From: Ichthyenterobacterium magnum | GTDB taxonomy: Bacteria > Bacteroidota > Bacteroidia > Flavobacteriales > Flavobacteriaceae | Assembly (NCBI RefSeq): GCF_003610635.1 | Contig: NZ_RAQJ01000001.1 | Coordinates: forward strand, 186,001 to 250,000 | DNA: 64,000 nucleotides | Direction of reading: 5' to 3' | Shown: one piece after another, positions 1-64,000 of the stretch | Numbering within the stretch: the stretch's first letter is position 1 | Layout: each line of letters begins with the position of its first letter | Notes under the pieces: model-generated | Seen by the model: only the letters and a program-made list of their open reading frames with translations | Told to the model about the DNA's origin: nothing | Databases searched by the model: none | Made by a program: the position numbers and the translations under genes

Positions 1-352
1 TAACAGAAATCCATGAGGCATTAAAAAAAAGTGTGATAGAAGTTAACAAAGAACCTATTAGTAGAAATACGAATGTAGTAGAAAACAATTTTTGAAGCTG
101 TAATTTATCTTCTCGATTTTCTGAAACATTTTTTACAACACCATTAAATACTCCCAAAGATGAAGTGCTTGCTATAATCTGCATTAAATTTCTAAGCTGT
201 CCAATTTTAGCAATACCAGCTTCACCAAGTGTCACAGCTAATACCCTTTGAACACCTAAAGAAATTAATAATCTCACAAAAACCACAATGGAGTTTAGTG
301 ATATTATTTTTAACAAAAGATTGTTTTTAAGTATGTTTTTAAATTTGGACAC
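1..352 (-). CDS. Wzx-type polysaccharide flippase, C-terminally cut by window edge
   Basis: The minus-strand frame is open from a GTG start at 350-352 to the window edge, giving about 117 residues. The first residues read MSKFKNILKNNLLLKIISLN, followed by hydrophobic segments. The frame has a TAA stop shortly upstream, and GTG is the only usual start codon after it. The sequence closely parallels the next gene upstream (393-1697), including a shared pattern of the type G..G.A.IG.LRN. It is therefore a second member of the Wzx/MATE-like O-antigen translocase family, which flips undecaprenyl-linked oligosaccharides across the inner membrane. Only the N-terminal third is visible, so substrate and completeness are unknown. 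Confidence 0.75.
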   Translation of the reverse strand, partial: MSKFKNILKNNLLLKIISLNSIVVFVRLLISLGVQRVLAVTLGEAGIAKIGQLRNLMQIIASTSSLGVFNGVVKNVSENREDKLQLQKLFSTTFVFLLIGSLLTSITLFFNASWISV

Positions 353-392
353 AAATTTTAGTTTGCTTGATTTATTACAAATTAAGGCTTAT

Positions 393-1697
393 TTATGCTT
401 TATCATCTTCAGAAATAACGCCAAAAAGAGAGCTGCTAAATAATAGTAACACAATACCATAGTGCATTAAGTAACTTACAAAATGCCCCATTACAGCTCC
501 TTTAACACCAAATGCATCTATGAGGTAAACACTAGAAAAATACATCATTATCACCAAAGATATTTCAATAATAATAAAATGAGTAAACATTTTTTTTGCT
601 AAAAACTGATATGCAATAACAACAGACAATACTTTAACAAAATCTCCTAAGAGTTGCCAAAAAAACAGGTTTTCAACGGGTTTAAAATCTTCAGAAAAAA
701 CAAGCGTTACAATAAATGGTTTCAACAAATAAATAATTATTAGACCTAATGTAAAAATTGGTATAACCGACTTATAAAAGCTAAACACTTCGTTTCTAAA
801 ATCTTTTTTATTATCAATTTCATTAAATCTAGGTAATATATATAAGGTCATTATAGAACTAATAAACATTAGGTAATAATCAGAAATTCTATTCATCGCT
901 TCCCAATAACCTGCATCTTTTATTCCTATAGAATCGATTATATAATTTCTAATACATATTGAAACTATGGGTATTGCTATTGCAGATACTAATGCCATTA
1001 AAGCAAAAGGTCCTAATTTTTTTAAAATTTCTGCACTAATATTAGATATTTTAATTTGGGAAACTAAGTTTTTTCTATTTACAATACCAACTAGAGTTAT
1101 TAAAAAAATTAACGAAGGCGCAATTACCGCTGCAACTAATGCACCATCTATATTATCTTGGTAAATTAACAGTAATGTTACTAAAAGACCTAGTACTTGA
1201 CCAATGATATTAATAATGAGCAACATTTTATAGTTAGAAAACCCATTCATGATTGAAAAACTAAAAAGGTTTAATGAATAAAATGGAAGTGCTAATGCCA
1301 TTATTTTAATTACATAAGCATAATTATAGTTTGATGAAAATAAAAAATCATTAATTGTACTCGCATTATAATAGCATGTAAATGAAACTAATATTGTAAA
1401 AAAGAAACCAATATAATAAGCTGTAGATAATGTTTTACTAAGCTTAACGGCATCATCTTTATATTGTGCAATGGTTTTAACAACACCATTATAAATGCCT
1501 AAAATAGAAAACGACTGTATTGCGCTTAAAAAATTTCTTAGGTTGCCAATAAGCGCCATCCCTTCTACTCCAATAAATATTGCAATGGCCTTAGAGGTTA
1601 AAATACCTGCAAAAATCTTAGTGATTATTGTTGCAGTATTTAAATGTGCGACTTTAAATAACACATTATTATTAATATACTTAAGTAGGTTTTTCAA
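393..1697 (-). CDS. O-antigen/polysaccharide translocase (Wzx/MATE-like flippase)
   Basis: This is a 434-residue polytopic membrane protein with about 12 hydrophobic segments and short charged loops, the usual size and layout of Wzx flippases. The N-terminus carries the pattern GVEGMALIGNLRNFLSAIQ, typical of this family. It abuts the upstream aminotransferase gene (stop at 1698, start at 1697) and is followed after about 40 bp by a paralogous flippase gene, so the four minus-strand genes probably form one surface-glycan operon. Its role would be to move a lipid-linked repeat unit to the periplasmic face. The substrate cannot be deduced. Confidence 0.85.
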   Translation of the reverse strand: MKNLLKYINNNVLFKVAHLNTATIITKIFAGILTSKAIAIFIGVEGMALIGNLRNFLSAIQSFSILGIYNGVVKTIAQYKDDAVKLSKTLSTAYYIGFFFTILVSFTCYYNASTINDFLFSSNYNYAYVIKIMALALPFYSLNLFSFSIMNGFSNYKMLLIINIIGQVLGLLVTLLLIYQDNIDGALVAAVIAPSLIFLITLVGIVNRKNLVSQIKISNISAEILKKLGPFALMALVSAIAIPIVSICIRNYIIDSIGIKDAGYWEAMNRISDYYLMFISSIMTLYILPRFNEIDNKKDFRNEVFSFYKSVIPIFTLGLIIIYLLKPFIVTLVFSEDFKPVENLFFWQLLGDFVKVLSVVIAYQFLAKKMFTHFIIIEISLVIMMYFSSVYLIDAFGVKGAVMGHFVSYLMHYGIVLLLFSSSLFGVISEDDKA

Positions 1698-2798
1698 TTA
1701 ATAATTATTTAAAACATTAATTACTTTTTTTACTTCTTCATTAGTCATTACTGGACTTATAGGAATGCTTATTATCGACTCATGTATCGCTTCAGTAACT
1801 GGAAAAGATAAATGGCTATACACTTTAAGTGCCTCTTGTTTATGTGGTGCTATTGGATAATGAATTAGATGGCCTATTTTATTTTCATCTAAATACGACA
1901 TAAATTTTTTTCTATCATCAATCCGTATTACAAATACGTGAAACACATGGCTTTTAGACTGATTATAGTAAGGCAGTTTTATTTTACTATTTACGATTTC
2001 ATTACAATACCGTTTTGCTATATCTTGTCTTCTTTCATTATCAGCATCTAACCGTTTAAGTTTTATATTTAAAAAAAGTGCTTGGAGTTCATCTAATCTA
2101 CTATTATAACCTATTAATTGGTTGACATATTTTTGTAAACTTCCATAATTGTGTAATAAACTAACACATTTAGCTAACTCACTATCATTAGTTGTGACTG
2201 CTCCACCATCTCCTAAAGCGCCTAAGTTTTTTGAAGGATAAAAACTAAAGGCAGCAGCGTCTGATAGATTTCCTGCTTTTATAGAATTATCATTTTCTGC
2301 TCCATGAGCTTGTGCTGCATCTTCTATAACCAATAGATTATGTGTTTTTGCTATTTTACTGATAGCTTTCATATCTGCCAATTGCCCATAGAGATGAACA
2401 ACTAAAATAGCTTTTACTTTAGAAGTGATATGCTTTTCAATTTCAGTCGCTGAAATATTATAAGTATCTTCATTTGGCTCAACCAAAACAGGTTTTAACC
2501 CAGCATTAATAATTGATAAAATACTGGCTATATAAGTATTTGCAGGAACTATAACTTTATCTCCATCATGTAACTTCTTTTGTTGAATAAATGCTTTAAA
2601 AATTAGTGTAAGCGCATCTAAACCATTAGCTGTACCTATACAATACTTTGTACCACAATATGAGGCAAAATTAGTTTCAAACGCTTTAACTTGATTTCCT
2701 AAAATATAATAGCCAGAGTCTAAAAACGTATTAAATCCTTTTGAAAAATCGTCTTCAAAACGTGCATTAATTTTATGTAAATCAAGAAACTTAATCAT
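1698..2798 (-). CDS. DegT/DnrJ/EryC1/StrS family PLP sugar aminotransferase
   Basis: The 366 residues match the full length of nucleotide-sugar aminotransferases. Visible family motifs are the cofactor-binding stretch EDAAQAHGA (Asp about 160) and [17 protein letters not shown], in which Lys190 should form the Schiff base with PLP. Such enzymes convert a dTDP- or UDP-keto-deoxy sugar to an amino sugar; the closest named type is probably FdtB/QdtB (3-amino-3,6-dideoxyhexose). The start overlaps the end of the upstream FemAB-like gene by 4 bp (ATGA), indicating translational coupling. The neighbouring acyltransferase could N-acylate the amino sugar produced here (inference). Confidence 0.9.
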
Positions 2799-3670
2799 AC
2801 TAAAACATCATTTAAAAGATTATAGTTTTCCGTTTTAATAGTATAAAAATCATGAGCGATAGCTCTTGCACCAAAACTTTCTTTCCAAGATAAAAGTCCT
2901 TTATTTATTTGTTGTCCTTGGTTTTCATTAGAAATCCCAAAATCAAAATAGCGTTTATGCTTAAACACCTCTTGAATTAAGTAATTAAAAATAGCATCTA
3001 ATCCTCCTAAATTGTTTTTACTACTAAGCGTAGAGATGTATTGCGAATGCGCAACCATTTTTGTCTCAAAAATTGTAACTCCAGCAATGATTTTGTTATT
3101 ATAATAAGCATTAAACTGCCTTATCTGGTTTGGAAAACTTTGCTTTAAAAGTACTATCTCTTTTAATGAATGCGTTGGTAACACATTGTGTTTTTCTTTA
3201 AGATTTGGAATTAAAATTTTATTCCAAAATGATTCCATTTCATTAACTTCTCTAACCTCAATATTATTTGCCTGAGCTTTTTTTAAACTTCGCTTTCTAT
3301 TAGAAGACTTTATTTCTAATTTATTAAAATTGTCTATTGATGTAGATATATCTCTTCGGTATAAATTAGCATTGAGTTTAAATAATAGATATTCTATTTC
3401 ATCGTTAGGTAGATGAAGGTAAACTTTTGGAAGCACTTTTAACTTTACATATTCTACTAATTCATCACTTAAGTAATTAAGAGTTGCTTTAAACAAATTT
3501 AAAACATCTTCAAACTTAGTTTCTTTTAAGGTTATTAAACCTCCATAGGTTAAACCTTGATGAGAGTGTAAAGTATTACCAACTTTATTTGCAGGCAAAA
3601 GTGCTATAAGCTTGTCTTCTTTATAAATCATTAACGAAAAATCTTCAAAACGTTCTTGATGATAATCCAT
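2795..3670 (-). CDS. FemAB/GNAT-like acyltransferase of polysaccharide operon
   Basis: From the ATG at 3668-3670 this is a 291-residue soluble protein of the FemAB-like GNAT fold, sometimes annotated as peptidoglycan bridge formation or N-acetyltransferase. The C-terminal half has the typical pattern [24 protein letters not shown]. The reading frame stays open for more than 30 codons upstream, and that segment reads [20 protein letters not shown], which looks like the conserved N-terminus of this family. No ATG, GTG or TTG occurs in that stretch, so the true start may be a rare codon such as ATA at 3758-3760. It is the first gene of the minus-strand glycan operon and overlaps the aminotransferase gene. 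Confidence 0.75.
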
Positions 3671-3822
3671 ATAATCTCTATGAAATAAAAACGTAGCATT
3701 TTTAGCTTTTGAGACAAAGATATCCCAAACTTGCTTATCATTTAGGTGGTATTTTTTTATTAAAAAGATAGACTTATTTTTTCTTTAATATTTAAACAAT
3801 CTAATTTAACTATAAATTGGGG

Positions 3823-3852
3823 TTGCGTTAATAATTATCATATTTACTTTTG
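3823..3852 (+). promoter_or_regulatory. Putative Bacteroidota promoter for the glycosyltransferase pair
   Basis: TTG at 3823-3825 and TACTTTTG at 3845-3852 are separated by 19 bp, matching the Bacteroidota -33/-7 pattern (TTG and TAnnTTTG). It lies in the roughly 400-bp region between the divergent FemAB-like and GT-C genes. This stretch is otherwise very AT-rich, and I see no ORF, repeat or RNA gene in it. A transcript from here would have a leader of about 220 nt before 4077. Confidence 0.4.
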
Positions 3853-4076
3853 TAAGCTGTTCTAAGCTTATTAAATCAACCAAAAATAGTTTTAATTTTT
3901 TTATTTAATTAAAAAATAAACTATTAATAGCTTTTACTACCTTATTAATAATTGTATTTATTATTCTTTTAAACATTAAATATCATGTTAGGTTACTATG
4001 GTTAATAGATTCAATCTGAAAAATCTTTTTGATTTAACCCTACTTATTATTCTATATTAGCAAAAAAATCATTCTA

Positions 4077-5660
4077 GTGTTATCAAGCGAAATTTATAAT
4101 AAGCTCTTTAAGTACCTTTTTTTTATTATACTTATTTTTTATATGCTTGTGTATGGACCTTATGGTATTGAAGAAGGAGATATGGGCTCTATATTTGGAA
4201 TATCATGGAGTATGTATAATGGCTATTTTCCGCATAGAGATTTTGTATATATAAAGCCTGCTTTTTCTCCTTTTTTCCATTCACTTCCACTTTATATTAC
4301 AGAGAATTATGCGTACTTAATCAATCGATATTTATATTTTGCACAAGTTTTTAGCTATTCTTACTTGGCTAGTGTAATTGCTTTTAAATTTTTACAACTG
4401 CCAAAAAAACATATTTACTTTATTGCAATTATTGGTGCTTTAGTGTCTATTCATAATTATCCGCCAATGCCTTGGAACACTATTGATGGGCTTTTTTTTA
4501 GTATCATAGGGCTATATTTTATTACTATTAACTCTAAAAAATGGTGGCTAATTATACTCGGAACTTTTTTTCTGTTTTTAGGAGCTTTATGTAAGCAGTC
4601 TTTTTATTTTTTTCCTCCGCTTGTTGGTTTATTCTTAGTTTACAGAAAGGAGTTAAGAGCTTTTTTAATACTAACCATTAGCGGACTATTATTCTCTTCT
4701 TTTTATTTATTATTGTTTTGGTGGCAAAATGCTTTACAACAATTCATTGAACAGATGTTTAGCTTTACATCTGGCTCTAGCTTACTAGATACTGGTATAA
4801 AATCATATTATTTAGCAATAAAGTTTCATGCTTTTTATATCGTTTTTGGAATTATAGGCTTTTGGATAACAAAGAAATATACATCTAAGCATCTAACCTT
4901 TTTATCGGTAAATATTTTTATCGTTTTAGTATTTGTTTGGCTATACTATAAACACCAAAGCCTATACTATTCAGCTAAATATGGTATTATCCACATTTTA
5001 TGGGCATTGGGCTTATTATATGCTCTAATAAAAAGTATATACCATAAAAAATATACTATTTTAATTATACTTTTTTCGTTGTCTTGGTGTGCTTCTATAA
5101 GTAATGGATATAATACCCCTATTGATTTTTCTACACCAACAATTTTAGTAGTAGCATTAATTTGTTTTGGAAAAGTTTTTACAATAAAAAAATGGCACGC
5201 TATTATAGTTACAGTCCTTTATCTAAGTACTTTCTATTATGGGTATCAAATTCCATATAGAGAACAACACAGAAGTGAGCTAAACTATCCTTTAGGGAAT
5301 CTATTTCCTCGTTTAAAAACCATTTATACAAATAAAAAAACGTATCATAAATTTAAAGAGTTAAAAAACCTATCTAGTAAGTATGATAACTTTACCATAT
5401 TACCATCTATGACTTTAGGTCATTATATAACAAACACTACAAATCCAATAGGAGTTGATTGGGCCTTTAATCATCATCTAGCAAACAAACTTGAGGACTA
5501 CAAAAAAATGCTAAGTGATAAGAATGTAGTTGTTTTTATTGAAAATTTCGAAAACCATCGAGATAATTACGAAGATAGTTCATTACTAACAGTATATGTA
5601 ACCTCTCATTGGAAACTTATAGAAAAGCACAAACACTTTAGAGTTTATCAAAAACCATAA
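4077..5660 (+). CDS. Polytopic membrane protein, probable GT-C fold glycosyltransferase
   Basis: This 527-residue protein has about 10-11 hydrophobic helices and a C-terminal soluble tail of about 130 residues. The first extracytoplasmic loop contains acidic residues (GIEEGDMGSIF), as in GT-C glycosyltransferases of the ArnT/PMT/GT39 type, which use a polyprenyl-phosphate sugar. The start is GTG at 4077; the next in-frame ATG lies about 22 codons later. The following gene, 36 bp downstream, is a DPM/GtrB-like GT2 that would make the lipid-linked sugar donor, supporting a paired function in surface-glycan or lipid modification. No specific family is certain. Confidence 0.6.
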   Translation: MLSSEIYNKLFKYLFFIILIFYMLVYGPYGIEEGDMGSIFGISWSMYNGYFPHRDFVYIKPAFSPFFHSLPLYITENYAYLINRYLYFAQVFSYSYLASVIAFKFLQLPKKHIYFIAIIGALVSIHNYPPMPWNTIDGLFFSIIGLYFITINSKKWWLIILGTFFLFLGALCKQSFYFFPPLVGLFLVYRKELRAFLILTISGLLFSSFYLLLFWWQNALQQFIEQMFSFTSGSSLLDTGIKSYYLAIKFHAFYIVFGIIGFWITKKYTSKHLTFLSVNIFIVLVFVWLYYKHQSLYYSAKYGIIHILWALGLLYALIKSIYHKKYTILIILFSLSWCASISNGYNTPIDFSTPTILVVALICFGKVFTIKKWHAIIVTVLYLSTFYYGYQIPYREQHRSELNYPLGNLFPRLKTIYTNKKTYHKFKELKNLSSKYDNFTILPSMTLGHYITNTTNPIGVDWAFNHHLANKLEDYKKMLSDKNVVVFIENFENHRDNYEDSSLLTVYVTSHWKLIEKHKHFRVYQKP

Positions 5661-5696
5661 TCAAAAAAATGGTAGATTTGTAATACAATTGTACAT

Positions 5697-6650
5697 ATGA
5701 AATTTCAAGGTGATTTGCTCTCTTTAGTCATTCCTCTTCTTAATGAGGAAGGCAATATAAAACAACTATTAAAAAATATTGATAAAGCTTTAAAAGACTT
5801 TAAACATGAAATTATTCTTGTTGATGATTTTTCTACAGATAAAACTGTCAATGAAATAAAAAAAATAAGTCACCCAAAAGTAAAACTTATTGAGCTACGT
5901 AAAAATTATGGACAAAGTTTAGCTTTGGCAGCTGGGTTTGATAAAGCTAAAGGAGATTTTATTATCACACTAGATGGTGACCTACAAAATGACCCAAAGG
6001 ACATATTACCAATGCTTCAAAAACTACAATCTGAAAATTGGGATGTAGTTGTTGGGATTCGTAACAAAAGAAAAGACAATTTCATAAAAAAACTACCTTC
6101 TAAAATTGCTAACTTTTTAATTAGAAAAGCTACTAAACTTCATATTAAAGACCATGGTTGTGCATTAAAAGTATTTAAAAAAGATATTGCAAAAGAGTTA
6201 AATCTCTATGGTGAAATGCATCGTTTTATCAGTTTACTTGCTTACCTTAATGGTGCTCGTGTTGGTGAAACGAATGTTAACCATCACCCTAGAGTTAATG
6301 GGAAATCAAAATATGGTTTAGGAAGAACCTTTAAAGTATTTAATGATATTCTACTTATTTTATTTCAGCGTAACTACCTTCAAAAGCCATTATATTTATT
6401 AGGAAACTTAGGTATTTTCTTTTTTATTTTTGGAGCAATTATTAATGCTTATTTATTAATAGAAAAAATATTAGGAAATGACATTGGAGACAGACCCTTA
6501 TTAATCTTAGGCGTATTACTTCTACTTGTTGGCATTCAGTTATTTACAACAGGAATTGCTATAGATTTACAAATGCGTACTTATTACGAAACTCAAAACA
6601 CAAGACCTTATAAGGTTAGAGAAATCACTAATTTTAAAAGCAACGAATAA
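5697..6650 (+). CDS. GT2 family glycosyltransferase (GtrB/DPM1-like, polyprenyl-phosphate sugar synthase)
   Basis: The 317 residues comprise an N-terminal GT-A domain and two C-terminal transmembrane helices (about 235-305), the architecture of GtrB/ArnC/DpmA enzymes. Nucleotide-sugar and metal-binding motifs are visible: LVDDFSTDKT near residue 42 and the DxD-type TLDGDLQNDP near residue 93. It would transfer a sugar from an NDP donor to undecaprenyl phosphate at the cytoplasmic face. It lies just downstream of the putative GT-C gene, its likely partner, and ends at a bidirectional hairpin that separates it from typA. Confidence 0.88.
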   Translation: MKFQGDLLSLVIPLLNEEGNIKQLLKNIDKALKDFKHEIILVDDFSTDKTVNEIKKISHPKVKLIELRKNYGQSLALAAGFDKAKGDFIITLDGDLQNDPKDILPMLQKLQSENWDVVVGIRNKRKDNFIKKLPSKIANFLIRKATKLHIKDHGCALKVFKKDIAKELNLYGEMHRFISLLAYLNGARVGETNVNHHPRVNGKSKYGLGRTFKVFNDILLILFQRNYLQKPLYLLGNLGIFFFIFGAIINAYLLIEKILGNDIGDRPLLILGVLLLLVGIQLFTTGIAIDLQMRTYYETQNTRPYKVREITNFKSNE

Positions 6651-6688
6651 TTTTTAATTTCATTCACTTCTAAAATTTAAATTAAAGC

Positions 6689-6718
6689 AAAAGAGAATGC
6701 TAAAAAACATCCTCTTTT
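6689..6718. terminator. Bidirectional terminator between GT2 gene and typA
   Basis: The inverted repeat AAAAGAGAATG / CATCCTCTTTT with an A-rich loop lies between the two convergent genes. It has A/T runs on both sides, so it could end transcripts from both strands. Confidence 0.6.
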
Positions 6719-6746
6719 AAATATTATTAGTTGCAAAAAATTAAAT

Positions 6747-8546
6747 CTAAATAATTTTATTTCGTTTACGTTCTACTTCTGTTAAGTATATTTTTCTTAA
6801 GCGTAAATGATTAGGCGTTACTTCTACATATTCGTCTTTTTGAATATATTCTAAAGCTTCTTCTAACGAGAACTTAATTGCTGGCACAATCTTAGCTTTA
6901 TCATCTGCTCCAGAACTACGTACGTTACTCAACTTTTTCGTTTTAGTTACATTTACTGCCATATCATCACCACGAGAATTCTCACCAATGACTTGACCTT
7001 CGTAAATATCTTCACCTGGATCTACAAAAAACTTACCTCTATCTTGTAATTTATCAATTGAATAAGGAATTGCTTGACCTTTTTCCATGGATACTAAAGA
7101 GCCATTTTGACGTTCAGGAATTCCACCTTTTAATGGTTGGTATTCTTTAAAACGGTGAGCCATAATAGCTTCACCAGCTGTTGCTGTTAATAATTGGTTA
7201 CGTAAACCTATAATGCCTCTTGAAGGCACGATAAATTCACATACCATACGTTCTCCTTTAGCTTCCATGCTTAACATTTCACCTTTACGCATGGTTACCA
7301 TTTCAATTGCTTTACCAGAAACTGTTTCTGGCAAATCGATAGTCATTTCTTCAACTGGCTCACATTTAACACCATCAATTTCTTTAATGATAACTTGTGG
7401 TTGACCAATTTGTAGCTCATAACCTTCACGACGCATAGTTTCTATTAAAACCGATAAGTGTAATACACCACGCCCGAAAACCATAAATTTATCTGCACTA
7501 TCTGTTTCTTCAACACGTAAAGCTAAATTCTTTTCAAGTTCCTTAGTTAATCTATCTTTAATATGACGAGACGTTACAAACTTTCCATCTTTACCAAAGA
7601 AAGGTGAATCGTTAATCGTAAATAACATGCTCATTGTTGGCTCATCAATAGCAATAGTTTTTAAACCTTCTGGGTTTTCAAAATCTGCAACTGTATCTCC
7701 AATTTCAAATCCTTCAAGTCCAACAATAGCACAAATATCTCCAGTTTGTACTTCTTCAACTTTTAAACGACCTAAGCCTTCAAAAGTATGCAACTCTTTA
7801 ATTTTATTTTTAACAATAGAACCATCTCTTTTTACTAAAGAAATTTGTTGTCCCACTTTTAAATTCCCTCTTGTTAAACGCCCAATCGCAATACGACCAG
7901 TAAATGAAGAAAAATCTAAAGATGTAATTAGCATTTGTGTATTCCCTTCTGGAATTTCTGGTGAAGGAATATGCTCAATAACCATATCTAATAATGGCTC
8001 AATATTTTCTGTTTCATTCTGCCAATCATCACTCATCCAGTTATTTTTAGCTGAACCATAAACTGTAGGGAAATCTAACTGCCATTCTTCTGCACCCAAC
8101 TCAAACATTAAGTCAAACACTTTTTCATGTACTTCGTCTGGCGTACAATTTTCTTTATCAACTTTGTTTACAACCACACAAGGTTTTAAACCTAAATCAA
8201 TTGCTTTTTGTAACACAAAACGCGTTTGCGGCATAGGACCTTCAAAAGCATCTACTAACAAAAGCACACCATCTGCCATGTTAAGAACACGCTCTACTTC
8301 ACCGCCAAAATCGGCGTGACCAGGTGTATCAATAATATTAATTTTAGTGTCTTTATAAATTACTGATACATTTTTTGAGGTAATTGTAATTCCTCTTTCA
8401 CGCTCTAAATCATTGTTATCAAGAATTAAATCTCCTGTGTTTTCGTTTTCACGAAATAACTGACAATGGTACATGATTTTATCAACCAACGTTGTTTTAC
8501 CATGATCGACGTGTGCAATAATTGCAATGTTTTTAATATTAGCCAT
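6747..8546 (-). CDS. typA: Ribosome-associated translational GTPase TypA/BipA
   Basis: The 599 residues match TypA/BipA in length. The G1 motif AHVDHGKT is at residues 11-18, followed by G2 (RGITI), G3 (DTPGHADF) and G4 (NKVDK), then domains II, III and V and the BipA-specific C-terminus. It is a cytoplasmic ribosome-binding GTPase of the EF-G family involved in stress and low-temperature growth and 50S assembly. The ATG at 8546 is the obvious start because MANIKNIAIIAHVDHG is a canonical N-terminus. It is transcribed alone, and both flanks are intergenic. Confidence 0.97.
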   Translation of the reverse strand: MANIKNIAIIAHVDHGKTTLVDKIMYHCQLFRENENTGDLILDNNDLERERGITITSKNVSVIYKDTKINIIDTPGHADFGGEVERVLNMADGVLLLVDAFEGPMPQTRFVLQKAIDLGLKPCVVVNKVDKENCTPDEVHEKVFDLMFELGAEEWQLDFPTVYGSAKNNWMSDDWQNETENIEPLLDMVIEHIPSPEIPEGNTQMLITSLDFSSFTGRIAIGRLTRGNLKVGQQISLVKRDGSIVKNKIKELHTFEGLGRLKVEEVQTGDICAIVGLEGFEIGDTVADFENPEGLKTIAIDEPTMSMLFTINDSPFFGKDGKFVTSRHIKDRLTKELEKNLALRVEETDSADKFMVFGRGVLHLSVLIETMRREGYELQIGQPQVIIKEIDGVKCEPVEEMTIDLPETVSGKAIEMVTMRKGEMLSMEAKGERMVCEFIVPSRGIIGLRNQLLTATAGEAIMAHRFKEYQPLKGGIPERQNGSLVSMEKGQAIPYSIDKLQDRGKFFVDPGEDIYEGQVIGENSRGDDMAVNVTKTKKLSNVRSSGADDKAKIVPAIKFSLEEALEYIQKDEYVEVTPNHLRLRKIYLTEVERKRNKII

Positions 8547-8851
8547 AATGAATGCTCCTTATTTTAAGCGTGCAAAGATACGCTAAATTCCTCTGTAAAA
8601 AGTAATCTTGCAAAATAATTTTAAATCCTTGAAACTATTAGAGTTACATAGCAATTGAAAGAGATTAAAATACTCATACATTTTTAAAACATGTGCTTTT
8701 AAGTTTTAGTTAATTATATGTTATAGTTTAATAAAAATGTAATTTATGGTAGTATCTTTCGTTTAAGAAATGATTAATAGTAAATAGCCATTTTTGACCA
8801 GCCATTTTTAACAGGCGATTTACATCTGATAACCCTTTAAAAACTTAACAG
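8547..8851. other. Intergenic region between divergent typA and 8852 gene
   Basis: These 305 bp hold the upstream regions of two divergent genes. I see no ORF, RNA gene or repeat. A short direct duplication (CAGCCATTTTT / AGCCATTTTTGACC area, 8788-8812) is the only local structure. Confidence 0.4.
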
Positions 8852-9211
8852 ATGAAAATGATTAGTAAGTATTCAAAATTTATCCCTTATCTCTATTTTA
8901 TTGCAATTATAGCTTATTGGTTCACTATTGTAAATAAAAGCGAAGGAATTTCTGCATATCCAATTTTACTCTTTGCAATTCCTTTTTTATGGCAAGTCAT
9001 TAAGCCCAATCGAAAATTAAATTTCACATTAGGCATTACATTTGTATGCTTGTCATCTTACTTAATATTAGCGTATTTATTTGACGCATTTAATATTGTA
9101 ACTTTAACTAATTCTGCTAAACAGTTTATAATTTATGGTGGCTTTTTTGTTATGGCAAACTTTATTATGGCCTTATGGATTATAAGAAATAGTCTTAAAA
9201 GAAGCTTTTAA
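8852..9211 (+). CDS. Small four-helix integral membrane protein, unknown function
   Basis: This 119-residue protein has about four hydrophobic helices (near 9-25, 33-48, 57-77 and 88-112) and positively charged ends, so it should sit in the inner membrane. I do not recognise a named family. The start could also be the second ATG two codons later. It lies 38 bp upstream of kdsA on the same strand and may be cotranscribed, but nothing in the sequence links it to LPS synthesis. Confidence 0.75.
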   Translation: MKMISKYSKFIPYLYFIAIIAYWFTIVNKSEGISAYPILLFAIPFLWQVIKPNRKLNFTLGITFVCLSSYLILAYLFDAFNIVTLTNSAKQFIIYGGFFVMANFIMALWIIRNSLKRSF

Positions 9212-9249
9212 TGCTTATCTTTGCAGCTTAAATTTGAAACTTTAAGCAA

Positions 9250-10071
9250 ATGAATCTTAATAACATTCCAAATATAAAGCATACTAATTCTGATAACTTT
9301 TTTCTTTTAGCAGGTCCATGTGCCATTGAAGGCGAAGCTATGGCAATGCGAATAGCCGAAAAAGTTATAACTATTACAGATAAGTTAGAAATTCCTTATG
9401 TTTTTAAAGGAAGTTTCAAGAAAGCAAATAGAAGTAGAATTGATAGCTTTACTGGTATTGGAGATGAAAAAGCGCTAAAGATTCTTAAAAAAGTATCTGA
9501 AACTTTTAGTGTCCCAACGGTAACAGATATTCATGAAGTGTCTGATGCGCATCTTGCTTCTCAATATGTTGATGTTTTACAAATACCAGCGTTTTTAGTT
9601 AGGCAAACAGATTTAGTTGTTGCTGCCGCAAAAACCGGAAAAGTTGTCAATCTTAAAAAAGGACAATTTATGAGTCCTGAAGCTATGAAACATGCCGTAC
9701 AAAAAGTAAAAGATGCTGGAAATGAAAATGCATGGATTACAGACAGAGGTACCATGTTTGGTTATCAAGATATGATTGTAGACTTTAGAGGTATACCAAC
9801 TATGCGTAGTTATGCACCAACAGTTTTAGATGTAACGCATTCATTACAACAGCCAAATCAAAGTATTGGTGTAACTGGCGGAAGACCAGATATGATTGAA
9901 ACTATTGCTAGAGCTGGTGTTGTAAATAACGTAGATGGTTTATTTATAGAAACCCATTTTGATCCTGCAAATGCAAAAAGCGATGGTGCAAATATGTTAC
10001 ACTTAGATAACCTTGAATCACTTCTAGCCAATTTAGTAGCTATTAGAAAAACGATAAATAGTCTTAACTAA
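9250..10071 (+). CDS. kdsA: 3-deoxy-8-phosphooctulonate synthase (KDO-8-P synthase)
   Basis: These 273 residues form a complete KdsA, which condenses phosphoenolpyruvate with arabinose-5-phosphate to KDO-8-phosphate for LPS inner core. Signature segments are LLAGPCAIEGE (19-29), FKKANRSRIDSFTGIG, DRGTMFGYQDMIVDFRG and ETHFDPANAKSDGANM. The Cys in AGPC (Cys24) is the residue that distinguishes metal-dependent KdsA from the metal-independent enterobacterial type, which has Asn there (established knowledge). The stop overlaps the end of the convergent DUF1801 pseudogene by 4 bp. Confidence 0.97.
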   Translation: MNLNNIPNIKHTNSDNFFLLAGPCAIEGEAMAMRIAEKVITITDKLEIPYVFKGSFKKANRSRIDSFTGIGDEKALKILKKVSETFSVPTVTDIHEVSDAHLASQYVDVLQIPAFLVRQTDLVVAAAKTGKVVNLKKGQFMSPEAMKHAVQKVKDAGNENAWITDRGTMFGYQDMIVDFRGIPTMRSYAPTVLDVTHSLQQPNQSIGVTGGRPDMIETIARAGVVNNVDGLFIETHFDPANAKSDGANMLHLDNLESLLANLVAIRKTINSLN

Positions 10072-10444
10072 ATAAACCAAGCCTTTTTACTGTTATTAAT
10101 ATTGGTTTTAGCATCTTTAAGAAGTTTTACAAACTCTAATTCATCAAAATCCTCTAATGATTTTACCTGAATGGAACGTACTTGTTTACGGTTATTATAG
10201 TCTGTAAGTATAGGATATTTCTCTTCTAAAAGTATACCTTGTACAAAAGCAACATCAACAAAACTTGTCCCTTTTAATACATTTAAATACAACATAGGTT
10301 TCTTACCTATATTGTAAAACGGAATTCTGTAACTATACGTTCATTAACATCTGGCAATGTTTTTAATATTACAGCACGTACATACAACATGATAGATTGA
10401 TAGGGTTCTTCTTGACTAAAAAAGTAATTATCTATAGGATTCAA
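10068..10444 (-). pseudogene. DUF1801-like gene split by a frameshift
   Basis: On the minus strand a TTG start (10442-10444) opens MNPIDNYFFSQEEPYQSIML and continues VNERIV, after which this frame runs into a stop. The next frame then continues RIPFYNIGKKPMLYLNVLKG to the natural stop at 10068. The two parts join as a typical DUF1801 (YdhG-like) protein of about 125 residues, with the break near 10327-10333. Inserting one T would restore I-V-Y-R-I-P-F-Y. It is therefore either a recently inactivated gene or a base-calling error. The 75-residue frame from an internal ATG is only the C-terminal part. Confidence 0.7.
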
Positions 10445-10485
10445 TATGCTAGTTATTTAGACTTTAAATTTATGAAACTTTTAAC

Positions 10486-10530
10486 TTGTGCATTAAAATT
10501 ATTTATTAACTTTGAATTTCAAAGTACTTT
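10486..10530 (+). promoter_or_regulatory. Promoter with palindromic operator, copy 1
   Basis: TTG at 10486-10488 and TAACTTTG at 10507-10514 are 18 bp apart, fitting the Bacteroidota promoter pattern. The palindrome CTTTGAATTTCAAAG (10510-10524) overlaps the -7 element and is followed by TACTTT. The same 21-bp unit recurs before creD (11742-11762). An overlap with the -7 element suggests repression, most simply by the winged-helix protein at 11404. Confidence 0.55.
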
Positions 10531-10535
10531 TTATT

Positions 10536-11144
10536 ATGAGCTCAGAAGATTATTTAAAAGACATTAGCGAGATTAAAAACTTAATGAATAAGTCATCTCG
10601 TTTTATATCCTTAAGCGGTTTATCCGGGATTTTAGCAGGCGTATATGCATTAATTGGAGCCACTGTTGCTTATTGGTTAGTTATAAATCAAAGCTACGGA
10701 AAATTACTTTTAGATGGTTGGGTTTTTAAAACATGTTTAGTCATTCTAGCTTTAGTTGCACTTTTAAGTGTTGCAACTGCAATTTTTTTAACAACAAGAA
10801 AGGCTAAGAAAAACAGTGAAAAAGTGTGGGATAATTCTTCTAAGCGATTAATCTTAAATTTTATTATTCCTTTAATAACTGGAGGTATTTATATCTTAAT
10901 TATTCTTGGTCAACAAAAATATGGACAAACAGGTGCTTTAATGCTTATTTTTTATGGTTTAGCATTAGTAAATGCTTCAAAGTATAGTATTGGAGATATT
11001 AGATATTTAGGATTTATACAACTAGTTTTGGGTTTAATTTGTGCTTGGTTTCCAGGATATGGCTTTTGGCTTTGGGTATTAGGCTTTGGAATAATGCATA
11101 TTATTTACGGTACAATAATGTACTATAAATATGATAAAAAATAA
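10536..11144 (+). CDS. Polytopic membrane protein of the creD/winged-helix locus
   Basis: This 202-residue protein has a short hydrophilic N-terminus (MSSEDYLKDISEIKNLMNK) and about five to six hydrophobic helices. I chose the ATG at 10536 because the longer reading from a TTG at 10512 begins inside the palindromic operator. No named family is recognised. It heads a three-gene plus-strand unit ending in a winged-helix regulator and shares its operator with creD, so an envelope-related role is plausible (inference). Confidence 0.75.
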   Translation: MSSEDYLKDISEIKNLMNKSSRFISLSGLSGILAGVYALIGATVAYWLVINQSYGKLLLDGWVFKTCLVILALVALLSVATAIFLTTRKAKKNSEKVWDNSSKRLILNFIIPLITGGIYILIILGQQKYGQTGALMLIFYGLALVNASKYSIGDIRYLGFIQLVLGLICAWFPGYGFWLWVLGFGIMHIIYGTIMYYKYDKK

Positions 11145-11178
11145 TAAACATCAGTAATCTAACCAAGTGAGGCATAAA

Positions 11179-11391
11179 ATGAAAAAATATTTTGGATACA
11201 TACTAATTTTACTATCCATATACTTTGCATTTTTTAGAGGTAAAAGACAAGGTAAATTAGATTGTATTGACTTTAATGTTTTATCAATTGTTGATAACGC
11301 AATAACAATTATAGTTTGCCTCTCATTAATGATAGTTGGTAGTATTCTAATAAAAAGAAAGTTTAATTCAATAAAAAAGATTCCTACTTAG
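11179..11391 (+). CDS. Small membrane protein, two predicted helices
   Basis: The 70 residues start at ATG 11179; a GTG four codons earlier is possible but less likely. Two hydrophobic stretches (about 3-17 and 40-58) flank a basic, Cys-containing loop. It lies between the membrane-protein gene and the winged-helix regulator gene, with 34 bp and 12 bp gaps, so it is probably in the same operon. No family is recognised. Confidence 0.55.
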   Translation: MKKYFGYILILLSIYFAFFRGKRQGKLDCIDFNVLSIVDNAITIIVCLSLMIVGSILIKRKFNSIKKIPT

Positions 11392-11403
11392 GTAAGGAGT
11401 GAA

Positions 11404-11697
11404 ATGAGTATAATTACTAACATAAATAAACTTTTTGACCACAGAATTAGATTAGGCATTATGTCTATCTTAATGGTAAATGAGTATGCAGATTTTAATA
11501 TGCTTAAAGAACTATTAGGAGCAACTGACGGCAATTTAGCAAGCCATACTAAAGCATTAGAAAATGCAGAATATATTAAAGTGGAAAAACAATTTATAGG
11601 CAGAAAACCTAATACACGTTATAGCACTACAAAATTAGGCAGAGCTGCTTTTAAAAAACATATAGATGCATTAGAAAAATTAATTAAAAAACAATAA
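11404..11697 (+). CDS. Winged-helix transcriptional regulator (HTH_34-type, MarR/ArsR-like)
   Basis: These 97 residues are almost entirely one winged-helix domain. It contains helix-turn-helix GATDGNLASHTKALENAEYI and a basic wing FIGRKPNTRYSTTKLGRAAF, the pattern of the small PF13601-type regulators that commonly precede creD in Bacteroidota. There is no sensor domain. It likely binds as a dimer to a palindrome, and the repeated CTTTGAAWTTCAAAG sites before 10536 and 11775 are the natural candidates. Confidence 0.88.
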   Translation: MSIITNINKLFDHRIRLGIMSILMVNEYADFNMLKELLGATDGNLASHTKALENAEYIKVEKQFIGRKPNTRYSTTKLGRAAFKKHIDALEKLIKKQ

Positions 11698-11741
11698 CAT
11701 TTCGACGACGCTCAATGCAAGTCATTTTTTTTATCACTTTA

Positions 11742-11762
11742 CTTTGAAATTCAAAGTACTTT
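11742..11762 (+). promoter_or_regulatory. Palindromic operator upstream of creD, copy 2
   Basis: CTTTGAAATTCAAAG (11742-11756) followed by TACTTT is identical to the site at 10510-10530 apart from the central A/T. It sits 12 bp before the creD ATG. TTACTTTG at 11739-11746 resembles a -7 element with one mismatch, so the site could overlap the promoter as in copy 1. Confidence 0.55.
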
Positions 11763-11774
11763 AAATCAAACATT

Positions 11775-13142
11775 ATGGAACAACAGCAAAAACAAAACAC
11801 AAACAAATTTGGTAATTGGGTTAAAACATCAATTACCGCAAGAATGCTTATGGTAGGAACTCTCGTTATGATATTACTTCTACCACTATCCTATATAAGC
11901 AGTCTCATAAACGAGCGCTCTTTCAGGCAACAAGACGTTGTAAATGAAATTAACGGCAAATGGGGAAACAATGTCTTAGTGTATGGCCCAATTTTAAAGT
12001 TGCCATATAAAACATATACCGAAACAACAATCTATAACAAAGAGACTAAAACCTATGCTACAGAAACAGAAACTAAAATTAAATATGCATATATATTTCC
12101 AGAGAATTTAGACACTCAAATAACAGCAGATTCAAAAACCTTAAAACGGGGCAACTTTGAGTCTGCAGTATATACATCTTCAATGAATTTCACTGGTAAT
12201 TATATAAAACCTCAACTAGCATCAAAAGATATAAAAGACGAAGATATAATTTGGGACAAAGCAAGTATAATCATAAAAACTTCTAATTTAAAGGGTATAA
12301 AAAATGAAATGTTTATCAATTTAAATAACTCTAAATATACTTTCGAAACCAATTTTAATAATACTCAAAACACGTATTTAAATGAGTTAGAATCATCATT
12401 CATTAAAAAAGAAGACGCTCCAATAGATGTTTCAAAATCATTTAACTTTAGCATGACGTTTAATGGCAGTAAGCTCATTCAAATAATTCCTATCGGAAAA
12501 ACAACAACCATGTCTATGGCTTCAAATTGGCCAGACCCAAGCTTTATTGGAAGTTTTTTGCCTGACGACGAAACTAAAGAAATCACCAAAGATGGTTTTA
12601 AAGCTAACTGGAAAGTATTACATATAAACAGAGCTTTTTCACAACAACACCTCAACGCTATTCCTAATCTGTCGCAATTTGCTTTCGGAACAAAATTTGT
12701 TGTCATGGTCGACGAATTTCAAAAAAGTGAACGCTCAGCAAAATATGGTTTTCTAGTTATAGGTCTTACGTTTTTAATCTTCTTCTTAATACAAACCATG
12801 AGCAAGATTAACATTCATCCGTTTCAGTATTTAATGATTGGTTTAGCTTTAGTGATGTTTTACACATTACTTGTTTCTATATCAGAACACAGTAACTTTT
12901 TAAAGGCCTATTTAGTAGCAGGTATTTCTGTTGTTTTACTTATAACCTTATACTCCAAATCCATACTTAAAAACATAAAATTCCCACTATTTATTGGCGT
13001 ATCACTTACTGCGCTTTACACGTTTATTTATGTAATTATTCAGTTAGAAAATTATGCCCTTTTAGTTGGCAGTATCGGTCTATTTCTCATTTTAGCAATC
13101 GTCATGTTTGTATCTAGAAAAATTGATTGGCACAATGGGTAA
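11775..13142 (+). CDS. creD: Inner-membrane protein CreD family (cell envelope integrity)
   Basis: This 455-residue protein has the CreD layout: one N-terminal transmembrane helix (about 22-44) followed by the conserved INERSFRQQDVVNEINGKWG region, a large periplasmic domain to about residue 320, and five to six C-terminal helices. In enterobacteria creD belongs to the CreBC regulon and affects envelope properties; in Bacteroidota it is usually found beside a small winged-helix regulator, as here. The shared palindrome upstream suggests control by that regulator rather than by a CreBC system. Confidence 0.92.
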   Translation: MEQQQKQNTNKFGNWVKTSITARMLMVGTLVMILLLPLSYISSLINERSFRQQDVVNEINGKWGNNVLVYGPILKLPYKTYTETTIYNKETKTYATETETKIKYAYIFPENLDTQITADSKTLKRGNFESAVYTSSMNFTGNYIKPQLASKDIKDEDIIWDKASIIIKTSNLKGIKNEMFINLNNSKYTFETNFNNTQNTYLNELESSFIKKEDAPIDVSKSFNFSMTFNGSKLIQIIPIGKTTTMSMASNWPDPSFIGSFLPDDETKEITKDGFKANWKVLHINRAFSQQHLNAIPNLSQFAFGTKFVVMVDEFQKSERSAKYGFLVIGLTFLIFFLIQTMSKINIHPFQYLMIGLALVMFYTLLVSISEHSNFLKAYLVAGISVVLLITLYSKSILKNIKFPLFIGVSLTALYTFIYVIIQLENYALLVGSIGLFLILAIVMFVSRKIDWHNG

Positions 13143-13157
13143 GTTTAGCTAGTTGTG

Positions 13158-13266
13158 TTTGGGCGTTTCCTCGACACTTGCAAAAAGCAAGGTTGAGGTC
13201 GCGCTTTCACTACTCGCTTTTTTTTGTAAAAAAGAGCTCAAACAATTAGCCTGCTTAAACGCAGTC
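13158..13266 (+). repeat. Dispersed intergenic repeat, copy A
   Basis: This roughly 110-bp stretch, starting TTTGGGCGTTTCC and ending AACGCAGTCA, is visibly less AT-rich than its flanks. It matches the reverse complement of 15602-15694 in several blocks: GGGCGTT, ACTCGCTTTTTT, AAAAGAGCT, AAACA, and AACGCAGTC. It has internal complementarity (CTCGCTTTTTTTTG / CAAAAAGC). No ORF is present. Similar GGGCGTT...AACGCAG elements are, to my recollection, common between genes in Flavobacteriia. Confidence 0.6.
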
Positions 13267-13302
13267 AAAACGTTCAATCACTAACGCGAAAATTGGAAAA
13301 CA

Positions 13303-13677
13303 ATGAAACTTACATTCAATAAAACATATTTCTTATTTTTTACAATTCTATTTCTAATAGAAACTCTAATTGCACTTTTTATAAAAGATGGTTTTATACG
13401 GCATACTTTTGGAGATTATCTGGTTGTTATTATGCTCTACTGCTTTTTTAAAACAATCTTAAAAACAAAACCAATATATATAGCAATAGTAGTTTTACTA
13501 ACTGCTTTTACAATAGAGTTTTTACAGCTCACAAATTTATTAGAACTATTACACCTTGAGAACAGTACAACAGCTAAACTAATTTTAGGTAACACATTTC
13601 ATATAAGCGATTATATTGCTTATTCACTTGGCATCATTACGGTTTTAATTATAGATTATAAAAACAAACAATTATGA
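13303..13677 (+). CDS. DUF2809 family membrane protein
   Basis: This 124-residue protein has four hydrophobic helices and the DUF2809 hallmarks: FIRHTFGDYLVVIMLYCF, an EFLQ motif in helix 3, and HISDYIAYSLGI at the end. It overlaps the next membrane-protein gene by 4 bp (ATGA), so the two are translationally coupled. The function of the family is unknown. Confidence 0.82.
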   Translation: MKLTFNKTYFLFFTILFLIETLIALFIKDGFIRHTFGDYLVVIMLYCFFKTILKTKPIYIAIVVLLTAFTIEFLQLTNLLELLHLENSTTAKLILGNTFHISDYIAYSLGIITVLIIDYKNKQL

Positions 13678-14294
13678 ACACTATAAAAACATACATTTTT
13701 AATCACTTTAAAGTCCTTTTTATACTATCTATCTCAATGATTGCTAGTTTGTTATTATTAATGATACGTTTAAAGATTACGTTATCATTTTTTTACCTGT
13801 TTCTGGTATGGAATTTATTTTTAGCACTAATCCCTTATGTTATATCAACATATCTAAAAACTAAAACCAATGTAAACAAATATGCTATGTTGTTTTGGTT
13901 AAGTATATGGTTATTATTTTTACCAAATGCACCCTATTTAGTGACCGACTTAATTCATTTAAGATTAAGTCCTCTTTCAATAATTTGGTATGATTGTATT
14001 ATGATATCCACATTTGCAATAAGTGGTTTACTCCTATTTTACTTTTCAATTATAGATATACAAACTGTTTTAAAACCTTATCTATCATTAAAGAAGCTAA
14101 AAGCCATTAACTTTTGCATTCTATTTTTATCAAGCTTTGGTGTATACTTAGGCAGAGTTTTACGATACAATTCATGGGAATTGTTAGAACGTCCACAAAA
14201 ACTATTTACAGATATATTTAATATAATAACACAACCAACTGAACATGCTGGAGCTTGGATATTTACTATTGGGTTTGGAGTGTTTTTATTTTAG
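13674..14294 (+). CDS. DUF1361 family membrane protein
   Basis: This 206-residue protein has about six helices. The central signature LLFLPNAPYLVTDLIHL and the motif LGRVLRYNSWE are typical of DUF1361. The length is close to that usual for the family, with a slightly short C-terminus. It is coupled to the DUF2809 gene by an ATGA overlap. The function is unknown. It ends 23 bp from the convergent dehydrogenase gene, with no clear terminator between them. Confidence 0.85.
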   Translation: MNTIKTYIFNHFKVLFILSISMIASLLLLMIRLKITLSFFYLFLVWNLFLALIPYVISTYLKTKTNVNKYAMLFWLSIWLLFLPNAPYLVTDLIHLRLSPLSIIWYDCIMISTFAISGLLLFYFSIIDIQTVLKPYLSLKKLKAINFCILFLSSFGVYLGRVLRYNSWELLERPQKLFTDIFNIITQPTEHAGAWIFTIGFGVFLF

Positions 14295-14316
14295 GTTTTT
14301 GGCTTGTTAAACAGAT

Positions 14317-15525
14317 TTATTCTAACCCATCAACATAATCCTGAAGGTATGTGTAGCGCTCTGTTAATTGACCTTTTTCATTTGTCATTCTAGCACGTTT
14401 TAAAATACCACGCTCATCGTTATTAAAAAATGACGGAATAACATGCTCTAAAAACATATCACCAAAGCCTTCGCTTGCATCTTTAGGTAATTCGCAAGGT
14501 AAATTATCTACAGCCATAACGGTAATAGCTCCATTTGCATTAAATGCAACTTCTTTTTCTGTATTTGCATCATAACCATAAAACGGATCTGCAATCGTTG
14601 AAGGTCTAATAGTAGTTGCTACTGGACCATCAATATCACAACTCACATCTGCTACTAAATTAATTCTAAAATCTTTATGCTTGGCATCTTCGCGCGTAAA
14701 TAAATAAGGCGCGCCATCTCCATAAAAATGTCCTGCTATAAAATAATCGGTTTTTTTAGCGTAAGGCATAAAATTACTTTCATAACCTGTTGGGTCTTTA
14801 TAAAATTCTTGTTTACGTCCTACTTTTCCATCTATACGTCTATTGTATTCCATGACATCAGACATACAGTAAACCGGTTCTGTAAACTCAGAAGTTAAAT
14901 ATAAAGCATCACTAATTTGTTTAATCTCTAAGTGATCTAAAATTTCTTTTGCGCCTTGAGCAACTTTTCCTGTTCCTGTTAGTAATATTTTAATATTTGG
15001 AAGCGTGATTTTATCTAACTCTGCTTTTACTTCATCTAAATCTGCCAGTGTTTCTACTTTAGGTAAACTAAACAATCCATCTCTTAAGCCTAATGCTCTA
15101 AACCCATTGTATGCGCCTACTAATCCCGCATAACGTCCAAAACCTATAAGTCGTGCTCCACTTTGTTTTACAATAGTTTCGTGGTCATACATTTCAATAT
15201 TCTTATTGAGCATTGCAACTAGTAACTTTCTATTATAGGGCTGCTTTTTTATAGTATGCGAAAAATAGAAGTATTTTTTATTAGGAATTAAATTGGCAAT
15301 TGGCACTTCTTTTACACCAATCATAACATCACAATCACTTACATCGTCTGTGACTTTAAATCCGAGTGATTTATAGGCGTCATCAGAAAAAACACGTATA
15401 TCACTAGACTCAACAACAAACTCTGCTTGAGGAAATTGTGCTCTAGCTTCGGCTAATTTTTCTGGTGAAAATACAACACGTCTGTCTGGTGGATTTTTAC
15501 GTTCTTTTATGATAGCAAATTTCAT
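14317..15525 (-). CDS. NAD(P)-dependent oxidoreductase, alanine dehydrogenase/saccharopine dehydrogenase-like
   Basis: I chose the ATG at 15525 (MKFAIIKERKNPPDRRVVFS), giving 402 residues; a longer frame to 15582 adds an unconvincing extension. The N-terminal domain (K8, R15, pattern KERK..PDRRV) resembles AlaDH/PNT and lysine-forming saccharopine dehydrogenases. A Rossmann turn LLTGTGKVAQGAKE lies near residue 188. Such enzymes reversibly deaminate an amino acid with NAD(P). The substrate is not clear from the sequence; conserved Bacteroidota orthologues carry only the general name. Confidence 0.82.
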   Translation of the reverse strand: MKFAIIKERKNPPDRRVVFSPEKLAEARAQFPQAEFVVESSDIRVFSDDAYKSLGFKVTDDVSDCDVMIGVKEVPIANLIPNKKYFYFSHTIKKQPYNRKLLVAMLNKNIEMYDHETIVKQSGARLIGFGRYAGLVGAYNGFRALGLRDGLFSLPKVETLADLDEVKAELDKITLPNIKILLTGTGKVAQGAKEILDHLEIKQISDALYLTSEFTEPVYCMSDVMEYNRRIDGKVGRKQEFYKDPTGYESNFMPYAKKTDYFIAGHFYGDGAPYLFTREDAKHKDFRINLVADVSCDIDGPVATTIRPSTIADPFYGYDANTEKEVAFNANGAITVMAVDNLPCELPKDASEGFGDMFLEHVIPSFFNNDERGILKRARMTNEKGQLTERYTYLQDYVDGLE

Positions 15526-15601
15526 AGTAACTATTTGGTATAAATTTTGCACGAAAATACTAGTAAATGTAGGGTTATACAAACTTTTTGATAACTTTGC
15601 A

Positions 15602-15694
15602 GACTGCGTTAAGGATGGAGCAATCTGTTTAAGCTCTTTTTATTTTTATAAAAAAGCGAGTTGCGAGAGCCTGACCTGAAAGGGAACGCCCAAA
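15602..15694 (-). repeat. Dispersed intergenic repeat, copy B (inverted relative to copy A)
   Basis: Read on the minus strand it begins TTTGGGCGTTCCC and ends AACGCAGTC, with ACTCGCTTTTTTAT and AAAAAGAGCTTAAACAG in between, matching copy A at 13158-13266. It ends only 13 bp before the tmRNA 5' end, so it lies where the ssrA promoter would be expected. Confidence 0.6.
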
Positions 15695-15707
15695 TTATCA
15701 TTTTAAT

Positions 15708-16097
15708 GGGGTCGACTGGTTTTGACAGCGAGATTAATGAAATGGTAAGCACGTCGTGTAATGGCATTGAAACACGTTAAAGGCTAGACCAAATTTTAAA
15801 CGGCGAGAATAACTACGCTTTAGCTGCATAATCTGAATTATAGTAAGATTGGCCTAGGCTCACGAGGTGAGCAAGCTTTATGTCTCCAGAAAGCCTTGGT
15901 TAATGGCGTTCTATTTTGAGGCATCGTAAAAATTGACTAAGATGGTGCAGTGCTTTGATGCACTTTCGAGATTAAGAAGCTAAGTTATAGGTAGCGTGTT
16001 TTTAAGCGGCCTATAATCGAAAACCATGAAAAAACTAAGCGTGTAGAAAGCCCTTTGGTTACTTGTTTGGACGAGAGTTCGATTCTCTCCGACTCCA
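15708..16097 (+). ncRNA. ssrA: tmRNA (ssrA)
   Basis: The 5' end GGGGTCGACTGGTTTTGACA and the 3' end TTCGATTCTCTCCGACTCCA are canonical tmRNA termini; GGGGTCG pairs with CGACTCC as acceptor stem, with one G.T pair. The T-arm is GAGAGTTCGATTCTCTC. The tag-peptide frame GGC GAG AAT AAC TAC GCT TTA GCT GCA TAA (15802-15831) encodes GENNYALAA, ending in the usual LAA degron. CCA is not encoded, so it must be added after transcription. Together with SmpB it rescues stalled ribosomes and tags the peptide for proteolysis. A strong terminator follows directly. Confidence 0.97.
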
Positions 16098-16101
16098 CTC
16101 G

Positions 16102-16142
16102 AGAGGACAATTTTCAACAAAGTTGAAATTGTCCTCTTTTTT
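16102..16142 (+). terminator. Rho-independent terminator of ssrA
   Basis: AGAGGACAATTTTCAAC and GTTGAAATTGTCCTCT form a long stem (one bulged T) with a 3-nt AAA loop, followed by a run of T. It begins 4 bp after the tmRNA end. Confidence 0.92.
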
Positions 16143-16189
16143 ATTACTTAAATTTTTGTTTTTTGTCTTACGGAAAACTTATTTATCTT

Positions 16190-16675
16190 TCAAGTATTAC
16201 TTTTTAATTGAGCAAAGAGTAACCCTATTTGTCCTGAATGATAAATGTCATGATGTATAATTCCTATCAATAAACTTTCAAAAGAATACGATTCGCCAGG
16301 CACTATGTTTTCAAGCTGATTATTTATCATTTGGTCTTCTAAAATCTTAATTATTTCTGCTTGAGTAAAAATTAATTTATTTAATAGTTTGGTCCATTCT
16401 AACTCACTTTCTATTTTAATTTCACTCCAATCGCAATTAGAATTAATTATAATTGCATAAGACTCATTTCTTTTTAGCTTTTCTATGACAAAAACTCTCC
16501 AGTTAATTAGATGTTGAATAATCATTGCTATTGACTTACTAGAATCGGTTACAACTATATTAGCATCTTGATAGTTAATTTTATTTAACTTATGGATTAA
16601 TGAATCTCCAAACCAAGGCTTTCCTTTAAAGGATTCTTTTAATTTTAAAACAAGTTTTTGAATTTTATTTACCAT
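16190..16675 (-). CDS. DinB family protein
   Basis: This 161-residue, mostly helical protein has metal-ligand type histidines: an early MIIQHLINWR and the C-terminal GIIHHDIYHSGQIGLL, which is the DinB/YfiT-like (PF12867 type) pattern. Such four-helix proteins bind a divalent metal; some act as thiol-dependent S-transferases, but most are uncharacterised. It is convergent with ssrA and reads into the ssrA terminator region. It appears to be a single-gene unit. Confidence 0.85.
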   Translation of the reverse strand: MVNKIQKLVLKLKESFKGKPWFGDSLIHKLNKINYQDANIVVTDSSKSIAMIIQHLINWRVFVIEKLKRNESYAIIINSNCDWSEIKIESELEWTKLLNKLIFTQAEIIKILEDQMINNQLENIVPGESYSFESLLIGIIHHDIYHSGQIGLLFAQLKSNT

Positions 16676-16745
16676 AATAAAGTATCAATTTTTATTTAAG
16701 ATTCATCGTTATTTTTTATTGACAATAGAATGAGGTTATAATGAG

Positions 16746-17411
16746 TTAGTCATTTCCATATGAAAGTTCTTTCAATGCAATATTATTACTTGTATCTACA
16801 GAGAAGAGTTGATTGTTTTCACAATAAAGCTGAATTAAAGCCACATTCTCACTTATATCTAAATTGGTAAATTGATTGTTAAACACATACATATACTTAA
16901 GACCAACATTGTAATCTAAATCTAGATGAGATATTTGATTAAGACTTATATCTAGATACACCAATGCTTTATTATGACTTATGTCTAAATCTGTAATTTG
17001 ATTATCCGCAGCATCTAGGTAAATTAGATGTTTTAAGTTAGTGACATTCAAATCGAATAATTGATTGTTTCCACAAATAAGCGTCTCTAAGAGTAAGTTA
17101 TTAGTTATGTCTAAATTCATTATATTATTATAACTACAGACCAATGTTTTTAGACCAACAAAAGCTTCAATGCCTTGCATGTTTGTAATGCTTTTATCCT
17201 GAATAACTAATTCGGTTACTGCTTCGGCATCTCTTATTAGTATGGTTCCGCTTAAGCCATTGGTATCAACTCCATAGTCTATAAGAGCTTGCTCAAAATT
17301 TATGTCTGGAATTTTAATTTCGGTGATTTCTATTGTTTTTTCTATATTATTATTTTTACTACATGATGAAAAAATTAGTACTGTGAGTATTAGCTTTAAT
17401 ATGATCTTCAT
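16746..17411 (-). CDS. Leucine-rich-repeat lipoprotein
   Basis: The 221 residues start with a lipoprotein signal (MKIILKLILTVLIFSSCSKN, lipobox FSSC) and are followed by a short DTNGLSGTI calcium-loop-like segment. At least six LRR units of about 20-22 residues follow, with the pattern L..L.I..N..L..L...NNQ. The protein is probably anchored to the outer membrane and may mediate binding. It resembles the LRR region of the secreted protein at 21508 but lacks the type IX sorting domain. The function is unknown. Confidence 0.82.
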   Translation of the reverse strand: MKIILKLILTVLIFSSCSKNNNIEKTIEITEIKIPDINFEQALIDYGVDTNGLSGTILIRDAEAVTELVIQDKSITNMQGIEAFVGLKTLVCSYNNIMNLDITNNLLLETLICGNNQLFDLNVTNLKHLIYLDAADNQITDLDISHNKALVYLDISLNQISHLDLDYNVGLKYMYVFNNQFTNLDISENVALIQLYCENNQLFSVDTSNNIALKELSYGND

Positions 17412-17460
17412 TATTTCTGATTTTTTTGTGATTGATGAATAATTACACTTTTATGTAGAT

Positions 17461-18237
17461 TTATTTTGATTTTTTTGAAACATCTCTAAATAAGAACATG
17501 TCTTTAAGTCTGCTCGATGCTCCATCATAGAACCCTGTTTCTTTTTGATAGTGTTTTGGGTTTTCGAATGTGCCAAATACCATATCGATTAAAGGCAAAT
17601 CTGCGTAATTGTTTCTATGGATTCCTTTACCATGATGAATTGAATGACTTTCTGGACGCTGAACAATATATCCTATCCAACGTGGTGTTTTTATGTTGGC
17701 ATGCTGAAAAAATGCCAAGAAGTTCACTACAAAAAGTAAAATGGTAACTGATTGTGGTGGTAAGCCAATGAGAAGCGCAAAACTAACGCTACCTACAAGC
17801 GTAAAGCCAATCATGTCTAAAGGGCTATGAAACAGTGAACCATACGCATCTAATCGTTCTGCGCTATGGTGTACTTGATGAAAAGTTCTCCATAAAAAAT
17901 CATATTTATGCATGGTAATGTGATATGCATAAATGACAAGTTCATAAACAATTAGTCCAATTAACGAGCTTGTTAAAACACCTAATTGACTTAGATCAAA
18001 CACTTGAAATTTTAGTAAATACGGATCGATAAAAATTGGCAAATAAGACGCAATAAAGAAGAACGCGAAGAAAAAGACTAAGCCTTTAATTCTCCAAAAT
18101 TTAACTTTAGGAAGTTGTCTTGCGGGAAAAAGTTCTTCCCATAAAATTAAAATAACATATGATACTAAAACGCACAATGATAAAGGGTCGAGTAATAACT
18201 CTAACGGTGTTGGTAATTCTGATAAAATAGATTGCAT
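17461..18237 (-). CDS. Sterol desaturase / fatty acid hydroxylase family protein
   Basis: This 258-residue membrane protein has about four to five helices. The di-iron histidine clusters of the family are complete: HITMH (H106, H110), HQVHH (H120, H123, H124) and HSIHHGKGIHRNN in the last third. The fold hydroxylates or desaturates lipids using O2 and an electron donor. The C-terminus FYDGASSRLKDMFLFRDVS is also typical of bacterial members. The substrate is unknown. It appears monocistronic, followed by the LRR lipoprotein gene 49 bp downstream. Confidence 0.9.
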   Translation of the reverse strand: MQSILSELPTPLELLLDPLSLCVLVSYVILILWEELFPARQLPKVKFWRIKGLVFFFAFFFIASYLPIFIDPYLLKFQVFDLSQLGVLTSSLIGLIVYELVIYAYHITMHKYDFLWRTFHQVHHSAERLDAYGSLFHSPLDMIGFTLVGSVSFALLIGLPPQSVTILLFVVNFLAFFQHANIKTPRWIGYIVQRPESHSIHHGKGIHRNNYADLPLIDMVFGTFENPKHYQKETGFYDGASSRLKDMFLFRDVSKKSK

Positions 18238-18313
18238 AACTTTTTGTTTTTTAATTGAATAGCAAAACTAGATGCAATACAACTATTAAAAAAAAAATTA
18301 GGCTTGACCTATG

Positions 18314-18880
18314 TTAGGAATTTATTTTCTTTCGAATTCGACTTAAGCTTTCTGGGTGAATCCCAAGATATTTGGCTATTTTATTTACTGGGATTAGAGA
18401 AATATATTGAGATCTTGACTGAAACATTTCTACATATCGTTCTTCAGCAGTTTTAGTTAAAAGGTTTTTTTCTCGATTTGATTTTCTGATATAACCTTGT
18501 TCAGTGAGTATTCGGCTAAATTTATTTGCTTCTAATGAAAAATCATAAGCATACATCAAATCACTTCGCTTAATAACTTCCATATCACAATCCATTAAAG
18601 CTTTTATTTGTATATCTGTTGGTTCTTGCATTAAAAAAGACGTAAAACCACAAACCAATTCATTTTCAAAAAAGAAGTCAATTACTTTCTCAGTCATATA
18701 GCTTTTTATTGCCATTTCAACAATCCCAGAATTTATAAAATAAATAGAATCTTCTATCTGCTCATACGTTGTTATATAATTATCTTTGCTAAACTGAATT
18801 TTACTCACAGAAAAAGGGATGTCTTCATACGATTTATGAGACGTGTTTAATATAATGTTATAGAGTTCGAGAAAAGTCAC
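18314..18880 (-). CDS. Crp/Fnr family regulator (cNMP-binding domain)
   Basis: These 188 residues comprise a cyclic-nucleotide-binding-like beta-roll (about 25-110) and a short C-terminal helix-turn-helix ending in YLGIHPESLSRIRKKI. The recognition helix contains E-S-L-S-R, the E-x-x-S-R arrangement that in E. coli Fnr reads TTGAT half-sites (established for Fnr; its transfer to this protein is inference). No Fnr-type Cys cluster is visible, so any signal must be other than a 4Fe-4S cluster. It is divergent from a second Crp/Fnr gene across 312 bp. Confidence 0.88.
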   Translation of the reverse strand: MTFLELYNIILNTSHKSYEDIPFSVSKIQFSKDNYITTYEQIEDSIYFINSGIVEMAIKSYMTEKVIDFFFENELVCGFTSFLMQEPTDIQIKALMDCDMEVIKRSDLMYAYDFSLEANKFSRILTEQGYIRKSNREKNLLTKTAEERYVEMFQSRSQYISLIPVNKIAKYLGIHPESLSRIRKKINS

Positions 18881-19192
18881 CTTAAATTAAAAAAAGCATT
18901 AACAATATACAAATTTAATATTTTATACACTTTCAATAATAGCTCATAAACTGCTACTCTATACCATATGTGCTTTATAGATTTTGAATTTAACCTTATG
19001 AATAATTAATCTTGAAATAAAAAAGAGATTAACACACTCCAAAGTCATCAAAAATCACAAAACTCTCCTTAAGTTATAGTTGGCAAATGGTATATAACTT
19101 TTAAAAGTTGAGTTATAAAATAAAAACTATTTAAATACCCAAAAATCTATTTAGATTTATATCTTTTAAGAAAAATTATTTTTAATAGTTAT
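18881..19192. other. Intergenic region between two divergent Crp/Fnr genes
   Basis: These 312 very AT-rich bp contain the start regions of both regulators. I see no ORF or strong hairpin, and no ATGAY-N4-ATCAT box in this gap. Confidence 0.4.
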
Positions 19193-19783
19193 ATGACACA
19201 AAACAACATTTACTCTTCTTTAATTAACGCTATAAAGGAACTAGTTACACTTAATGTTGAAGATGTAACTATGATTGAAGATGTCTTCGAGCTTAAAAAA
19301 CATGCTAAAAAAGAAATAGTATTGTTTAAAGGAGAAACTTCTAATCATATGCGTTTTGTTGTTGAGGGCTGTTTGCGTTCTTATTACATTAATGAAGAAG
19401 GTCAAGAATATATTGTGCAATTTGGAATTAAAAATTGGTGGATTAATGATTTGTATAGTTATTTAACCAAAACACCTGCTCAATACTTTGTACAAGCTTT
19501 AAAGCCCACTACAGTGCTTCAAATACATAGAGATAAATTAGAACAGTTATTTGTTAATGTTCCTGCTATGGAGCGCTTTTTTAGAATAAAAATTGAAAAA
19601 GCCTATGTAGCAAATCAAAATAGAACATTGCAATCTATGAGTGAAAGTGCAGAATCACGCTATAAAAATTTTATTAAAAATTATAGAAGTATAGAGCAAG
19701 AAGTCCCTCAGTATATGGTGGCTTCATATTTGGGAATTACACCAGAACACCTAAGTACTATTAGAAAGAATCTTCACAAGTAA
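19193..19783 (+). CDS. Crp/Fnr family regulator
   Basis: The 196 residues have an N-terminal cNMP-binding-type domain (KKEIVLFKGETSNHMRFVVEG) and a C-terminal HTH ending YLGITPEHLSTIRKNLHK. The recognition helix has E-H-L-S-T, lacking the Arg that in Fnr/Crp contacts DNA, so its target should differ from that of 18314. No cysteine cluster is present. It precedes an outer-membrane-type protein, DoxX and an NTF2-like gene on the same strand, which it may control (inference). Confidence 0.88.
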   Translation: MTQNNIYSSLINAIKELVTLNVEDVTMIEDVFELKKHAKKEIVLFKGETSNHMRFVVEGCLRSYYINEEGQEYIVQFGIKNWWINDLYSYLTKTPAQYFVQALKPTTVLQIHRDKLEQLFVNVPAMERFFRIKIEKAYVANQNRTLQSMSESAESRYKNFIKNYRSIEQEVPQYMVASYLGITPEHLSTIRKNLHK

Positions 19784-19854
19784 GTTTCTTAAGACACCAT
19801 AATTTCTTACGCTATTTTGAGTTTCACCTTTGTTGCCTAACAAAAGTAACAGAT

Positions 19855-20481
19855 ATGAAAATAAAAAGAGTGTTTTTAGTATTAGTGCTAATAGGTCAAA
19901 TAGCATATAGTCAAGACATTTCAACACCTATAGAAGGCTTAAGTACAAGTACTAATTTTTACTATCAACACTCATTTCATAAAACGATTGGAGAGAGTAA
20001 ATTCTCGTTTTTTAATCTAAGCTCACTTAAAACAAGTTATGAAAAAGCATCTGTAAATAATTCCTTTTTAGTCAGAAATCAAATATTCTATAATATACAT
20101 AAAAATTGGAACCTAGGTATTACCGGAGAATTAACAAATGGTCAGAAAATAGCTAGATTTGGTCTTCAGTATTTGCTTAAAAGAAAAACATTCATTACTA
20201 GTCTTTATTCTAACATAGCATTCTCTAACAACTCTTCCTTTGTTAATATGCTATACTTTGAGTACAAACCTAAAATAAGTAATGCAACAAACTTCTATAG
20301 TCGCATACAAATTCAGACCACAACTTACTTTGGTGGCGACACACAATACAGTAACCTTTATCGCTTTGGAATAGAATATAAACAATTAAAACTAGGTATT
20401 GGAATGCCTTGGTTTAACCCCTTTAATGCCAAAAAAAGAGGATATAAGTATCTAGGGTTATTTATAGGAATTATACTATAA
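19855..20481 (+). CDS. Secreted/outer-membrane protein of unknown function
   Basis: The 208 residues begin with a Sec signal peptide (MKIKRVFLVLVLIGQIAYSQ). The remainder is rich in alternating hydrophobic and polar residues with aromatic ends (YSNLYRFGIEYKQLKLGIGM), typical of an outer-membrane beta-barrel. No named family is recognised. It lies 71 bp after a Crp/Fnr gene. Confidence 0.6.
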   Translation: MKIKRVFLVLVLIGQIAYSQDISTPIEGLSTSTNFYYQHSFHKTIGESKFSFFNLSSLKTSYEKASVNNSFLVRNQIFYNIHKNWNLGITGELTNGQKIARFGLQYLLKRKTFITSLYSNIAFSNNSSFVNMLYFEYKPKISNATNFYSRIQIQTTTYFGGDTQYSNLYRFGIEYKQLKLGIGMPWFNPFNAKKRGYKYLGLFIGIIL

Positions 20482-20561
20482 AAACAATTTACTTAAGATA
20501 CCTTAATATTTATCATTTTAATACATCTCATCTTTGCATTATAATTAAATAAAACAAAAAA

Positions 20562-21005
20562 ATGAAAGACTTAATTTTTAGAACAAACACAGATTTAAAC
20601 CCCTTAATCATTAGAATACTATTAGGTATTGTAATCTTTGTTCATGGTGCTCAAAAGCTCTTTGGCTGGTTTGGTGGAAGTGGTTTTGAAAACACAATGA
20701 ACTACCTTACAGAAACTATGAATCTCCCTTGGGCAATTGCCTTTTTAACAATCTTATTAGAATCCATTGGAGCCTTTGCATTAATTGTAGGATTAGCAAC
20801 ACGTTTTTTAGCTATATCATTTACAATCATAGCATTAGGCATTGTGTTTACAACACATTTTGAGCACGGATTTTTCATGAACTGGTTTGGAAATCAGGCA
20901 GGAGAAGGCTATGAATACTTTCTATTATGGTTAGGCATGTCTGTAGCATTAATTTTTTCTGGCGGTGGTAGATATGCTCTGGACAGATTAATTGCAAAAA
21001 AATAA
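20562..21005 (+). CDS. DoxX family membrane protein
   Basis: This 147-residue protein has four helices and the DoxX signature near the N-terminus (RILLGIVIFVHGAQKLFGWFGG) and GLATRFLAISF in the middle. DoxX proteins occur in thiosulfate:quinone oxidoreductase and in oxidative-stress complexes, but most members have no assigned role. The following NTF2-like gene begins 17 bp later, so the two are probably cotranscribed. Confidence 0.9.
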   Translation: MKDLIFRTNTDLNPLIIRILLGIVIFVHGAQKLFGWFGGSGFENTMNYLTETMNLPWAIAFLTILLESIGAFALIVGLATRFLAISFTIIALGIVFTTHFEHGFFMNWFGNQAGEGYEYFLLWLGMSVALIFSGGGRYALDRLIAKK

Positions 21006-21022
21006 CTTAAAATAATATACAA

Positions 21023-21436
21023 ATGGAAAATACAAAACAAAATATTACAATAGTACAAGATTATTTCAAAGCATTTCAACAAGGTAATATAAATCAGGTT
21101 TTAGACGCCTTTCATAACGATTGTTTAATAGTAAGTGTTCGTGATGAAAGTCGTAAAAAAAATCAATTGCATGGAACTTATAGAACTAAGGAAAGTGCAA
21201 AACAGTTTTTGCAGAATATTGTCGACCATTTTAACACAGAAGAATTCATTGTAGATAAAATTATTGCAGAAAACAATGTTGTATTTGCAAACGGAAAATT
21301 TAGACACAAAGTAAAAGCAACAGGTAAGCTGTTTATTAGCGACTGGGTACAACGTAGTATTATAGAAAATAATAAGATTAAAGAGTATAGATTTTATGAA
21401 GATTCTGCAGCCTTTGTAAAGGCTTCAATGACATAG
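21023..21436 (+). CDS. NTF2-like / SnoaL-type nuclear transport factor 2 family protein
   Basis: The 137 residues have the NTF2-like plan: an N-terminal helix pair with YFKAFQQGNINQVLDAFHNDC, then a curved sheet including FANGKFRHKVKATGKLF and DWVQRSIIENNKIKEYRFYE. Proteins of this fold are small enzymes or ligand binders in the cytoplasm. The catalytic role is not predictable. It is probably in an operon with the DoxX gene. Confidence 0.82.
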   Translation: MENTKQNITIVQDYFKAFQQGNINQVLDAFHNDCLIVSVRDESRKKNQLHGTYRTKESAKQFLQNIVDHFNTEEFIVDKIIAENNVVFANGKFRHKVKATGKLFISDWVQRSIIENNKIKEYRFYEDSAAFVKASMT

Positions 21437-21507
21437 TGAGAACTTAATTAGTAATTATATCTAAATAGCAAATCAAACTAAAAAATAATAAACATAAACA
21501 ACTGTAT

Positions 21508-22539
21508 ATGAAAACATTACCCCTTACAATTATCCTATTCGCATTAGTACAATTAACAAAAGCTCAAAACATAAATATTCCTAATGCTAATTTTAAAAAT
21601 GCCTTGCTTAATACCAATTGCGTAGATACTAATGGTGATGGTAATTACGATAGTGATGCAGATACAAATGATGATGGTGAAATTCAAATAAGTGAGGCAG
21701 AAAATGTAATAAGCTTAAACATTAGTTTTAATCATATAGACTCGTTAGAAGGTATTGACCAATTTACTAATCTTGAAGAGTTATCTTGTAATGATAATAG
21801 GTTAATTAGTCTTGATGTAACTCAAAACATAAATCTAAAAAAATTATACTGCTTTAATAATCAAATCTTATATCTTAATATATCACAGAATTTAAACCTC
21901 AAAACTTTAGATTGTCATACCAACCAACTAACTGGCATAGATATTTCTAATAATACACAATTAGTAAACTTGCTTTGTTATTCCAATCTATTACAATATT
22001 TAAACACATCTAATAACATTAACCTCGAAGTTTTAAATTGTTGGGGCAACCGATTACTAGCTTTAGATTTTACTCAAAACACAAACCTTAACGTGCTTTT
22101 TTGTTACTTAAACCAGTTAACCTCATTAAATCTTAAAAATGGAAATAATACAGCTTTAAATATTATGTGGGCACAGGTTAACAATAATTTAAGTTGTATA
22201 GAGGTTGATTCAGTAAATTATCCTGCTTCAAATGAAGGTTGGATCAAATCTGATTTAGCAACATATAGTCAAAATTGTAGCACTTTAAAAATTGATGATT
22301 TTGAAAAAGAGTTGCAGATAGCATTTTATCCAAACCCTGTTGAGGCTATTTTAAATATAAATACCTCAACTTCAGTAACAATAAAATCTATTAAGATTTA
22401 CGATACCTATGGAAAATTAATGACTCAAGAAAATTCACAATTTAACTCAATAGCTGTATCTCATTTAAGCAAAGGTTTTTATTTAGTTGATATAGAGACA
22501 AATAAGGGCAGTATTACTAAAAAAATAATTAAAAAATAA
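21508..22539 (+). CDS. LRR protein with type IX secretion C-terminal sorting domain
   Basis: The 343 residues comprise a signal peptide (to about residue 19, ending TKAQ), a DTNGDGNYDSDADTNDDGE acidic calcium-binding-like segment, and about six LRR units of about 21 residues with conserved LYC/LDC/LLC starts. The C-terminal domain of about 70 residues (FYPNPVEAILNI ... GFYLVDIETNKGSITKKIIKK) is a classic T9SS type A signal. It should be exported by the type IX system and attached to the cell surface or released. The LRR part resembles the lipoprotein at 16746. Confidence 0.9.
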   Translation: MKTLPLTIILFALVQLTKAQNINIPNANFKNALLNTNCVDTNGDGNYDSDADTNDDGEIQISEAENVISLNISFNHIDSLEGIDQFTNLEELSCNDNRLISLDVTQNINLKKLYCFNNQILYLNISQNLNLKTLDCHTNQLTGIDISNNTQLVNLLCYSNLLQYLNTSNNINLEVLNCWGNRLLALDFTQNTNLNVLFCYLNQLTSLNLKNGNNTALNIMWAQVNNNLSCIEVDSVNYPASNEGWIKSDLATYSQNCSTLKIDDFEKELQIAFYPNPVEAILNINTSTSVTIKSIKIYDTYGKLMTQENSQFNSIAVSHLSKGFYLVDIETNKGSITKKIIKK

Positions 22540-22550
22540 ACTTTAAAAGA

Positions 22551-23552
22551 ATGAAATCAATAGTCATAAAAAACGCATACGGATTAGAAAATACAACTGT
22601 AGAAAATCAAGACATTCCTACTATTCAAGATAATGAGGTTTTGGTAAAAGTAAAAGCGATGTCTTTAAATCAATTAGACTTAATGGTGGCAAAGGGGGCA
22701 TTTGCAACTAAATTGCCACACACTTTAGGTTCTGATGCTGTTGGTATTGTAAAAAAAATAGGTACTCATGTTACCAAGTTTAATGTTGGAGATACAGTTT
22801 CAACACACTTTGTTCAATCATGGCAATCTGGAGTTCTAAAAGCCAGTGATTCACAAAGTTCTTTAGGAACAAGTGTTAAAGGTGTATTTTCAGAATATAT
22901 TTCATTGTCAGAAAACGCGTTAGTAAAAGCACCTCAAAACCTTACTGTAGAAGAAGCTTCAACCTTGCCAATTGCAGGACTTACCGCTTGGGAAACGCTT
23001 GTTAATTTTGGAAACTTAAAAGCAGGACAAACTGTATTGCTACAAGGTACAGGAGGCGTTTCCATTTTTGCTTTACAATTTGCAAAAATGATAGGTGCTA
23101 AAGTCATTCTTATTTCTAGTAATGATGAAAAACTAAAAACTGCGAAATCTTTAGGAGCAGATGAGGTAGTGAATTACAGAACAAATCCCGATTGGCAAGA
23201 TAAAGTATTGAAAATCACCAAAGGAAATGGTGTAGATTTAGCTTTAGAAATCTCCTGGGCTGGAATAAATAAAACAATCACTGCTATGAAAACAAGTGGC
23301 AAAATTGCGGTTATTGGAATGTTAGGTGGTACCGAGGTACAATTATCGGTATTCGACCTTATTCAGCGTAGTTTAACGATAAAAGCTATGTATGTTGGTT
23401 CTAAATCTAGTTTTGAGGAAATGAATAACGCTATAGAAGTCAACAATATTAAACCTATAATTGATAGAGTTTTTAGTGTATCAGAATTACCAGAAGCAAT
23501 AGCACATTTTGAAAAAAGCAAGCATTTAGGTAAAGTCGTACTTATTTTTTAA
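22551..23552 (+). CDS. MDR family NAD(P)-dependent alcohol dehydrogenase / quinone oxidoreductase-like
   Basis: The 333 residues contain an N-terminal GroES-like domain and a Rossmann domain with the coenzyme motif GTGGVSIFALQFAKMIGAKV. The structural zinc cysteines of zinc alcohol dehydrogenases are absent, which points to the zinc-free quinone-oxidoreductase/zeta-crystallin side of the family. The substrate is unknown. It follows the T9SS LRR gene by 11 bp, but a functional link is not evident. Confidence 0.88.
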   Translation: MKSIVIKNAYGLENTTVENQDIPTIQDNEVLVKVKAMSLNQLDLMVAKGAFATKLPHTLGSDAVGIVKKIGTHVTKFNVGDTVSTHFVQSWQSGVLKASDSQSSLGTSVKGVFSEYISLSENALVKAPQNLTVEEASTLPIAGLTAWETLVNFGNLKAGQTVLLQGTGGVSIFALQFAKMIGAKVILISSNDEKLKTAKSLGADEVVNYRTNPDWQDKVLKITKGNGVDLALEISWAGINKTITAMKTSGKIAVIGMLGGTEVQLSVFDLIQRSLTIKAMYVGSKSSFEEMNNAIEVNNIKPIIDRVFSVSELPEAIAHFEKSKHLGKVVLIF

Positions 23553-23600
23553 TAAAAAAAACAGTAACTCTAAATAATTAGTATAGTTTAGCTCAAAAAA

Positions 23601-24416
23601 ATGAAAAAAATCTTATTTTTAATAATAGCATTAATAGTAATTACATCTTGTAAAACAGAACAACCAACCGAAATAATTGTTATAGGAAACCTACACAAAC
23701 CAGCATCAAATTATAATCCAGAAATACTCTTCAATATATTAGAAAATCTACAACCAGACTTTATTTTACACGAAATAGATTCTTCTTTTTTCACATCAGA
23801 TTTTAAGTTTAGCAAACCCTATGATGAGAATGAAGGTATGGCTTCTAAAAAATATATAGAAAAATACCCAGCAACACAGTTAAGACCCTATGAGTTTGAA
23901 GGCAGAAACCAATATAGAAGAGATAAAGGTATGCGCCCAACAGATAGATTAACACTTAAGTTGTTAGACAGCCTAAGTAAAGTGAATTTACTCACAACAG
24001 AGCAATCAGAAATTTTCAATACTTACCAAGCACTTTTAGAGCCTTTAAAAGTACGTGCAGCAAAATCACCAGAACACTTTAACAATCCTCAAACAGATAG
24101 TATTTGTGAACGACGTCAATTTTATCAATATCAAATGATTCCTAAAATCACAAATGTTCGTGAAGAATTTTCAAAGCGGTTTGTAACCAAACCTAATGGC
24201 GAAAAAATAAGCTACAGAAATGGTTACCAACTTTGGGCAGATTTTTGGGATACGAGAAACAAAACAATGGCAAAAAACATATTGAAGATTTCGGAACAAA
24301 ATAAGGAAAAACGAATTGTTGTATTGACTGGTTTTATGCATCGCTATTATCTTTTAAAGGAATTGAAGCGATTAACTAAAGGGGAAAAATATAGTTTTAA
24401 AGAATTTTATGAATAA
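23601..24416 (+). CDS. Lipoprotein with TraB/Tiki-like (DUF5694-type) motifs
   Basis: The 271 residues begin with a lipoprotein signal (ALIVITSCKTEQ, Cys18). Features are IVIGNLHKP, LHEID and, near the end, GFMHRYYLLKEL. The spacing of the G..H, E.D and G.xH elements resembles the TraB/GumN/EreA-ChaN superfamily, some of whose members are metal-dependent hydrolases; this assignment is tentative. It probably faces the periplasm. The next gene, also a lipoprotein, follows after 126 bp. Confidence 0.65.
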   Translation: MKKILFLIIALIVITSCKTEQPTEIIVIGNLHKPASNYNPEILFNILENLQPDFILHEIDSSFFTSDFKFSKPYDENEGMASKKYIEKYPATQLRPYEFEGRNQYRRDKGMRPTDRLTLKLLDSLSKVNLLTTEQSEIFNTYQALLEPLKVRAAKSPEHFNNPQTDSICERRQFYQYQMIPKITNVREEFSKRFVTKPNGEKISYRNGYQLWADFWDTRNKTMAKNILKISEQNKEKRIVVLTGFMHRYYLLKELKRLTKGEKYSFKEFYE

Positions 24417-24542
24417 AAAAAAAGATAAAATATGTATCATTGAATACGCTCTAATGAGCTTTTAAAATTAGATAACTATTTAAGTTTGTAATACAAATTA
24501 GGCAATTTAATTTATACACCACTATAACAAATATCATGTCAA

Positions 24543-25481
24543 ATGAAAACAATCATTCAAGTATGCGTACTCTTAGTATTACTAGTGAACTGCACTAATA
24601 AAAATAAAACAATTTCTCAGATTGCTAAAGGCAAACAAAATTATACCACAAATGTAAATCTATGCGTACAAAATAATAAAATATCTAATGATTGGATAAA
24701 GGCAATAACCATAAGACATAGTGAAAAATTTATTGATTCATTATCTCAAGTAGAAAGAACCTTAACCAAAGAAGAAATAGAATGGTATAAGCTTGTTAAT
24801 TCTAGAGCTCCGCAATGGAATCAGTTAAAAGATTCATTAAAAGTACCTTTTGGGGATATTTACATCAATGACACTACTTATGTTTATCTTGGGTATCAAG
24901 GGCATGATGACGCGTTTACCTATAAATATCAAACAGTCTGTTTCAACCTAACCGCTTTGGTAAAAGAGTATGGTTCAGCCAAACAGGCTAAAAATAAAAT
25001 TCGTATGGATCGATTTTTTGCCCATGAATACACCCATTTGTTGTCTAAAGAATGGGCAAAACAAACTGAACAAAATCTCAAAACATTTAAAGATAGTATT
25101 TTATGGGAATGCATGTATGAAGGCTTAGGTATGTACAGATCAATGTCAGACAAATGGTTTCCTAAAGGAGATTCGCTATCAACAGTTGCCGATAAAACAT
25201 TTGAAACATTATACCCAATTTTTACGGAACGTTTAATAACAATTGAGACTTCTGAAAATCTAACCCAAGACGATAAAATAAGACTTCATAAAAATCTTTC
25301 ACGAGGCTCTATGAAAAAAAAGTGGGGAGCTTTACCTGTAGCTGTTTGGCTTGCCATGGAATCTAAAGGCAATGATAAAAATTTAATTCCATGGATAAAA
25401 ATGGGCTCAAAAGCATTAATTCCTTTAGCTAAAAAGTATTTAACAGGCAAAAGTAAAATTAAGTTTAAAAAAGTGTTTTAA
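24543..25481 (+). CDS. Putative gluzincin-type metallopeptidase lipoprotein
   Basis: The 312 residues begin with a lipoprotein signal (LLVLLVNCTNKN, Cys17). In the middle is FAHEYTHLLSKEW, which contains the zinc-binding H-E-x-x-H motif. It is followed after about 30 residues by ECMYEGLGMY, whose Glu could be the third ligand, as in gluzincins such as the DUF2268 group. It is therefore probably a periplasmic or surface zinc peptidase of unknown substrate. It is single on its strand, and the downstream gene converges. Confidence 0.7.
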   Translation: MKTIIQVCVLLVLLVNCTNKNKTISQIAKGKQNYTTNVNLCVQNNKISNDWIKAITIRHSEKFIDSLSQVERTLTKEEIEWYKLVNSRAPQWNQLKDSLKVPFGDIYINDTTYVYLGYQGHDDAFTYKYQTVCFNLTALVKEYGSAKQAKNKIRMDRFFAHEYTHLLSKEWAKQTEQNLKTFKDSILWECMYEGLGMYRSMSDKWFPKGDSLSTVADKTFETLYPIFTERLITIETSENLTQDDKIRLHKNLSRGSMKKKWGALPVAVWLAMESKGNDKNLIPWIKMGSKALIPLAKKYLTGKSKIKFKKVF

Positions 25482-25594
25482 AAAATGGTACTCATTTATT
25501 TGGTATGTTTACTCTCTAAATGCAATATCTGTAGCCTGCAAAAACCCCAACTCTTTTAATTTTAAACATATTGTGAGGTTTTTAATTTATATCT

Positions 25595-27091
25595 TTAATT
25601 ATTAAACGTAATAACTCTTAATCGTCCATTGCCACTAGGAGCTACTTCTGATACATAGATCTTAGATTTATCATTTGACATGGCTACTCCTAAAGGAGCT
25701 CTAAAAGTAGCCTCTTCTCCATAACCATCATTGTTACCAACTGCTCCAGTACCTATTTTATCAAACTCCAAAGTATTGATGTTTATCCTAAAAACCGCAT
25801 GACCATTATAGCTCGTAGTATACAAATAATCATCTACTATAATAATTGGACCGAGATTACCAATAGGTAAGTTTAGAAACGGAATAATAGTTCCATTCAT
25901 ATTAACTTTACTGATAACTCCATCATTCCAATTTGTTACATAAAACACCTCATTTATTTTATCAAAAGTAACTCCTGATGCCTTATTAAACGTTCCGCCA
26001 GAAGCAAACTCTGTTTTTAATCCAGTTTGGTCAATTTTAAACATTTTATTTGTAGGCGGTTCCATCACATATATATTTTCATCATTGTCAATCTCTAAAC
26101 CAGAAGGTTCTCCAATACCTGAATAAAAGACTTCTGAGCTAGTTCCATCATGGCTTATTTTTGTTATTATACCTGGGGCATTCCATCCTGTTACATACAA
26201 ATTTTCATTACTATCAAAAATACTTCCTACAGGCCATGAAGGTAAGTTATCTTTAAAAAGTGACACATTACCATCTGGTGTTACTTTATATATTTTAGTA
26301 CCATTCCACTGGTTTACAAACCCATTGCTATTAACAAAAATATTGTCTTCACTATCTACAGATATTCCGTCATTACCAGGATAGTCTGATACAAGAGTTG
26401 CTACAGAAAAGTAAGGCTCTGATAGCATATTAACAGTAATAGTCCAATCTGTTTCAGAAACCCCATCTTCTGCTACAACTTTATAGACAACTGGATTAGT
26501 GAAATCGTTTAATGTAACCCCAGATTCTTGCTCAACTCCATTAATATTAATCGAAGCACCTGTTGAAATTAAAAATGTTGCAATTAATTGATTTATTGGT
26601 GATCCAAAAGTTACATCAACAACAATTGTTTTATTTGTCTCGTCTATATTTGCTTGATTTTCTTGATAATTTAAAATCTCAAAAGCGTTTATATTACTTT
26701 CTGTAGAAGCTGCTCTCTCGGTTATAGTCACTGTCCAACTAGATTCAGTAACACCATCTTCAGCTAATATGGTATATACTACTGGGCTTGTAAAGTTATT
26801 AGCTGTTACACTTGAGACTTGAGGTATACCATTAACTGTTACAGACGCTCCTGCAGAAATAGAAAACGTAGCAACTAGTTGGTTAATTGGAGCTCCTAAA
26901 TTAACCTGTACTGAAATAGTTTTATTAGTTGCATTAATTGTAGCTTGACCCTCTTGATGATTTAATACTTGAAAAGTGAGAATATCACTTTCGTTTGACA
27001 AAACTGCCTCATTGTTGGCATCATCTTTTTTGCTACAAGAAATTGATAATACAATTAAAATAATAAAGTAAATTTTTTGTTTAAGTTTCAT
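25595..27091 (-). CDS. Lipoprotein with two DUF5018-like repeats and a C-terminal NHL/SMP-30 beta-propeller
   Basis: The 498 residues comprise a lipoprotein signal (VLSISCSKKDD), then two tandem domains of about 90 residues that are near copies of each other (about 35-125 and 128-215; both contain NQLVATF/NQLIATF and VxAEDGVxExxWTxTV). A beta-propeller from about 228 follows, with repeated motifs such as GNDGISVDSEDNIFV and PSGLEIDNDENIYV. The likely location is the outer membrane surface, with a ligand-binding role. An AraC-type regulator gene lies upstream on the same strand (201-bp gap) and may regulate it. Confidence 0.82.
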   Translation of the reverse strand: MKLKQKIYFIILIVLSISCSKKDDANNEAVLSNESDILTFQVLNHQEGQATINATNKTISVQVNLGAPINQLVATFSISAGASVTVNGIPQVSSVTANNFTSPVVYTILAEDGVTESSWTVTITERAASTESNINAFEILNYQENQANIDETNKTIVVDVTFGSPINQLIATFLISTGASININGVEQESGVTLNDFTNPVVYKVVAEDGVSETDWTITVNMLSEPYFSVATLVSDYPGNDGISVDSEDNIFVNSNGFVNQWNGTKIYKVTPDGNVSLFKDNLPSWPVGSIFDSNENLYVTGWNAPGIITKISHDGTSSEVFYSGIGEPSGLEIDNDENIYVMEPPTNKMFKIDQTGLKTEFASGGTFNKASGVTFDKINEVFYVTNWNDGVISKVNMNGTIIPFLNLPIGNLGPIIIVDDYLYTTSYNGHAVFRININTLEFDKIGTGAVGNNDGYGEEATFRAPLGVAMSNDKSKIYVSEVAPSGNGRLRVITFNN

Positions 27092-27291
27092 AGCTGTTTT
27101 TTTGTTCAGTAAATGTTAGAATTAAAATATGAGCAGAATAAACAGAGATGTTAATTCTCAATATATTTCATATAATATTCTATAAAAATATCTATGAAAA
27201 AGCACATTTCATTAGTTACACAAGATGTAACAGTTCATTTAGATAGAAAAAAACTAAATACAAGTATTAGTATTACATAATTAGCCAAAAA

Positions 27292-28413
27292 CTATAACTT
27301 CTCAATAAATTTTGATGGAGTTGTATTAAACTGCTTTTTAAAAAAAGAATAAAATGAGGCTTTGCTTTTAAAACCACTTACTTGGGCTACACCAAAAATA
27401 GATAACTTTAAATGCTCTCCAGATTCTAAAAGTTGAGCAGCATATTTAACTCTATAAGTATTTACAAAATCGTAAAAAGTAGTTTTTAAATGTGTATTAA
27501 GTGCAAAAGATAATTGATGAGGCGTTAACTTAATTGATTTTGCTAATTGAGGTAATGTTAAGTTATTATCTAAAAAAGGCTTAGAGGTTTCAATATAACT
27601 TAATAATTCTTTTTCAATTTCAAAAAAGTCTAATCCTTCATATTTTTGTTTCCTTCTTTTTGGCTCAGCTATTGACTCGAAGATTAGTTTTGGGCTTTTA
27701 ACTATTGTATAACTTAAAATTAATATAAAAAGCGTCCACATTACCAAAGACCAATTCTCTATAAATCTGTTTTGAATATTTGCAAAATTTCTATACGTTG
27801 AAAAAGCGAATTCAAAAATAAAATACAAAGTAAAAAAAAGAAAAATTCTTTTGAGAGTTGTTAAAAGATCTGCTTGATTACTTGAAAAAAAATCTTTAAA
27901 CCTTTTCTCATATTTATAAATAAAGTTAAAACATATAATAAGGTAGATTAGCATTTGAATCATCATAATTAAAATAAATACTTTTATTAAAAAATTATGC
28001 ACTGAACCATGCATTACGTAAGATTCTAAAATTGCAGCTTTATATTTTGAATTAAGAAAAAGCATGCCACGGTATGTGTAAAAAAAATATAGAAATGGAA
28101 CAAAATGTAATGTCTCAATAAGTCTAAACTTATTATTTCCCAATCTAATTTTTAAATAGATCCATAGCAAAGGCGCAATGAGATACCAAATAGAATCACT
28201 TATGTATAATCCTTGTGGAAAAAACTTGTAAAGTTGAGAGAGACGCAAACTATGATCAAAAAGAATGATGGCAAATATTAATAGTAAACTAGAAAAAATT
28301 AGGTTCGCTTTTCTATTTCCTTTTTTTTGTGTCAAAAAAATAAAACATAATATAAGCGCCTGAATAGTGCCTATTAACAAAAACAATGACCAGATTGTAA
28401 TATTTAAATTCAT
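27292..28413 (-). CDS. AraC family regulator with N-terminal membrane domain
   Basis: The 373 residues have about seven hydrophobic helices in the first 240, then a cytoplasmic C-terminal AraC-type double HTH (LTLPQLAKSIKLTPHQLSFA ... IFGVAQVSGFKSKASFYSFF ... NTTPSKFIEKL). This membrane-anchored AraC type is common in Flavobacteriia and is thought to sense extracellular or membrane signals. The downstream lipoprotein gene at 25595 is a plausible target. A 680-bp non-coding stretch lies upstream. Confidence 0.88.
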   Translation of the reverse strand: MNLNITIWSLFLLIGTIQALILCFIFLTQKKGNRKANLIFSSLLLIFAIILFDHSLRLSQLYKFFPQGLYISDSIWYLIAPLLWIYLKIRLGNNKFRLIETLHFVPFLYFFYTYRGMLFLNSKYKAAILESYVMHGSVHNFLIKVFILIMMIQMLIYLIICFNFIYKYEKRFKDFFSSNQADLLTTLKRIFLFFTLYFIFEFAFSTYRNFANIQNRFIENWSLVMWTLFILILSYTIVKSPKLIFESIAEPKRRKQKYEGLDFFEIEKELLSYIETSKPFLDNNLTLPQLAKSIKLTPHQLSFALNTHLKTTFYDFVNTYRVKYAAQLLESGEHLKLSIFGVAQVSGFKSKASFYSFFKKQFNTTPSKFIEKL

Positions 28414-29036
28414 GATTATTTGTTTTATTGATTTTGACTCACTTTAAGTTTATAGACTTTAGATTGCTAAGATAATCTTAATGCAAACAGAAAAACCTTT
28501 AAAAATTAATTAAAAAGAGTTCTTTTTTATAGAAAAGAACTTTATAAAATAATGTTAACCAACTGTTCTATGTAATTTCAAATTCTAAAAAAACAAAAGA
28601 ACAATAACTATTTTAAGAAGGGTTTTCAAAATTTTAATAACCCTCTTCATTTTTTAAATTAACTTGATGGTATTAATTTTGAATTATAGCAACTAATTAT
28701 TAATCAAAAAACTAGGAGTAGACTTATCTAAAGCTAAACTATGGCACCATCAACCTTTTAAACTTTAACTGCTCATAGTTAATATTACTTTTGATTTTTT
28801 TTAATTTTTGATTTCTAAAAGCGAAACTAAACCTTTACAAGTCGTTTATCTCCTTATTGTTGAAATATGGAGATAGATTTATGAGCATTTTAACAAACCT
28901 GTAGCCTTAATATTGAATATATCAGTAAAAACAATTTTGTAGATGATCTTTTCTATAGTCTTAATAATTTTTTACAATATTTAAAAAAGTGATGTCCCAC
29001 TTTAAAAAGAGAGATTTTTAATTTCTACCCTTATAT
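28414..29036. other. Long intergenic region upstream of hemN
   Basis: About 620 bp carry no credible ORF. Two hairpins stand out. Around 28511-28546, AAAGAGTTCTTTT / AAAAGAACTTT reads as a terminator on the minus strand (stem then CTTTTT). Around 28617-28657, AAGGGTT / AACCCT is followed by ATTTTTT on the plus strand. Since no gene ends here, they could flank a small untranslated RNA or be remnants. Confidence 0.4.
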
Positions 29037-29080
29037 ATGACAAATATCATATTTTAAACAAGTAAACATATCTAATTTTG
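29037..29080 (+). promoter_or_regulatory. Fnr-like box and -7 element of hemN
   Basis: ATGACAAATATCAT (29037-29050) fits ATGAY-N4-ATCAT and is followed after 22 bp by TAATTTTG (29073-29080), a Bacteroidota -7 element. The box-to-promoter spacing is identical at five other promoters in the window. The placement is that of a class II activator site. Confidence 0.7.
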
Positions 29081-29096
29081 AGCTATAGAATTAGGT

Positions 29097-30461
29097 ATGA
29101 GTAAGTTGTTAGTAAATAAGTATAATGTAGCTGGTCCAAGATATACCAGCTATCCAACTGTTCCGTATTGGAACATAAACACGTTTTCATTAAAAAAATG
29201 GAAGTCTTCTTTAATACAATCTTTTAACGAAAGTAATACTAAAGAAGGTATAAGCTTATATATTCATTTGCCATTTTGCGAGAGTCTGTGTACGTTTTGT
29301 GGTTGTAACAAACGCATAACAAAAAGGCACGAAGTAGAATCACCTTATATTAATGCTGTTTTAAAAGAATGGGATTTGTATTGTAACCTATTTAATACAA
29401 AACCAAAAATAAAAGAACTGCATTTAGGCGGAGGAACTCCAACCTTTTTTGCTCCAAATAACCTAGAAAAATTGATTAATGGTATTTTGAGCAATGCAAC
29501 TCTTGCAGATGGTTATGAATTTAGTTTTGAAGGTCACCCAAACAATACTACAAAAACACATCTACAAACACTATACAATTTAGGGTTTAGACGTGTAAGC
29601 TTTGGTGTTCAAGATTATAATGACACCGTGCAAAAAGCAATTCATCGTATTCAACCTTTTAAAAATGTAAAACAAGTAACAGAAATTGCTCGAGAAATTG
29701 GATATACTTCTATAAGTCATGATATTATTTTTGGTTTACCTTTTCAAACTGAAGCCCATGTAGAAACTACAATAGAGAAAACAAAACAATTAAAACCAGA
29801 TCGTATTGCTTTTTACAGTTATGCGCATGTACCATGGATTAAAGGTAATGGTCAACGTGGTTTTAAAGATAAAGACTTACCAACAGCAGAAAGCAAGCGA
29901 GAACAATATCAACTAGGCAAAAAATTATTGAGTGAAGCAGGTTATTTAGAGATTGGCATGGATCATTTTGCATTACAAACAGATGCACTTTACAAGGCAG
30001 TTTCAAATAAAAAAATTCATAGAAACTTTATGGGTTATAGTGCCTCAAAAACTCAAGTTATGGTTGGTCTTGGTGTATCTTCTATTAGTGATAGTTGGTA
30101 TGGCTTTTCTCAAAACGTTAAAGGTATCGAGGAATATTATCATTTAATAAATGAAGGCATTATTCCAGTATACAGAGGACACATATTAAATAAGGAAGAT
30201 TTAATTATACGCAAGCATATTTTAAACCTAATGTGTCAGTTTAAAACATCTTGGACCAGCACTCATAATTATTTTACAGAATTACCAGAAACACTTATAA
30301 AATTAAAAGAAATCGAGCAAGATGGTCTTATCATCATGGGTTCAAATCAAATAACAGTAACAGACAAAGGTAAACCTTTTGTGAGAAATATATGTATGGC
30401 TTTTGATTTGCTATTGCAACGCAATAAACCAGACTCTCAACTATTTTCAATGACAATTTAA
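29097..30461 (+). CDS. hemN: Oxygen-independent coproporphyrinogen III oxidase
   Basis: The 454 residues form full-length HemN, a radical-SAM enzyme that decarboxylates coproporphyrinogen III to protoporphyrinogen IX without O2. The cluster motif CESLCTFCGC (C61, C65, C68, C70) and the N-terminal RYTSYPTVPYW are diagnostic. It lies at the left end of the nos/nor island and has the same Fnr-like promoter, consistent with anaerobic heme supply for NorB, NorC and the cytochromes. The usp gene follows after 12 bp. Confidence 0.95.
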   Translation: MSKLLVNKYNVAGPRYTSYPTVPYWNINTFSLKKWKSSLIQSFNESNTKEGISLYIHLPFCESLCTFCGCNKRITKRHEVESPYINAVLKEWDLYCNLFNTKPKIKELHLGGGTPTFFAPNNLEKLINGILSNATLADGYEFSFEGHPNNTTKTHLQTLYNLGFRRVSFGVQDYNDTVQKAIHRIQPFKNVKQVTEIAREIGYTSISHDIIFGLPFQTEAHVETTIEKTKQLKPDRIAFYSYAHVPWIKGNGQRGFKDKDLPTAESKREQYQLGKKLLSEAGYLEIGMDHFALQTDALYKAVSNKKIHRNFMGYSASKTQVMVGLGVSSISDSWYGFSQNVKGIEEYYHLINEGIIPVYRGHILNKEDLIIRKHILNLMCQFKTSWTSTHNYFTELPETLIKLKEIEQDGLIIMGSNQITVTDKGKPFVRNICMAFDLLLQRNKPDSQLFSMTI

Positions 30462-30473
30462 ATCAAAAAAAAG

Positions 30474-31307
30474 ATGAAAAAAATTATAGTACCAATAGAC
30501 TTTTCAGAACACTCTGCTTTTGCATTAGAAGCAGCAGCTAGTATTGCAAAAAAATATAACTCAGAGATTTTAGCATTACATATGTTAGAAATTTCTAATG
30601 CTGTTTTAACAAATAATGATAATGAACAACAAGCAGAAGCTGTATTCTTTTTAAAACTTGCAGAAAATAAGTTTGAAGAATTTTTAGACAAACCTTATTT
30701 AAAAAATATTAACATCACTCCCATTGTTAAGCATTTTAAAGTGTTTAGCGAAGTAAATGACGTGGCAAAAGAGCATGATGCAGATATAATTATAATGGGC
30801 TCGCATGGGTCGAGCGGATTAAAAGAAATGCTCATTGGCTCAAACACAGAAAAAGTTGTAAGACATTCAGACATACCAGTTTTGGTCATCAAACACAACC
30901 CAATTTTAATGGATTTTGAAACTGTTGTTTTTGCCTGTGATTTCTCTGATGACGCCATTAGACCATATATTAATGCAACAAAAATGTTTAAAACTTTAGG
31001 TTCAAAAATTCATTTACTCTATGTCAATCTGCCTAATACAAATTTTAGAAGTTCTGCAGAAATGGAAAAACGTGTAGCAGACTTTTTACTTAAAGCTGAT
31101 GGCAATATTGATAACATTAAAAATGTAAAATATGTTTCAGATTATACAGTTGAAAAAGGAATATTAAATTATTCTAATATTGCAGGAGCAGATTTGATAG
31201 CTATTGCAACTCATGGCAGAACCGGTTTAGCACATTTCTTTGAAGGAAGTATTTCTGAAGATATAGCAAATCATTCTACACTTCCTGTAATGACATTCAA
31301 AATATAA
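30474..31307 (+). CDS. Universal stress protein with two tandem Usp domains
   Basis: The 277 residues comprise two UspA domains (about 1-140 and 145-277). The first contains KKIIVPIDFSEHSAFALEAA and the nucleotide-binding IMGSHGSSGLKEMLIGSNTEKV; the second has IAIATHGRTGLAHFFEGSIS. It is cytoplasmic and probably ATP-binding. It lies 12 bp after hemN and before a strong terminator, so it is likely expressed with hemN under low oxygen. Confidence 0.92.
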   Translation: MKKIIVPIDFSEHSAFALEAAASIAKKYNSEILALHMLEISNAVLTNNDNEQQAEAVFFLKLAENKFEEFLDKPYLKNINITPIVKHFKVFSEVNDVAKEHDADIIIMGSHGSSGLKEMLIGSNTEKVVRHSDIPVLVIKHNPILMDFETVVFACDFSDDAIRPYINATKMFKTLGSKIHLLYVNLPNTNFRSSAEMEKRVADFLLKADGNIDNIKNVKYVSDYTVEKGILNYSNIAGADLIAIATHGRTGLAHFFEGSISEDIANHSTLPVMTFKI

Positions 31308-31356
31308 AGTAAAATACATTTGGTTTTAAATAGTTAGTTAATAAATAATGTGTTTT

Positions 31357-31385
31357 AGAGGCGAGTTATATCTCGCCTCTTTTTA
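31357..31385 (+). terminator. Terminator of hemN-usp unit
   Basis: AGAGGCGAG (31357-31365), a 6-nt loop and CTCGCCTCT (31372-31380) are followed by TTTT. This perfect 9-bp stem separates the usp gene from the nos promoter. Confidence 0.9.
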
Positions 31386-31410
31386 TATATCACAATTTTA
31401 ATTCATAAAA

Positions 31411-31426
31411 AGGATAAAAATATCCT
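31411..31426 (+). promoter_or_regulatory. Rrf2/NsrR-like palindrome in nos promoter
   Basis: AGGATA-AAAA-TATCCT is a perfect 6-4-6 palindrome 4 bp upstream of the Fnr-like box. Nearly the same sequence overlaps the ric promoter (56985-57000). The regulator would be the Rrf2 protein at 57019 (inference). Confidence 0.4.
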
Positions 31427-31430
31427 AAAT

Positions 31431-31474
31431 ATGATTTATATCATATTTTAACAAAACATTAGGCTGTAATTTTG
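31431..31474 (+). promoter_or_regulatory. Fnr-like box and -7 element of the nos operon
   Basis: ATGATTTATATCAT (31431-31444) is followed after 22 bp by TAATTTTG (31467-31474). The gene start is at 31495. Box and spacing match the hemN and norC promoters. Confidence 0.72.
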
Positions 31475-31494
31475 TTGTATAAATCAATATAAAC

Positions 31495-31998
31495 ATGAAG
31501 ACAACACTAAAATTAATGACCATTTTATTTACACTACTTATAATGAGTTGTGGCGGTAAAGAAGAAAAGAAAGACGAAAAATTCTCTTACAAAAAGAAAA
31601 CAACAACTGAAAAAACAACAACTAAAAAAGCCGAAAAAGTTTTAGCCTCAAAAAAAGTAGATTTAAACAATAAAGGTATAGGTCCAATAAAATCTATCAC
31701 TTTAGATGCAACAATAGACCAAAAAATGGCTACACATGGAGACGAAGTCTTTAAAAAAATGTGTACAGCTTGCCATAGACCAAACAAAAAATTTATAGGT
31801 CCTGCTCCAAAAGACATTTTAAGTAGACGTTCTCCAGAATGGGTAATGAACATGATTTTAAACCCTGATGAAATGACTCAAAAAGACCCTTTAGCAAAGG
31901 CTTTACTAATAGAGTTTAACGGTTCGCCAATGGCAAATCAAGGATTGTCTGAGGAAGATGCCAGAGCCGTTTTAGAATATTTCAGAACAATTAAATAA
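31495..31998 (+). CDS. Lipoprotein c-type cytochrome of nos operon
   Basis: The 167 residues begin with a lipoprotein signal (LLIMSCGGKEE, Cys19), followed by a Lys/Thr-rich linker to about residue 60 and a monoheme cytochrome c domain. The heme motif is MCTACH, and GSPMANQGLS holds the probable Met axial ligand. It is first in the nos operon. Cytochromes at this position in clade II nos clusters are thought to feed electrons to NosZ (family knowledge plus inference). The following fasciclin gene starts 7 bp later. Confidence 0.9.
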   Translation: MKTTLKLMTILFTLLIMSCGGKEEKKDEKFSYKKKTTTEKTTTKKAEKVLASKKVDLNNKGIGPIKSITLDATIDQKMATHGDEVFKKMCTACHRPNKKFIGPAPKDILSRRSPEWVMNMILNPDEMTQKDPLAKALLIEFNGSPMANQGLSEEDARAVLEYFRTIK

Positions 31999-32005
31999 TA
32001 CTAAT

Positions 32006-32581
32006 ATGAAAACAGCCAAAACACTCGTTTTAGTTTTTGCACTAGTAGCTTTCGTATACTCGTGCAAAAATGAAAACAAAGAAGCCTCAACCAATGCAAC
32101 AGTTACCAAAACTGATAATGAGCCTGCTAAAAAAACGGGCCAAGCTTTTATTAAAGACGATGCAAGTACAACTGTTTTAAGCATAGCTATTGGCTCAAAA
32201 GACCACTCTACTCTTGTTGCTGCGGTTCAAGCTGCAGAGCTTGAAAATGCATTAGTAAATGCTGGACCTTTAATGGTATTTGCACCAACAAACGAAGCTT
32301 TTGCAGCGTTGCCAGAAGGAACCGTTGATAATTTACTGAAACCAGAAAACAAAGAGGCACTGGCAAATATTTTAAAATACCATGTAACACCTGGTAATTA
32401 CTCAAAAGATTTTTTAAAGAAGTTTAAAAAGCTTGGGCAAGCTAATAACCAATATGTAAAAGTAGAGGTTATAAATGGAGAACCTATGATTGGAGGCGCA
32501 AAAATATTAGGAAGCGTTAAAGCTGGTAATGGCATTGTACACGTCATAGATAAAGTATTATTACCATCAACTGAAGAATAA
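32006..32581 (+). CDS. Fasciclin-domain lipoprotein of nos operon
   Basis: The 191 residues begin with a lipoprotein signal (LVAFVYSCKNENK, Cys20), a short linker and one fasciclin (FAS1) domain with the classic segments LMVFAPTNEAFAALPEGTVD and ILKYHVTPGNY. FAS1 domains mediate adhesion or protein contacts. Its position between the cytochrome and nosZ recurs, as far as I recall, in Bacteroidota nos clusters, but the function is not known. Confidence 0.9.
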   Translation: MKTAKTLVLVFALVAFVYSCKNENKEASTNATVTKTDNEPAKKTGQAFIKDDASTTVLSIAIGSKDHSTLVAAVQAAELENALVNAGPLMVFAPTNEAFAALPEGTVDNLLKPENKEALANILKYHVTPGNYSKDFLKKFKKLGQANNQYVKVEVINGEPMIGGAKILGSVKAGNGIVHVIDKVLLPSTEE

Positions 32582-32607
32582 AAAACACTAATCTAATTTA
32601 AGAACAT

Positions 32608-34578
32608 ATGAGAAATTTATTAAAATTAACAGTTGCACTTGTATTCGTATTTGGTATCTATACAAGTTGTAACAATACAAAATCATCAGATAGTAAGTCT
32701 GGTGCCTTAGCTAGTAATATTGCAGAGAAAGTTTATGTTGCTCCTGGAGAACATGACGAGTTTTATGCCTTTATCTCTGGAGGTTACAGTGGTAATTTAA
32801 CCGTTTATGGTTTGCCATCTGGAAGAATGTTTAAAGAGATTCCTGTATTCTCACAATTCCCAACATCTGGATATGGTTACTCAGAAGAAACGAAACCCAT
32901 GTTAAACACGTCTCACGGGTTTGTGCCTTGGGGAGATTCTCACCATCCAGATATTTCTCAAACCAATGGCGAGATTGATGGACGTTTCATTTTTATTAAT
33001 GAAAATAATACACCAAGAATAGCAAAAATTGATTTAAAAACATTTGAAACAACCGAAATTATTGAAGTACCAAATAGTGCAGGTAACCACAGTTCGTCGT
33101 TTGTAACAGAAAACACAGAATATGTTGTTGCTGGTACACGTTTTTCTGTTCCAGTACCTCAAAGAGATATGCCTATTAGTGAATATAAAGGGAACTTTCA
33201 AGGTGCTTTATCTTTTATTTCTGTAGAGCCTGAACATGGTCATATGGATATCAAATTTCAAGTGCTAATGCCAGGTTTTAACTATGATTTAGCGCATCCT
33301 GGACGTGGAGCTTCTCATGGTTGGTTTTTCTTTTCAACCTATAATTCGGAAGAAGCAAGTACATTGTTAGAAGTAAATGCATCACAAAATGATAAAGATT
33401 TTATCGCTGCCATTAACTGGAAGAAAATTGAAGAATATGTTAATAATGGAGGCGGAAAAATGATGCCAGCAAATTATGCACATAACGTTTATGATGAAGC
33501 AACGCATACTGCCACCTCTACTATGAAAAAAGAAGTGCGCGTTGTAAATCCATCAGAAGTGCCAGGAGCAGTATTTTTACTACCAACACCTAAATCACCT
33601 CATGGTTGTGATGTAGATCCTTCAGGTGAGTATATTATTGGTAATGGAAAGTTATCGGCTAATTTAACTGTGCATTCATTTACTAAAATGTTAGATGCTA
33701 TTAAAAACGAAAAGTTTGATGGCGATGCATATGGGATTCCTATTCTTAAGTTTGAAGATGTTTTAGCAGGCTCAGTAGAGCAACCAGGTTTAGGGCCTTT
33801 ACATACAGAGTTTGACGATAAAGGAAATGCCTATACAACATTCTTTATATCTTCTGAAGTTGTAAAATGGAAGCTTGGCACTTGGGAAGTTTTAGATAGA
33901 CAACCTACATACTATTCTGTAGGTCACTTAACAATTCCTGGAGGAAACTCTAGAAAACCACAAGGAAAATACATGTTTGCAATGAACAAAATCACAAAAG
34001 ATCGTTATTTACCAACTGGTCCAGAACTAGAACACTCTGCTCAACTCTATGATATTTCTGGAGATAAAATGGAATTATTATTAGACTTCCCAACACATGG
34101 CGAACCACATTATGCAGCTGCAATGCGTGCTGACCTCATTAAAGAACGTTCTCAAAAAATATATAATCTAGAAGACAACAAACACCCTTATGCTGCTTTC
34201 GCTGATGCTGATACTAAAGTAGTAAGAAAAGGAAACGAAGTACATATATATATGACAACGATTAGAAGTCACTTCTCGCCAGATAATATTGAAGGCATTA
34301 AAGTTGGCGATAAAGTATATTTCCACGTTACAAATTTAGAACAAGATTTCGATGTACCGCATGGATTTGCAGTACTAGGACAAAACACGTCTGAGTTATT
34401 AATTATGCCTGGACAAACCAAAACCTCTATTTGGGAGCCTACTAAAGTTGGTGTATGGCCATTCTATTGTACAGATTTCTGTTCTGCTTTGCACCAAGAA
34501 ATGCAAGGTTACATTAGAGTATCTGCAGCACATGCTAACACACCATTAAAATGGTCGATGGGTGAAGACATTGAATAA
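32608..34578 (+). CDS. nosZ: Nitrous-oxide reductase, Sec-dependent (clade II-like) type
   Basis: The 656 residues form a complete NosZ, reducing N2O to N2. The N-terminus is a lipoprotein-type Sec signal (VFGIYTSCNN) rather than a twin-arginine signal, the mark of clade II enzymes. The seven-bladed propeller with CuZ histidines includes GASHGWFFFSTYN and PHGCDVDPSGEY. The C-terminal cupredoxin carries the CuA ligands: His585 (DVPHGFAV), Cys621, Trp/Asp region, Cys625, His629 and Met632 (CTDFCSALHQEM). It lies in the middle of the nos operon, followed by an intra-operon terminator. Confidence 0.98.
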   Translation: MRNLLKLTVALVFVFGIYTSCNNTKSSDSKSGALASNIAEKVYVAPGEHDEFYAFISGGYSGNLTVYGLPSGRMFKEIPVFSQFPTSGYGYSEETKPMLNTSHGFVPWGDSHHPDISQTNGEIDGRFIFINENNTPRIAKIDLKTFETTEIIEVPNSAGNHSSSFVTENTEYVVAGTRFSVPVPQRDMPISEYKGNFQGALSFISVEPEHGHMDIKFQVLMPGFNYDLAHPGRGASHGWFFFSTYNSEEASTLLEVNASQNDKDFIAAINWKKIEEYVNNGGGKMMPANYAHNVYDEATHTATSTMKKEVRVVNPSEVPGAVFLLPTPKSPHGCDVDPSGEYIIGNGKLSANLTVHSFTKMLDAIKNEKFDGDAYGIPILKFEDVLAGSVEQPGLGPLHTEFDDKGNAYTTFFISSEVVKWKLGTWEVLDRQPTYYSVGHLTIPGGNSRKPQGKYMFAMNKITKDRYLPTGPELEHSAQLYDISGDKMELLLDFPTHGEPHYAAAMRADLIKERSQKIYNLEDNKHPYAAFADADTKVVRKGNEVHIYMTTIRSHFSPDNIEGIKVGDKVYFHVTNLEQDFDVPHGFAVLGQNTSELLIMPGQTKTSIWEPTKVGVWPFYCTDFCSALHQEMQGYIRVSAAHANTPLKWSMGEDIE

Positions 34579-34619
34579 ACAAATTAGGAAAATTTTGTTT
34601 TAGTGTTTATTTTCCTATC

Positions 34620-34658
34620 AAAGGCGAGAGTTGTCTTTTCGCTCTCGCCTTTCTTTTT
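34620..34658 (+). terminator. Hairpin terminator/attenuator directly after nosZ
   Basis: AAGGCGAGAG (34621-34630) and CTCTCGCCTT (34642-34651) form a 10-bp stem followed by TCTTTTT. Maturation genes continue 33 bp later on the same strand, so partial termination would give more nosZ than nosLDFY transcript. Confidence 0.85.
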
Positions 34659-34690
34659 AAAACACTATATAAATCACTAAATATTTCAAG

Positions 34691-35287
34691 ATGAAAAAGT
34701 CAAATATCATCATGTTACTTGCAGCAATTCTGCCATTGGGATTATTCTTATTTCCATTATGGAAAATCACCTTAGAAGCACCTCAATATCCAACACCTTT
34801 AGGCATGTATATTCACATTAATGACTTTTCTGATGCAAATCCGCATGACATCAAAAATATCAACTTAATGAATCATTACGTTGGTATGCAGTACATACCA
34901 GAAGCCATTCCCGAGTTTAAGATATTTCCGTTAGGTATAATTATTACTAGTGTTATAGGGTTACTTATAGCTTTTAAAGGAAACTACAAGTGGTTTTTGG
35001 GATGGTTTGTTTTAATGATTGTTTTGAGTGCTGCAGGCATGTATGATTTCTATTTATGGGAGCACGATTATGGTCATAACCTAGACCCTAAAGCCATTAT
35101 GAAGTTTACCAATCCAGATGGTACGCAAATGGGGTTTCAACCACCTCTTTTTGGAAGTAAAGATATCTTAAATTTTAGAGCACATTCTTATCCACAATTA
35201 GGCTCTTTGTTTTTAACGCTAGGTATTGCTTTTGGATTTATAGCTTATTTGGTAGGAAAGAAAAACTATAAAAAATTCCCATCCTAA
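34691..35287 (+). CDS. Nos-operon integral membrane protein of unknown function
   Basis: This 198-residue protein has about four helices (near 5-23, 77-93, 100-118 and 168-186) and periplasmic loops with many His/Met/Tyr residues: LMNHYVGMQYIPEAI, DFYLWEHDYGHNLDP and FRAHSYPQLGSLF. The position between nosZ and nosL is occupied by membrane proteins in many clade II nos clusters, some called NosB; equivalence is not certain. The conserved histidines might bind copper or heme (inference). Confidence 0.75.
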   Translation: MKKSNIIMLLAAILPLGLFLFPLWKITLEAPQYPTPLGMYIHINDFSDANPHDIKNINLMNHYVGMQYIPEAIPEFKIFPLGIIITSVIGLLIAFKGNYKWFLGWFVLMIVLSAAGMYDFYLWEHDYGHNLDPKAIMKFTNPDGTQMGFQPPLFGSKDILNFRAHSYPQLGSLFLTLGIAFGFIAYLVGKKNYKKFPS

Positions 35288-35352
35288 ATCCTTCCCAAAA
35301 GGAAAGGCTTTTTTAAAGTTCTCTTTCCTTTAAAAAAGGGTTAGAGATAGGA
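35280..35352. repeat. Intergenic inverted-repeat element after the nos membrane-protein gene
   Basis: ATCCTAAATCCTTCCC at the left and GGGTTAGAGATAGGAT at the right enclose an inner perfect stem CTTTTTTAAAG (35308-35318) / CTTTAAAAAAG (35328-35338). The left end overlaps the stop codon of the preceding gene. It looks like one of the dispersed REP-like hairpins of Flavobacteriia and may influence mRNA stability in the operon. Confidence 0.55.
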
Positions 35353-35367
35353 TAAAACACTAAAAAA

Positions 35368-35805
35368 ATGCAAACACTAAAACACTATTCAATTTATGCA
35401 TTACTACTGTTGTTTTTCAATTGTAATGTATCACCCAAAGCCATAGACTATGGTAATGATGGTTGCCACTTTTGTAAAATGACTATTGTAGACAAAGTTC
35501 ATGCAGCAGAAATTGTTACTCAAAAAGGCAAGGTTTATACTTTTGATGCTACCGAGTGCATGATTAATTTCATGGATGAATTTGACACTTCAGAAATTGC
35601 ATTGTATTTATCTAATGATTATACAGAACCTGAAGCATTAATTAATGCCACTAAAGCTACCTTTTTAATTAGCGAAAACATCCCAAGCCCAATGGGAGCG
35701 TTTTTGTCTGCTTTTAAAACTAATGAGGAAGCAAAAAAAGTTCAAACTGAAAAAGGGGGAACACTTTATACATGGAATGAACTACTAGCGCATTTTAAAG
35801 ACTAG
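35368..35805 (+). CDS. nosL: NosL copper-chaperone lipoprotein
   Basis: The 145 residues begin with a lipoprotein signal (LLLLFFNCNVS) and contain the NosL motif GCHFCKMTIVDKVHAAEIV, whose Cys/Met residues bind Cu(I), and FDATECMINFMDE. NosL delivers copper to apo-NosZ via the NosDFY complex. It precedes nosD by 4 bp. Confidence 0.95.
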   Translation: MQTLKHYSIYALLLLFFNCNVSPKAIDYGNDGCHFCKMTIVDKVHAAEIVTQKGKVYTFDATECMINFMDEFDTSEIALYLSNDYTEPEALINATKATFLISENIPSPMGAFLSAFKTNEEAKKVQTEKGGTLYTWNELLAHFKD

Positions 35806-35809
35806 TAAA

Positions 35810-37045
35810 ATGAAAACCTTAATTATTATTTTTTCGGTCATTTTAATGACTAGTTATACACATGCTTCACAAATTGAAGTTTGTAACACATGCCCAATCT
35901 CAACATTAAAAGAAGCCATAGCTCAGGCTAAAGATTTTGATACGGTTTTTGTTAAAAAAGGAACTTATAAAGAATATGATATATTGGTAAATAAACCACT
36001 TACTATTATTGGTGAAAATTATCCAGTTATTGATGGCGAATTAAAAGGTGAAGTTATTACTATCACTTCAGATAATGTTACAATAGATGGCTTGTTTATT
36101 ATAAATGTTGGCACTAGTTATACTGAAGATTATGCTGCCATTCGTGTAAAGAAAAGCAAGCATTTTGTTATCCAGAATGTAGTTTTAGAAAAACTATTCT
36201 TTGGTATTTACCTTGAAAAATCTAGTTATGGCAAAGTATATCATAACAAAATAATTGGTGATGCAGTTGAAGAGTATAACTCAGGAAATGGCATACAGCT
36301 TTGGTATAGCAACCATATAGAAATTGAACATAATTATGTTGAGCACGTTCGCGATGGGATTTATTTAGAATTTTCAGACGACTGTATAATCAAAAACAAT
36401 ATAAGCGCAGAGAATCTTCGCTATGGTTTACATTTTATGTTCTCTAACGATGATATTTATCAAGACAATACTTTCGAAAATAATGGTGCTGGTGTTGCAG
36501 TTATGTTCTCCAAAAAAATTAAGATGCTCAACAATACATTTAAAGAAAATTGGGGAACAGCATCTTACGGCATGCTTTTAAAAGAAATTAATGATGCCGA
36601 AATTATTGGCAATACCTTTGAAGAAAACACAATTGGAATTAACATTGAAGGCTCAAACAGAATGGTCTATAAAAACAATAATTTTATCAATAATGGTTGG
36701 GCAATAAAAGTGCGAGGTGCTTGTTATACAAACCTGTTTATAGAAAATAATTTTCTGTATAATTCCTTTGACATATCATACAATAGTAAAGTAAATGATA
36801 ATGTGTTTGACAGAAATTATTGGAGTAATTACACAGGTTATGATTTAGATAAAGATGGCGTTGGCGATGTACCATACAGACCTGTAAAGCTGTTTTCATA
36901 CATAGTAAATCGCACACCAGAAACCATTATTTTATTACGTAGTTTATTTATAGATATTATAGATTTTTCTGAAAAAGTATCGCCTGTATTCACACCAGAT
37001 AATTTGCTAGACAATAACCCTTTAATTAAAAAAGTACAATGGTAA
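35810..37045 (+). CDS. nosD: NosD, periplasmic beta-helix maturation factor of NosZ
   Basis: The 411 residues comprise a Sec signal peptide (to about residue 20, HAS) and right-handed parallel beta-helix repeats throughout (NNxF.ENxxG, VYKNNNFINNGW, LFSDD-like turns). Near the C-terminus is NYWSNYTGYDLDKDGVGDVPYRP, which is a NosD signature. NosD works with the NosFY ABC transporter to assemble the CuZ cluster. The last codons overlap the nosF start (37039). Confidence 0.96.
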   Translation: MKTLIIIFSVILMTSYTHASQIEVCNTCPISTLKEAIAQAKDFDTVFVKKGTYKEYDILVNKPLTIIGENYPVIDGELKGEVITITSDNVTIDGLFIINVGTSYTEDYAAIRVKKSKHFVIQNVVLEKLFFGIYLEKSSYGKVYHNKIIGDAVEEYNSGNGIQLWYSNHIEIEHNYVEHVRDGIYLEFSDDCIIKNNISAENLRYGLHFMFSNDDIYQDNTFENNGAGVAVMFSKKIKMLNNTFKENWGTASYGMLLKEINDAEIIGNTFEENTIGINIEGSNRMVYKNNNFINNGWAIKVRGACYTNLFIENNFLYNSFDISYNSKVNDNVFDRNYWSNYTGYDLDKDGVGDVPYRPVKLFSYIVNRTPETIILLRSLFIDIIDFSEKVSPVFTPDNLLDNNPLIKKVQW

Positions 37046-37746
37046 GCATTCAAAATTTACATAAAAAATTTGGCAAAAATCAAGTGTTAAGTGGTTTGGA
37101 TTTAACCATAAGCGAAGGTGGTATTTTTGCTGTACTTGGGCCTAATGGTTCAGGAAAAACAACCTTGATTAAGGCTATATTAGGTATGGTAATACCAAAC
37201 AAAGGCGAGATTTCTGTACTTGGAGAAAACATAAAAAAGAGCTCAAATTACAGGCATCAAATAGATTACTTACCACAGATAGCAAATTTCCCAAGTAATT
37301 TAAAAGTTAGAGAACTAATCAAAATGATTAAGGATTTACGCCAAAATACTGATGAAGATAAACGTTTGATTGAACTATTTAAATTAGAACCTTTTCTAGA
37401 TAAAAAACTAGGCAATCTTTCTGGAGGAACAAAACAAAAAGTGAACATTGTATTAACCTTTATGTTTAATAGTCCGCTCATTATTTTAGACGAACCAACA
37501 ACTGGTTTGGATCCAATCTCCTTGATACGCTTAAAAGATTTAATCCAAACCGAAAAAGCCAAAGGAAAAACCATTTTAATAACATCGCACATCATGAGTT
37601 TTGTTGAAGAAGTGTCGGACGAGATTGTGTTTTTATTAGAAGGCAAAATTTACTTTAAAGGCTCAATTTCAGAATTAAAAACCAAGACCAATCAGCCAGA
37701 TTTTGAGCATGCTATTGCGTCTATATTAACAGATAATCATGCTTAA
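37039..37746 (+). CDS. nosF: NosF, ABC transporter ATPase for NosZ maturation
   Basis: The 235 residues contain Walker A GPNGSGKTT (about 34-42), the signature LSGGTKQKVNI, Walker B LIILDEPTTGLD and an H-loop TSH. It energises the NosDFY complex at the inner membrane. It overlaps nosD by 7 bp and nosY by 8 bp, so the three are translationally coupled. Confidence 0.96.
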   Translation: MVSIQNLHKKFGKNQVLSGLDLTISEGGIFAVLGPNGSGKTTLIKAILGMVIPNKGEISVLGENIKKSSNYRHQIDYLPQIANFPSNLKVRELIKMIKDLRQNTDEDKRLIELFKLEPFLDKKLGNLSGGTKQKVNIVLTFMFNSPLIILDEPTTGLDPISLIRLKDLIQTEKAKGKTILITSHIMSFVEEVSDEIVFLLEGKIYFKGSISELKTKTNQPDFEHAIASILTDNHA

Positions 37747-38521
37747 AATATTAAAATATAGTTTTTTCGATTTAATGCGTAGTCGTTGGAGTTATGTCTA
37801 CTTTGCATTCTATTTATTATTAGGGATTGTACTCTTATTTTTAAATAACGATTTATCAAAAGCGGTCATTACCTTAATGAATGTCATCATAGTATTAGTG
37901 CCTTTAATAGGAACCATTTTTGGTGTGATGTATTATTATAATTCCAAAGAATTTACAGAACTTTTGTTAGCACAACCTTTAAAGCGTTCATCCATATTTT
38001 TAGGGCAATATTTAGGCGTTGCCTTATCGCTTTCTATGAGCTTAATTTTAGGACTTGGTATTCCGTTTGTCTTTTATGGTTTGTTTAAAAGTACTGCCAT
38101 TTGGGATTTCTCATTACTACTTATAACAGGAACATTTTTAACCCTCATATTCACAGCATTGGCTTTTAACATTGCCTTATCTAACGAAAATAAAATTAAA
38201 GGCTTCGGCTATGCTATTTTATTGTGGCTATTTTTGGCTATTATTTATGATGGTATTTTCTTGATGACTTTAATTCTATTTGAAGATTATCCGTTAGATA
38301 AATTATCTCTGGTTGGAACCATGTTAAACCCAATAGATTTATCACGTACACTTATTCTTTTAAAACTAGATATTTCTGCTTTATTAGGTTATACAGGAGC
38401 AGTTTTTAAACAGTTTTTTGGAACCAATTTTGGGCTCATTGTATCATTTATAATGTTAACCGTTTGGGTGATTTTGCCAGTTTTGCGTATTGTATTTAAA
38501 TCGATGAAGAAAGATTTTTAA
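37739..38521 (+). CDS. nosY: NosY, ABC transporter permease for NosZ maturation
   Basis: This 260-residue protein has six hydrophobic helices, the ABC-2 type permease layout. The segment EFTELLLAQPLKRSSIFLGQYLGV is characteristic of NosY. It partners NosF and contacts NosD. It ends 31 bp before a small lipoprotein gene probably in the same operon. Confidence 0.95.
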   Translation: MLKILKYSFFDLMRSRWSYVYFAFYLLLGIVLLFLNNDLSKAVITLMNVIIVLVPLIGTIFGVMYYYNSKEFTELLLAQPLKRSSIFLGQYLGVALSLSMSLILGLGIPFVFYGLFKSTAIWDFSLLLITGTFLTLIFTALAFNIALSNENKIKGFGYAILLWLFLAIIYDGIFLMTLILFEDYPLDKLSLVGTMLNPIDLSRTLILLKLDISALLGYTGAVFKQFFGTNFGLIVSFIMLTVWVILPVLRIVFKSMKKDF

Positions 38522-38552
38522 GTCAAAAATTGGCATTAAAATATTTATAAAA

Positions 38553-38981
38553 ATGAAAACAAAAGCAATAGCCTTAACACTCATTTTAATTACAACATTA
38601 AGTTGTAAAAATGAAACTACAGATGAAGATATTTCGATAGCTCATAATTTAGAGTTAAAACTAAATCACGGTAAAAAATGGATTGCGAATATAGAAACAC
38701 ATGAAGGCATTATAAAAATGGATTCTATAATTTCAAGATTTAAAATAGATAATGAAAACGATTATAAAGTCTTAGGAAATCAACTTACAAAACAAACAAG
38801 CTATGTTATTAAACATTGCAGTATGCAAGGCGAATCACATGACCAACTACATGTAGTATTGATTCCTATGCTTGATGAAATATCAATTTTAAAAGAAGAA
38901 AACAATGAAGAATTAGTTAAATTTGCATTTGAAAATTTAGAACAGTTAATTAGTGCCTATTTCAAGTTCTTTAAAGTATGA
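38553..38981 (+). CDS. Small helical lipoprotein with Cys/Met/His motif, end of nos operon
   Basis: The 142 residues begin with a lipoprotein signal (LILITTLSCKNE, Cys18); the rest is predicted mostly helical. The central motif KHCSMQGESHDQLH contains Cys, Met and two His residues in a helix-like spacing that could bind a metal or heme. I recall similar C-T/S-M-x-G-x-x-H-x-x-L-H motifs in flavobacterial proteins linked to copper, but the family has no name I can give. It follows nosY, and its end overlaps the next Fnr-like box. Confidence 0.7.
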   Translation: MKTKAIALTLILITTLSCKNETTDEDISIAHNLELKLNHGKKWIANIETHEGIIKMDSIISRFKIDNENDYKVLGNQLTKQTSYVIKHCSMQGESHDQLHVVLIPMLDEISILKEENNEELVKFAFENLEQLISAYFKFFKV

Positions 38982-39021
38982 CATTAATCATATTTTAAAG
39001 CTGAAATTAGGCTTAATTTTA
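38978..39021 (+). promoter_or_regulatory. Fnr-like box and -7 element of the copper-uptake module
   Basis: ATGACATTAATCAT (38978-38991) is followed after 22 bp by TAATTTTA (39014-39021); the next start codon is at 39026, leaving almost no leader. The box overlaps the last codons and the stop of the upstream gene. Confidence 0.65.
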
Positions 39022-39025
39022 CACC

Positions 39026-39421
39026 ATGATAACAGTAATAATAAAGAAAATAATAGCATTTATATTAGTGTTTATATTATTAGCACAAAATATAAACACA
39101 CTTGTTATTATTGGAGATTTTGTTGTTAATCAAGATATTATTGCAAAAACGTTGTGTATTCAAAAAGAAGAACAAAAAGGATGTAATGGTAAATGTCAGT
39201 TAAGAAAAGAATTGGCTCAAAGTTCAACCAAATCAAATTCTGATGCGCCTGTTCAAGAGCGTGAACGATTAGTTCTTGATATATTTTGTGTTACATCAAT
39301 CAACACCGTTAAAAATCAATTTATCACGTCTCATTTAAAAAGACAAAAAACTACAATTCAAACTCCAAAAATTTCTAGTTTGTATCTAGAAATAGATACG
39401 CCTCCACCAAATTTTATTTAG
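39026..39421 (+). CDS. Small Cys-motif protein preceding a TonB receptor module
   Basis: The 131 residues have an N-terminal hydrophobic helix (about 5-31) and the conserved-looking motif AKTLCIQKEEQKGCNGKCQL, then a polar tail ending in PPPNFI. Such short proteins with LCI...C.GKC and a Pro-rich end often precede TonB-dependent receptors in Flavobacteriia (recollection). Three closely placed Cys suggest metal binding or a thiol function. It is the first gene downstream of an Fnr-like promoter and heads the copper lipoprotein/receptor genes. Confidence 0.65.
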   Translation: MITVIIKKIIAFILVFILLAQNINTLVIIGDFVVNQDIIAKTLCIQKEEQKGCNGKCQLRKELAQSSTKSNSDAPVQERERLVLDIFCVTSINTVKNQFITSHLKRQKTTIQTPKISSLYLEIDTPPPNFI

Positions 39422-39527
39422 TTTTTTCAGTATATAAAATCATTTAGATTTTAACTTATTTCTTGCTTAAATCCTTAAGCGAGCAAGAAGTATACACTCA
39501 CATTTTATAATATAAAAAACTAATATA

Positions 39528-40373
39528 ATGAACCTTAAATATATAATTCCAATTCTATTCATCACGTTATTTTTAACATCATGTAGTAACGATGATGACG
39601 AAGCTTTAATTACAAATGAAGTTGAAGGACTTCTTCAAATTCAAGAAATTACAAATAGCACACACACCATTGAATTGTTTAGCAAAAGTGGAATGTTTAC
39701 AACGGGCTACAATACAATAAGTATGAGACTTAAAGATAATGAAACTGACAGTTATATTGAAAACGCATCATTATCTTGGATGCCAATGATGCAAATGCCA
39801 AACATGCAACATTCTTGTCCAAAATCATCGATTACAAAAGCTATAGGAAAAGACACCGTTTATAAAGGCTTTATCATATATCAAATGACCAATACAGACG
39901 GAACAGGTTGGACGCTAAACCTTCAATATTCTATCGATGACATAGATTACACAGCTTCTTCTTCAATTATTGTAAACCAGAGCGACTCACAAAACGTGAC
40001 AAGCTTTATGGGAAGCGACCAATCGCGTTATGTAGTAGCACTTATCGAACCTAACAATCCAATTATTGGTATTAATGATTTAATTGTAGGCATTTATAAA
40101 ATGGAAACTATGGTGGCTTTCCCAGAGGTTACAAATTATACTATTGCATTAGACCCTAGAATGCCAGGAATGGGAAATCATAGCTCGCCTAACAATACAG
40201 ATTTAAGTTATAATGCGGCTGATCATTTATATCATGCCAATTTATCATTAACAATGTCTGGATATTGGGTTCTTAATTTAAAACTAATGAATGACCAAGA
40301 TGAAGTTCTTAAAGGTGAAGATGTTACTGAAAACAACGACCAAAGTTCCTTCTACCTAGAATTAGAATTCTAA
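39528..40373 (+). CDS. Met/His-rich lipoprotein, probable copper binding
   Basis: The 281 residues begin with a lipoprotein signal (LFLTSCSNDDDE, Cys19), then two beta-sandwich-like halves. Each has a Met/His cluster: SWMPMMQMPNMQHSCPKS (about 84-101) and DPRMPGMGNHSSP (about 209-221), typical Cu(I) ligands, similar to YtkA/FixH-type domains. Its position between the Cys-motif gene and an OprC-like receptor suggests it captures copper at the cell envelope for NosZ and related enzymes (inference). Confidence 0.75.
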   Translation: MNLKYIIPILFITLFLTSCSNDDDEALITNEVEGLLQIQEITNSTHTIELFSKSGMFTTGYNTISMRLKDNETDSYIENASLSWMPMMQMPNMQHSCPKSSITKAIGKDTVYKGFIIYQMTNTDGTGWTLNLQYSIDDIDYTASSSIIVNQSDSQNVTSFMGSDQSRYVVALIEPNNPIIGINDLIVGIYKMETMVAFPEVTNYTIALDPRMPGMGNHSSPNNTDLSYNAADHLYHANLSLTMSGYWVLNLKLMNDQDEVLKGEDVTENNDQSSFYLELEF

Positions 40374-40386
40374 AACTTCTAATTAT

Positions 40387-40421
40387 ACAGACACATTGAT
40401 GCCATGTATTAATGTGTCTGT
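40387..40421 (+). terminator. Strong hairpin after the Met/His lipoprotein gene
   Basis: ACAGACACATT and AATGTGTCTGT form a perfect 11-bp stem with a 13-nt loop, followed by TAAAA only. The weak U-tract makes it either an imperfect terminator or an mRNA-processing/stability element before the receptor gene. Confidence 0.5.
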
Positions 40422-40524
40422 TAAAACAAACACTAATGAAACATTCATAACTAAATTTTCGATACACAGAAAATGATTAAATGAATGTTACATATGACCG
40501 ATAAAAGACATTAATTGTAAACAG

Positions 40525-42525
40525 ATGAAAAAGCTCATAACATTTTGTATTAGCTTACTTTTTAGCGGATTCACTTTTGCTCAAGAAAAAGAACAGGCTA
40601 CTATAAAAGACACCACAAAACTAAAAGAAGTTATTGTTTTAAGCAGACGAAAATTAAGCAATCATCGTCAGCAAAAAACATTATCAAGCATTGATGATTA
40701 TTTAGAAAAATCTAATAAAATCACTATGATTAAGCGTGGCAATTATGCTTGGGAACCATCTATAAACAACATGAATAGCGAACGCTTAAATGTTACCATT
40801 GATGGCATGCAAATATTTGGTGCTTGCACAGATAAGATGGACCCAATCACGTCTTATGTAGATGTGTCTAACTTAGAAAAAGTAAGTATTGGCTCAGGAC
40901 AAGCAGGAACAGAAAATGGTCATTGTGTTGGTGGCGGTATTGATTTACAATTACCTACAAGTAAATTTCATGAATCTGGATTAAAAACAAGTGTCGATTT
41001 AGGTTATGAAACCAATGGTAATTATCGAACTGCTGGTTTAGATTTAGAGTACTCAGGAAACAGATTTTATATAAGTACAGATGGTGTTTTTAGAAAATCT
41101 GATAATTATGATGCTGGCAGACATAACGAAGTTATGTATTCTCAATTTCAAAAGTATAATATCTCTTTACAAACAGGATATAAACTATCAGAAAACAATA
41201 CTATTGATGCCAATATTATTTATGACAGAGCAACAGATGTAGGCTATCCTGCCTTACCAATGGATGTCTCTTTAGCCAAAGCTTTAATCACTTCAATAAG
41301 TCACAACTACAGTAATGATTCAACGTTTATAAAATCTTTAGAGTCTAAAATTTACCTCAATACTATTACTCATTTTATGGATGATTCTAAGCGTCCAGAT
41401 GTACCAATACGTATGGATATGCCTGGCTGGAGTGATACTTATGGGTTTTATAGTAAAGCTACAACTAGCTTTAATAAGCATAAATTAGCCTTAAACCTTA
41501 ATGGGTATTATAACCGCTCATTAGCAGAAATGACGATGTTTCCTAACAATCCAAATCAACCAGATATGTTTATGCTTACTTGGCCAGATGTAAGAACTTT
41601 GTATTCTGGAATCTTTGCCAAAGATGCATATGCTTTAAGTAAAAATGAAACAATTACAACATCATTACGTTTGGGCTATCAACATAATAAAGTTGCTTCT
41701 GATATTGGTTTAGAAAGCTTAAAGATTTTTTATCCAGAAATCAATACTACTAAAAACCATTTTTTAACGAGTCTGTCTTCAGATTACACCTTAAAAAAAC
41801 AATCTTATAATGTGTCTTTTGGTATAGGTTATGGTGAAAGAGCACCTTCTGTTAGTGAAGCTTATGGATTTTTCTTGTTTAACAGTTTTGATAATTATGA
41901 TTATATAGGAAACCCAAACCTAAAGCAAGAAAAAGCCATTGAGTTTAACGCTAAAGCAAATTATAACACAAATACATTTCATATCGGATTAGAAACATCC
42001 TATTTTCATATTATGAACTATATTATTGGTGATATTGATGCTACAATAAATTCAATGACAATTGGAGCCAATGGTGTTAGAGTATACAAAACCTTATCAA
42101 ATGCTACAATTTTTGATGCATATTTAAATACTTCATATAAGTTTAGCAAATCATTTTCAGTGAATGGAACTATTGGTTATAATTACGGAAAAGGCAGCAA
42201 CGATAAAAACTTACCTTTAATAAAACCCTTTTCTTATATAGCAGAATTAAGTTATAGTAAAAAGAAATTTAATACAGCATTGCAATTTGAAGGCAACGGC
42301 AACCAAAGTCAATACAGTAACTTTTATGGTGAAGATGAAACAGCTGCCTATGGTCTTTTAAATCTAAATTTTGGTAATGTATTCTATAAAAACAAGAACA
42401 AATTTATTCTAAAATATGGTGTTGAGAATTTGCTAGATGAAACATATTCAACCTATGCAAATTGGAATAATATCCCAAGACAAGGGCGCAATTTTTATGC
42501 TAATATTTCTATGATTCTCTATTAA
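40525..42525 (+). CDS. TonB-dependent receptor, OprC/NosA-like copper importer
   Basis: The 666 residues comprise a signal peptide (SGFTFAQ), a possible TonB box (KEVIVLS, 34-40), a plug domain and a 22-strand barrel ending in aromatic NFYANISMILY. The plug contains GACTDKMDPITSYV (Cys101, Met105), matching the CxxxM motif reported as the copper site of OprC/NosA, and the barrel has RMDMPGW (Met297, Met299) where OprC has a HxM motif. NosA-type receptors supply copper for NosZ. The placement between nos and nor agrees with this. The His-to-Met/Arg difference leaves some doubt. Confidence 0.82.
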   Translation: MKKLITFCISLLFSGFTFAQEKEQATIKDTTKLKEVIVLSRRKLSNHRQQKTLSSIDDYLEKSNKITMIKRGNYAWEPSINNMNSERLNVTIDGMQIFGACTDKMDPITSYVDVSNLEKVSIGSGQAGTENGHCVGGGIDLQLPTSKFHESGLKTSVDLGYETNGNYRTAGLDLEYSGNRFYISTDGVFRKSDNYDAGRHNEVMYSQFQKYNISLQTGYKLSENNTIDANIIYDRATDVGYPALPMDVSLAKALITSISHNYSNDSTFIKSLESKIYLNTITHFMDDSKRPDVPIRMDMPGWSDTYGFYSKATTSFNKHKLALNLNGYYNRSLAEMTMFPNNPNQPDMFMLTWPDVRTLYSGIFAKDAYALSKNETITTSLRLGYQHNKVASDIGLESLKIFYPEINTTKNHFLTSLSSDYTLKKQSYNVSFGIGYGERAPSVSEAYGFFLFNSFDNYDYIGNPNLKQEKAIEFNAKANYNTNTFHIGLETSYFHIMNYIIGDIDATINSMTIGANGVRVYKTLSNATIFDAYLNTSYKFSKSFSVNGTIGYNYGKGSNDKNLPLIKPFSYIAELSYSKKKFNTALQFEGNGNQSQYSNFYGEDETAAYGLLNLNFGNVFYKNKNKFILKYGVENLLDETYSTYANWNNIPRQGRNFYANISMILY

Positions 42526-42567
42526 AACATAAGCCACAAACTAATACGCTACTTGTTTATTTTAGAA

Positions 42568-42611
42568 CTGACAATTATCATGTTTTAAGACAGTTTTAAC
42601 ACTTAATTTTG
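42568..42611 (+). promoter_or_regulatory. Fnr-like box and -7 element of norCB
   Basis: CTGACAATTATCAT (42568-42581) is followed after 22 bp by TAATTTTG (42604-42611). It differs from the consensus by C for A at position 1. The leader to norC is about 60 nt. Confidence 0.68.
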
Positions 42612-42626
42612 AACATGTTCTTAAAG

Positions 42627-42642
42627 AGGATGTTTTTGTCTT
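42627..42642 (+). promoter_or_regulatory. Possible Rrf2/NsrR-like site in norC leader
   Basis: AGGATG-TTTT-TGTCTT fits the 6-4-6 pattern RRGATR-N4-TRTCYT, lying just downstream of the -7 element where a repressor would block transcription. An overlapping TGTCTT-TTTT-AAGACA inverted repeat is also present. Confidence 0.3.
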
Positions 42643-42676
42643 TTTTAAGACATAATACTAATCAAAATTAAATAAT

Positions 42677-43111
42677 ATGTTATCAAAAAAACAAGCACGT
42701 GCTTTTTTTCTTGGAGGAACAGTAGTCACTTTTCTAATATTTATTGGGCTAACAATTTTCTCCTTTAGTAAAGCGAATGACCAATCAAATGAAGAAGGAA
42801 TTACTGAAGCTGTAGTACGCGGAAAGCAAATTTGGGAAGACAATAACTGCATGGGATGTCATACAATTATGGGAGAAGGCGCTTATTACGCTCCAGAACT
42901 TACAAAAGTAATAGAACGAAGAGGTATAGGTTACATTAAAGCCGTTTTAATGACTCCAGTAGACTGGGTGCCTAACGGAAGGAAAATGGTGGCTTATGGT
43001 TTTTCTGAAGAAGAAGCTGCAGACTTAATTGCCTTTTTTGACTGGATAGATGATATAGACTTAAATGGATTTGACACTGTAGTTTCACCATTAGCTAAAG
43101 ACAAAAACTAA
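42677..43111 (+). CDS. norC: Nitric oxide reductase cytochrome c subunit
   Basis: The 144 residues comprise one N-terminal membrane anchor (about 10-30) and a periplasmic monoheme domain with CMGCH (Cys58, Cys61, His62) and the axial Met104 in GRKMVAYGFS. The pattern HTIMGEGAYYAPELTKV is diagnostic of NorC. It passes electrons to NorB for reduction of 2 NO to N2O. norB starts 10 bp later. Confidence 0.96.
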   Translation: MLSKKQARAFFLGGTVVTFLIFIGLTIFSFSKANDQSNEEGITEAVVRGKQIWEDNNCMGCHTIMGEGAYYAPELTKVIERRGIGYIKAVLMTPVDWVPNGRKMVAYGFSEEEAADLIAFFDWIDDIDLNGFDTVVSPLAKDKN

Positions 43112-43121
43112 ACTAAAAATT

Positions 43122-44462
43122 ATGAAATATAAATCACAAAAAGTTGCCTATTGGTTTTTTGCCCTATCCATGTTATTATTCGGATTACAAATAGTGTATG
43201 GTTTTATAATGGGGTTTGCACATGCTGGAATGGATGGATTACATAGCTTTATTCCGTTTAATACTGCCAGAGCTGTTCATACAAACTTATTAGTTGTTTG
43301 GTTATTATCAGGTTTTATGGGAGCAGCTTATTACATTATCCCAGAAGAAGCCCAACGTGAATTAGTAAGTGTAAAACTCGCTTATGCTCAATTAATAAGT
43401 TTAGCTGTAGTAGGTGTAGTTGCTATTGTTGGTTACCATTTTAATTATTGGGAAGGACGTAAATTTTTAGAAATTCCAAGACCATTAGATTATTTAGTTG
43501 TTGTAAACGTACTCCTATTTTTAGGACTGATATTAGCAACCTTATTTAAAGGAAAAAGAAGAACCACAACAGCGTTGGTGCTTTCAATGGGATTACTATT
43601 TGCAGCCCTTTTATACTTACCAGGGATGCTTCCTTTTGATAGTCAAGTAAAAGACTCATTCTTTAGATGGTGGGTTGTACATCTATGGGTAGAAGGTGTT
43701 TGGGAATTAATAATGGGTGGTATTTTATCATTCCTATTAATAAAACTTACTGGTGTTGATAGAGAAGTTATTGAAAAATGGCTGTATGTGATTGTTGGAT
43801 TAACATTCCTATCTGGAGTATTAGGTACAGGCCACCACTACTATTATATTGGTGTTAACAAAATTTGGCTAATTGTAGGTGGAATATTCTCTGCATTAGA
43901 ACCATTAGCTTTCTTGGCTATGGCTCTATTCGCTGTAAATATGTACAGAAAAGGAGAAAAGAAACACCCAAACACTTTAGCTTTGTATTGGACGCTTGGC
44001 GCTGCAATAGTGTCCTTTATCGGCGCTGGCTTATTAGGATTTGCTCACACATTACCACAAACAAATTTATACACACACGGAACCTTAGTTACTGCAATGC
44101 ATGGTCACCTTGCATTTTGGGGTGCGTATGCTATGATTGTTTTAGCTATTATTAGTTACAGTTTGCCAAATATGACGGGAAGAAAACTATATCAAAGCAC
44201 ACGAGGTAGAGCAGCCTTTTGGCTGTCTAATATTGGCATGATTGGTATGACGGTTGCCTTTGGTGTAGCCGGAGTAGCTCAAGTATATTTAGAACGAAAA
44301 ATGAAGATGGAATTTATGGAAGTACAAAAAGAAATTGAAATCCATTTTATTGTCCTTATCATTTGTGCAACACTATTTATGACAGGTATTATTCTATACT
44401 TCGTTGATTTTTACAAACATGGTAAACCTAATGATGAAGCATTAGAAATAGTTACAAATTAA
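43122..44462 (+). CDS. norB: Nitric oxide reductase catalytic subunit (cNOR)
   Basis: This 446-residue, 12-helix protein has all cNOR ligands visible: His53 and His329 (low-spin heme b), His327 (heme b3), FeB ligands His187, His238, His239 and Glu191, plus the conserved Glu195 and Glu260. The segment VVHLWVEGVWELIMGG carries the FeB His/Glu pair. It reduces NO to N2O at the inner membrane with electrons from NorC. A terminator follows. Confidence 0.97.
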   Translation: MKYKSQKVAYWFFALSMLLFGLQIVYGFIMGFAHAGMDGLHSFIPFNTARAVHTNLLVVWLLSGFMGAAYYIIPEEAQRELVSVKLAYAQLISLAVVGVVAIVGYHFNYWEGRKFLEIPRPLDYLVVVNVLLFLGLILATLFKGKRRTTTALVLSMGLLFAALLYLPGMLPFDSQVKDSFFRWWVVHLWVEGVWELIMGGILSFLLIKLTGVDREVIEKWLYVIVGLTFLSGVLGTGHHYYYIGVNKIWLIVGGIFSALEPLAFLAMALFAVNMYRKGEKKHPNTLALYWTLGAAIVSFIGAGLLGFAHTLPQTNLYTHGTLVTAMHGHLAFWGAYAMIVLAIISYSLPNMTGRKLYQSTRGRAAFWLSNIGMIGMTVAFGVAGVAQVYLERKMKMEFMEVQKEIEIHFIVLIICATLFMTGIILYFVDFYKHGKPNDEALEIVTN

Positions 44463-44474
44463 CAACTAAACTAT

Positions 44475-44516
44475 GCCAGAGTTGAGATCTGTATAAAATC
44501 AACTCTGGTTTTTTTT
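44475..44516 (+). terminator. Rho-independent terminator after norB
   Basis: CCAGAGTTGA (44476-44485) pairs with TCAACTCTGG (44499-44508), followed by eight T. It probably limits transcription into norQD. Confidence 0.92.
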
Positions 44517-44600
44517 GAAGCTATTTCCTGCTTTCGGCAGTCGCTCTCTCCCAATAACTATCGTGAGAGGAGCTCCAACAAATGCCTCTATCAGGACTAA
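44517..44600. repeat. GC-richer intergenic element between norB and norQ
   Basis: This stretch (ATTTCCTGCTTTCGGCAGTC ... GGAGCTCCAACAAATGCCTC) contrasts with the AT-rich surroundings and contains short inverted repeats (CTCTC / GAGAG). It resembles the dispersed TTTCCTGC...CAGGACTA elements I recall between flavobacterial genes. No second copy is visible in this window, so the call is tentative. Confidence 0.35.
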
Positions 44601-44630
44601 ACATATTTGCTAACACATAGCATAACGAAA

Positions 44631-45404
44631 ATGAACACACCATATTACCAACCTATTCATAAAGAAATAGATGTTTTTGAACACACCTACAAATGTAAAA
44701 TTCCATTTTTACTAAAAGGTCCAACAGGAACTGGAAAGTCTCGGTTTATCGAGTTTATGGCACACAAATTAGAAACCAAACTCATTACCATTTCTTGTCA
44801 TGAAGAAACATCATCTACAGATTTAATTGGGCGATTTATTATAAAAGGAGCCGAAACCGTTTGGTTAGATGGTCCATTAACTACAGCTGTAAAAGAAGGT
44901 CATATTTTATATTTAGATGAAATTGCTGAAGCTAGGCCAGACGTTATTGTAGCTATACATTCTTTAACAGACCACAGACGCGAATTATTTATTGATAAAC
45001 TAGGCAAAACCATAAAAGCACACAAAGATTTTATGCTAGTTGCCTCATTTAATCCAGGTTATCAACGCGGATTTAAAGAGCTAAAACCTTCAACGAGACA
45101 ACGTTTTGTAGCTATTTCTTTTGATTATCCTGAAGCAAAAATTGAAACTCAAATTGTAGTTTCAGAAACAGGTATTGAAAAAGACACTGCCAAAAAGCTA
45201 GTAAATATTGCTACTAAAATTAGAAACCTAACAGAACTTGGTTTAACAGAAACGGTTTCAACACGATTATTGGTAGATGCTGCGCAATTAATTCATGTTG
45301 GTTTACCTAAACGATTAGCCGTACATGTTGCGGTAATTGAACCATTAACTGACGATTTAGAAGTTATACAAGCACTAAAAGATTTAAGCGATTTAATGAT
45401 ATAA
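44631..45404 (+). CDS. norQ: NorQ/CbbQ-type MoxR AAA+ ATPase
   Basis: I chose the ATG at 44631 (MNTPYYQPIHKEIDVFEHTY), giving 257 residues; an upstream TTG start adds eight residues. Walker A GPTGTGKS is at 30-37, Walker B is ILYLDEIAEA, and the sensor region ASFNPGYQRGFKELKPSTRQRF is typical of NorQ/CbbQ. NorQ works with NorD as a chaperone that inserts non-heme iron into NorB. norD follows after a 79-bp repeat. Confidence 0.94.
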   Translation: MNTPYYQPIHKEIDVFEHTYKCKIPFLLKGPTGTGKSRFIEFMAHKLETKLITISCHEETSSTDLIGRFIIKGAETVWLDGPLTTAVKEGHILYLDEIAEARPDVIVAIHSLTDHRRELFIDKLGKTIKAHKDFMLVASFNPGYQRGFKELKPSTRQRFVAISFDYPEAKIETQIVVSETGIEKDTAKKLVNIATKIRNLTELGLTETVSTRLLVDAAQLIHVGLPKRLAVHVAVIEPLTDDLEVIQALKDLSDLMI

Positions 45405-45406
45405 AA

Positions 45407-45470
45407 CAGTTGGCAGTCTCAGTTCTCAGCCCTAGAAAACACGGTATACTGAGACTGAGAACTGCAACTG
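45407..45470. repeat. Inverted repeat between norQ and norD
   Basis: CAGTTGGCAGTCTCAGTTCT(CAG) at 45407-45429 is nearly the reverse complement of 45449-45470 (CTGAGACTGAGAACTGCAAC(TG)). Each arm itself contains the direct unit CAGTCTCAGTTCTCAG with permuted order. The element fills the only gap between the two genes. Confidence 0.6.
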
Positions 45471-45483
45471 AACACTGAAAACT

Positions 45484-47259
45484 ATGTTTGAGTTCGAGCC
45501 AGACGAATATATATTTACCAAGTTTGCTTTCTTTTTTAAAAAACGTAGAATAGCTAAGCAAGCAGAGCTTCAACATGCTATTAATTTAAATGACATAAAG
45601 CCTAGGCTATCCATTTTTGCACGCGCTATTACTGGCGAGTCTATAGAAATTTTTGAAGCTGAACGCGAAGGTGGTTATAGAAATAATAATTTTTTCTTAC
45701 CAAGCAAGTTTTACGATTTTCAATCGGAAGAAGAAAACCTCTCGTTTTATTTATTTAGAGTGTTGTATTTATCTATTCAAAAGAGCCTGGATTTAAACTG
45801 GAATGATAATCAAGAGCATGAGACTTTAGAATCTCAACAAAAAGCAGAAGATACCTCAACAATTGTTTTAAAATCTTTATTTAAACAATTCCCAATTACA
45901 GAAAAATACCATCAACAATTTTTAAGCTTTTACGAAAACAAATCCACTAAAAAAAACCCAGCAGACTATTCATTTATTTATGGAAAATGGATGCGTAACG
46001 ACATCAAAGATAATTTAGTTGAACCGCTAGAAAACTTTACAGACCAAGTAAAAAAAGCAAATAAAGAGCAACCAAAAACCATTATAAAATCTAAAGCTGT
46101 TGAGGAAATTATATCGGTTCAAATAGACCAACAACAAATGCAAGATGCTGTACTACAACATCAGTTTGAAAAGGTTGAAACTGCCGAAGAGTTTGGTGGA
46201 AACTTTAAAGATATGGATGGTGATGACGATCTAGACGACCATTCTAATGCGCTAGACGAAGTTAACATAAAACATACCGTTCGAGTAGATGATACTGCGC
46301 ACTCCGTTTATCATACTGATTTTATTGAAAACACGACCATAGCCGAAAGTTCAGAAAGCGAAAGCAATAGTCATTTTATAACTTACGATGAATGGAATTA
46401 TGTAGACCGCAATTATAAAGAAGGCTTTTGCAAAGTGTATCCTAAAACACAATTAGCATCAGATGGTTCATACTACAAAAAAACACTTAACGATAACCGT
46501 TCTACTTTAGTTGGTTTACGTAAAATGCTAACTACAGTTAATAATAAATACCAGCAACAACGTAGACAATCTCAAGGTGAAGAATTAGATGTTGATGCAA
46601 TTACAGATTTATTTGTAGATGTAAAATCTGGACATACACCTTCAGAAAAAATATATCTTTCAAAACGTAAAAAAGAAAAAGATTTATCCATTCTACTATT
46701 ACTAGACATTAGTTTATCTAGTGATGGTTATGCAGCTGGAAATAGAGTTATAGATGTCGAAAAACAAGTCTCTATTCTTTTTGGCGAAATTTTAAATGAA
46801 TTTAATATTGATTTTTCAATCAATTGTTTTTATTCAAAAACTAGAAATCATTCTAGTTATTTAACTATTAAAGGTTTTGATGAAAATTGGGATACAGCAA
46901 AATATAAAGTTGGTGGTGTTGAGCCTAATGGTTATACACGTATTGGTACAGCTTTAAGACATTCTGGAGCCTTATTAGATAAACGAGACACCAAAAATAA
47001 ATGGGTCATTTTATTATCAGACGGCAAACCAAATGATTATGATAAGTACGAAGGAAAATACGGTATTAACGACGTAAAACAAGCTTTACGAGAGTTAAAT
47101 GAGCGTCAAATAAACTCATATGCGCTAGCTATTGAAGCGCAAGCAAAATACTATTTACCCCAAATGTTTGGGCAAAATCATTATCAAATTCTTACAAATC
47201 CTGTAGAGTTATTACAATCGTTAGTAAAACTATACGAAAAAATCAAACATCAAAGTTAA
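45484..47259 (+). CDS. norD: NorD, VWA-domain activation protein for nitric oxide reductase
   Basis: This 591-residue protein has a long variable N-terminal part and a C-terminal von Willebrand factor A domain with a complete MIDAS motif (D408-I-S410-L-S412) and ILLSDGKPNDYDKYEGKYG. NorD cooperates with the NorQ ATPase in FeB loading of NorB. The upstream gene is norQ. The next gene, a second NorC-like cytochrome, starts 4 bp after its stop, so the operon continues. Confidence 0.94.
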   Translation: MFEFEPDEYIFTKFAFFFKKRRIAKQAELQHAINLNDIKPRLSIFARAITGESIEIFEAEREGGYRNNNFFLPSKFYDFQSEEENLSFYLFRVLYLSIQKSLDLNWNDNQEHETLESQQKAEDTSTIVLKSLFKQFPITEKYHQQFLSFYENKSTKKNPADYSFIYGKWMRNDIKDNLVEPLENFTDQVKKANKEQPKTIIKSKAVEEIISVQIDQQQMQDAVLQHQFEKVETAEEFGGNFKDMDGDDDLDDHSNALDEVNIKHTVRVDDTAHSVYHTDFIENTTIAESSESESNSHFITYDEWNYVDRNYKEGFCKVYPKTQLASDGSYYKKTLNDNRSTLVGLRKMLTTVNNKYQQQRRQSQGEELDVDAITDLFVDVKSGHTPSEKIYLSKRKKEKDLSILLLLDISLSSDGYAAGNRVIDVEKQVSILFGEILNEFNIDFSINCFYSKTRNHSSYLTIKGFDENWDTAKYKVGGVEPNGYTRIGTALRHSGALLDKRDTKNKWVILLSDGKPNDYDKYEGKYGINDVKQALRELNERQINSYALAIEAQAKYYLPQMFGQNHYQILTNPVELLQSLVKLYEKIKHQS

Positions 47260-47263
47260 AGCT

Positions 47264-47698
47264 ATGCAGCAGACTAAATCTAAATATAACATTATAATTA
47301 TCGTAGTTTTAATTAGTATTTTTTGTATGTATAATGTTGTTATATATACTTCAAAAGAGTGTGCAGCTCCTATAAAATTAACTACAAAAGCATTAGAAGG
47401 TCAAAAAATATGGCAAAACAACAATTGTTGGTCATGCCACCAAATATATGGTCTTGGAGGTTATTTAGGTCCAGATTTAACAAACGTTTTTTCAAATCCA
47501 AATAAAGGAGAAAATTATATAAAAGCGTTTTTAAATAGTGGTGTTAAATCGATGCCAAAATTCAATTTTTCAGAAGCAGAAAAAGAAGCTCTAGTAGCTT
47601 TTTTACAACAAATAGATAGTACAGGGTACTATCCAAATAAAGAGGCCATTATTAAACCAAATGGTTGGGTAGAAATATTGTATAAAGATGAAAAATAA
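47264..47698 (+). CDS. Second NorC-like membrane-anchored cytochrome c
   Basis: The 144 residues comprise an N-terminal membrane helix (about 9-28) and a heme motif CWSCH (Cys55, Cys58, His59) followed by QIYGLGGYLGPDLTNVF, with probable axial Met97 (VKSMPKF). It has the size and plan of NorC but is clearly different from the canonical copy at 42677. It overlaps the next gene, a divergent NorB-like protein, by 11 bp, so the two proteins should form a complex. Confidence 0.88.
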   Translation: MQQTKSKYNIIIIVVLISIFCMYNVVIYTSKECAAPIKLTTKALEGQKIWQNNNCWSCHQIYGLGGYLGPDLTNVFSNPNKGENYIKAFLNSGVKSMPKFNFSEAEKEALVAFLQQIDSTGYYPNKEAIIKPNGWVEILYKDEK

Positions 47699-49028
47699 AA
47701 CAGCCTTACTTTTTTTAATCGCAGCACTTTACGTACTAATTTTAGGTACGCTTTTTGGCTTGTTAGCTTCCTTACAATATAGCCTTCCAGATTTTTTAAA
47801 GGAGCTAATCCCCTTAAACAAAATGAGACCATTGCATACCACAACGGTAATTTCGTGGATTATCCTTTCGGCTACAGGCAGTATTTACTTTTATATTTCT
47901 AAAGTAGAACATCTAAGCTTGTTTTCCTTTAAACTACAAAAAGTACATTTGGGCATTTTTATGTTAACAGGAATAGCTATTTATGTTTCTTTAGTCTTCG
48001 GAAAAATGGAAGGCAGAGAATACCTGGCTTTTACTCCAATATTAACGATTCCTATACTTTTAGGTTGGTTTTTATTTGGTATTAATTATTTTAAAACGAT
48101 TAGAAAACATGTAGTTAACTGGCCAATTTATTTTTGGATGTGGGGAACTGGAATTGTATTTATAATCTACCATTTATGCGAAGCGTATTTATGGCTAATT
48201 CCTTCCTTTAGAACACACTTTATTAAAGATACTATTGTGCAATGGAAATCTTATGGTTCTTTTGTTGGCTCTTGGAATATGTTGGTTTATGGAATAGCTA
48301 TTTATGTGATGTCAAAAATTAAAAACGATGTTTCTTTAGCTAGAGGTAAAAAGGTGTTTTTCTTTTATTTTTTAGGCTTATCCAACTTAATGTTGGGTTG
48401 GGCACATCATACTTATTTTGTTCCTACACTACCTTGGATTCGCTATCTCTCTTATGGTGTAAGTATGACAGAATGGATTTTATTGATTCATATTATTTAT
48501 AGCTGGAAAAAATCGCTTACAAAAAAAGAAAAACAAGATAACTCTATGGCTTATAAATTTTTAATGGCAGCCGATTTTTGGGTATTTATAAACCTAATAA
48601 TTGCCTTACTAATTTCTATTCCTGCTATCAATTTATTTACACATGGAACACATATAACAGTTGCTCATTCTATGGGAACAACAATAGGAATCAACACCTC
48701 AATTCTTTTAGCTTCTCTATTTTTTATAGTATCGAAAGTAAAAGGAGAGGTAATCATGTTTCAAAAATTAAAAAAGGTGTATTACGTATTTAACAGTTCA
48801 TTGTTAGTGTTTTTTAGTGTTTTGCTTTTTGCAGGAGCTAAAAAAGCAAATTGGATGTTTTTTGAAAAAAACACATCATTTTCTATGATGCAAGATTCTT
48901 TATACCTAACATATATTGCTTTTTTTGTTTTCGGACTAGTGCTAGCAACTTCCATTACCATACTAGCAATCACATTATTAAAAGTACTACATAAAGCATA
49001 CAAAAAAGAGGCAACTTCAACTTTATAA
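47688..49028 (+). CDS. Divergent NorB-like heme-copper-oxidase superfamily subunit I
   Basis: This 446-residue protein has 12 helices and aligns to NorB (43122) almost without gaps. It keeps His50 (low-spin heme ligand), His240-His241, Glu262 and His327 (equivalent to NorB His53, His238-239, Glu260, His327). At the FeB His187 position it has Gly190, at Glu191 Gly194, and at the second low-spin heme ligand His329 it has Met329. The active site is therefore not that of cNOR. It may bind NO, O2 or another substrate, or act as an electron-transfer or sensory module. The partner is the NorC-like gene just upstream; nadA follows after 10 bp. Confidence 0.82.
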   Translation: MKNKTALLFLIAALYVLILGTLFGLLASLQYSLPDFLKELIPLNKMRPLHTTTVISWIILSATGSIYFYISKVEHLSLFSFKLQKVHLGIFMLTGIAIYVSLVFGKMEGREYLAFTPILTIPILLGWFLFGINYFKTIRKHVVNWPIYFWMWGTGIVFIIYHLCEAYLWLIPSFRTHFIKDTIVQWKSYGSFVGSWNMLVYGIAIYVMSKIKNDVSLARGKKVFFFYFLGLSNLMLGWAHHTYFVPTLPWIRYLSYGVSMTEWILLIHIIYSWKKSLTKKEKQDNSMAYKFLMAADFWVFINLIIALLISIPAINLFTHGTHITVAHSMGTTIGINTSILLASLFFIVSKVKGEVIMFQKLKKVYYVFNSSLLVFFSVLLFAGAKKANWMFFEKNTSFSMMQDSLYLTYIAFFVFGLVLATSITILAITLLKVLHKAYKKEATSTL

Positions 49029-49038
49029 ATCATTATAA

Positions 49039-49965
49039 ATGACATTACAAGAAAAAATAATAAAGCTTAAAAAAGAGAAAAACGCAGTGATTTTAGCACA
49101 CTATTATCAAGAAACTGCGATACAAGATGTAGCAGATTATGTTGGAGATAGTTTAGGTTTGTCGCAACAAGCAGCAAAAACTAATGCAGATATTATTGTA
49201 TTTGCTGGAGTTCACTTTATGGCAGAAACTGCTAAGATTTTGAGTCCAAATAAAACAGTGGTTTTACCAGATTTAAAAGCTGGTTGCTCATTAGCAGACT
49301 CATGTCCTGCAGATGCTTTTGAGAATTTTGTAAAAGCACATCCAAACCATACAGTTATTACTTATGTAAATTGTAGTGCTCAAGTAAAAGCTTTAACAGA
49401 CATTGTTTGTACATCATCAAACGCACTTAAAATTGTAACTTCTATTCCAAAAGATAAACCAATTATTTTTGCTCCAGATAGAAATTTAGGAAAATACATC
49501 ATTAAGCAAACAGGACGAGATATGTTGCTTTGGGATGGAAGTTGTGTGGTTCATGAAGCGTTTTCAATTGAAAAATTATTAAACCTTCATAAAAAATATC
49601 CTAACTATGTAATTATTGCGCATCCAGAATCTGAAGAGCATATTTTAAAAGTGGCAACTTATGTTGGTTCAACTTCTGGAATGATTAATTACGTAAAAGC
49701 ACATCAAGACAAAAGTTTTATTGTTGCAACCGAAGCAGGAATTTTATATAAAATGCAACAAGAAGTGCCTAACACAGAATTAGTTCCTGCTCCAGCAAAA
49801 GAAGACAATACTTGTGCTTGTAGTGAATGTGCTTTTATGAAAGTAAACACATTGCAAAAACTTTACGATTGTTTACTAAATGAAAGTCCACAAATTAAAG
49901 TACCAAAAGCGATTAGAGAAAAAGCATTGATTCCAATTAATCGCATGCTAGAACTATCAAAATAA
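49039..49965 (+). CDS. nadA: Quinolinate synthase
   Basis: The 308 residues form a full-length NadA, condensing iminoaspartate with dihydroxyacetone phosphate to quinolinate. The family segments [34 protein letters not shown] and the Cys residues of [22 protein letters not shown] and [11 protein letters not shown] are visible; three Cys hold the catalytic [4Fe-4S] cluster. That cluster is sensitive to O2 and NO. The gene sits inside the nor operon between the NorB-like gene and nadB. Confidence 0.96.
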
Positions 49966-49966
49966 T

Positions 49967-51520
49967 ATGATAAAAACAAATTATTTAGTTATAGGTTCTG
50001 GAGTTGCTGGATTAACATTTGCAGTTAAAATTGCTGAAAAATTTCCAGAAAAAACTATAATCATAATTACCAAAGACAACGAAAACGAATCTAACACCAA
50101 ATACGCTCAAGGAGGCGTTGCTATAGTATTAGATACAGAAGAAGATTCGTTTAAAAAACACATACAAGATACGCTTATTGCTGGAGATGGTTTATGCGAC
50201 AAATCTGTAGTAGAAATGGTTATAAAAGAAGGCCCAAAACGCTTAAAAGAACTAATAGTTTGGGGAGCTAATTTTGATTTAGATGCTGAAGGGAACTTTG
50301 ATTTAGGTAAAGAAGGTGGACACTCTGAATATCGTGTGGTACATCATAAAGACATTACTGGCTTTGAGGTTTTGCGTGCATTATTAAATCGTGTACATCA
50401 ATTAAAAAACATAACCGTATTACCACATCATTTTGCTATTGATTTAATTACAGAACACCAATTAGAAACACCAATCCCTAATGATTTATCCTGTTATGGA
50501 GCTTATGTGTTAAATGAAAAATCTGGAAAAGTTTTAACCATTCAAGCAGAACGTACTTTGTTAGCTTCTGGTGGAATTGGTAGTGTTTATGGGCATACAA
50601 CCAATCCTGTAATTGCAACAGGAGACGGAATTGCAATGGCTTACAGAGCAAAGGCACAAATAAAGGATATGGAATTTATTCAGTTTCACCCAACAGCTAC
50701 GTATAATCCTAAAGGAGGTACTTCTTTTTTAATTTCGGAAGCAGTTAGAGGTTTTGGTGCTTATTTAAGAAACAAAAAAGGCTATCGATTTATGCTTGAT
50801 TATGATGAGCGAGTCGAATTGGCATCAAGAGATATTGTATCACAAAGCATAGATAATGAATTAAAAAAAACTGGAGACACCCATGTATTTTTAGATTGTA
50901 CACATCTTGATATTAAAAGTTTTAAAAAACATTTCCCTAATATATATCAAGAGTGTTTAGATAAACATATTAATGTTAAAAAAGATTGGATTCCTGTAGT
51001 TCCAGCAGCACATTATTTATGTGGAGGAATTGTTGTTGATAAGCACGGAAAAACATCTATAAACAACCTATTTGCCTGTGGAGAATGTACTAGAACAGGT
51101 TTGCATGGAGCAAATAGATTGGCTTCAAATTCGTTATTAGAAGCTTTGGTTTATGCTCATAATATTTACAACTATCAATGTAATCATCAAACAAAACCAT
51201 TAAGTTTTATAATACCAAAATGGAATGATAAAGGCACAAATATACCTAAAGAGCATGTTTTAATAACTCACAATCTTAATCAACTTCAAGCATTAATGCG
51301 CGATTATGTTGGTATTGTAAGAAGTAATGACAGACTAACAAAAGCCATTGCACATTTAGATTTTATTTATAACGAAGTTGAAGAATTATACAAAAAATCT
51401 AAAATTGATACATCGTTATGTGAATTAAGAAACATGATTAATATTGCTCACCTTATTATTAGTCAATCTCTAGAACGTAAAGAAAACAAAGGAGGCTACT
51501 ATAATATTGATAATTTATAA
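49967..51520 (+). CDS. nadB: L-aspartate oxidase
   Basis: The 517 residues contain the FAD-binding GSGVAGLTFAVKIAEKFPEK at the N-terminus, NTKYAQGGVAIVLD, EFIQFHPTATY and the capping-domain signature CGGIVVDKHGKTSINNLFACGE. It oxidises aspartate to iminoaspartate using O2 or fumarate, supplying NadA. It starts 1 bp after nadA and is followed directly by the norE-like gene. Confidence 0.96.
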   Translation: MIKTNYLVIGSGVAGLTFAVKIAEKFPEKTIIIITKDNENESNTKYAQGGVAIVLDTEEDSFKKHIQDTLIAGDGLCDKSVVEMVIKEGPKRLKELIVWGANFDLDAEGNFDLGKEGGHSEYRVVHHKDITGFEVLRALLNRVHQLKNITVLPHHFAIDLITEHQLETPIPNDLSCYGAYVLNEKSGKVLTIQAERTLLASGGIGSVYGHTTNPVIATGDGIAMAYRAKAQIKDMEFIQFHPTATYNPKGGTSFLISEAVRGFGAYLRNKKGYRFMLDYDERVELASRDIVSQSIDNELKKTGDTHVFLDCTHLDIKSFKKHFPNIYQECLDKHINVKKDWIPVVPAAHYLCGGIVVDKHGKTSINNLFACGECTRTGLHGANRLASNSLLEALVYAHNIYNYQCNHQTKPLSFIIPKWNDKGTNIPKEHVLITHNLNQLQALMRDYVGIVRSNDRLTKAIAHLDFIYNEVEELYKKSKIDTSLCELRNMINIAHLIISQSLERKENKGGYYNIDNL

Positions 51521-51521
51521 A

Positions 51522-52103
51522 ATGAATAAAGTATCTATCAATTACAAAAACATCTACTATCCACCAGGAGGCATTTTATTATGGATTATTATTTTTTTAG
51601 AACTATTCACCTTTGGTATTGCATTAATTGCTATGGTGTTTTATAGTAAGCAAGAGCCATTACTATTTCATGACTCTAGACTTTTATTAAACGCTACTTT
51701 TGGGATGATTAATACACTGTTTTTATTAACTAGCGGTTATTTTATGGCAGTTTCTGTAGCTCAATTAAAAGCAAATAACAGAAAAAAAAGTAATACTTAT
51801 TTACTGTTAACAATGCTTTTTGGAATGTTATTTTTAGCTTTAAAAAGTTTTGAGTATTACGGTAAACTAAACGAAGGCTTAGATTTAAGCTACAATACTT
51901 TTTTTACATTTTATTGGTTGCTAACCCTTTTTCATGTTATTCATGTTATCGTTGGTTTGGTTATTTTAACTTCGGTTTATTTTGGAATAAGAAAACCACA
52001 ATCAAATACAAGTATTGAAGATGTTGAGGCAAGTGCAGCCTTTTGGCACATGTGTGATTTAATATGGATTATTTTGTTTCCTGTAATTTATCTACTGTTT
52101 TAA
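51522..52103 (+). CDS. norE: NorE-like heme-copper oxidase subunit III family protein
   Basis: The 193 residues start at ATG 51522 (a TTG five codons earlier overlaps nadB). Five hydrophobic helices with PPGGILLWIIIFLELFTFG, a central helix with LNATFGMINTLFLLTSGYFM, and the C-terminal HVIHVIVGLVIL and EASAAFWHMCDLIWIILFPVIYL are typical of cytochrome oxidase subunit III / NorE. NorE assists NOR activity. It is next to a NorF-like gene. Confidence 0.88.
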   Translation: MNKVSINYKNIYYPPGGILLWIIIFLELFTFGIALIAMVFYSKQEPLLFHDSRLLLNATFGMINTLFLLTSGYFMAVSVAQLKANNRKKSNTYLLLTMLFGMLFLALKSFEYYGKLNEGLDLSYNTFFTFYWLLTLFHVIHVIVGLVILTSVYFGIRKPQSNTSIEDVEASAAFWHMCDLIWIILFPVIYLLF

Positions 52104-52104
52104 T

Positions 52105-52341
52105 ATGAAAACAACAATATCATTAACGTGGTTAATTTTAATCGTGCTCACAATAACTTCAGCTTATATATCAAACCTGCAAGGCACATACATTGCATTT
52201 GTAATTTTAATTTTAGCCGCTTTAAAATTTTTAGGAATTGCGTTTCAGTTTATGGAACTAAAAAAAGCGCATGTGTTTTGGAAAGGAATAATTATTGGCT
52301 TTGTGGTCATTTTTATAGGGATAATAAGTGTCGTTATTTAA
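52105..52341 (+). CDS. norF: NorF-like small membrane protein (prokaryotic cytochrome oxidase subunit IV family)
   Basis: This 78-residue protein has three hydrophobic helices and the motif LAALKFLGIAFQFMELKKAHVFWK, the hallmark of the short COX4/NorF family. It starts 1 bp after the NorE-like gene and is the last gene of the nor operon. It faces a convergent membrane-protein gene 11 bp away. Confidence 0.85.
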   Translation: MKTTISLTWLILIVLTITSAYISNLQGTYIAFVILILAALKFLGIAFQFMELKKAHVFWKGIIIGFVVIFIGIISVVI

Positions 52342-52352
52342 AATATCTTTTT

Positions 52353-53531
52353 CTATTTTTTAAATAGATTCAATAAAATAAATAAGATACCTAAAGGTAA
52401 TAATAAACTAAAGAGGAATAGTAACAAGTAATAATTTGGAAGTATTTCGTAGCCAAAGTAATAGTTACAACCTTGAACGAGTAAAGCTGTTTCAGTTAAA
52501 ACAAATCCTAAAATAAAACAATAAACACCTATATATAAGGTTTTAAAATAGTTTACCAATTTGCTTTGCAAAATAAAAGCAAATAAAAATCCAGTAATAA
52601 CACCTAACATGAGTAAGTGAATAAAACCAATTACAAAATTACGATGCTCATAAACCACTTGAGAAAATTCTGGTAAAATTGAAACTAGTTGAAATACAAC
52701 TTTTAGCACAAAACAAAACATAGCAAAACTGTATATGCAAACAATTAGTTTAGATTTTTTATCAATTAAAGTATATAGTTTAGTCCTTATAAGTTTAATA
52801 AAAGTAAAGAGTGCAGCAAGTTGTAAAACAACACCAATACTATTAATCCATAACAATACGTTATGAGGTGCAAACCATTGTATTGGTAAAGCAAAAGTAA
52901 AAACTGTTGATGCAACTAATACACTAAAAAATTGCCTAAACAGTTTAGAATCTTTAATTTTTAGTAGATGAAAGAAAACAGTAATAATCGCTATTAAAAA
53001 CCAACCATTAAATTGAAAATGTAAAAAGAATTGAATCGCAATTTGGTAAAATGCTGAAGCTTGCCCAAGCATTGAAACAGCTGGACCTAAACACCAAACA
53101 CCAAATGTAGATAGTAACATAAAAAACAGCGATGCTTTTAGTAAAATACTAGTTACAATAGATTCCGTTTTGTTGTGTGTCCATATAAGATACACAAAGT
53201 AATAACTACAAAAAATATGTAAGGTAGAAAATGAAATAGAAAATGCTGCATACCCTTGAATAGGAAAACTTAGCATCATACCAACAACAGCAAATTCGGT
53301 TACCCAAAATAAACGGTTATATATTGGTTTTTTATCAGGAATAAAATAATGAACAATAAGTGTATATAGCATGAGGTAAACCCAACCCAACATAGCAACA
53401 TGCGAGTGTGCATGTGTTAAAAACCTGTAATTCAAACCAATATCACCTATAGACGAATACCGTAACACCAAACCCATTACAGCAGCAATTAAAAAATTAA
53501 TCAGGCAAACTATTACAAGCTTTTTAGGCAT
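52353..53531 (-). CDS. Twelve-helix membrane protein, heme-copper oxidase I/NnrS-like
   Basis: This 392-residue protein has about 12 helices. The first periplasmic edge carries RFLTHAHSHVAMLGWVYL (His40, His42, His44); helix 5-6 has FLHFQFNGWFL (His171) and a later helix GFIHLLMLGVITGF. Histidines at helix ends with Gly-Trp neighbours recall HCO subunit I-like and NnrS families, whose members bind heme or copper. The gene is convergent with the nor operon and follows deoD by 19 bp. No precise family name is justified. Confidence 0.65.
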   Translation of the reverse strand: MPKKLVIVCLINFLIAAVMGLVLRYSSIGDIGLNYRFLTHAHSHVAMLGWVYLMLYTLIVHYFIPDKKPIYNRLFWVTEFAVVGMMLSFPIQGYAAFSISFSTLHIFCSYYFVYLIWTHNKTESIVTSILLKASLFFMLLSTFGVWCLGPAVSMLGQASAFYQIAIQFFLHFQFNGWFLIAIITVFFHLLKIKDSKLFRQFFSVLVASTVFTFALPIQWFAPHNVLLWINSIGVVLQLAALFTFIKLIRTKLYTLIDKKSKLIVCIYSFAMFCFVLKVVFQLVSILPEFSQVVYEHRNFVIGFIHLLMLGVITGFLFAFILQSKLVNYFKTLYIGVYCFILGFVLTETALLVQGCNYYFGYEILPNYYLLLFLFSLLLPLGILFILLNLFKK

Positions 53532-53550
53532 TCTCTATATTATTTAAAAA

Positions 53551-54252
53551 CTAATCTACAGTAGATAATGCAATCTCAATCATGGTTTTAAAAGTGGACT
53601 CTCGATCGCTAGCAGATGTTGATTCTTTTGTTACTAAAGAATCTGAAATAGTTAGTATAGAGAGTGCTTTTACATTATGCTTTGCAGCAATGGTATACAA
53701 ACCAGCCGTTTCCATTTCTACACAAAGCACACCAAAGTCTGCCCATTTTTTATACGAATTAAAATCGTCTTCATAAAACACATCGGCAGACAATACATTT
53801 CCTGCTTTGATATCTATATTATTGTTTTTGGCATATAAAGCGGCTTTCATAAAAAGCTCAAAATTTGCCGTTGGTGCATAATCTGAATTTATAAAACGAG
53901 AATTATTAATACCAGATGTAGATGATGCTGCCATAGCAATAACGATATCACGTATTTTCACGGTTTCTTTATAAGAACCTGCAGAGCCAACACGAATTAA
54001 GTTTTTTACACCATAATTTGTTATTAATTCATGACAATATATTAGTGTAGATGGTATGCCCATTCCTGTACCTTGAACTGATACGCGGTTCCCTTTATAA
54101 GTTCCTGTATATCCCAACATACCTCTTACATCATTATAAAGTTTTGGGCTTTCTAAAAAGGTTTCTGCAATCCATTTTGCTCGCATTGGATCTCCTGGTA
54201 ATAATACCACTTCTGCTATGTCTCCTTTTTGTGCACCAATATGTGTACTCAT
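53551..54252 (-). CDS. deoD: Purine-nucleoside phosphorylase, hexameric DeoD type
   Basis: The 233 residues form a full DeoD: N-terminal MSTHIGAQKGDIAEVVLLPG (His4, phosphate-binding GDPMRAK), GTGMGIPS, RVGSAGSY, CVEMETAGLY and the catalytic Asp in LTISDS. It cleaves purine (deoxy)nucleosides with phosphate. It is followed on the same strand by the 12-helix membrane protein gene. Confidence 0.96.
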   Translation of the reverse strand: MSTHIGAQKGDIAEVVLLPGDPMRAKWIAETFLESPKLYNDVRGMLGYTGTYKGNRVSVQGTGMGIPSTLIYCHELITNYGVKNLIRVGSAGSYKETVKIRDIVIAMAASSTSGINNSRFINSDYAPTANFELFMKAALYAKNNNIDIKAGNVLSADVFYEDDFNSYKKWADFGVLCVEMETAGLYTIAAKHNVKALSILTISDSLVTKESTSASDRESTFKTMIEIALSTVD

Positions 54253-54261
54253 GATTTTATT

Positions 54262-54801
54262 TTATCTTTTTCGTTTATACTGATTCTGTGTCACTTGATT
54301 TAAATACGTTTTAGTTTTAACTAATTCGAAGTTGAGTGCGTTAGGAAGTTCTGCAAATAAAGATGAGCCACCACCTAACAATACTGGTATTGTCGTGATG
54401 GTCATGTCGTCTATTAAATCTTCTTTTAGAAAATTACGTATTGTTGTGCCGCCATCTATATATAATCGATGGCATCCTTTTTGGTAAATCTGCTCTAAAA
54501 TTTCAGTCAAAGTGCCTTTAACTAAAAAAGCTTTTCCTTTGTGCGTATTTGGTATCTCTTTTAGTTTGTTGCTCAATACAAATACAGGCTTGTTGTAAGG
54601 CCAATCTACATCAAAACCACAAACAGTTTCAAAGGTTGTTCTTCCCATAACAAGTGCATCAATTTCATTGGTAAAATCAACATATCCCATATCGTCGTTA
54701 TTTGGGTTTGGTATAGCATGTAACCAATCTATGTTTCCGTTTTTGTCTGCGATATAACCGTCTAAACTTGTAGCAATAAATACACTGTTTTTTTTATTCA
54801 T
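54262..54801 (-). CDS. Dihydrofolate reductase family protein (RibD C-terminal domain type)
   Basis: The 179 residues match the RibD_C/DHFR-like fold: VFIATSLDGYIADKNGNIDWL at the N-terminus, DALVMGRTTFETV, YNKPVFVLSN and LYIDGGTTIRNFLKEDLIDD. Such stand-alone proteins probably reduce a pterin- or flavin-like substrate with NADPH, but the true substrate is unknown. It ends 9 bp upstream of the deoD start. Confidence 0.9.
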   Translation of the reverse strand: MNKKNSVFIATSLDGYIADKNGNIDWLHAIPNPNNDDMGYVDFTNEIDALVMGRTTFETVCGFDVDWPYNKPVFVLSNKLKEIPNTHKGKAFLVKGTLTEILEQIYQKGCHRLYIDGGTTIRNFLKEDLIDDMTITTIPVLLGGGSSLFAELPNALNFELVKTKTYLNQVTQNQYKRKR

Positions 54802-54927
54802 TGTTTTTTGAGTTGTTTATCATACAAATGAAAACATGCTTATGCATGATTAATTATGGAAACAAGGTATTAAAAATGTTAAGAGTTTTCAATAATGCTA
54901 CAAGTATTTTTTTGGTTAAATAGCACA

Positions 54928-55290
54928 CTATTTAAATACTCCAAAATGCCATAAAATCCCACAAGGATCATGTAAAAAAAACTCATTTCCCCATTCGTTA
55001 TACACTATTTCAGATAATCTTACATTATCATACTTTTGAGTTAACTTTAAATTCTTTATATGTTCTAATGAAATTTCCAAATTTTCAACTTCGTAGAATA
55101 TCATCGAATTATCAATCCAATCTTTCACATAAGCATCTTGTAGATAAAACCCGAATTCTTTTATATAGAAGTATGACATATTTTCTGACGTAATTATTTC
55201 ATCAAATCCTAAATCTGAATAAAAATTTCTAGAAACATTAAAGTCTTTAGAACCTATAAAAGGTCTGATTGATTCTCCAAGTATTTTCAT
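54928..55290 (-). CDS. VOC/glyoxalase family protein
   Basis: The 120 residues comprise two beta-alpha-beta-beta-beta modules typical of the vicinal oxygen chelate fold (FIGSKDFNVSRNFYSDLGFDE ... NEFFLHDPCGILWHFG). Such proteins include bleomycin-resistance and glyoxalase-like enzymes; no substrate can be inferred. A 150-bp intergenic gap lies on each side. Confidence 0.82.
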   Translation of the reverse strand: MKILGESIRPFIGSKDFNVSRNFYSDLGFDEIITSENMSYFYIKEFGFYLQDAYVKDWIDNSMIFYEVENLEISLEHIKNLKLTQKYDNVRLSEIVYNEWGNEFFLHDPCGILWHFGVFK

Positions 55291-55453
55291 TTTTAAAAGT
55301 TTCTATTAAATTGCTCTTAATTGATATGCATAAGGTTGACTGTATGATTAAGCAACTAATTTAGCAATTACAAACCGAATAGAAAATCTGCAAAGGTTAT
55401 TGTAAGTAGGCTTGAACTTGTTATGAACTATAAACGTTATTGACATTTCTATT

Positions 55454-56206
55454 TTATCTTCCACAATTACAATCTTCTATCCAATCATCTTTATAGAAAT
55501 TAAAATACTCTTTTGTTATTTCATAAGATTTTTTAAAGTCAAAATTCAGATAGCTTTTGTACAATTCACGATATGACGCTGGAAATCCACTTTGCATATT
55601 TTTTGTATGTACAACATTATCTCTTAATTTCTTTATATCTAACAAAAACTCATACTTTTTGTGATATTCCTTTAGAAAGGATTTGTTCATAATTTGAGGA
55701 ATAGCCTTTTTAATTTTATTTAAAAAATCCATTGACCTTTGTATTCTTTCTTTATTATAGTTTTCGTTTTTAATTCTTATCGAAAAATCATCTGGAATCA
55801 AACTATTGTTAAAAGCTTCAATTGATGTAAATAGATTAATAATATAATCAGATGATAATTGGAAAAAATTATAAAAAGCGTGTGATAGGTCGCTAAAATT
55901 ATTTGTAGTTAAATTAGATTCAAGAAGAATTGATTGAAGGTTTAATAATGTATTCAATTTATCTTCAGCGTTAGTAAAATAAAGAATTGATGGCTCAGGC
56001 TCAGGAATCATAAATGGCTTTCCGTCAATTAGATGGACAAAACCTTGGATTATTGTTTGGTCTTCCAATTGCATAAAAACTTTTGGATATTCCTCAAAAT
56101 CAACTTCTGATGGCTTTTTTGCATACTCATTCACTTTGTCCAATTCGTCGAACTTAAAATCAACTTTTATGTCTCCTACAAATTTTCTTTTGGAATGTGG
56201 TTTCAT
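55454..56206 (-). CDS. HEPN-like helical protein of unknown function
   Basis: These 250 residues have a short N-terminal beta-rich part (to about residue 75) and an all-helical C-terminal part. The segment KKLRDNVVHTKN contains R195-x4-H200, the R-x4-6-H motif of HEPN domains, several of which are RNases in defence or toxin systems; others are inactive scaffolds. A Cys-rich end (EDCNCGR) may bind metal. No nucleotidyltransferase or antitoxin gene lies next to it, so a toxin-antitoxin call is not supported. Its base composition and isolated setting suggest an accessory gene. Confidence 0.55.
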   Translation of the reverse strand: MKPHSKRKFVGDIKVDFKFDELDKVNEYAKKPSEVDFEEYPKVFMQLEDQTIIQGFVHLIDGKPFMIPEPEPSILYFTNAEDKLNTLLNLQSILLESNLTTNNFSDLSHAFYNFFQLSSDYIINLFTSIEAFNNSLIPDDFSIRIKNENYNKERIQRSMDFLNKIKKAIPQIMNKSFLKEYHKKYEFLLDIKKLRDNVVHTKNMQSGFPASYRELYKSYLNFDFKKSYEITKEYFNFYKDDWIEDCNCGR

Positions 56207-56242
56207 ATTAATGCCAACTTATCTATAATAACTACCTTAATC

Positions 56243-56971
56243 TCATAAATGCTGTTCTAGTTTAATTGCTTTAGGAAATAAAATATTATTTTCTAAATGA
56301 ATATGTAAATGTAAATCTTTTTCAAACTCATCCAACATAGCATAGGTAACTTTATAGGTATTGCATGCATCTGCTGGTGGATTATAGTTATTAGTTAAGC
56401 TTGCAATTTGTCTAAAACGCTCACCTTCATTATCATGTTCATGCATCATCATTCCAATTGGGTTTTCTACGGTTCCAAATTGTGGCGATTGTACAGCAGT
56501 TTTACTTAATTTAGCTTTTACCATCTTTTTTACAAATGGGAAAAGCATCAATTCTTCTTTTTTCATATGTGACGCTAATTCGCCTGCTGATGCTGTAAAC
56601 AGTTCGTTTATTTTAAGCAACTCTGGATGACGCTCACCATGAACGCGACATAGTTTATCTAAAAACTGACGCAATACTGGTATCTTCTCCTCTACATATC
56701 TGTGATGCTTTTTCTCAATATATTCTACTAGCAAATCTAATGGCCAAGATTTATAATCTATAGATTCTCCTGTCGATGAATTTAAAACTGCTTTTAATTC
56801 ATCTATTACTAAATTAGAATCTATACCTTTTTTAGTGCACGCTTCTTCTATACTTCTATTGCCATTACAGCAAAAATCTATTTTATGTTTTGAAAAAACT
56901 GCTGCTGTTCTGTAATCTTCTGCTACAAATTGCCCTATTTGTTTTTGGGTATTCTCTTGTACTATTTCCAT
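56243..56971 (-). CDS. ric: Iron-sulfur cluster repair di-iron protein (RIC/YtfE/ScdA)
   Basis: The 242 residues comprise the ScdA N-terminal domain (FVAEDYRTAAVFSKHKIDFC, with CCNGNRS) and a hemerythrin-like four-helix domain with His ligands (HHRYVEE, HGERHPELLK, SHMKKEELMLFPF, MMHEHDNEGERF, HLHIHLENNILFPKA). It repairs Fe-S clusters damaged by NO or peroxide and can reduce NO. A palindromic site overlaps its presumed -7 element, and an Rrf2/NsrR-like gene lies directly upstream. Confidence 0.96.
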   Translation of the reverse strand: MEIVQENTQKQIGQFVAEDYRTAAVFSKHKIDFCCNGNRSIEEACTKKGIDSNLVIDELKAVLNSSTGESIDYKSWPLDLLVEYIEKKHHRYVEEKIPVLRQFLDKLCRVHGERHPELLKINELFTASAGELASHMKKEELMLFPFVKKMVKAKLSKTAVQSPQFGTVENPIGMMMHEHDNEGERFRQIASLTNNYNPPADACNTYKVTYAMLDEFEKDLHLHIHLENNILFPKAIKLEQHL

Positions 56972-56984
56972 ATTTACTTTATTT

Positions 56985-57000
56985 CGGATAAAATTATCCT
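56985..57000 (-). promoter_or_regulatory. Rrf2/NsrR-like palindrome in ric promoter
   Basis: On the minus strand AGGATA-ATTT-TATCCG is a 6-4-6 palindrome with one mismatch. It contains TAATTTTA, which fits the -7 pattern, so a bound repressor would block transcription. It lies 13 bp before the ric ATG and matches the site in the nos promoter. Confidence 0.45.
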
Positions 57001-57018
57001 ATTTATATTCAAATTTTT

Positions 57019-57453
57019 TTAAATCTTTAAAAATGAAACTCCAGATTTTATATCTAAAGCCAATTGCTCAAGGTTAGTATGCTCTAACATATCTTTTAAC
57101 TCTGCTTTTATGGTTTTAAATTTGTCGTGTACAGGACAAGGATGATTCTCGTCACATCTGTGTAATCCTAAACCACAACCGCTATAAATTTTGTCTCCGT
57201 CAATGGCATTAACAATTTGTGAAAGCTTAATAGATGAAATATCTTTTTTATCTATTTCAAAACCACCATGAGCGCCTTTTACAGAGTTAATAACATTATG
57301 CTTTACTAAGGCTTGTAGAATTTTAGCAGTAAATGCTCTTGGTGAATCAATTTCTTCTGAAATTTCTTTGGGACTCACACGCTTACCTTCATACGAGTTT
57401 ATCGCAATAAAAATTGACGCCTTAATACCATATTCACAAGCTTTAGAAAACAT
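57019..57453 (-). CDS. Rrf2 family regulator, NsrR-like
   Basis: The 144 residues contain an N-terminal winged helix (MFSKACEYGIKASIFIAINS, ISEEIDSPRAFTAKILQALV, GAHGGFEI) and three cysteines, Cys93, Cys100 and Cys106 (SGCGLGLHRC, DENHPC), spaced as in Fe-S-binding Rrf2 proteins such as NsrR. NsrR loses its cluster in NO and then releases DNA. The neighbouring NO-repair gene ric and candidate operators at ric, its own promoter, nos and norC support an NO-sensing role; an IscR-like or other role is less likely. Confidence 0.88.
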   Translation of the reverse strand: MFSKACEYGIKASIFIAINSYEGKRVSPKEISEEIDSPRAFTAKILQALVKHNVINSVKGAHGGFEIDKKDISSIKLSQIVNAIDGDKIYSGCGLGLHRCDENHPCPVHDKFKTIKAELKDMLEHTNLEQLALDIKSGVSFLKI

Positions 57454-57496
57454 ATACTACTATTTATACTAACAAATATATAACAAAATAGCAATT

Positions 57497-57512
57497 AAGA
57501 CAAATTTATCTT
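57497..57512 (-). promoter_or_regulatory. Palindrome upstream of the Rrf2 gene (possible autoregulation)
   Basis: On the minus strand AAGATA-AATT-TGTCTT is a 6-4-6 palindrome with one mismatch, fitting the RRGATR-N4-TRTCYT pattern seen at ric and nos. It starts about 44 bp upstream of the ATG. Confidence 0.38.
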
Positions 57513-58791
57513 AATTAGAATAAAATCTATTATGAGCTTCTTTTTCTAAGGCTTCTCTAACATTAGGATGTGCTATAGAAATTAAAGCTTTAGCGCGTTG
57601 TTTTAAACTTTTACCAAATAAATTAACAACACCATATTCTGTAACTACATAATGTACATGCGCTCTAGTAGTTGTTACGCCAGCACCTTCTTTAAGAAAA
57701 GGTGTGATTTTAGAAATCCCTTTATTAGTCATTGATGGCATGGCAATAATTGGTTTTCCGTCTTGCGATAATGATGCTGCACGTATAAAATCCATCTGAC
57801 CACCTACTCCAGAATATTGATACATACCAATGGTATCTGCACAAATTTGTCCTGTAAGGTCAATTTCAATAGCACTATTAATTGCGGTTACTTTTGGATT
57901 ACGTTTAATAATAGATGTGTCATTAGTATAACCTGCTTCTTTAAAATGTACAAGCGGATTGTCATCAATAAAATCGTATAATTTTTGCGAACCTACAGCA
58001 AAGCAAGTTACAATCTTACCTGTTTTAATGTCTTTATCTTCTCCTGTAATAACGCCTTGTTCTACTAGAGGTAAAATGCCATCAGAAAACATTTCGGTAT
58101 GAATCCCTAAACGTTTATGATTGGTTAAATTATGTAATACCGCATTTGGTATATTACCAATTCCCATTTGAAGCGTAGCACCATCATCAATTAATCCTGC
58201 AACATACTTTCCTATTTTACTTTCGGTTTCAGATAAATCTTGAGATACTGCCTGATGAATTGGCTTATCTACTTCAACAGAAAAATCAATATTGTTTATA
58301 TGAATAATACCATCACCATGTGTTCTTGGCACTTGAGGATTTATTAACGCAACAACATTTTTTGCAGTCTGTATCGCTGGTAAAGTGATGTCTACTGAAG
58401 TTCCTAAAGAGCAAAACCCATGTTTATCTGGTGGAGACACTTGTATAAAAGCAACATCTAATGGTAATATTTGTCGTCTGAATAACCAATGTATTTCACT
58501 TAAAAAAATAGGAATATAATCACCATTATTGGTGTTAACGCCTTTCCTCACATTACTACCAACAAAACAACTAAACAACTTAAATGAATTGCTGTAAGGT
58601 TGCTCCATATACTTAGCTTTTCCATCTGTATGTACCTGAATTATTTCTACATTAGATAATGATTTATAGTGCTCACATAAGGTGTCGATAAGTAAATTAG
58701 GTGTCATTGCTGCACCTTGAAAAAATACACGATTATTAGATTTTACGATTGAAACAGCTTCTTCTGCTGTAACTATTTTTGTAGTACTCAT
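57511..58791 (-). CDS. Acetyl-CoA hydrolase/CoA-transferase family protein
   Basis: The 426 residues start at ATG 58791 (MSTTKIVTAEEAVSIVKSNN); an upstream start adds nine residues and would cover the promoter. The family motifs are AMTPNLLIDTLCEHY, GIGNIPNAVL and GIHTEMFSDG, in which Glu233 should form the CoA thioester intermediate; the C-terminus is YVVTEYGVVNLFGKS. It is related to succinyl-CoA:acetate and 4-hydroxybutyrate CoA-transferases (Cat1 type). An Fnr-like box lies at 58846-58859, suggesting use under low oxygen. Confidence 0.92.
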   Translation of the reverse strand: MSTTKIVTAEEAVSIVKSNNRVFFQGAAMTPNLLIDTLCEHYKSLSNVEIIQVHTDGKAKYMEQPYSNSFKLFSCFVGSNVRKGVNTNNGDYIPIFLSEIHWLFRRQILPLDVAFIQVSPPDKHGFCSLGTSVDITLPAIQTAKNVVALINPQVPRTHGDGIIHINNIDFSVEVDKPIHQAVSQDLSETESKIGKYVAGLIDDGATLQMGIGNIPNAVLHNLTNHKRLGIHTEMFSDGILPLVEQGVITGEDKDIKTGKIVTCFAVGSQKLYDFIDDNPLVHFKEAGYTNDTSIIKRNPKVTAINSAIEIDLTGQICADTIGMYQYSGVGGQMDFIRAASLSQDGKPIIAMPSMTNKGISKITPFLKEGAGVTTTRAHVHYVVTEYGVVNLFGKSLKQRAKALISIAHPNVREALEKEAHNRFYSN

Positions 58792-58815
58792 ACCTGTTAC
58801 TATTAATTTAGAGTA

Positions 58816-58859
58816 CAAAGGTTGGGTATAAATAGAGTAATAAAAATGATAAAAATCAT
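58816..58859 (-). promoter_or_regulatory. Fnr-like box upstream of the CoA-transferase gene
   Basis: On the minus strand ATGATTTTTATCAT (58846-58859) is followed after 22 bp by AACCTTTG (58816-58823), a -7 element with one mismatch to TAnnTTTG. The spacing is the same as at the nos and nor promoters. Confidence 0.55.
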
Positions 58860-58900
58860 AAAAGAACTGCTATTTTATTTTTTGGATTTTGAAATGGAAA

Positions 58901-59034
58901 AAAGAGGTTATCTAAAAAGCATTTTTTGTCATTTTGAGCGGTGTCGAAAAATCTTAATCAATTATAAATCGAATTTTGATTTTTTAGAGATTCTTCATTT
59001 TATTCAGAATGACACTTTTAGATAGCCTCTTTTT
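58901..59034. repeat. Long intergenic hairpin element, bidirectional terminator
   Basis: AAAGAGGTTATCTAAAAAG (58901-58919) is nearly the reverse complement of CTTTTAGATAGCCTCTTTT (59015-59033). Inside, TGTCATTTTGAGCGGTGTCG and CATTTTATTCAGAATGACA form a further inverted pair. The inner TGTCATTTTGAGCG...GAATGACA core is, to my recollection, a dispersed element in flavobacterial genomes. It lies between the CBS gene and the CoA-transferase gene; T-runs on both strands make it a likely terminator. Confidence 0.65.
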
Positions 59035-59048
59035 AGCTATTACAATTT

Positions 59049-59468
59049 TTAATATTGTTCAATTAAATAGTTAATTAAATCTGTAGTTGTTACAATACCT
59101 ACTAACTTATCATTATCGACTACTGGCAAGGCATGAAATTCTTTTTTAGATAATATTTCGGCAACTTCCTTAATGGTTGTAGCAGAACTTACACTCACTA
59201 AATTTTTAGCCATTACTTGTTCAATCGTAAACATATTATAAACAACTGTATCTACATCTTGCTCGTCTTCGTCAATAGCATCTGCAAAACTAATTCGTAA
59301 TAAATCTGTGTAACTTAACAAACCAACTATTGATGCTCCGCTAACTACTGGTATATGACGAATGTTATGTGTTTTAAATAATCCTTCTGCAACTTCTAAA
59401 TTATCGTTATGATTTAATGTAATGACATCTTTGGTCATTATTACTGAAACTGGTGTTCTTTTTTTCAT
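59049..59468 (-). CDS. CBS-domain pair protein
   Basis: The 139 residues consist of two CBS domains (about 8-60 and 78-138): VSVIMTKDVITLNHNDNLEV, IRHIPVVSG, VGLLSYTDLLRIS and EQVMAKNLVSVS, FHALPVVDNDKLVGIVTTTD. CBS pairs bind adenine nucleotides and regulate other activities. The protein is stand-alone. Its promoter has an Fnr-like box, which suggests a role in low-oxygen metabolism. Confidence 0.93.
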   Translation of the reverse strand: MKKRTPVSVIMTKDVITLNHNDNLEVAEGLFKTHNIRHIPVVSGASIVGLLSYTDLLRISFADAIDEDEQDVDTVVYNMFTIEQVMAKNLVSVSSATTIKEVAEILSKKEFHALPVVDNDKLVGIVTTTDLINYLIEQY

Positions 59469-59493
59469 GATTTTCTGGTTTTAAATTCTATAT

Positions 59494-59537
59494 TAAATAT
59501 AGCCAGAAGCGCTACGAAAAAACATGATATAAGTCAG
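59494..59537 (-). promoter_or_regulatory. Fnr-like box and -7 element of the CBS gene
   Basis: On the minus strand CTGACTTATATCAT (59524-59537) is followed after 22 bp by TATATTTA (59494-59501), a TAnnTTT-type -7 element. The box is almost the same as at norC (first base C). Confidence 0.62.
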
Positions 59538-59562
59538 TTGAAGTTGACTTTTTTAAAGTAAT

Positions 59563-60990
59563 TTATATTATATCTTTAGCAAAATTTTCGCACAATGATA
59601 ACGTCTCTTTTATATCTGCAAGTGTTGTTCTAGGGTTTATTAAACACATGCGCAATACTACTTGATTTTGTAATACAGTTGTCACCAATAAAGCTTCACG
59701 AGATGCAACAATACGTTTTGAAATCTCTTGATTAATTCGGTCTAGTTCTTTTTCAGAAATAGATTTACCAATTGGGTGGTATCTAAAATTAATTACCGCT
59801 AAAGTAGCCGGAGAAATAACTTCCCATTTTGAGCTTTTACGTAAAAACGCTTCTGCTTTTTCGGCTAAATCAATATTATAAGTTACCGCTTTTTTAAAGG
59901 CATTAAGACCGAAGGTTTTCATAGACATATAAAACTTAAGTGCTCTAAAACGTCTCGTTAACTGAATGCCATGATCATAGAAATTTATTTCTGATGTATT
60001 ACCTTCAATATCACGTAAATATTCAGGTTTCTCTGTAAAGGTTTCACTTAACCATTTATGATTTCTAACCATTAAACATCCCATTTCATAAGGTTGATAT
60101 AACCATTTATGAGGATCTATGGTTAGGGAATCTGCCTTTTCGATACCTTTTAATAACTGGCTCCCTTTTTTTGAAAGAATTGCTGCGCCGCCATAAGCGC
60201 CATCAATATGAAACCATAGTTTTTCTGTTTTGCAAATTTTAGCAATTTCATTTAACGGATCAACAGTTCCTGTATTAGTAGTTCCTGCTGAGGCCAATAT
60301 ACAGAATGGTTGCAAGCCTTTTAAACGATCTTTAGCAATGGCATTTTTAAGCTTATTAATAGCCATTTTAAATTCTATATCTGTTGGTATAATTCTTACT
60401 TGCTCTTTCTTAAAACCAAGTACTCTTATCGCCTTAATATTTGATGAATGTGCTTGGTCTGACATATAAATAATGGCTTTAGAAAAATCATCACCACAGC
60501 GTTGTCTTCTTGCCGTTACTAAAGCTGTTAAGTTTGCCATAGAGCCACCACTTGTAAATAAACCACCTCCTTTTTTGGCTGGAAATTTAAAGAGTTTTAA
60601 TAGCCATTGCATAGTCACAATCTCTAACTCTGCAGCTGCTGGTGAAGCAGCCCAACCGCCAGAAAAAATATTAAACCCTGTTGCTAAAGTATCTGCCATC
60701 ACACTTACATAATTGCTTGGTCCGGGCACAAAAGAATACGATTTTGGGTGCGATACTATATTACTATTAGGTAATACTTTTTCAACTACAAAATCTAAGA
60801 CTTCATTATAATCTGAAGCTTCCTCTGGAGCTTCAACTTTAAACATAGAATCCATTTCTTCTCTTGAAGCAAAAGCAACTGGTTTTTTTATATGTTCTGT
60901 ATTAAAATGCTCGACAATAGTATCGATAACTTGATAGCCATATGCTTTCATTTCATCTTTGCTCAATTGGAGCTTATGTGATTGACCCAT
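59563..60990 (-). CDS. Group II PLP-dependent decarboxylase (aromatic-amino-acid/glutamate type)
   Basis: The 475 residues form a full group II decarboxylase: SNIVSHPKSYSFVPG, GGLFTSGGSMANLTAL (PLP phosphate binding), SDQAHSSNIKAIRVLG (His181 stacks on PLP), WFHIDGAYGGAA (Asp263) and IDPHKWLYQPYE with the Schiff-base Lys295. The likely substrate is an aromatic amino acid or a related compound; the exact one cannot be told. It seems monocistronic. Confidence 0.93.
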   Translation of the reverse strand: MGQSHKLQLSKDEMKAYGYQVIDTIVEHFNTEHIKKPVAFASREEMDSMFKVEAPEEASDYNEVLDFVVEKVLPNSNIVSHPKSYSFVPGPSNYVSVMADTLATGFNIFSGGWAASPAAAELEIVTMQWLLKLFKFPAKKGGGLFTSGGSMANLTALVTARRQRCGDDFSKAIIYMSDQAHSSNIKAIRVLGFKKEQVRIIPTDIEFKMAINKLKNAIAKDRLKGLQPFCILASAGTTNTGTVDPLNEIAKICKTEKLWFHIDGAYGGAAILSKKGSQLLKGIEKADSLTIDPHKWLYQPYEMGCLMVRNHKWLSETFTEKPEYLRDIEGNTSEINFYDHGIQLTRRFRALKFYMSMKTFGLNAFKKAVTYNIDLAEKAEAFLRKSSKWEVISPATLAVINFRYHPIGKSISEKELDRINQEISKRIVASREALLVTTVLQNQVVLRMCLINPRTTLADIKETLSLCENFAKDII

Positions 60991-61029
60991 AATTATATTT
61001 TATTTTAAGCTGTAAGGATGCAATATAAC

Positions 61030-61731
61030 TTAATGGCAATCAATTGCACTTGATGCAACCTCAACAACAGGTGAAGGAGAGATATATGGAATTCCTAATC
61101 CTAATCCGCGAAGTATAAATAATACACCTATAATAATTACAAAAACAGGAATCGCTTTTTGAATGCGTTGTTTTATAGTACTATTTAAAAATTTTCCTAA
61201 ATAAATTGCAGTCGTCATTAAAGGCACAGTTCCTAATCCAAATAAGACCATATAAAGACTGCCTTGTAATGCATTTTGTGTAGTTAACGATGCAAAGACC
61301 GCCATATAAACTAAACCACAAGGTAAAAATCCGTTAAGGAAACCAATGGTTAAAAAGGTATCTGCTGTTTTCTTTTTTAATGATTTGCCTAAAGCAGATT
61401 TTACTTTAGACACTATTTTATAAATAGGCTTTGACACATTGTATTTATTAAATACGTGAACAGGAATTAATACAATTACTATCATTAAAACTCCTATAAC
61501 TATAGATAATTGCTGTTGAATTCCAAATATGTAGAGACTTTTACCTGCAAAGCCAAAAAACAGACCAATTAAACTATAAGCTAATAAACGTCCAATATGA
61601 TAGGTAGAAATTTGAGATACTTTTTTAAAGGAGTTGCTTCTATCTACTGGCAACATAAAAGCTATTGGACCACACATACCAACACAGTGAAAACTACCTA
61701 ATAAACCAAATATGATTGCAGACCAAAGCAT
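61030..61731 (-). CDS. SafE/TauE-like membrane protein of the cbb3 oxidase operon
   Basis: This 233-residue protein has six helices and the N-terminal signature FGLLGSFHCVGMCGPIAFML (Cys16, Cys20), the DsbD-like SafE/CcdA-related family that commonly follows ccoGH in Bacteroidota. The Cys/Met pattern suggests copper or thiol transport for cytochrome oxidase assembly. It abuts the FixH-like gene (1 bp). Confidence 0.88.
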   Translation of the reverse strand: MLWSAIIFGLLGSFHCVGMCGPIAFMLPVDRSNSFKKVSQISTYHIGRLLAYSLIGLFFGFAGKSLYIFGIQQQLSIVIGVLMIVIVLIPVHVFNKYNVSKPIYKIVSKVKSALGKSLKKKTADTFLTIGFLNGFLPCGLVYMAVFASLTTQNALQGSLYMVLFGLGTVPLMTTAIYLGKFLNSTIKQRIQKAIPVFVIIIGVLFILRGLGLGIPYISPSPVVEVASSAIDCH

Positions 61732-62178
61732 TTAATACACAATTTCCTTTTTGTAAAGAAATGATTTTCCTTTATATTGCCAATCAACTTTAATGTTCCA
61801 ACGACCATCTAACAAACGATTGTCAGGTATGAGCAAATTGTGGTTAGACAATGAAATGGGTGTTTCAAAGTCAAACTGTTTATTAGATGGTCTATATAGG
61901 AACACTTTTCCTGTTATGTTTTGAACTTTAAAGGTTTTAGGAAATTTTATCAACAGACCGTTTTCTGCCTTTTCCCAACTTATGTTTTTATCTAAAGCTT
62001 TTGCGTTTTGTTCTTTATCTATATCGTTTTGAAATTTTAACTCTTCTCCATAGTAATCTTCAGTAACCAAATCATGATCGTACTTACTATTGACATTCAT
62101 GTTAATAACAAAGTACAGGATAAAGCTAATAAACCCTATAAATGCTAATACTATGCCTGTTCCCCAATTAAATTTCAT
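61732..62178 (-). CDS. ccoH: FixH/CcoH family protein, cbb3 oxidase assembly
   Basis: The 148 residues comprise one N-terminal helix (about 5-25), then a periplasmic beta-sandwich domain. The signature KYDHDLVTEDYYGEELKFQNDID is typical of FixH. FixH/CcoH assists cbb3 cytochrome oxidase assembly. It is 10 bp after ccoG and overlaps the order seen in other Bacteroidota operons (ccoN-O-P-G-H-SafE). Confidence 0.93.
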   Translation of the reverse strand: MKFNWGTGIVLAFIGFISFILYFVINMNVNSKYDHDLVTEDYYGEELKFQNDIDKEQNAKALDKNISWEKAENGLLIKFPKTFKVQNITGKVFLYRPSNKQFDFETPISLSNHNLLIPDNRLLDGRWNIKVDWQYKGKSFLYKKEIVY

Positions 62179-62188
62179 AACATCTATT

Positions 62189-63613
62189 TTAATTATAACT
62201 ACGTGGCCCTAGAAAGTTTACCGTTGTTGTTTCTATTAACTCATTATTACTATAGACCTCTATAGTTAATTTGTTTTTATCGCCTTTAAGGTCTTTTTTA
62301 TCTATCTCTATAAATAAAGTTCCTTCTGCTAAGCCTTGTTCTGGAACACTAAAGTTATCTGTAGTTGAAACCAATTTTATTTCTCCTTTATATTTGCGGA
62401 GTTTAAAATTCACGTTTTCAATTGTTTTACTTGTTTTATTGACAAGCTTATAGGTAAACACATTACTGATTATAGTGCCTTCTTTATGCTCATACAATTG
62501 CCCTGGAAGTCTTAATACACGTGCTTCGACATCATTTCTCAATAATAACATACCACTTAAAACTCCAATAAGAATAACTAAAACAGCTATATAGCCTTTC
62601 ATTCTCGGAGTGAGTTTAAACTTTTCTTTCTTTTCTATTTCAACTTCACTTGCATAACGTATTAATCCTTTAGGTAGGTTTATGCTTTCCATGATATGAT
62701 CACACTCATCTATACATGCTGTACAATTAACACACTCTAATTGCGTACCATTTCTAATATCTATCCCTGTAGGGCAAACATTTACGCATTGCAAACAATC
62801 TATACAATCACCATGACCTAGCTCTTGTCTGTCTTCATTTTTTCTAAACTTCTTTCTACCACTTTCTCCTTCTCCTCGCTTATGATCGTAGGCTACAACA
62901 ATAGATTTATTATCTAGCAATACACCTTGCAATCTCCCATAAGGACATGCAATAATGCACACTTGCTCTCTAAACCACGCAAATACAAAATAGAATACCG
63001 CAGTAAAAATAAGCAACGGAAACAATGTCCCTAAATGCTCAAAAGGTCCATCAATAATGTATTTTATAAGCTTATCACTACCAATTAAGTAGGCTAAAAA
63101 CACATTGGCTATTAAAAATGATATCACCAAAAATATGCTCCATTTTAAAACGCGTTTTCTAATTTTTTCTGCATCCCATTTTTGCCTATCTAACTTTCTT
63201 TGTTTGTTACGATCTCCATCAATCCAATATTCAATTCTACGAAAAACCATTTCCATAAAAATGGTCTGCGGACAAATCCATCCACAAAAAATACGTCCAA
63301 ATCCAACTGTAAAAAGCGCAATAAAAATAACACCTATTATCATTGAGATTACCACTAGATGGAAATCTTGAGGCCAAAATGGAAATGAAAACACATTAAA
63401 ACGTCGTTCAAGAATATTAAACATCAAGAACTGGTTTCCATTTATTTTAATAAAAGGAGCTGCGACTAAAAAAGCAAGCAAGATGTAGCTTACTATTTTG
63501 CGTTTATCGTAGAATTTACCACTTGGTTTTTTTGGAAACACCCAAGCACGCTTACCTTCTTCATTGATGGTCCCTATTGAATCTCTAAATGATTCGTTTT
63601 CTGGCGCTTCCAA
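62189..63613 (-). CDS. ccoG: CcoG/FixG cytochrome oxidase accessory protein
   Basis: This 474-residue protein has five to six helices, the first motif FCGWICPQTIFMEMVFRRIE, and two ferredoxin-type [4Fe-4S] clusters in CIDCLQCVNVCPTG and CVNCTACIDECD. A C-terminal Ig-like domain follows. CcoG reduces copper for insertion into cbb3 oxidase (CcoN CuB). It follows ccoP by 35 bp. Confidence 0.96.
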   Translation of the reverse strand: MEAPENESFRDSIGTINEEGKRAWVFPKKPSGKFYDKRKIVSYILLAFLVAAPFIKINGNQFLMFNILERRFNVFSFPFWPQDFHLVVISMIIGVIFIALFTVGFGRIFCGWICPQTIFMEMVFRRIEYWIDGDRNKQRKLDRQKWDAEKIRKRVLKWSIFLVISFLIANVFLAYLIGSDKLIKYIIDGPFEHLGTLFPLLIFTAVFYFVFAWFREQVCIIACPYGRLQGVLLDNKSIVVAYDHKRGEGESGRKKFRKNEDRQELGHGDCIDCLQCVNVCPTGIDIRNGTQLECVNCTACIDECDHIMESINLPKGLIRYASEVEIEKKEKFKLTPRMKGYIAVLVILIGVLSGMLLLRNDVEARVLRLPGQLYEHKEGTIISNVFTYKLVNKTSKTIENVNFKLRKYKGEIKLVSTTDNFSVPEQGLAEGTLFIEIDKKDLKGDKNKLTIEVYSNNELIETTTVNFLGPRSYN

Positions 63614-63648
63614 AGTTTAATAGTTTAAATTTATAAATTTATTTTTTG

Positions 63649-64000
63649 TTACTCTACACCTTCAACATTTGAATCTTCCCAAATGTCTCCCTCTGCAGCT
63701 TTTGGTTCTGCAGGGGTTGTCCCTTGAAATTGCAACAAATAACTTGCTACCTGAGCTATTTCTGCTGGTTTTAAACTTTGTTTCCAAGCAATCATTCCTT
63801 TACCATCTCGACCACCTTCAGATATTGTTTTAAAGACGTTCTTGATTCCGCCACCTAATATCCAATATTTATCGGTTAGGTTAGGACCAATTCCGCCACC
63901 GCCATCAGCTTTATGGCAAGCGACACAGTTGAGTTCGAAAATTTTCTTACCGTTACTTAAATCTGATGCATCTGTTAACAATTCTACCGTATTAAAATCT
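63649..64000 (-). CDS. ccoP: CcoP (cbb3 oxidase diheme cytochrome c), C-terminal part, cut by window edge
   Basis: The minus-strand frame is open to the window end; the visible 117 residues form the C-terminal cytochrome c domain with CVACHKADGGGGIGPNLTDKYW and the axial Met in GMIAWKQSLKPAEIAQVASYL. An internal TTG could be mistaken for a start, but the frame continues upstream (DFNTVELLTD). CcoP passes electrons to CcoN in the high-affinity cbb3 oxidase. The order ccoP-ccoG-ccoH confirms the operon. Confidence 0.92.
   Translation of the reverse strand, partial: DFNTVELLTDASDLSNGKKIFELNCVACHKADGGGGIGPNLTDKYWILGGGIKNVFKTISEGGRDGKGMIAWKQSLKPAEIAQVASYLLQFQGTTPAEPKAAEGDIWEDSNVEGVE

Follow-up and report, generated by a model that had tools for sequence, protein, structure and literature searches.

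The gene pair norC2-norB2 of Ichthyenterobacterium magnum, which lies in the 64,000-nucleotide stretch of DNA analysed here as a whole (the window; Table 1), encodes a distinct and conserved haem-copper oxidase (HCO) family, mainly of Bacteroidota, that possibly acts on NO, as a scavenger, through rebuilt metal sites. The invariance of its ligand changes down to about 40% identity, together with low dN/dS, is far beyond chance.

Loss of metal and haem ligands in a conserved gene pair

The reading frames of norC2 and norB2 are both intact; they overlap by 11 bp, as a previous reading made from the sequence alone had described, and the CxxCH motif and Met97 that it noted in the NorC-like cytochrome were invariant in 31 relatives. 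All on the + strand, norD lies 4 bp upstream of norC2 and nadA 10 bp downstream of norB2. NorB2 scored 93 bits against Pfam COX1 (cut-off 34.8), gave a weak NCBIfam match to the cbb3 subunit CcoN, and was 21-22% identical to NorB1, the canonical NorB encoded at 43122; the solved structures closest to it by sequence were the cNOR NorB chains 4xyd and 3o0r, and no others.

Table 1. Positions in the window of the norC2-norB2 pair, its presumed ligand residues and neighbouring genes
Feature	Coordinates	Strand	Basis and remarks
nosZ (clade II), head of island	32722..34524	+	G000:C1:218722-220524; nos genes adjoin
norC1-norB1, canonical cNOR of same strain	42677..44462	+	ORF, Pfam; full ligand set
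norQ-norD, FeB-insertion chaperones of cNOR	44607..47259	+	ORF, Pfam; NorQ tracks cNOR, not norB2
norC2, membrane-anchored mono-haem cytochrome c subunit, 144 aa	47264..47698	+	ORF, Pfam Cytochrome_CBB3/Cytochrom_C
Haem c attachment motif CWSCH (C55-H59) of NorC2	47426..47440	+	Sequence; C55, C58, H59, Q60 invariant, 31 relatives
Met97 codon of NorC2, presumed distal haem c ligand	47552..47554	+	Invariant, 31 relatives
norB2, 12-TM haem-copper-oxidase-type subunit, 446 aa	47688..49028	+	ORF, Pfam COX1
His50, first ligand of low-spin haem b, retained	47835..47837	+	83/83
Helix VI segment Q185-N197 (QWKSYGSFVGSWN), altered; expected site of FeB His and Glu	48240..48278	+	Alignment, 83 sequences
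His240-His241, helix VII metal-ligand pair, retained	48405..48410	+	83/83 each
Glu262, equivalent of P. aeruginosa NorB Glu280	48471..48473	+	83/83
Family-specific additional His322, five positions N-terminal to haem b3 ligand; cNOR has Leu	48651..48653	+	81/83
His327, proximal haem b3 ligand, retained	48666..48668	+	82/83
Met329, replaces second low-spin-haem His	48672..48674	+	Met 82/83 in family, His 19/19 in cNOR
nadA-nadB, NAD biosynthesis	49039..51520	+	ORF; directly downstream of norB2

A three-sequence alignment, used in one scan of a species-genome collection, returned 113 relatives of NorB2, nearly all from Bacteroidota with a few from proteobacterial MAGs, and 80 of these were kept; residue counts refer to 83 NorB2 sequences with identity down to about 40%. 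In 76 of the 80 loci (by automatic calls, with more recognised by eye in L090 and L094) norC2 accompanied norB2, just upstream of it. A plasmid search gave matches of about 25% identity only, which are probably ordinary NOR subunits, and no clear NorB2 member; a phylum-wide search around one proteobacterial carrier found no second NorB2 carrier in 299 genomes.

Six histidines form the signature of the haem-copper oxidoreductase superfamily (PMC3413370), and NorB2 has kept four of them, the helix-VI His and the second haem b His being missing. The sequence-only reading had listed His50, His240-His241, Glu262 and His327 as retained and the low-spin ligand His329 as replaced by Met329, and the family alignment bore it out on each, with the retained residues present in 82-83 of the 83 sequences and Met at position 329 in 82. 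Within helix VI, Q185, W186, K187, G190, G194, W196 and N197 were each found in 83/83, and neither His nor Glu occurred at residues 185-197 in any of the 83 relatives. The statement that the FeB His had become Gly190 and the FeB Glu Gly194 thus stood as to the loss (83/83), while the residues that lie opposite depended on the gap: a one-residue gap in the NorB2-NorB1 alignment sets G190 and G194 against the FeB His and Glu, whereas the ungapped family alignment sets the FeB His against the variable Y/N/T/G189, the FeB Glu against V/T193, and the channel Glu of cNOR against the invariant N197. The loss of the FeB His and Glu is independent of gap placement. Residue conservation also supported the proposal that the metal site holds two rather than three histidines and that the low-spin haem may have His/Met coordination.

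The NorB2 column that matches Glu135 of P. aeruginosa NorB, found through the alignment to solved relatives, was Glu in 83/83. We take Glu135 to be the calcium bridge to NorC; given this conservation and the invariant haem motif of NorC2, the cytochrome interface of NorB2 looks kept. The second acidic NorD-docking residue was V/I in most NorB2 members.

The 21% identity to NorB1 and the ligand loss, taken alone, would fit degeneration of a norCB copy or two ORFs arising by chance, an explanation that we consider to have next to no probability, as the pair is conserved over 83 genomes with intact frames and invariant replacement residues, and dN/dS between pairs of close species was 0.024-0.080 for NorB2, compared with about 0.026 for NorB1. 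Residue invariance and dN/dS thus refute pseudogene decay and chance alike and argue that NorC2-NorB2 is a conserved family; the random decay that the sequence-only reading had named as a possible outcome was not seen among the relatives, in which the ligand changes were invariant.

Relationship to other haem-copper oxidases

We placed NorB2 in a maximum-likelihood tree of 48 sequences, in which cNOR and qNOR were modestly sampled, and sNOR- and gNOR-type sequences, recognised by motif alone, were the only representatives of the NORs related to the B family. The NorB2 sequences formed a single clade (support 100/99) lying within none of the sampled NOR or oxidase families, with a group of cNOR, qNOR and a NOD-like protein as its sister (98/96), followed by the C family; A- and B-type sequences were distant. 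NorB2 grouped with the C/cNOR/qNOR side at 100/99, and the C family itself was set off at 100/98. Given the length of the joining branches and the modest number of cNOR and qNOR sequences, the sister position of NorB2 is less sure than its separateness. Tree and ligands together ruled out membership of NorB2 in cNOR, qNOR, NOD or the C family.

The cofactor-free AlphaFold2 model of NorB2 (pLDDT 89.2, pTM 0.92) had cNOR 4xyd as its best fold match (TM 0.86, Z 41.5), with cbb3 CcoN a close second (Z about 40), and showed a break in helix VI at 188-189, beside the missing ligand position. In the control model of NorB1 helix VI was unbroken; because that model was of low confidence (pLDDT 67, from a shallow alignment), we regard the break as suggestive. 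As NorB2 is homologous to the superfamily by fold and sequence but lacks the full histidine sextet, it is a divergent HCO branch and not a standard member.

Like NorC2-NorB2, cNOR consists of two subunits, a NorC-type cytochrome c and a 12-TM NorB-type protein, and H50, the HH pair, E262 and H327 are common to both; NorB2, however, lacks the helix-VI FeB His and the FeB Glu, has Asn at the equivalent of Glu215 and Met for a haem His, and falls in a separate clade, with NorQ present only where cNOR is also present. On the same side of the HCO tree, qNOR is active without NorQD (PMC9976466), but it carries a fused, haem-less cytochrome domain and retains the six His and the Glu. The fold of the C-family cbb3 subunit CcoN is similar to that of NorB2, but all six His are kept. 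The relatives gNOR, sNOR, eNOR, nNOR and bNOR, HCOs with altered active sites that are proposed or shown to reduce NO, have been placed with the B family, sNOR, gNOR and nNOR as proposed families (PMC11388526); NorB2, on the cNOR/qNOR side with its NorC partner, should therefore be none of them.

The nearest described oddity to NorB2 is NOD, a putative NO dismutase related to qNOR. In this NOR-side haem-copper protein, too, one FeB His and the catalytic Glu have been lost (His to Asn and Glu to Gln; PMC3413370). NOD is, however, a single large subunit with no haem c, and the copy examined (L122) keeps the helix-VI His, whereas NorB2, which is partnered by a cytochrome c, loses a different His and is also altered at a haem b ligand. 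Among the open papers searched, a set that did not take in the 2024 PNAS survey of NO-reducing HCOs, we found no description of a family of the NorC2-NorB2 type, and the family may be present, unnamed, in the alignment of that survey.

Other divergent HCOs were observed as well. A Saprospiraceae MAG encodes, upstream of norC2-norB2, a 781-aa NOD-like protein with His-Asn in place of the His-His metal pair (L111:1087-3429; also L122), and a Bacteroidetes MAG that also carries norB2 has a gNOR-type HCO in which the helix-VI His is Asp (WWGLDLIADG; L119). Two Flavobacteriales genomes with NirS have sNOR-type HCOs with a GHSAQQIN motif (L116, G079:C18:158500-162000; L125, G080:C32:23000-28000), in which HFK stands for HFH, so that Lys replaces the second low-spin-haem His. 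A deep C-family-like HCO branch (GYYMHQGVG, IGTHHF, HSHL) was represented by ORFs of 584-646 aa in two norB2-bearing genomes (L117, L118).

Gene neighbourhood and distribution

In the window, nosZ and accessory genes are followed downstream by norC1-norB1-norQ-norD-norC2-norB2-nadA-nadB-norE. The sequence-only reading had placed the pair inside the nor operon, and this holds for the window and for about 20 other loci in which norC2-norB2 lies within a cNOR operon; it does not hold as the usual home of the pair, which across Bacteroidota is associated with clade II nosZ and anaerobic genes, for the most part where no cNOR is present. Its location in cNOR operons would fit a part in assembling or regulating the neighbouring cNOR or NosZ, which we consider very improbable because cNOR was absent from 30 of 50 NorB2-bearing genomes and from 57 of the 62 carriers in a class-wide sample, and nosZ from about 15%. 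A role of NorB2 as a cNOR accessory was rejected by its occurrence without cNOR.

The frequent neighbours of norB2 include nadA/nadB (in 40 of 80 loci, often directly downstream), Rrf2- and Crp-type regulators, Ric/hemerythrin, a globin and nos genes, as well as class III and class II ribonucleotide reductases, a tryptophanase-type lyase and proline dehydrogenase. A neighbour cluster labelled HemN was rejected as such, being the tryptophanase-type beta-eliminating lyase. We also observed that nadA-nadB, embedded in the nor operon of the window, recurs beside norC2-norB2 across Bacteroidota. Also encoded in the window (52353-53531, - strand) is a membrane protein of 392 aa whose His-rich N-terminus is HCO/NnrS-like; it matched no Pfam or NCBIfam entry at the thresholds applied, and its relatives lie near norB2 in 21/80 loci. 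A family of about 590-640 aa with no Pfam match, exemplified by L067:17540-19297 (- strand), was present in 23/80.

Distribution was evaluated in 296 evenly sampled Bacteroidia genomes, of which 62 carried NorB2, 106 clade II NosZ and 16 cNOR. Environmental Bacteroidota that can be grown in the laboratory, such as Xanthomarina and Flavobacterium saliperosum, are among the carriers of the pair. NosZ was found in 53 of the 62 NorB2 carriers versus 53 of the 234 others (Fisher odds ratio 20, p about 9e-20, phylogeny ignored), and in 13 of the 53 genomes with both genes a comparison of coordinates placed norB2 and nosZ on one contig, no more than about 16 kb apart. The frequency of cNOR was 5/62 in NorB2 carriers versus 11/234 in the others (p 0.34, phylogeny ignored). 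In locus L134 a single strand carries norC2-norB2-cytochrome c-fasciclin-nosZ-nosL-nosD-nosF-nosY, in L136 two crp genes, norC2-norB2 and a gene for proline dehydrogenase come after the nos operon on the same strand, and the chain nosZ...nosY-fasciclin-RNR-norC2-norB2-nadA-nadB recurs in L135, L137 and L151.

These associations bear on the main rival to the NO-scavenging proposal, namely that the complex is a non-catalytic electron conduit, in which the haem b of NorB2 would accept electrons from menaquinol, and NorC2 would hand them on through a periplasmic cytochrome c to NosZ or other reductases. The strong nosZ association (53/62 versus 53/234), the co-linearity with nos genes on one strand in L134 and L136, the loss of catalytic ligands and the conserved cytochrome c partner all agree with it. 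We nevertheless find it rather unlikely, since the invariant His240, His241 and Glu262 and the kept haem b3 ligand would be needless in a plain conduit, the nos clusters of one genus persist without norC2-norB2, and about 15% of members are without nosZ. The five nosZ islands that lack NorB2 (L140-L144, from genomes of that genus) are otherwise intact, which argues that NosZ does not depend on NorB2.

An enzyme census of 50 NorB2-bearing genomes chosen from the loci, with NOR types judged by length, score and motif, found cNOR in 20 and qNOR, sNOR-type, gNOR-type or NOD-like proteins in some others; none of these haem-copper NO reductases was found in the remaining 22 of the 50. NOR and nitrite reductase co-occurred across this set (both in 21 genomes, NOR only in 7, Nir only in 2, neither in 20; p about 3e-6), and NrfA was found in 2/51 genomes. 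Of the 22 carriers without NOR, nirK or nirS was present in 2 and nosZ in 17, suggesting that NorB2 follows N2O reduction and not NO production. NorB2 as a respiratory NOR substitute in cNOR-less denitrifiers is therefore unsupported, nirK/nirS being missing there too and nrfA rare. The genome of the window (G000) itself has cNOR, NosZ and NorB2, whereas NirK, NirS and NrfA gave no match in it at the thresholds applied.

NorQ, the partner of NorD in loading FeB into cNOR (PMC9976466), was found in all 20 cNOR genomes of this set versus none of the 30 cNOR-less ones, and NorB2 thus seems not to need this FeB chaperone. Occurrence without cNOR and Nir, together with the confinement of NorQ to cNOR genomes, indicates that NorC2-NorB2 is not the respiratory cNOR; the earlier suggestion that the pair has a job other than that of NorCB gained support from this occurrence, from its separate clade and from purifying selection.

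It is likewise improbable that NorB2 is an NO reductase that, even with these ligands lost, still binds FeB in the standard position and works by the standard mechanism. Its nearest relatives are cNOR and qNOR, and the gNOR-type protein of L119 shows a helix-VI His replaced by Asp in a kind of family proposed to reduce NO (PMC11388526, PMC8756737); yet the FeB His, FeB Glu and channel Glu are gone in 83/83, most cNOR-less members are without nitrite reductase, and NorQ is absent where cNOR is absent, although NorQD is dispensable for qNOR as well (PMC9976466). Two conserved NOR glutamates are reported to be essential for cNOR activity (Butland 2001, as listed in PMC9976466), so that NO reduction by the known mechanism is unlikely in NorB2.

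A possible role in NO scavenging

We propose tentatively that NorC2-NorB2 keeps the electron wiring of cNOR, with electrons passing from the NorC2 cytochrome c to low-spin haem b and on to haem b3, and that both metal sites are rebuilt. The low-spin haem b would be held by His50 and Met329 and haem b3 by His327, and the non-haem site, if it binds metal, would use His240, His241 and perhaps Glu262 as a two-His-one-carboxylate site, loaded without NorQ/NorD. We think the complex catalytic and not vestigial because the site residues H240, H241, E262 and H327 are strictly kept; with NOR-like wiring, its chemistry would necessarily be different.

The nos and anaerobic islands, the NO-responsive regulators and repair genes nearby, and the many carriers without another haem-copper NOR make NO, or a close relative of it, the most likely substrate, with electrons coming from NorC2. 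The complex would then scavenge NO in N2O-respiring cells and would not be the respiratory NOR of denitrification. Against this stand the nosZ link, which ignores phylogeny, the five intact nosZ islands without norC2-norB2, and the roughly 15% of carriers in which nosZ is missing. In a broader form, which we put forward with some doubt, haem b3 and a two-His-one-Glu non-haem site, with a His/Met low-spin haem, might carry out a novel reaction on NO, another nitrogen oxide or O2 in N2O-respiring Bacteroidota, the phylum that contributes most N2O terminators.

Automatic annotation may mistake NorB2 for norB or for a cbb3 oxidase, and estimates of NO-reducing potential would then be distorted. 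Bacteroidota are reported to make up about half of N2O-terminator genomes (PMC12569097), and NorB2 was present in about a fifth of the sampled Bacteroidia, mostly nosZ carriers, so what NorB2 does matters for the physiology of a major N2O sink. As a widespread and strictly conserved family that breaks, at two different metal sites, the six-histidine signature by which haem-copper oxidases and NO reductases have been defined, it is a natural experiment on the purpose of those sites.
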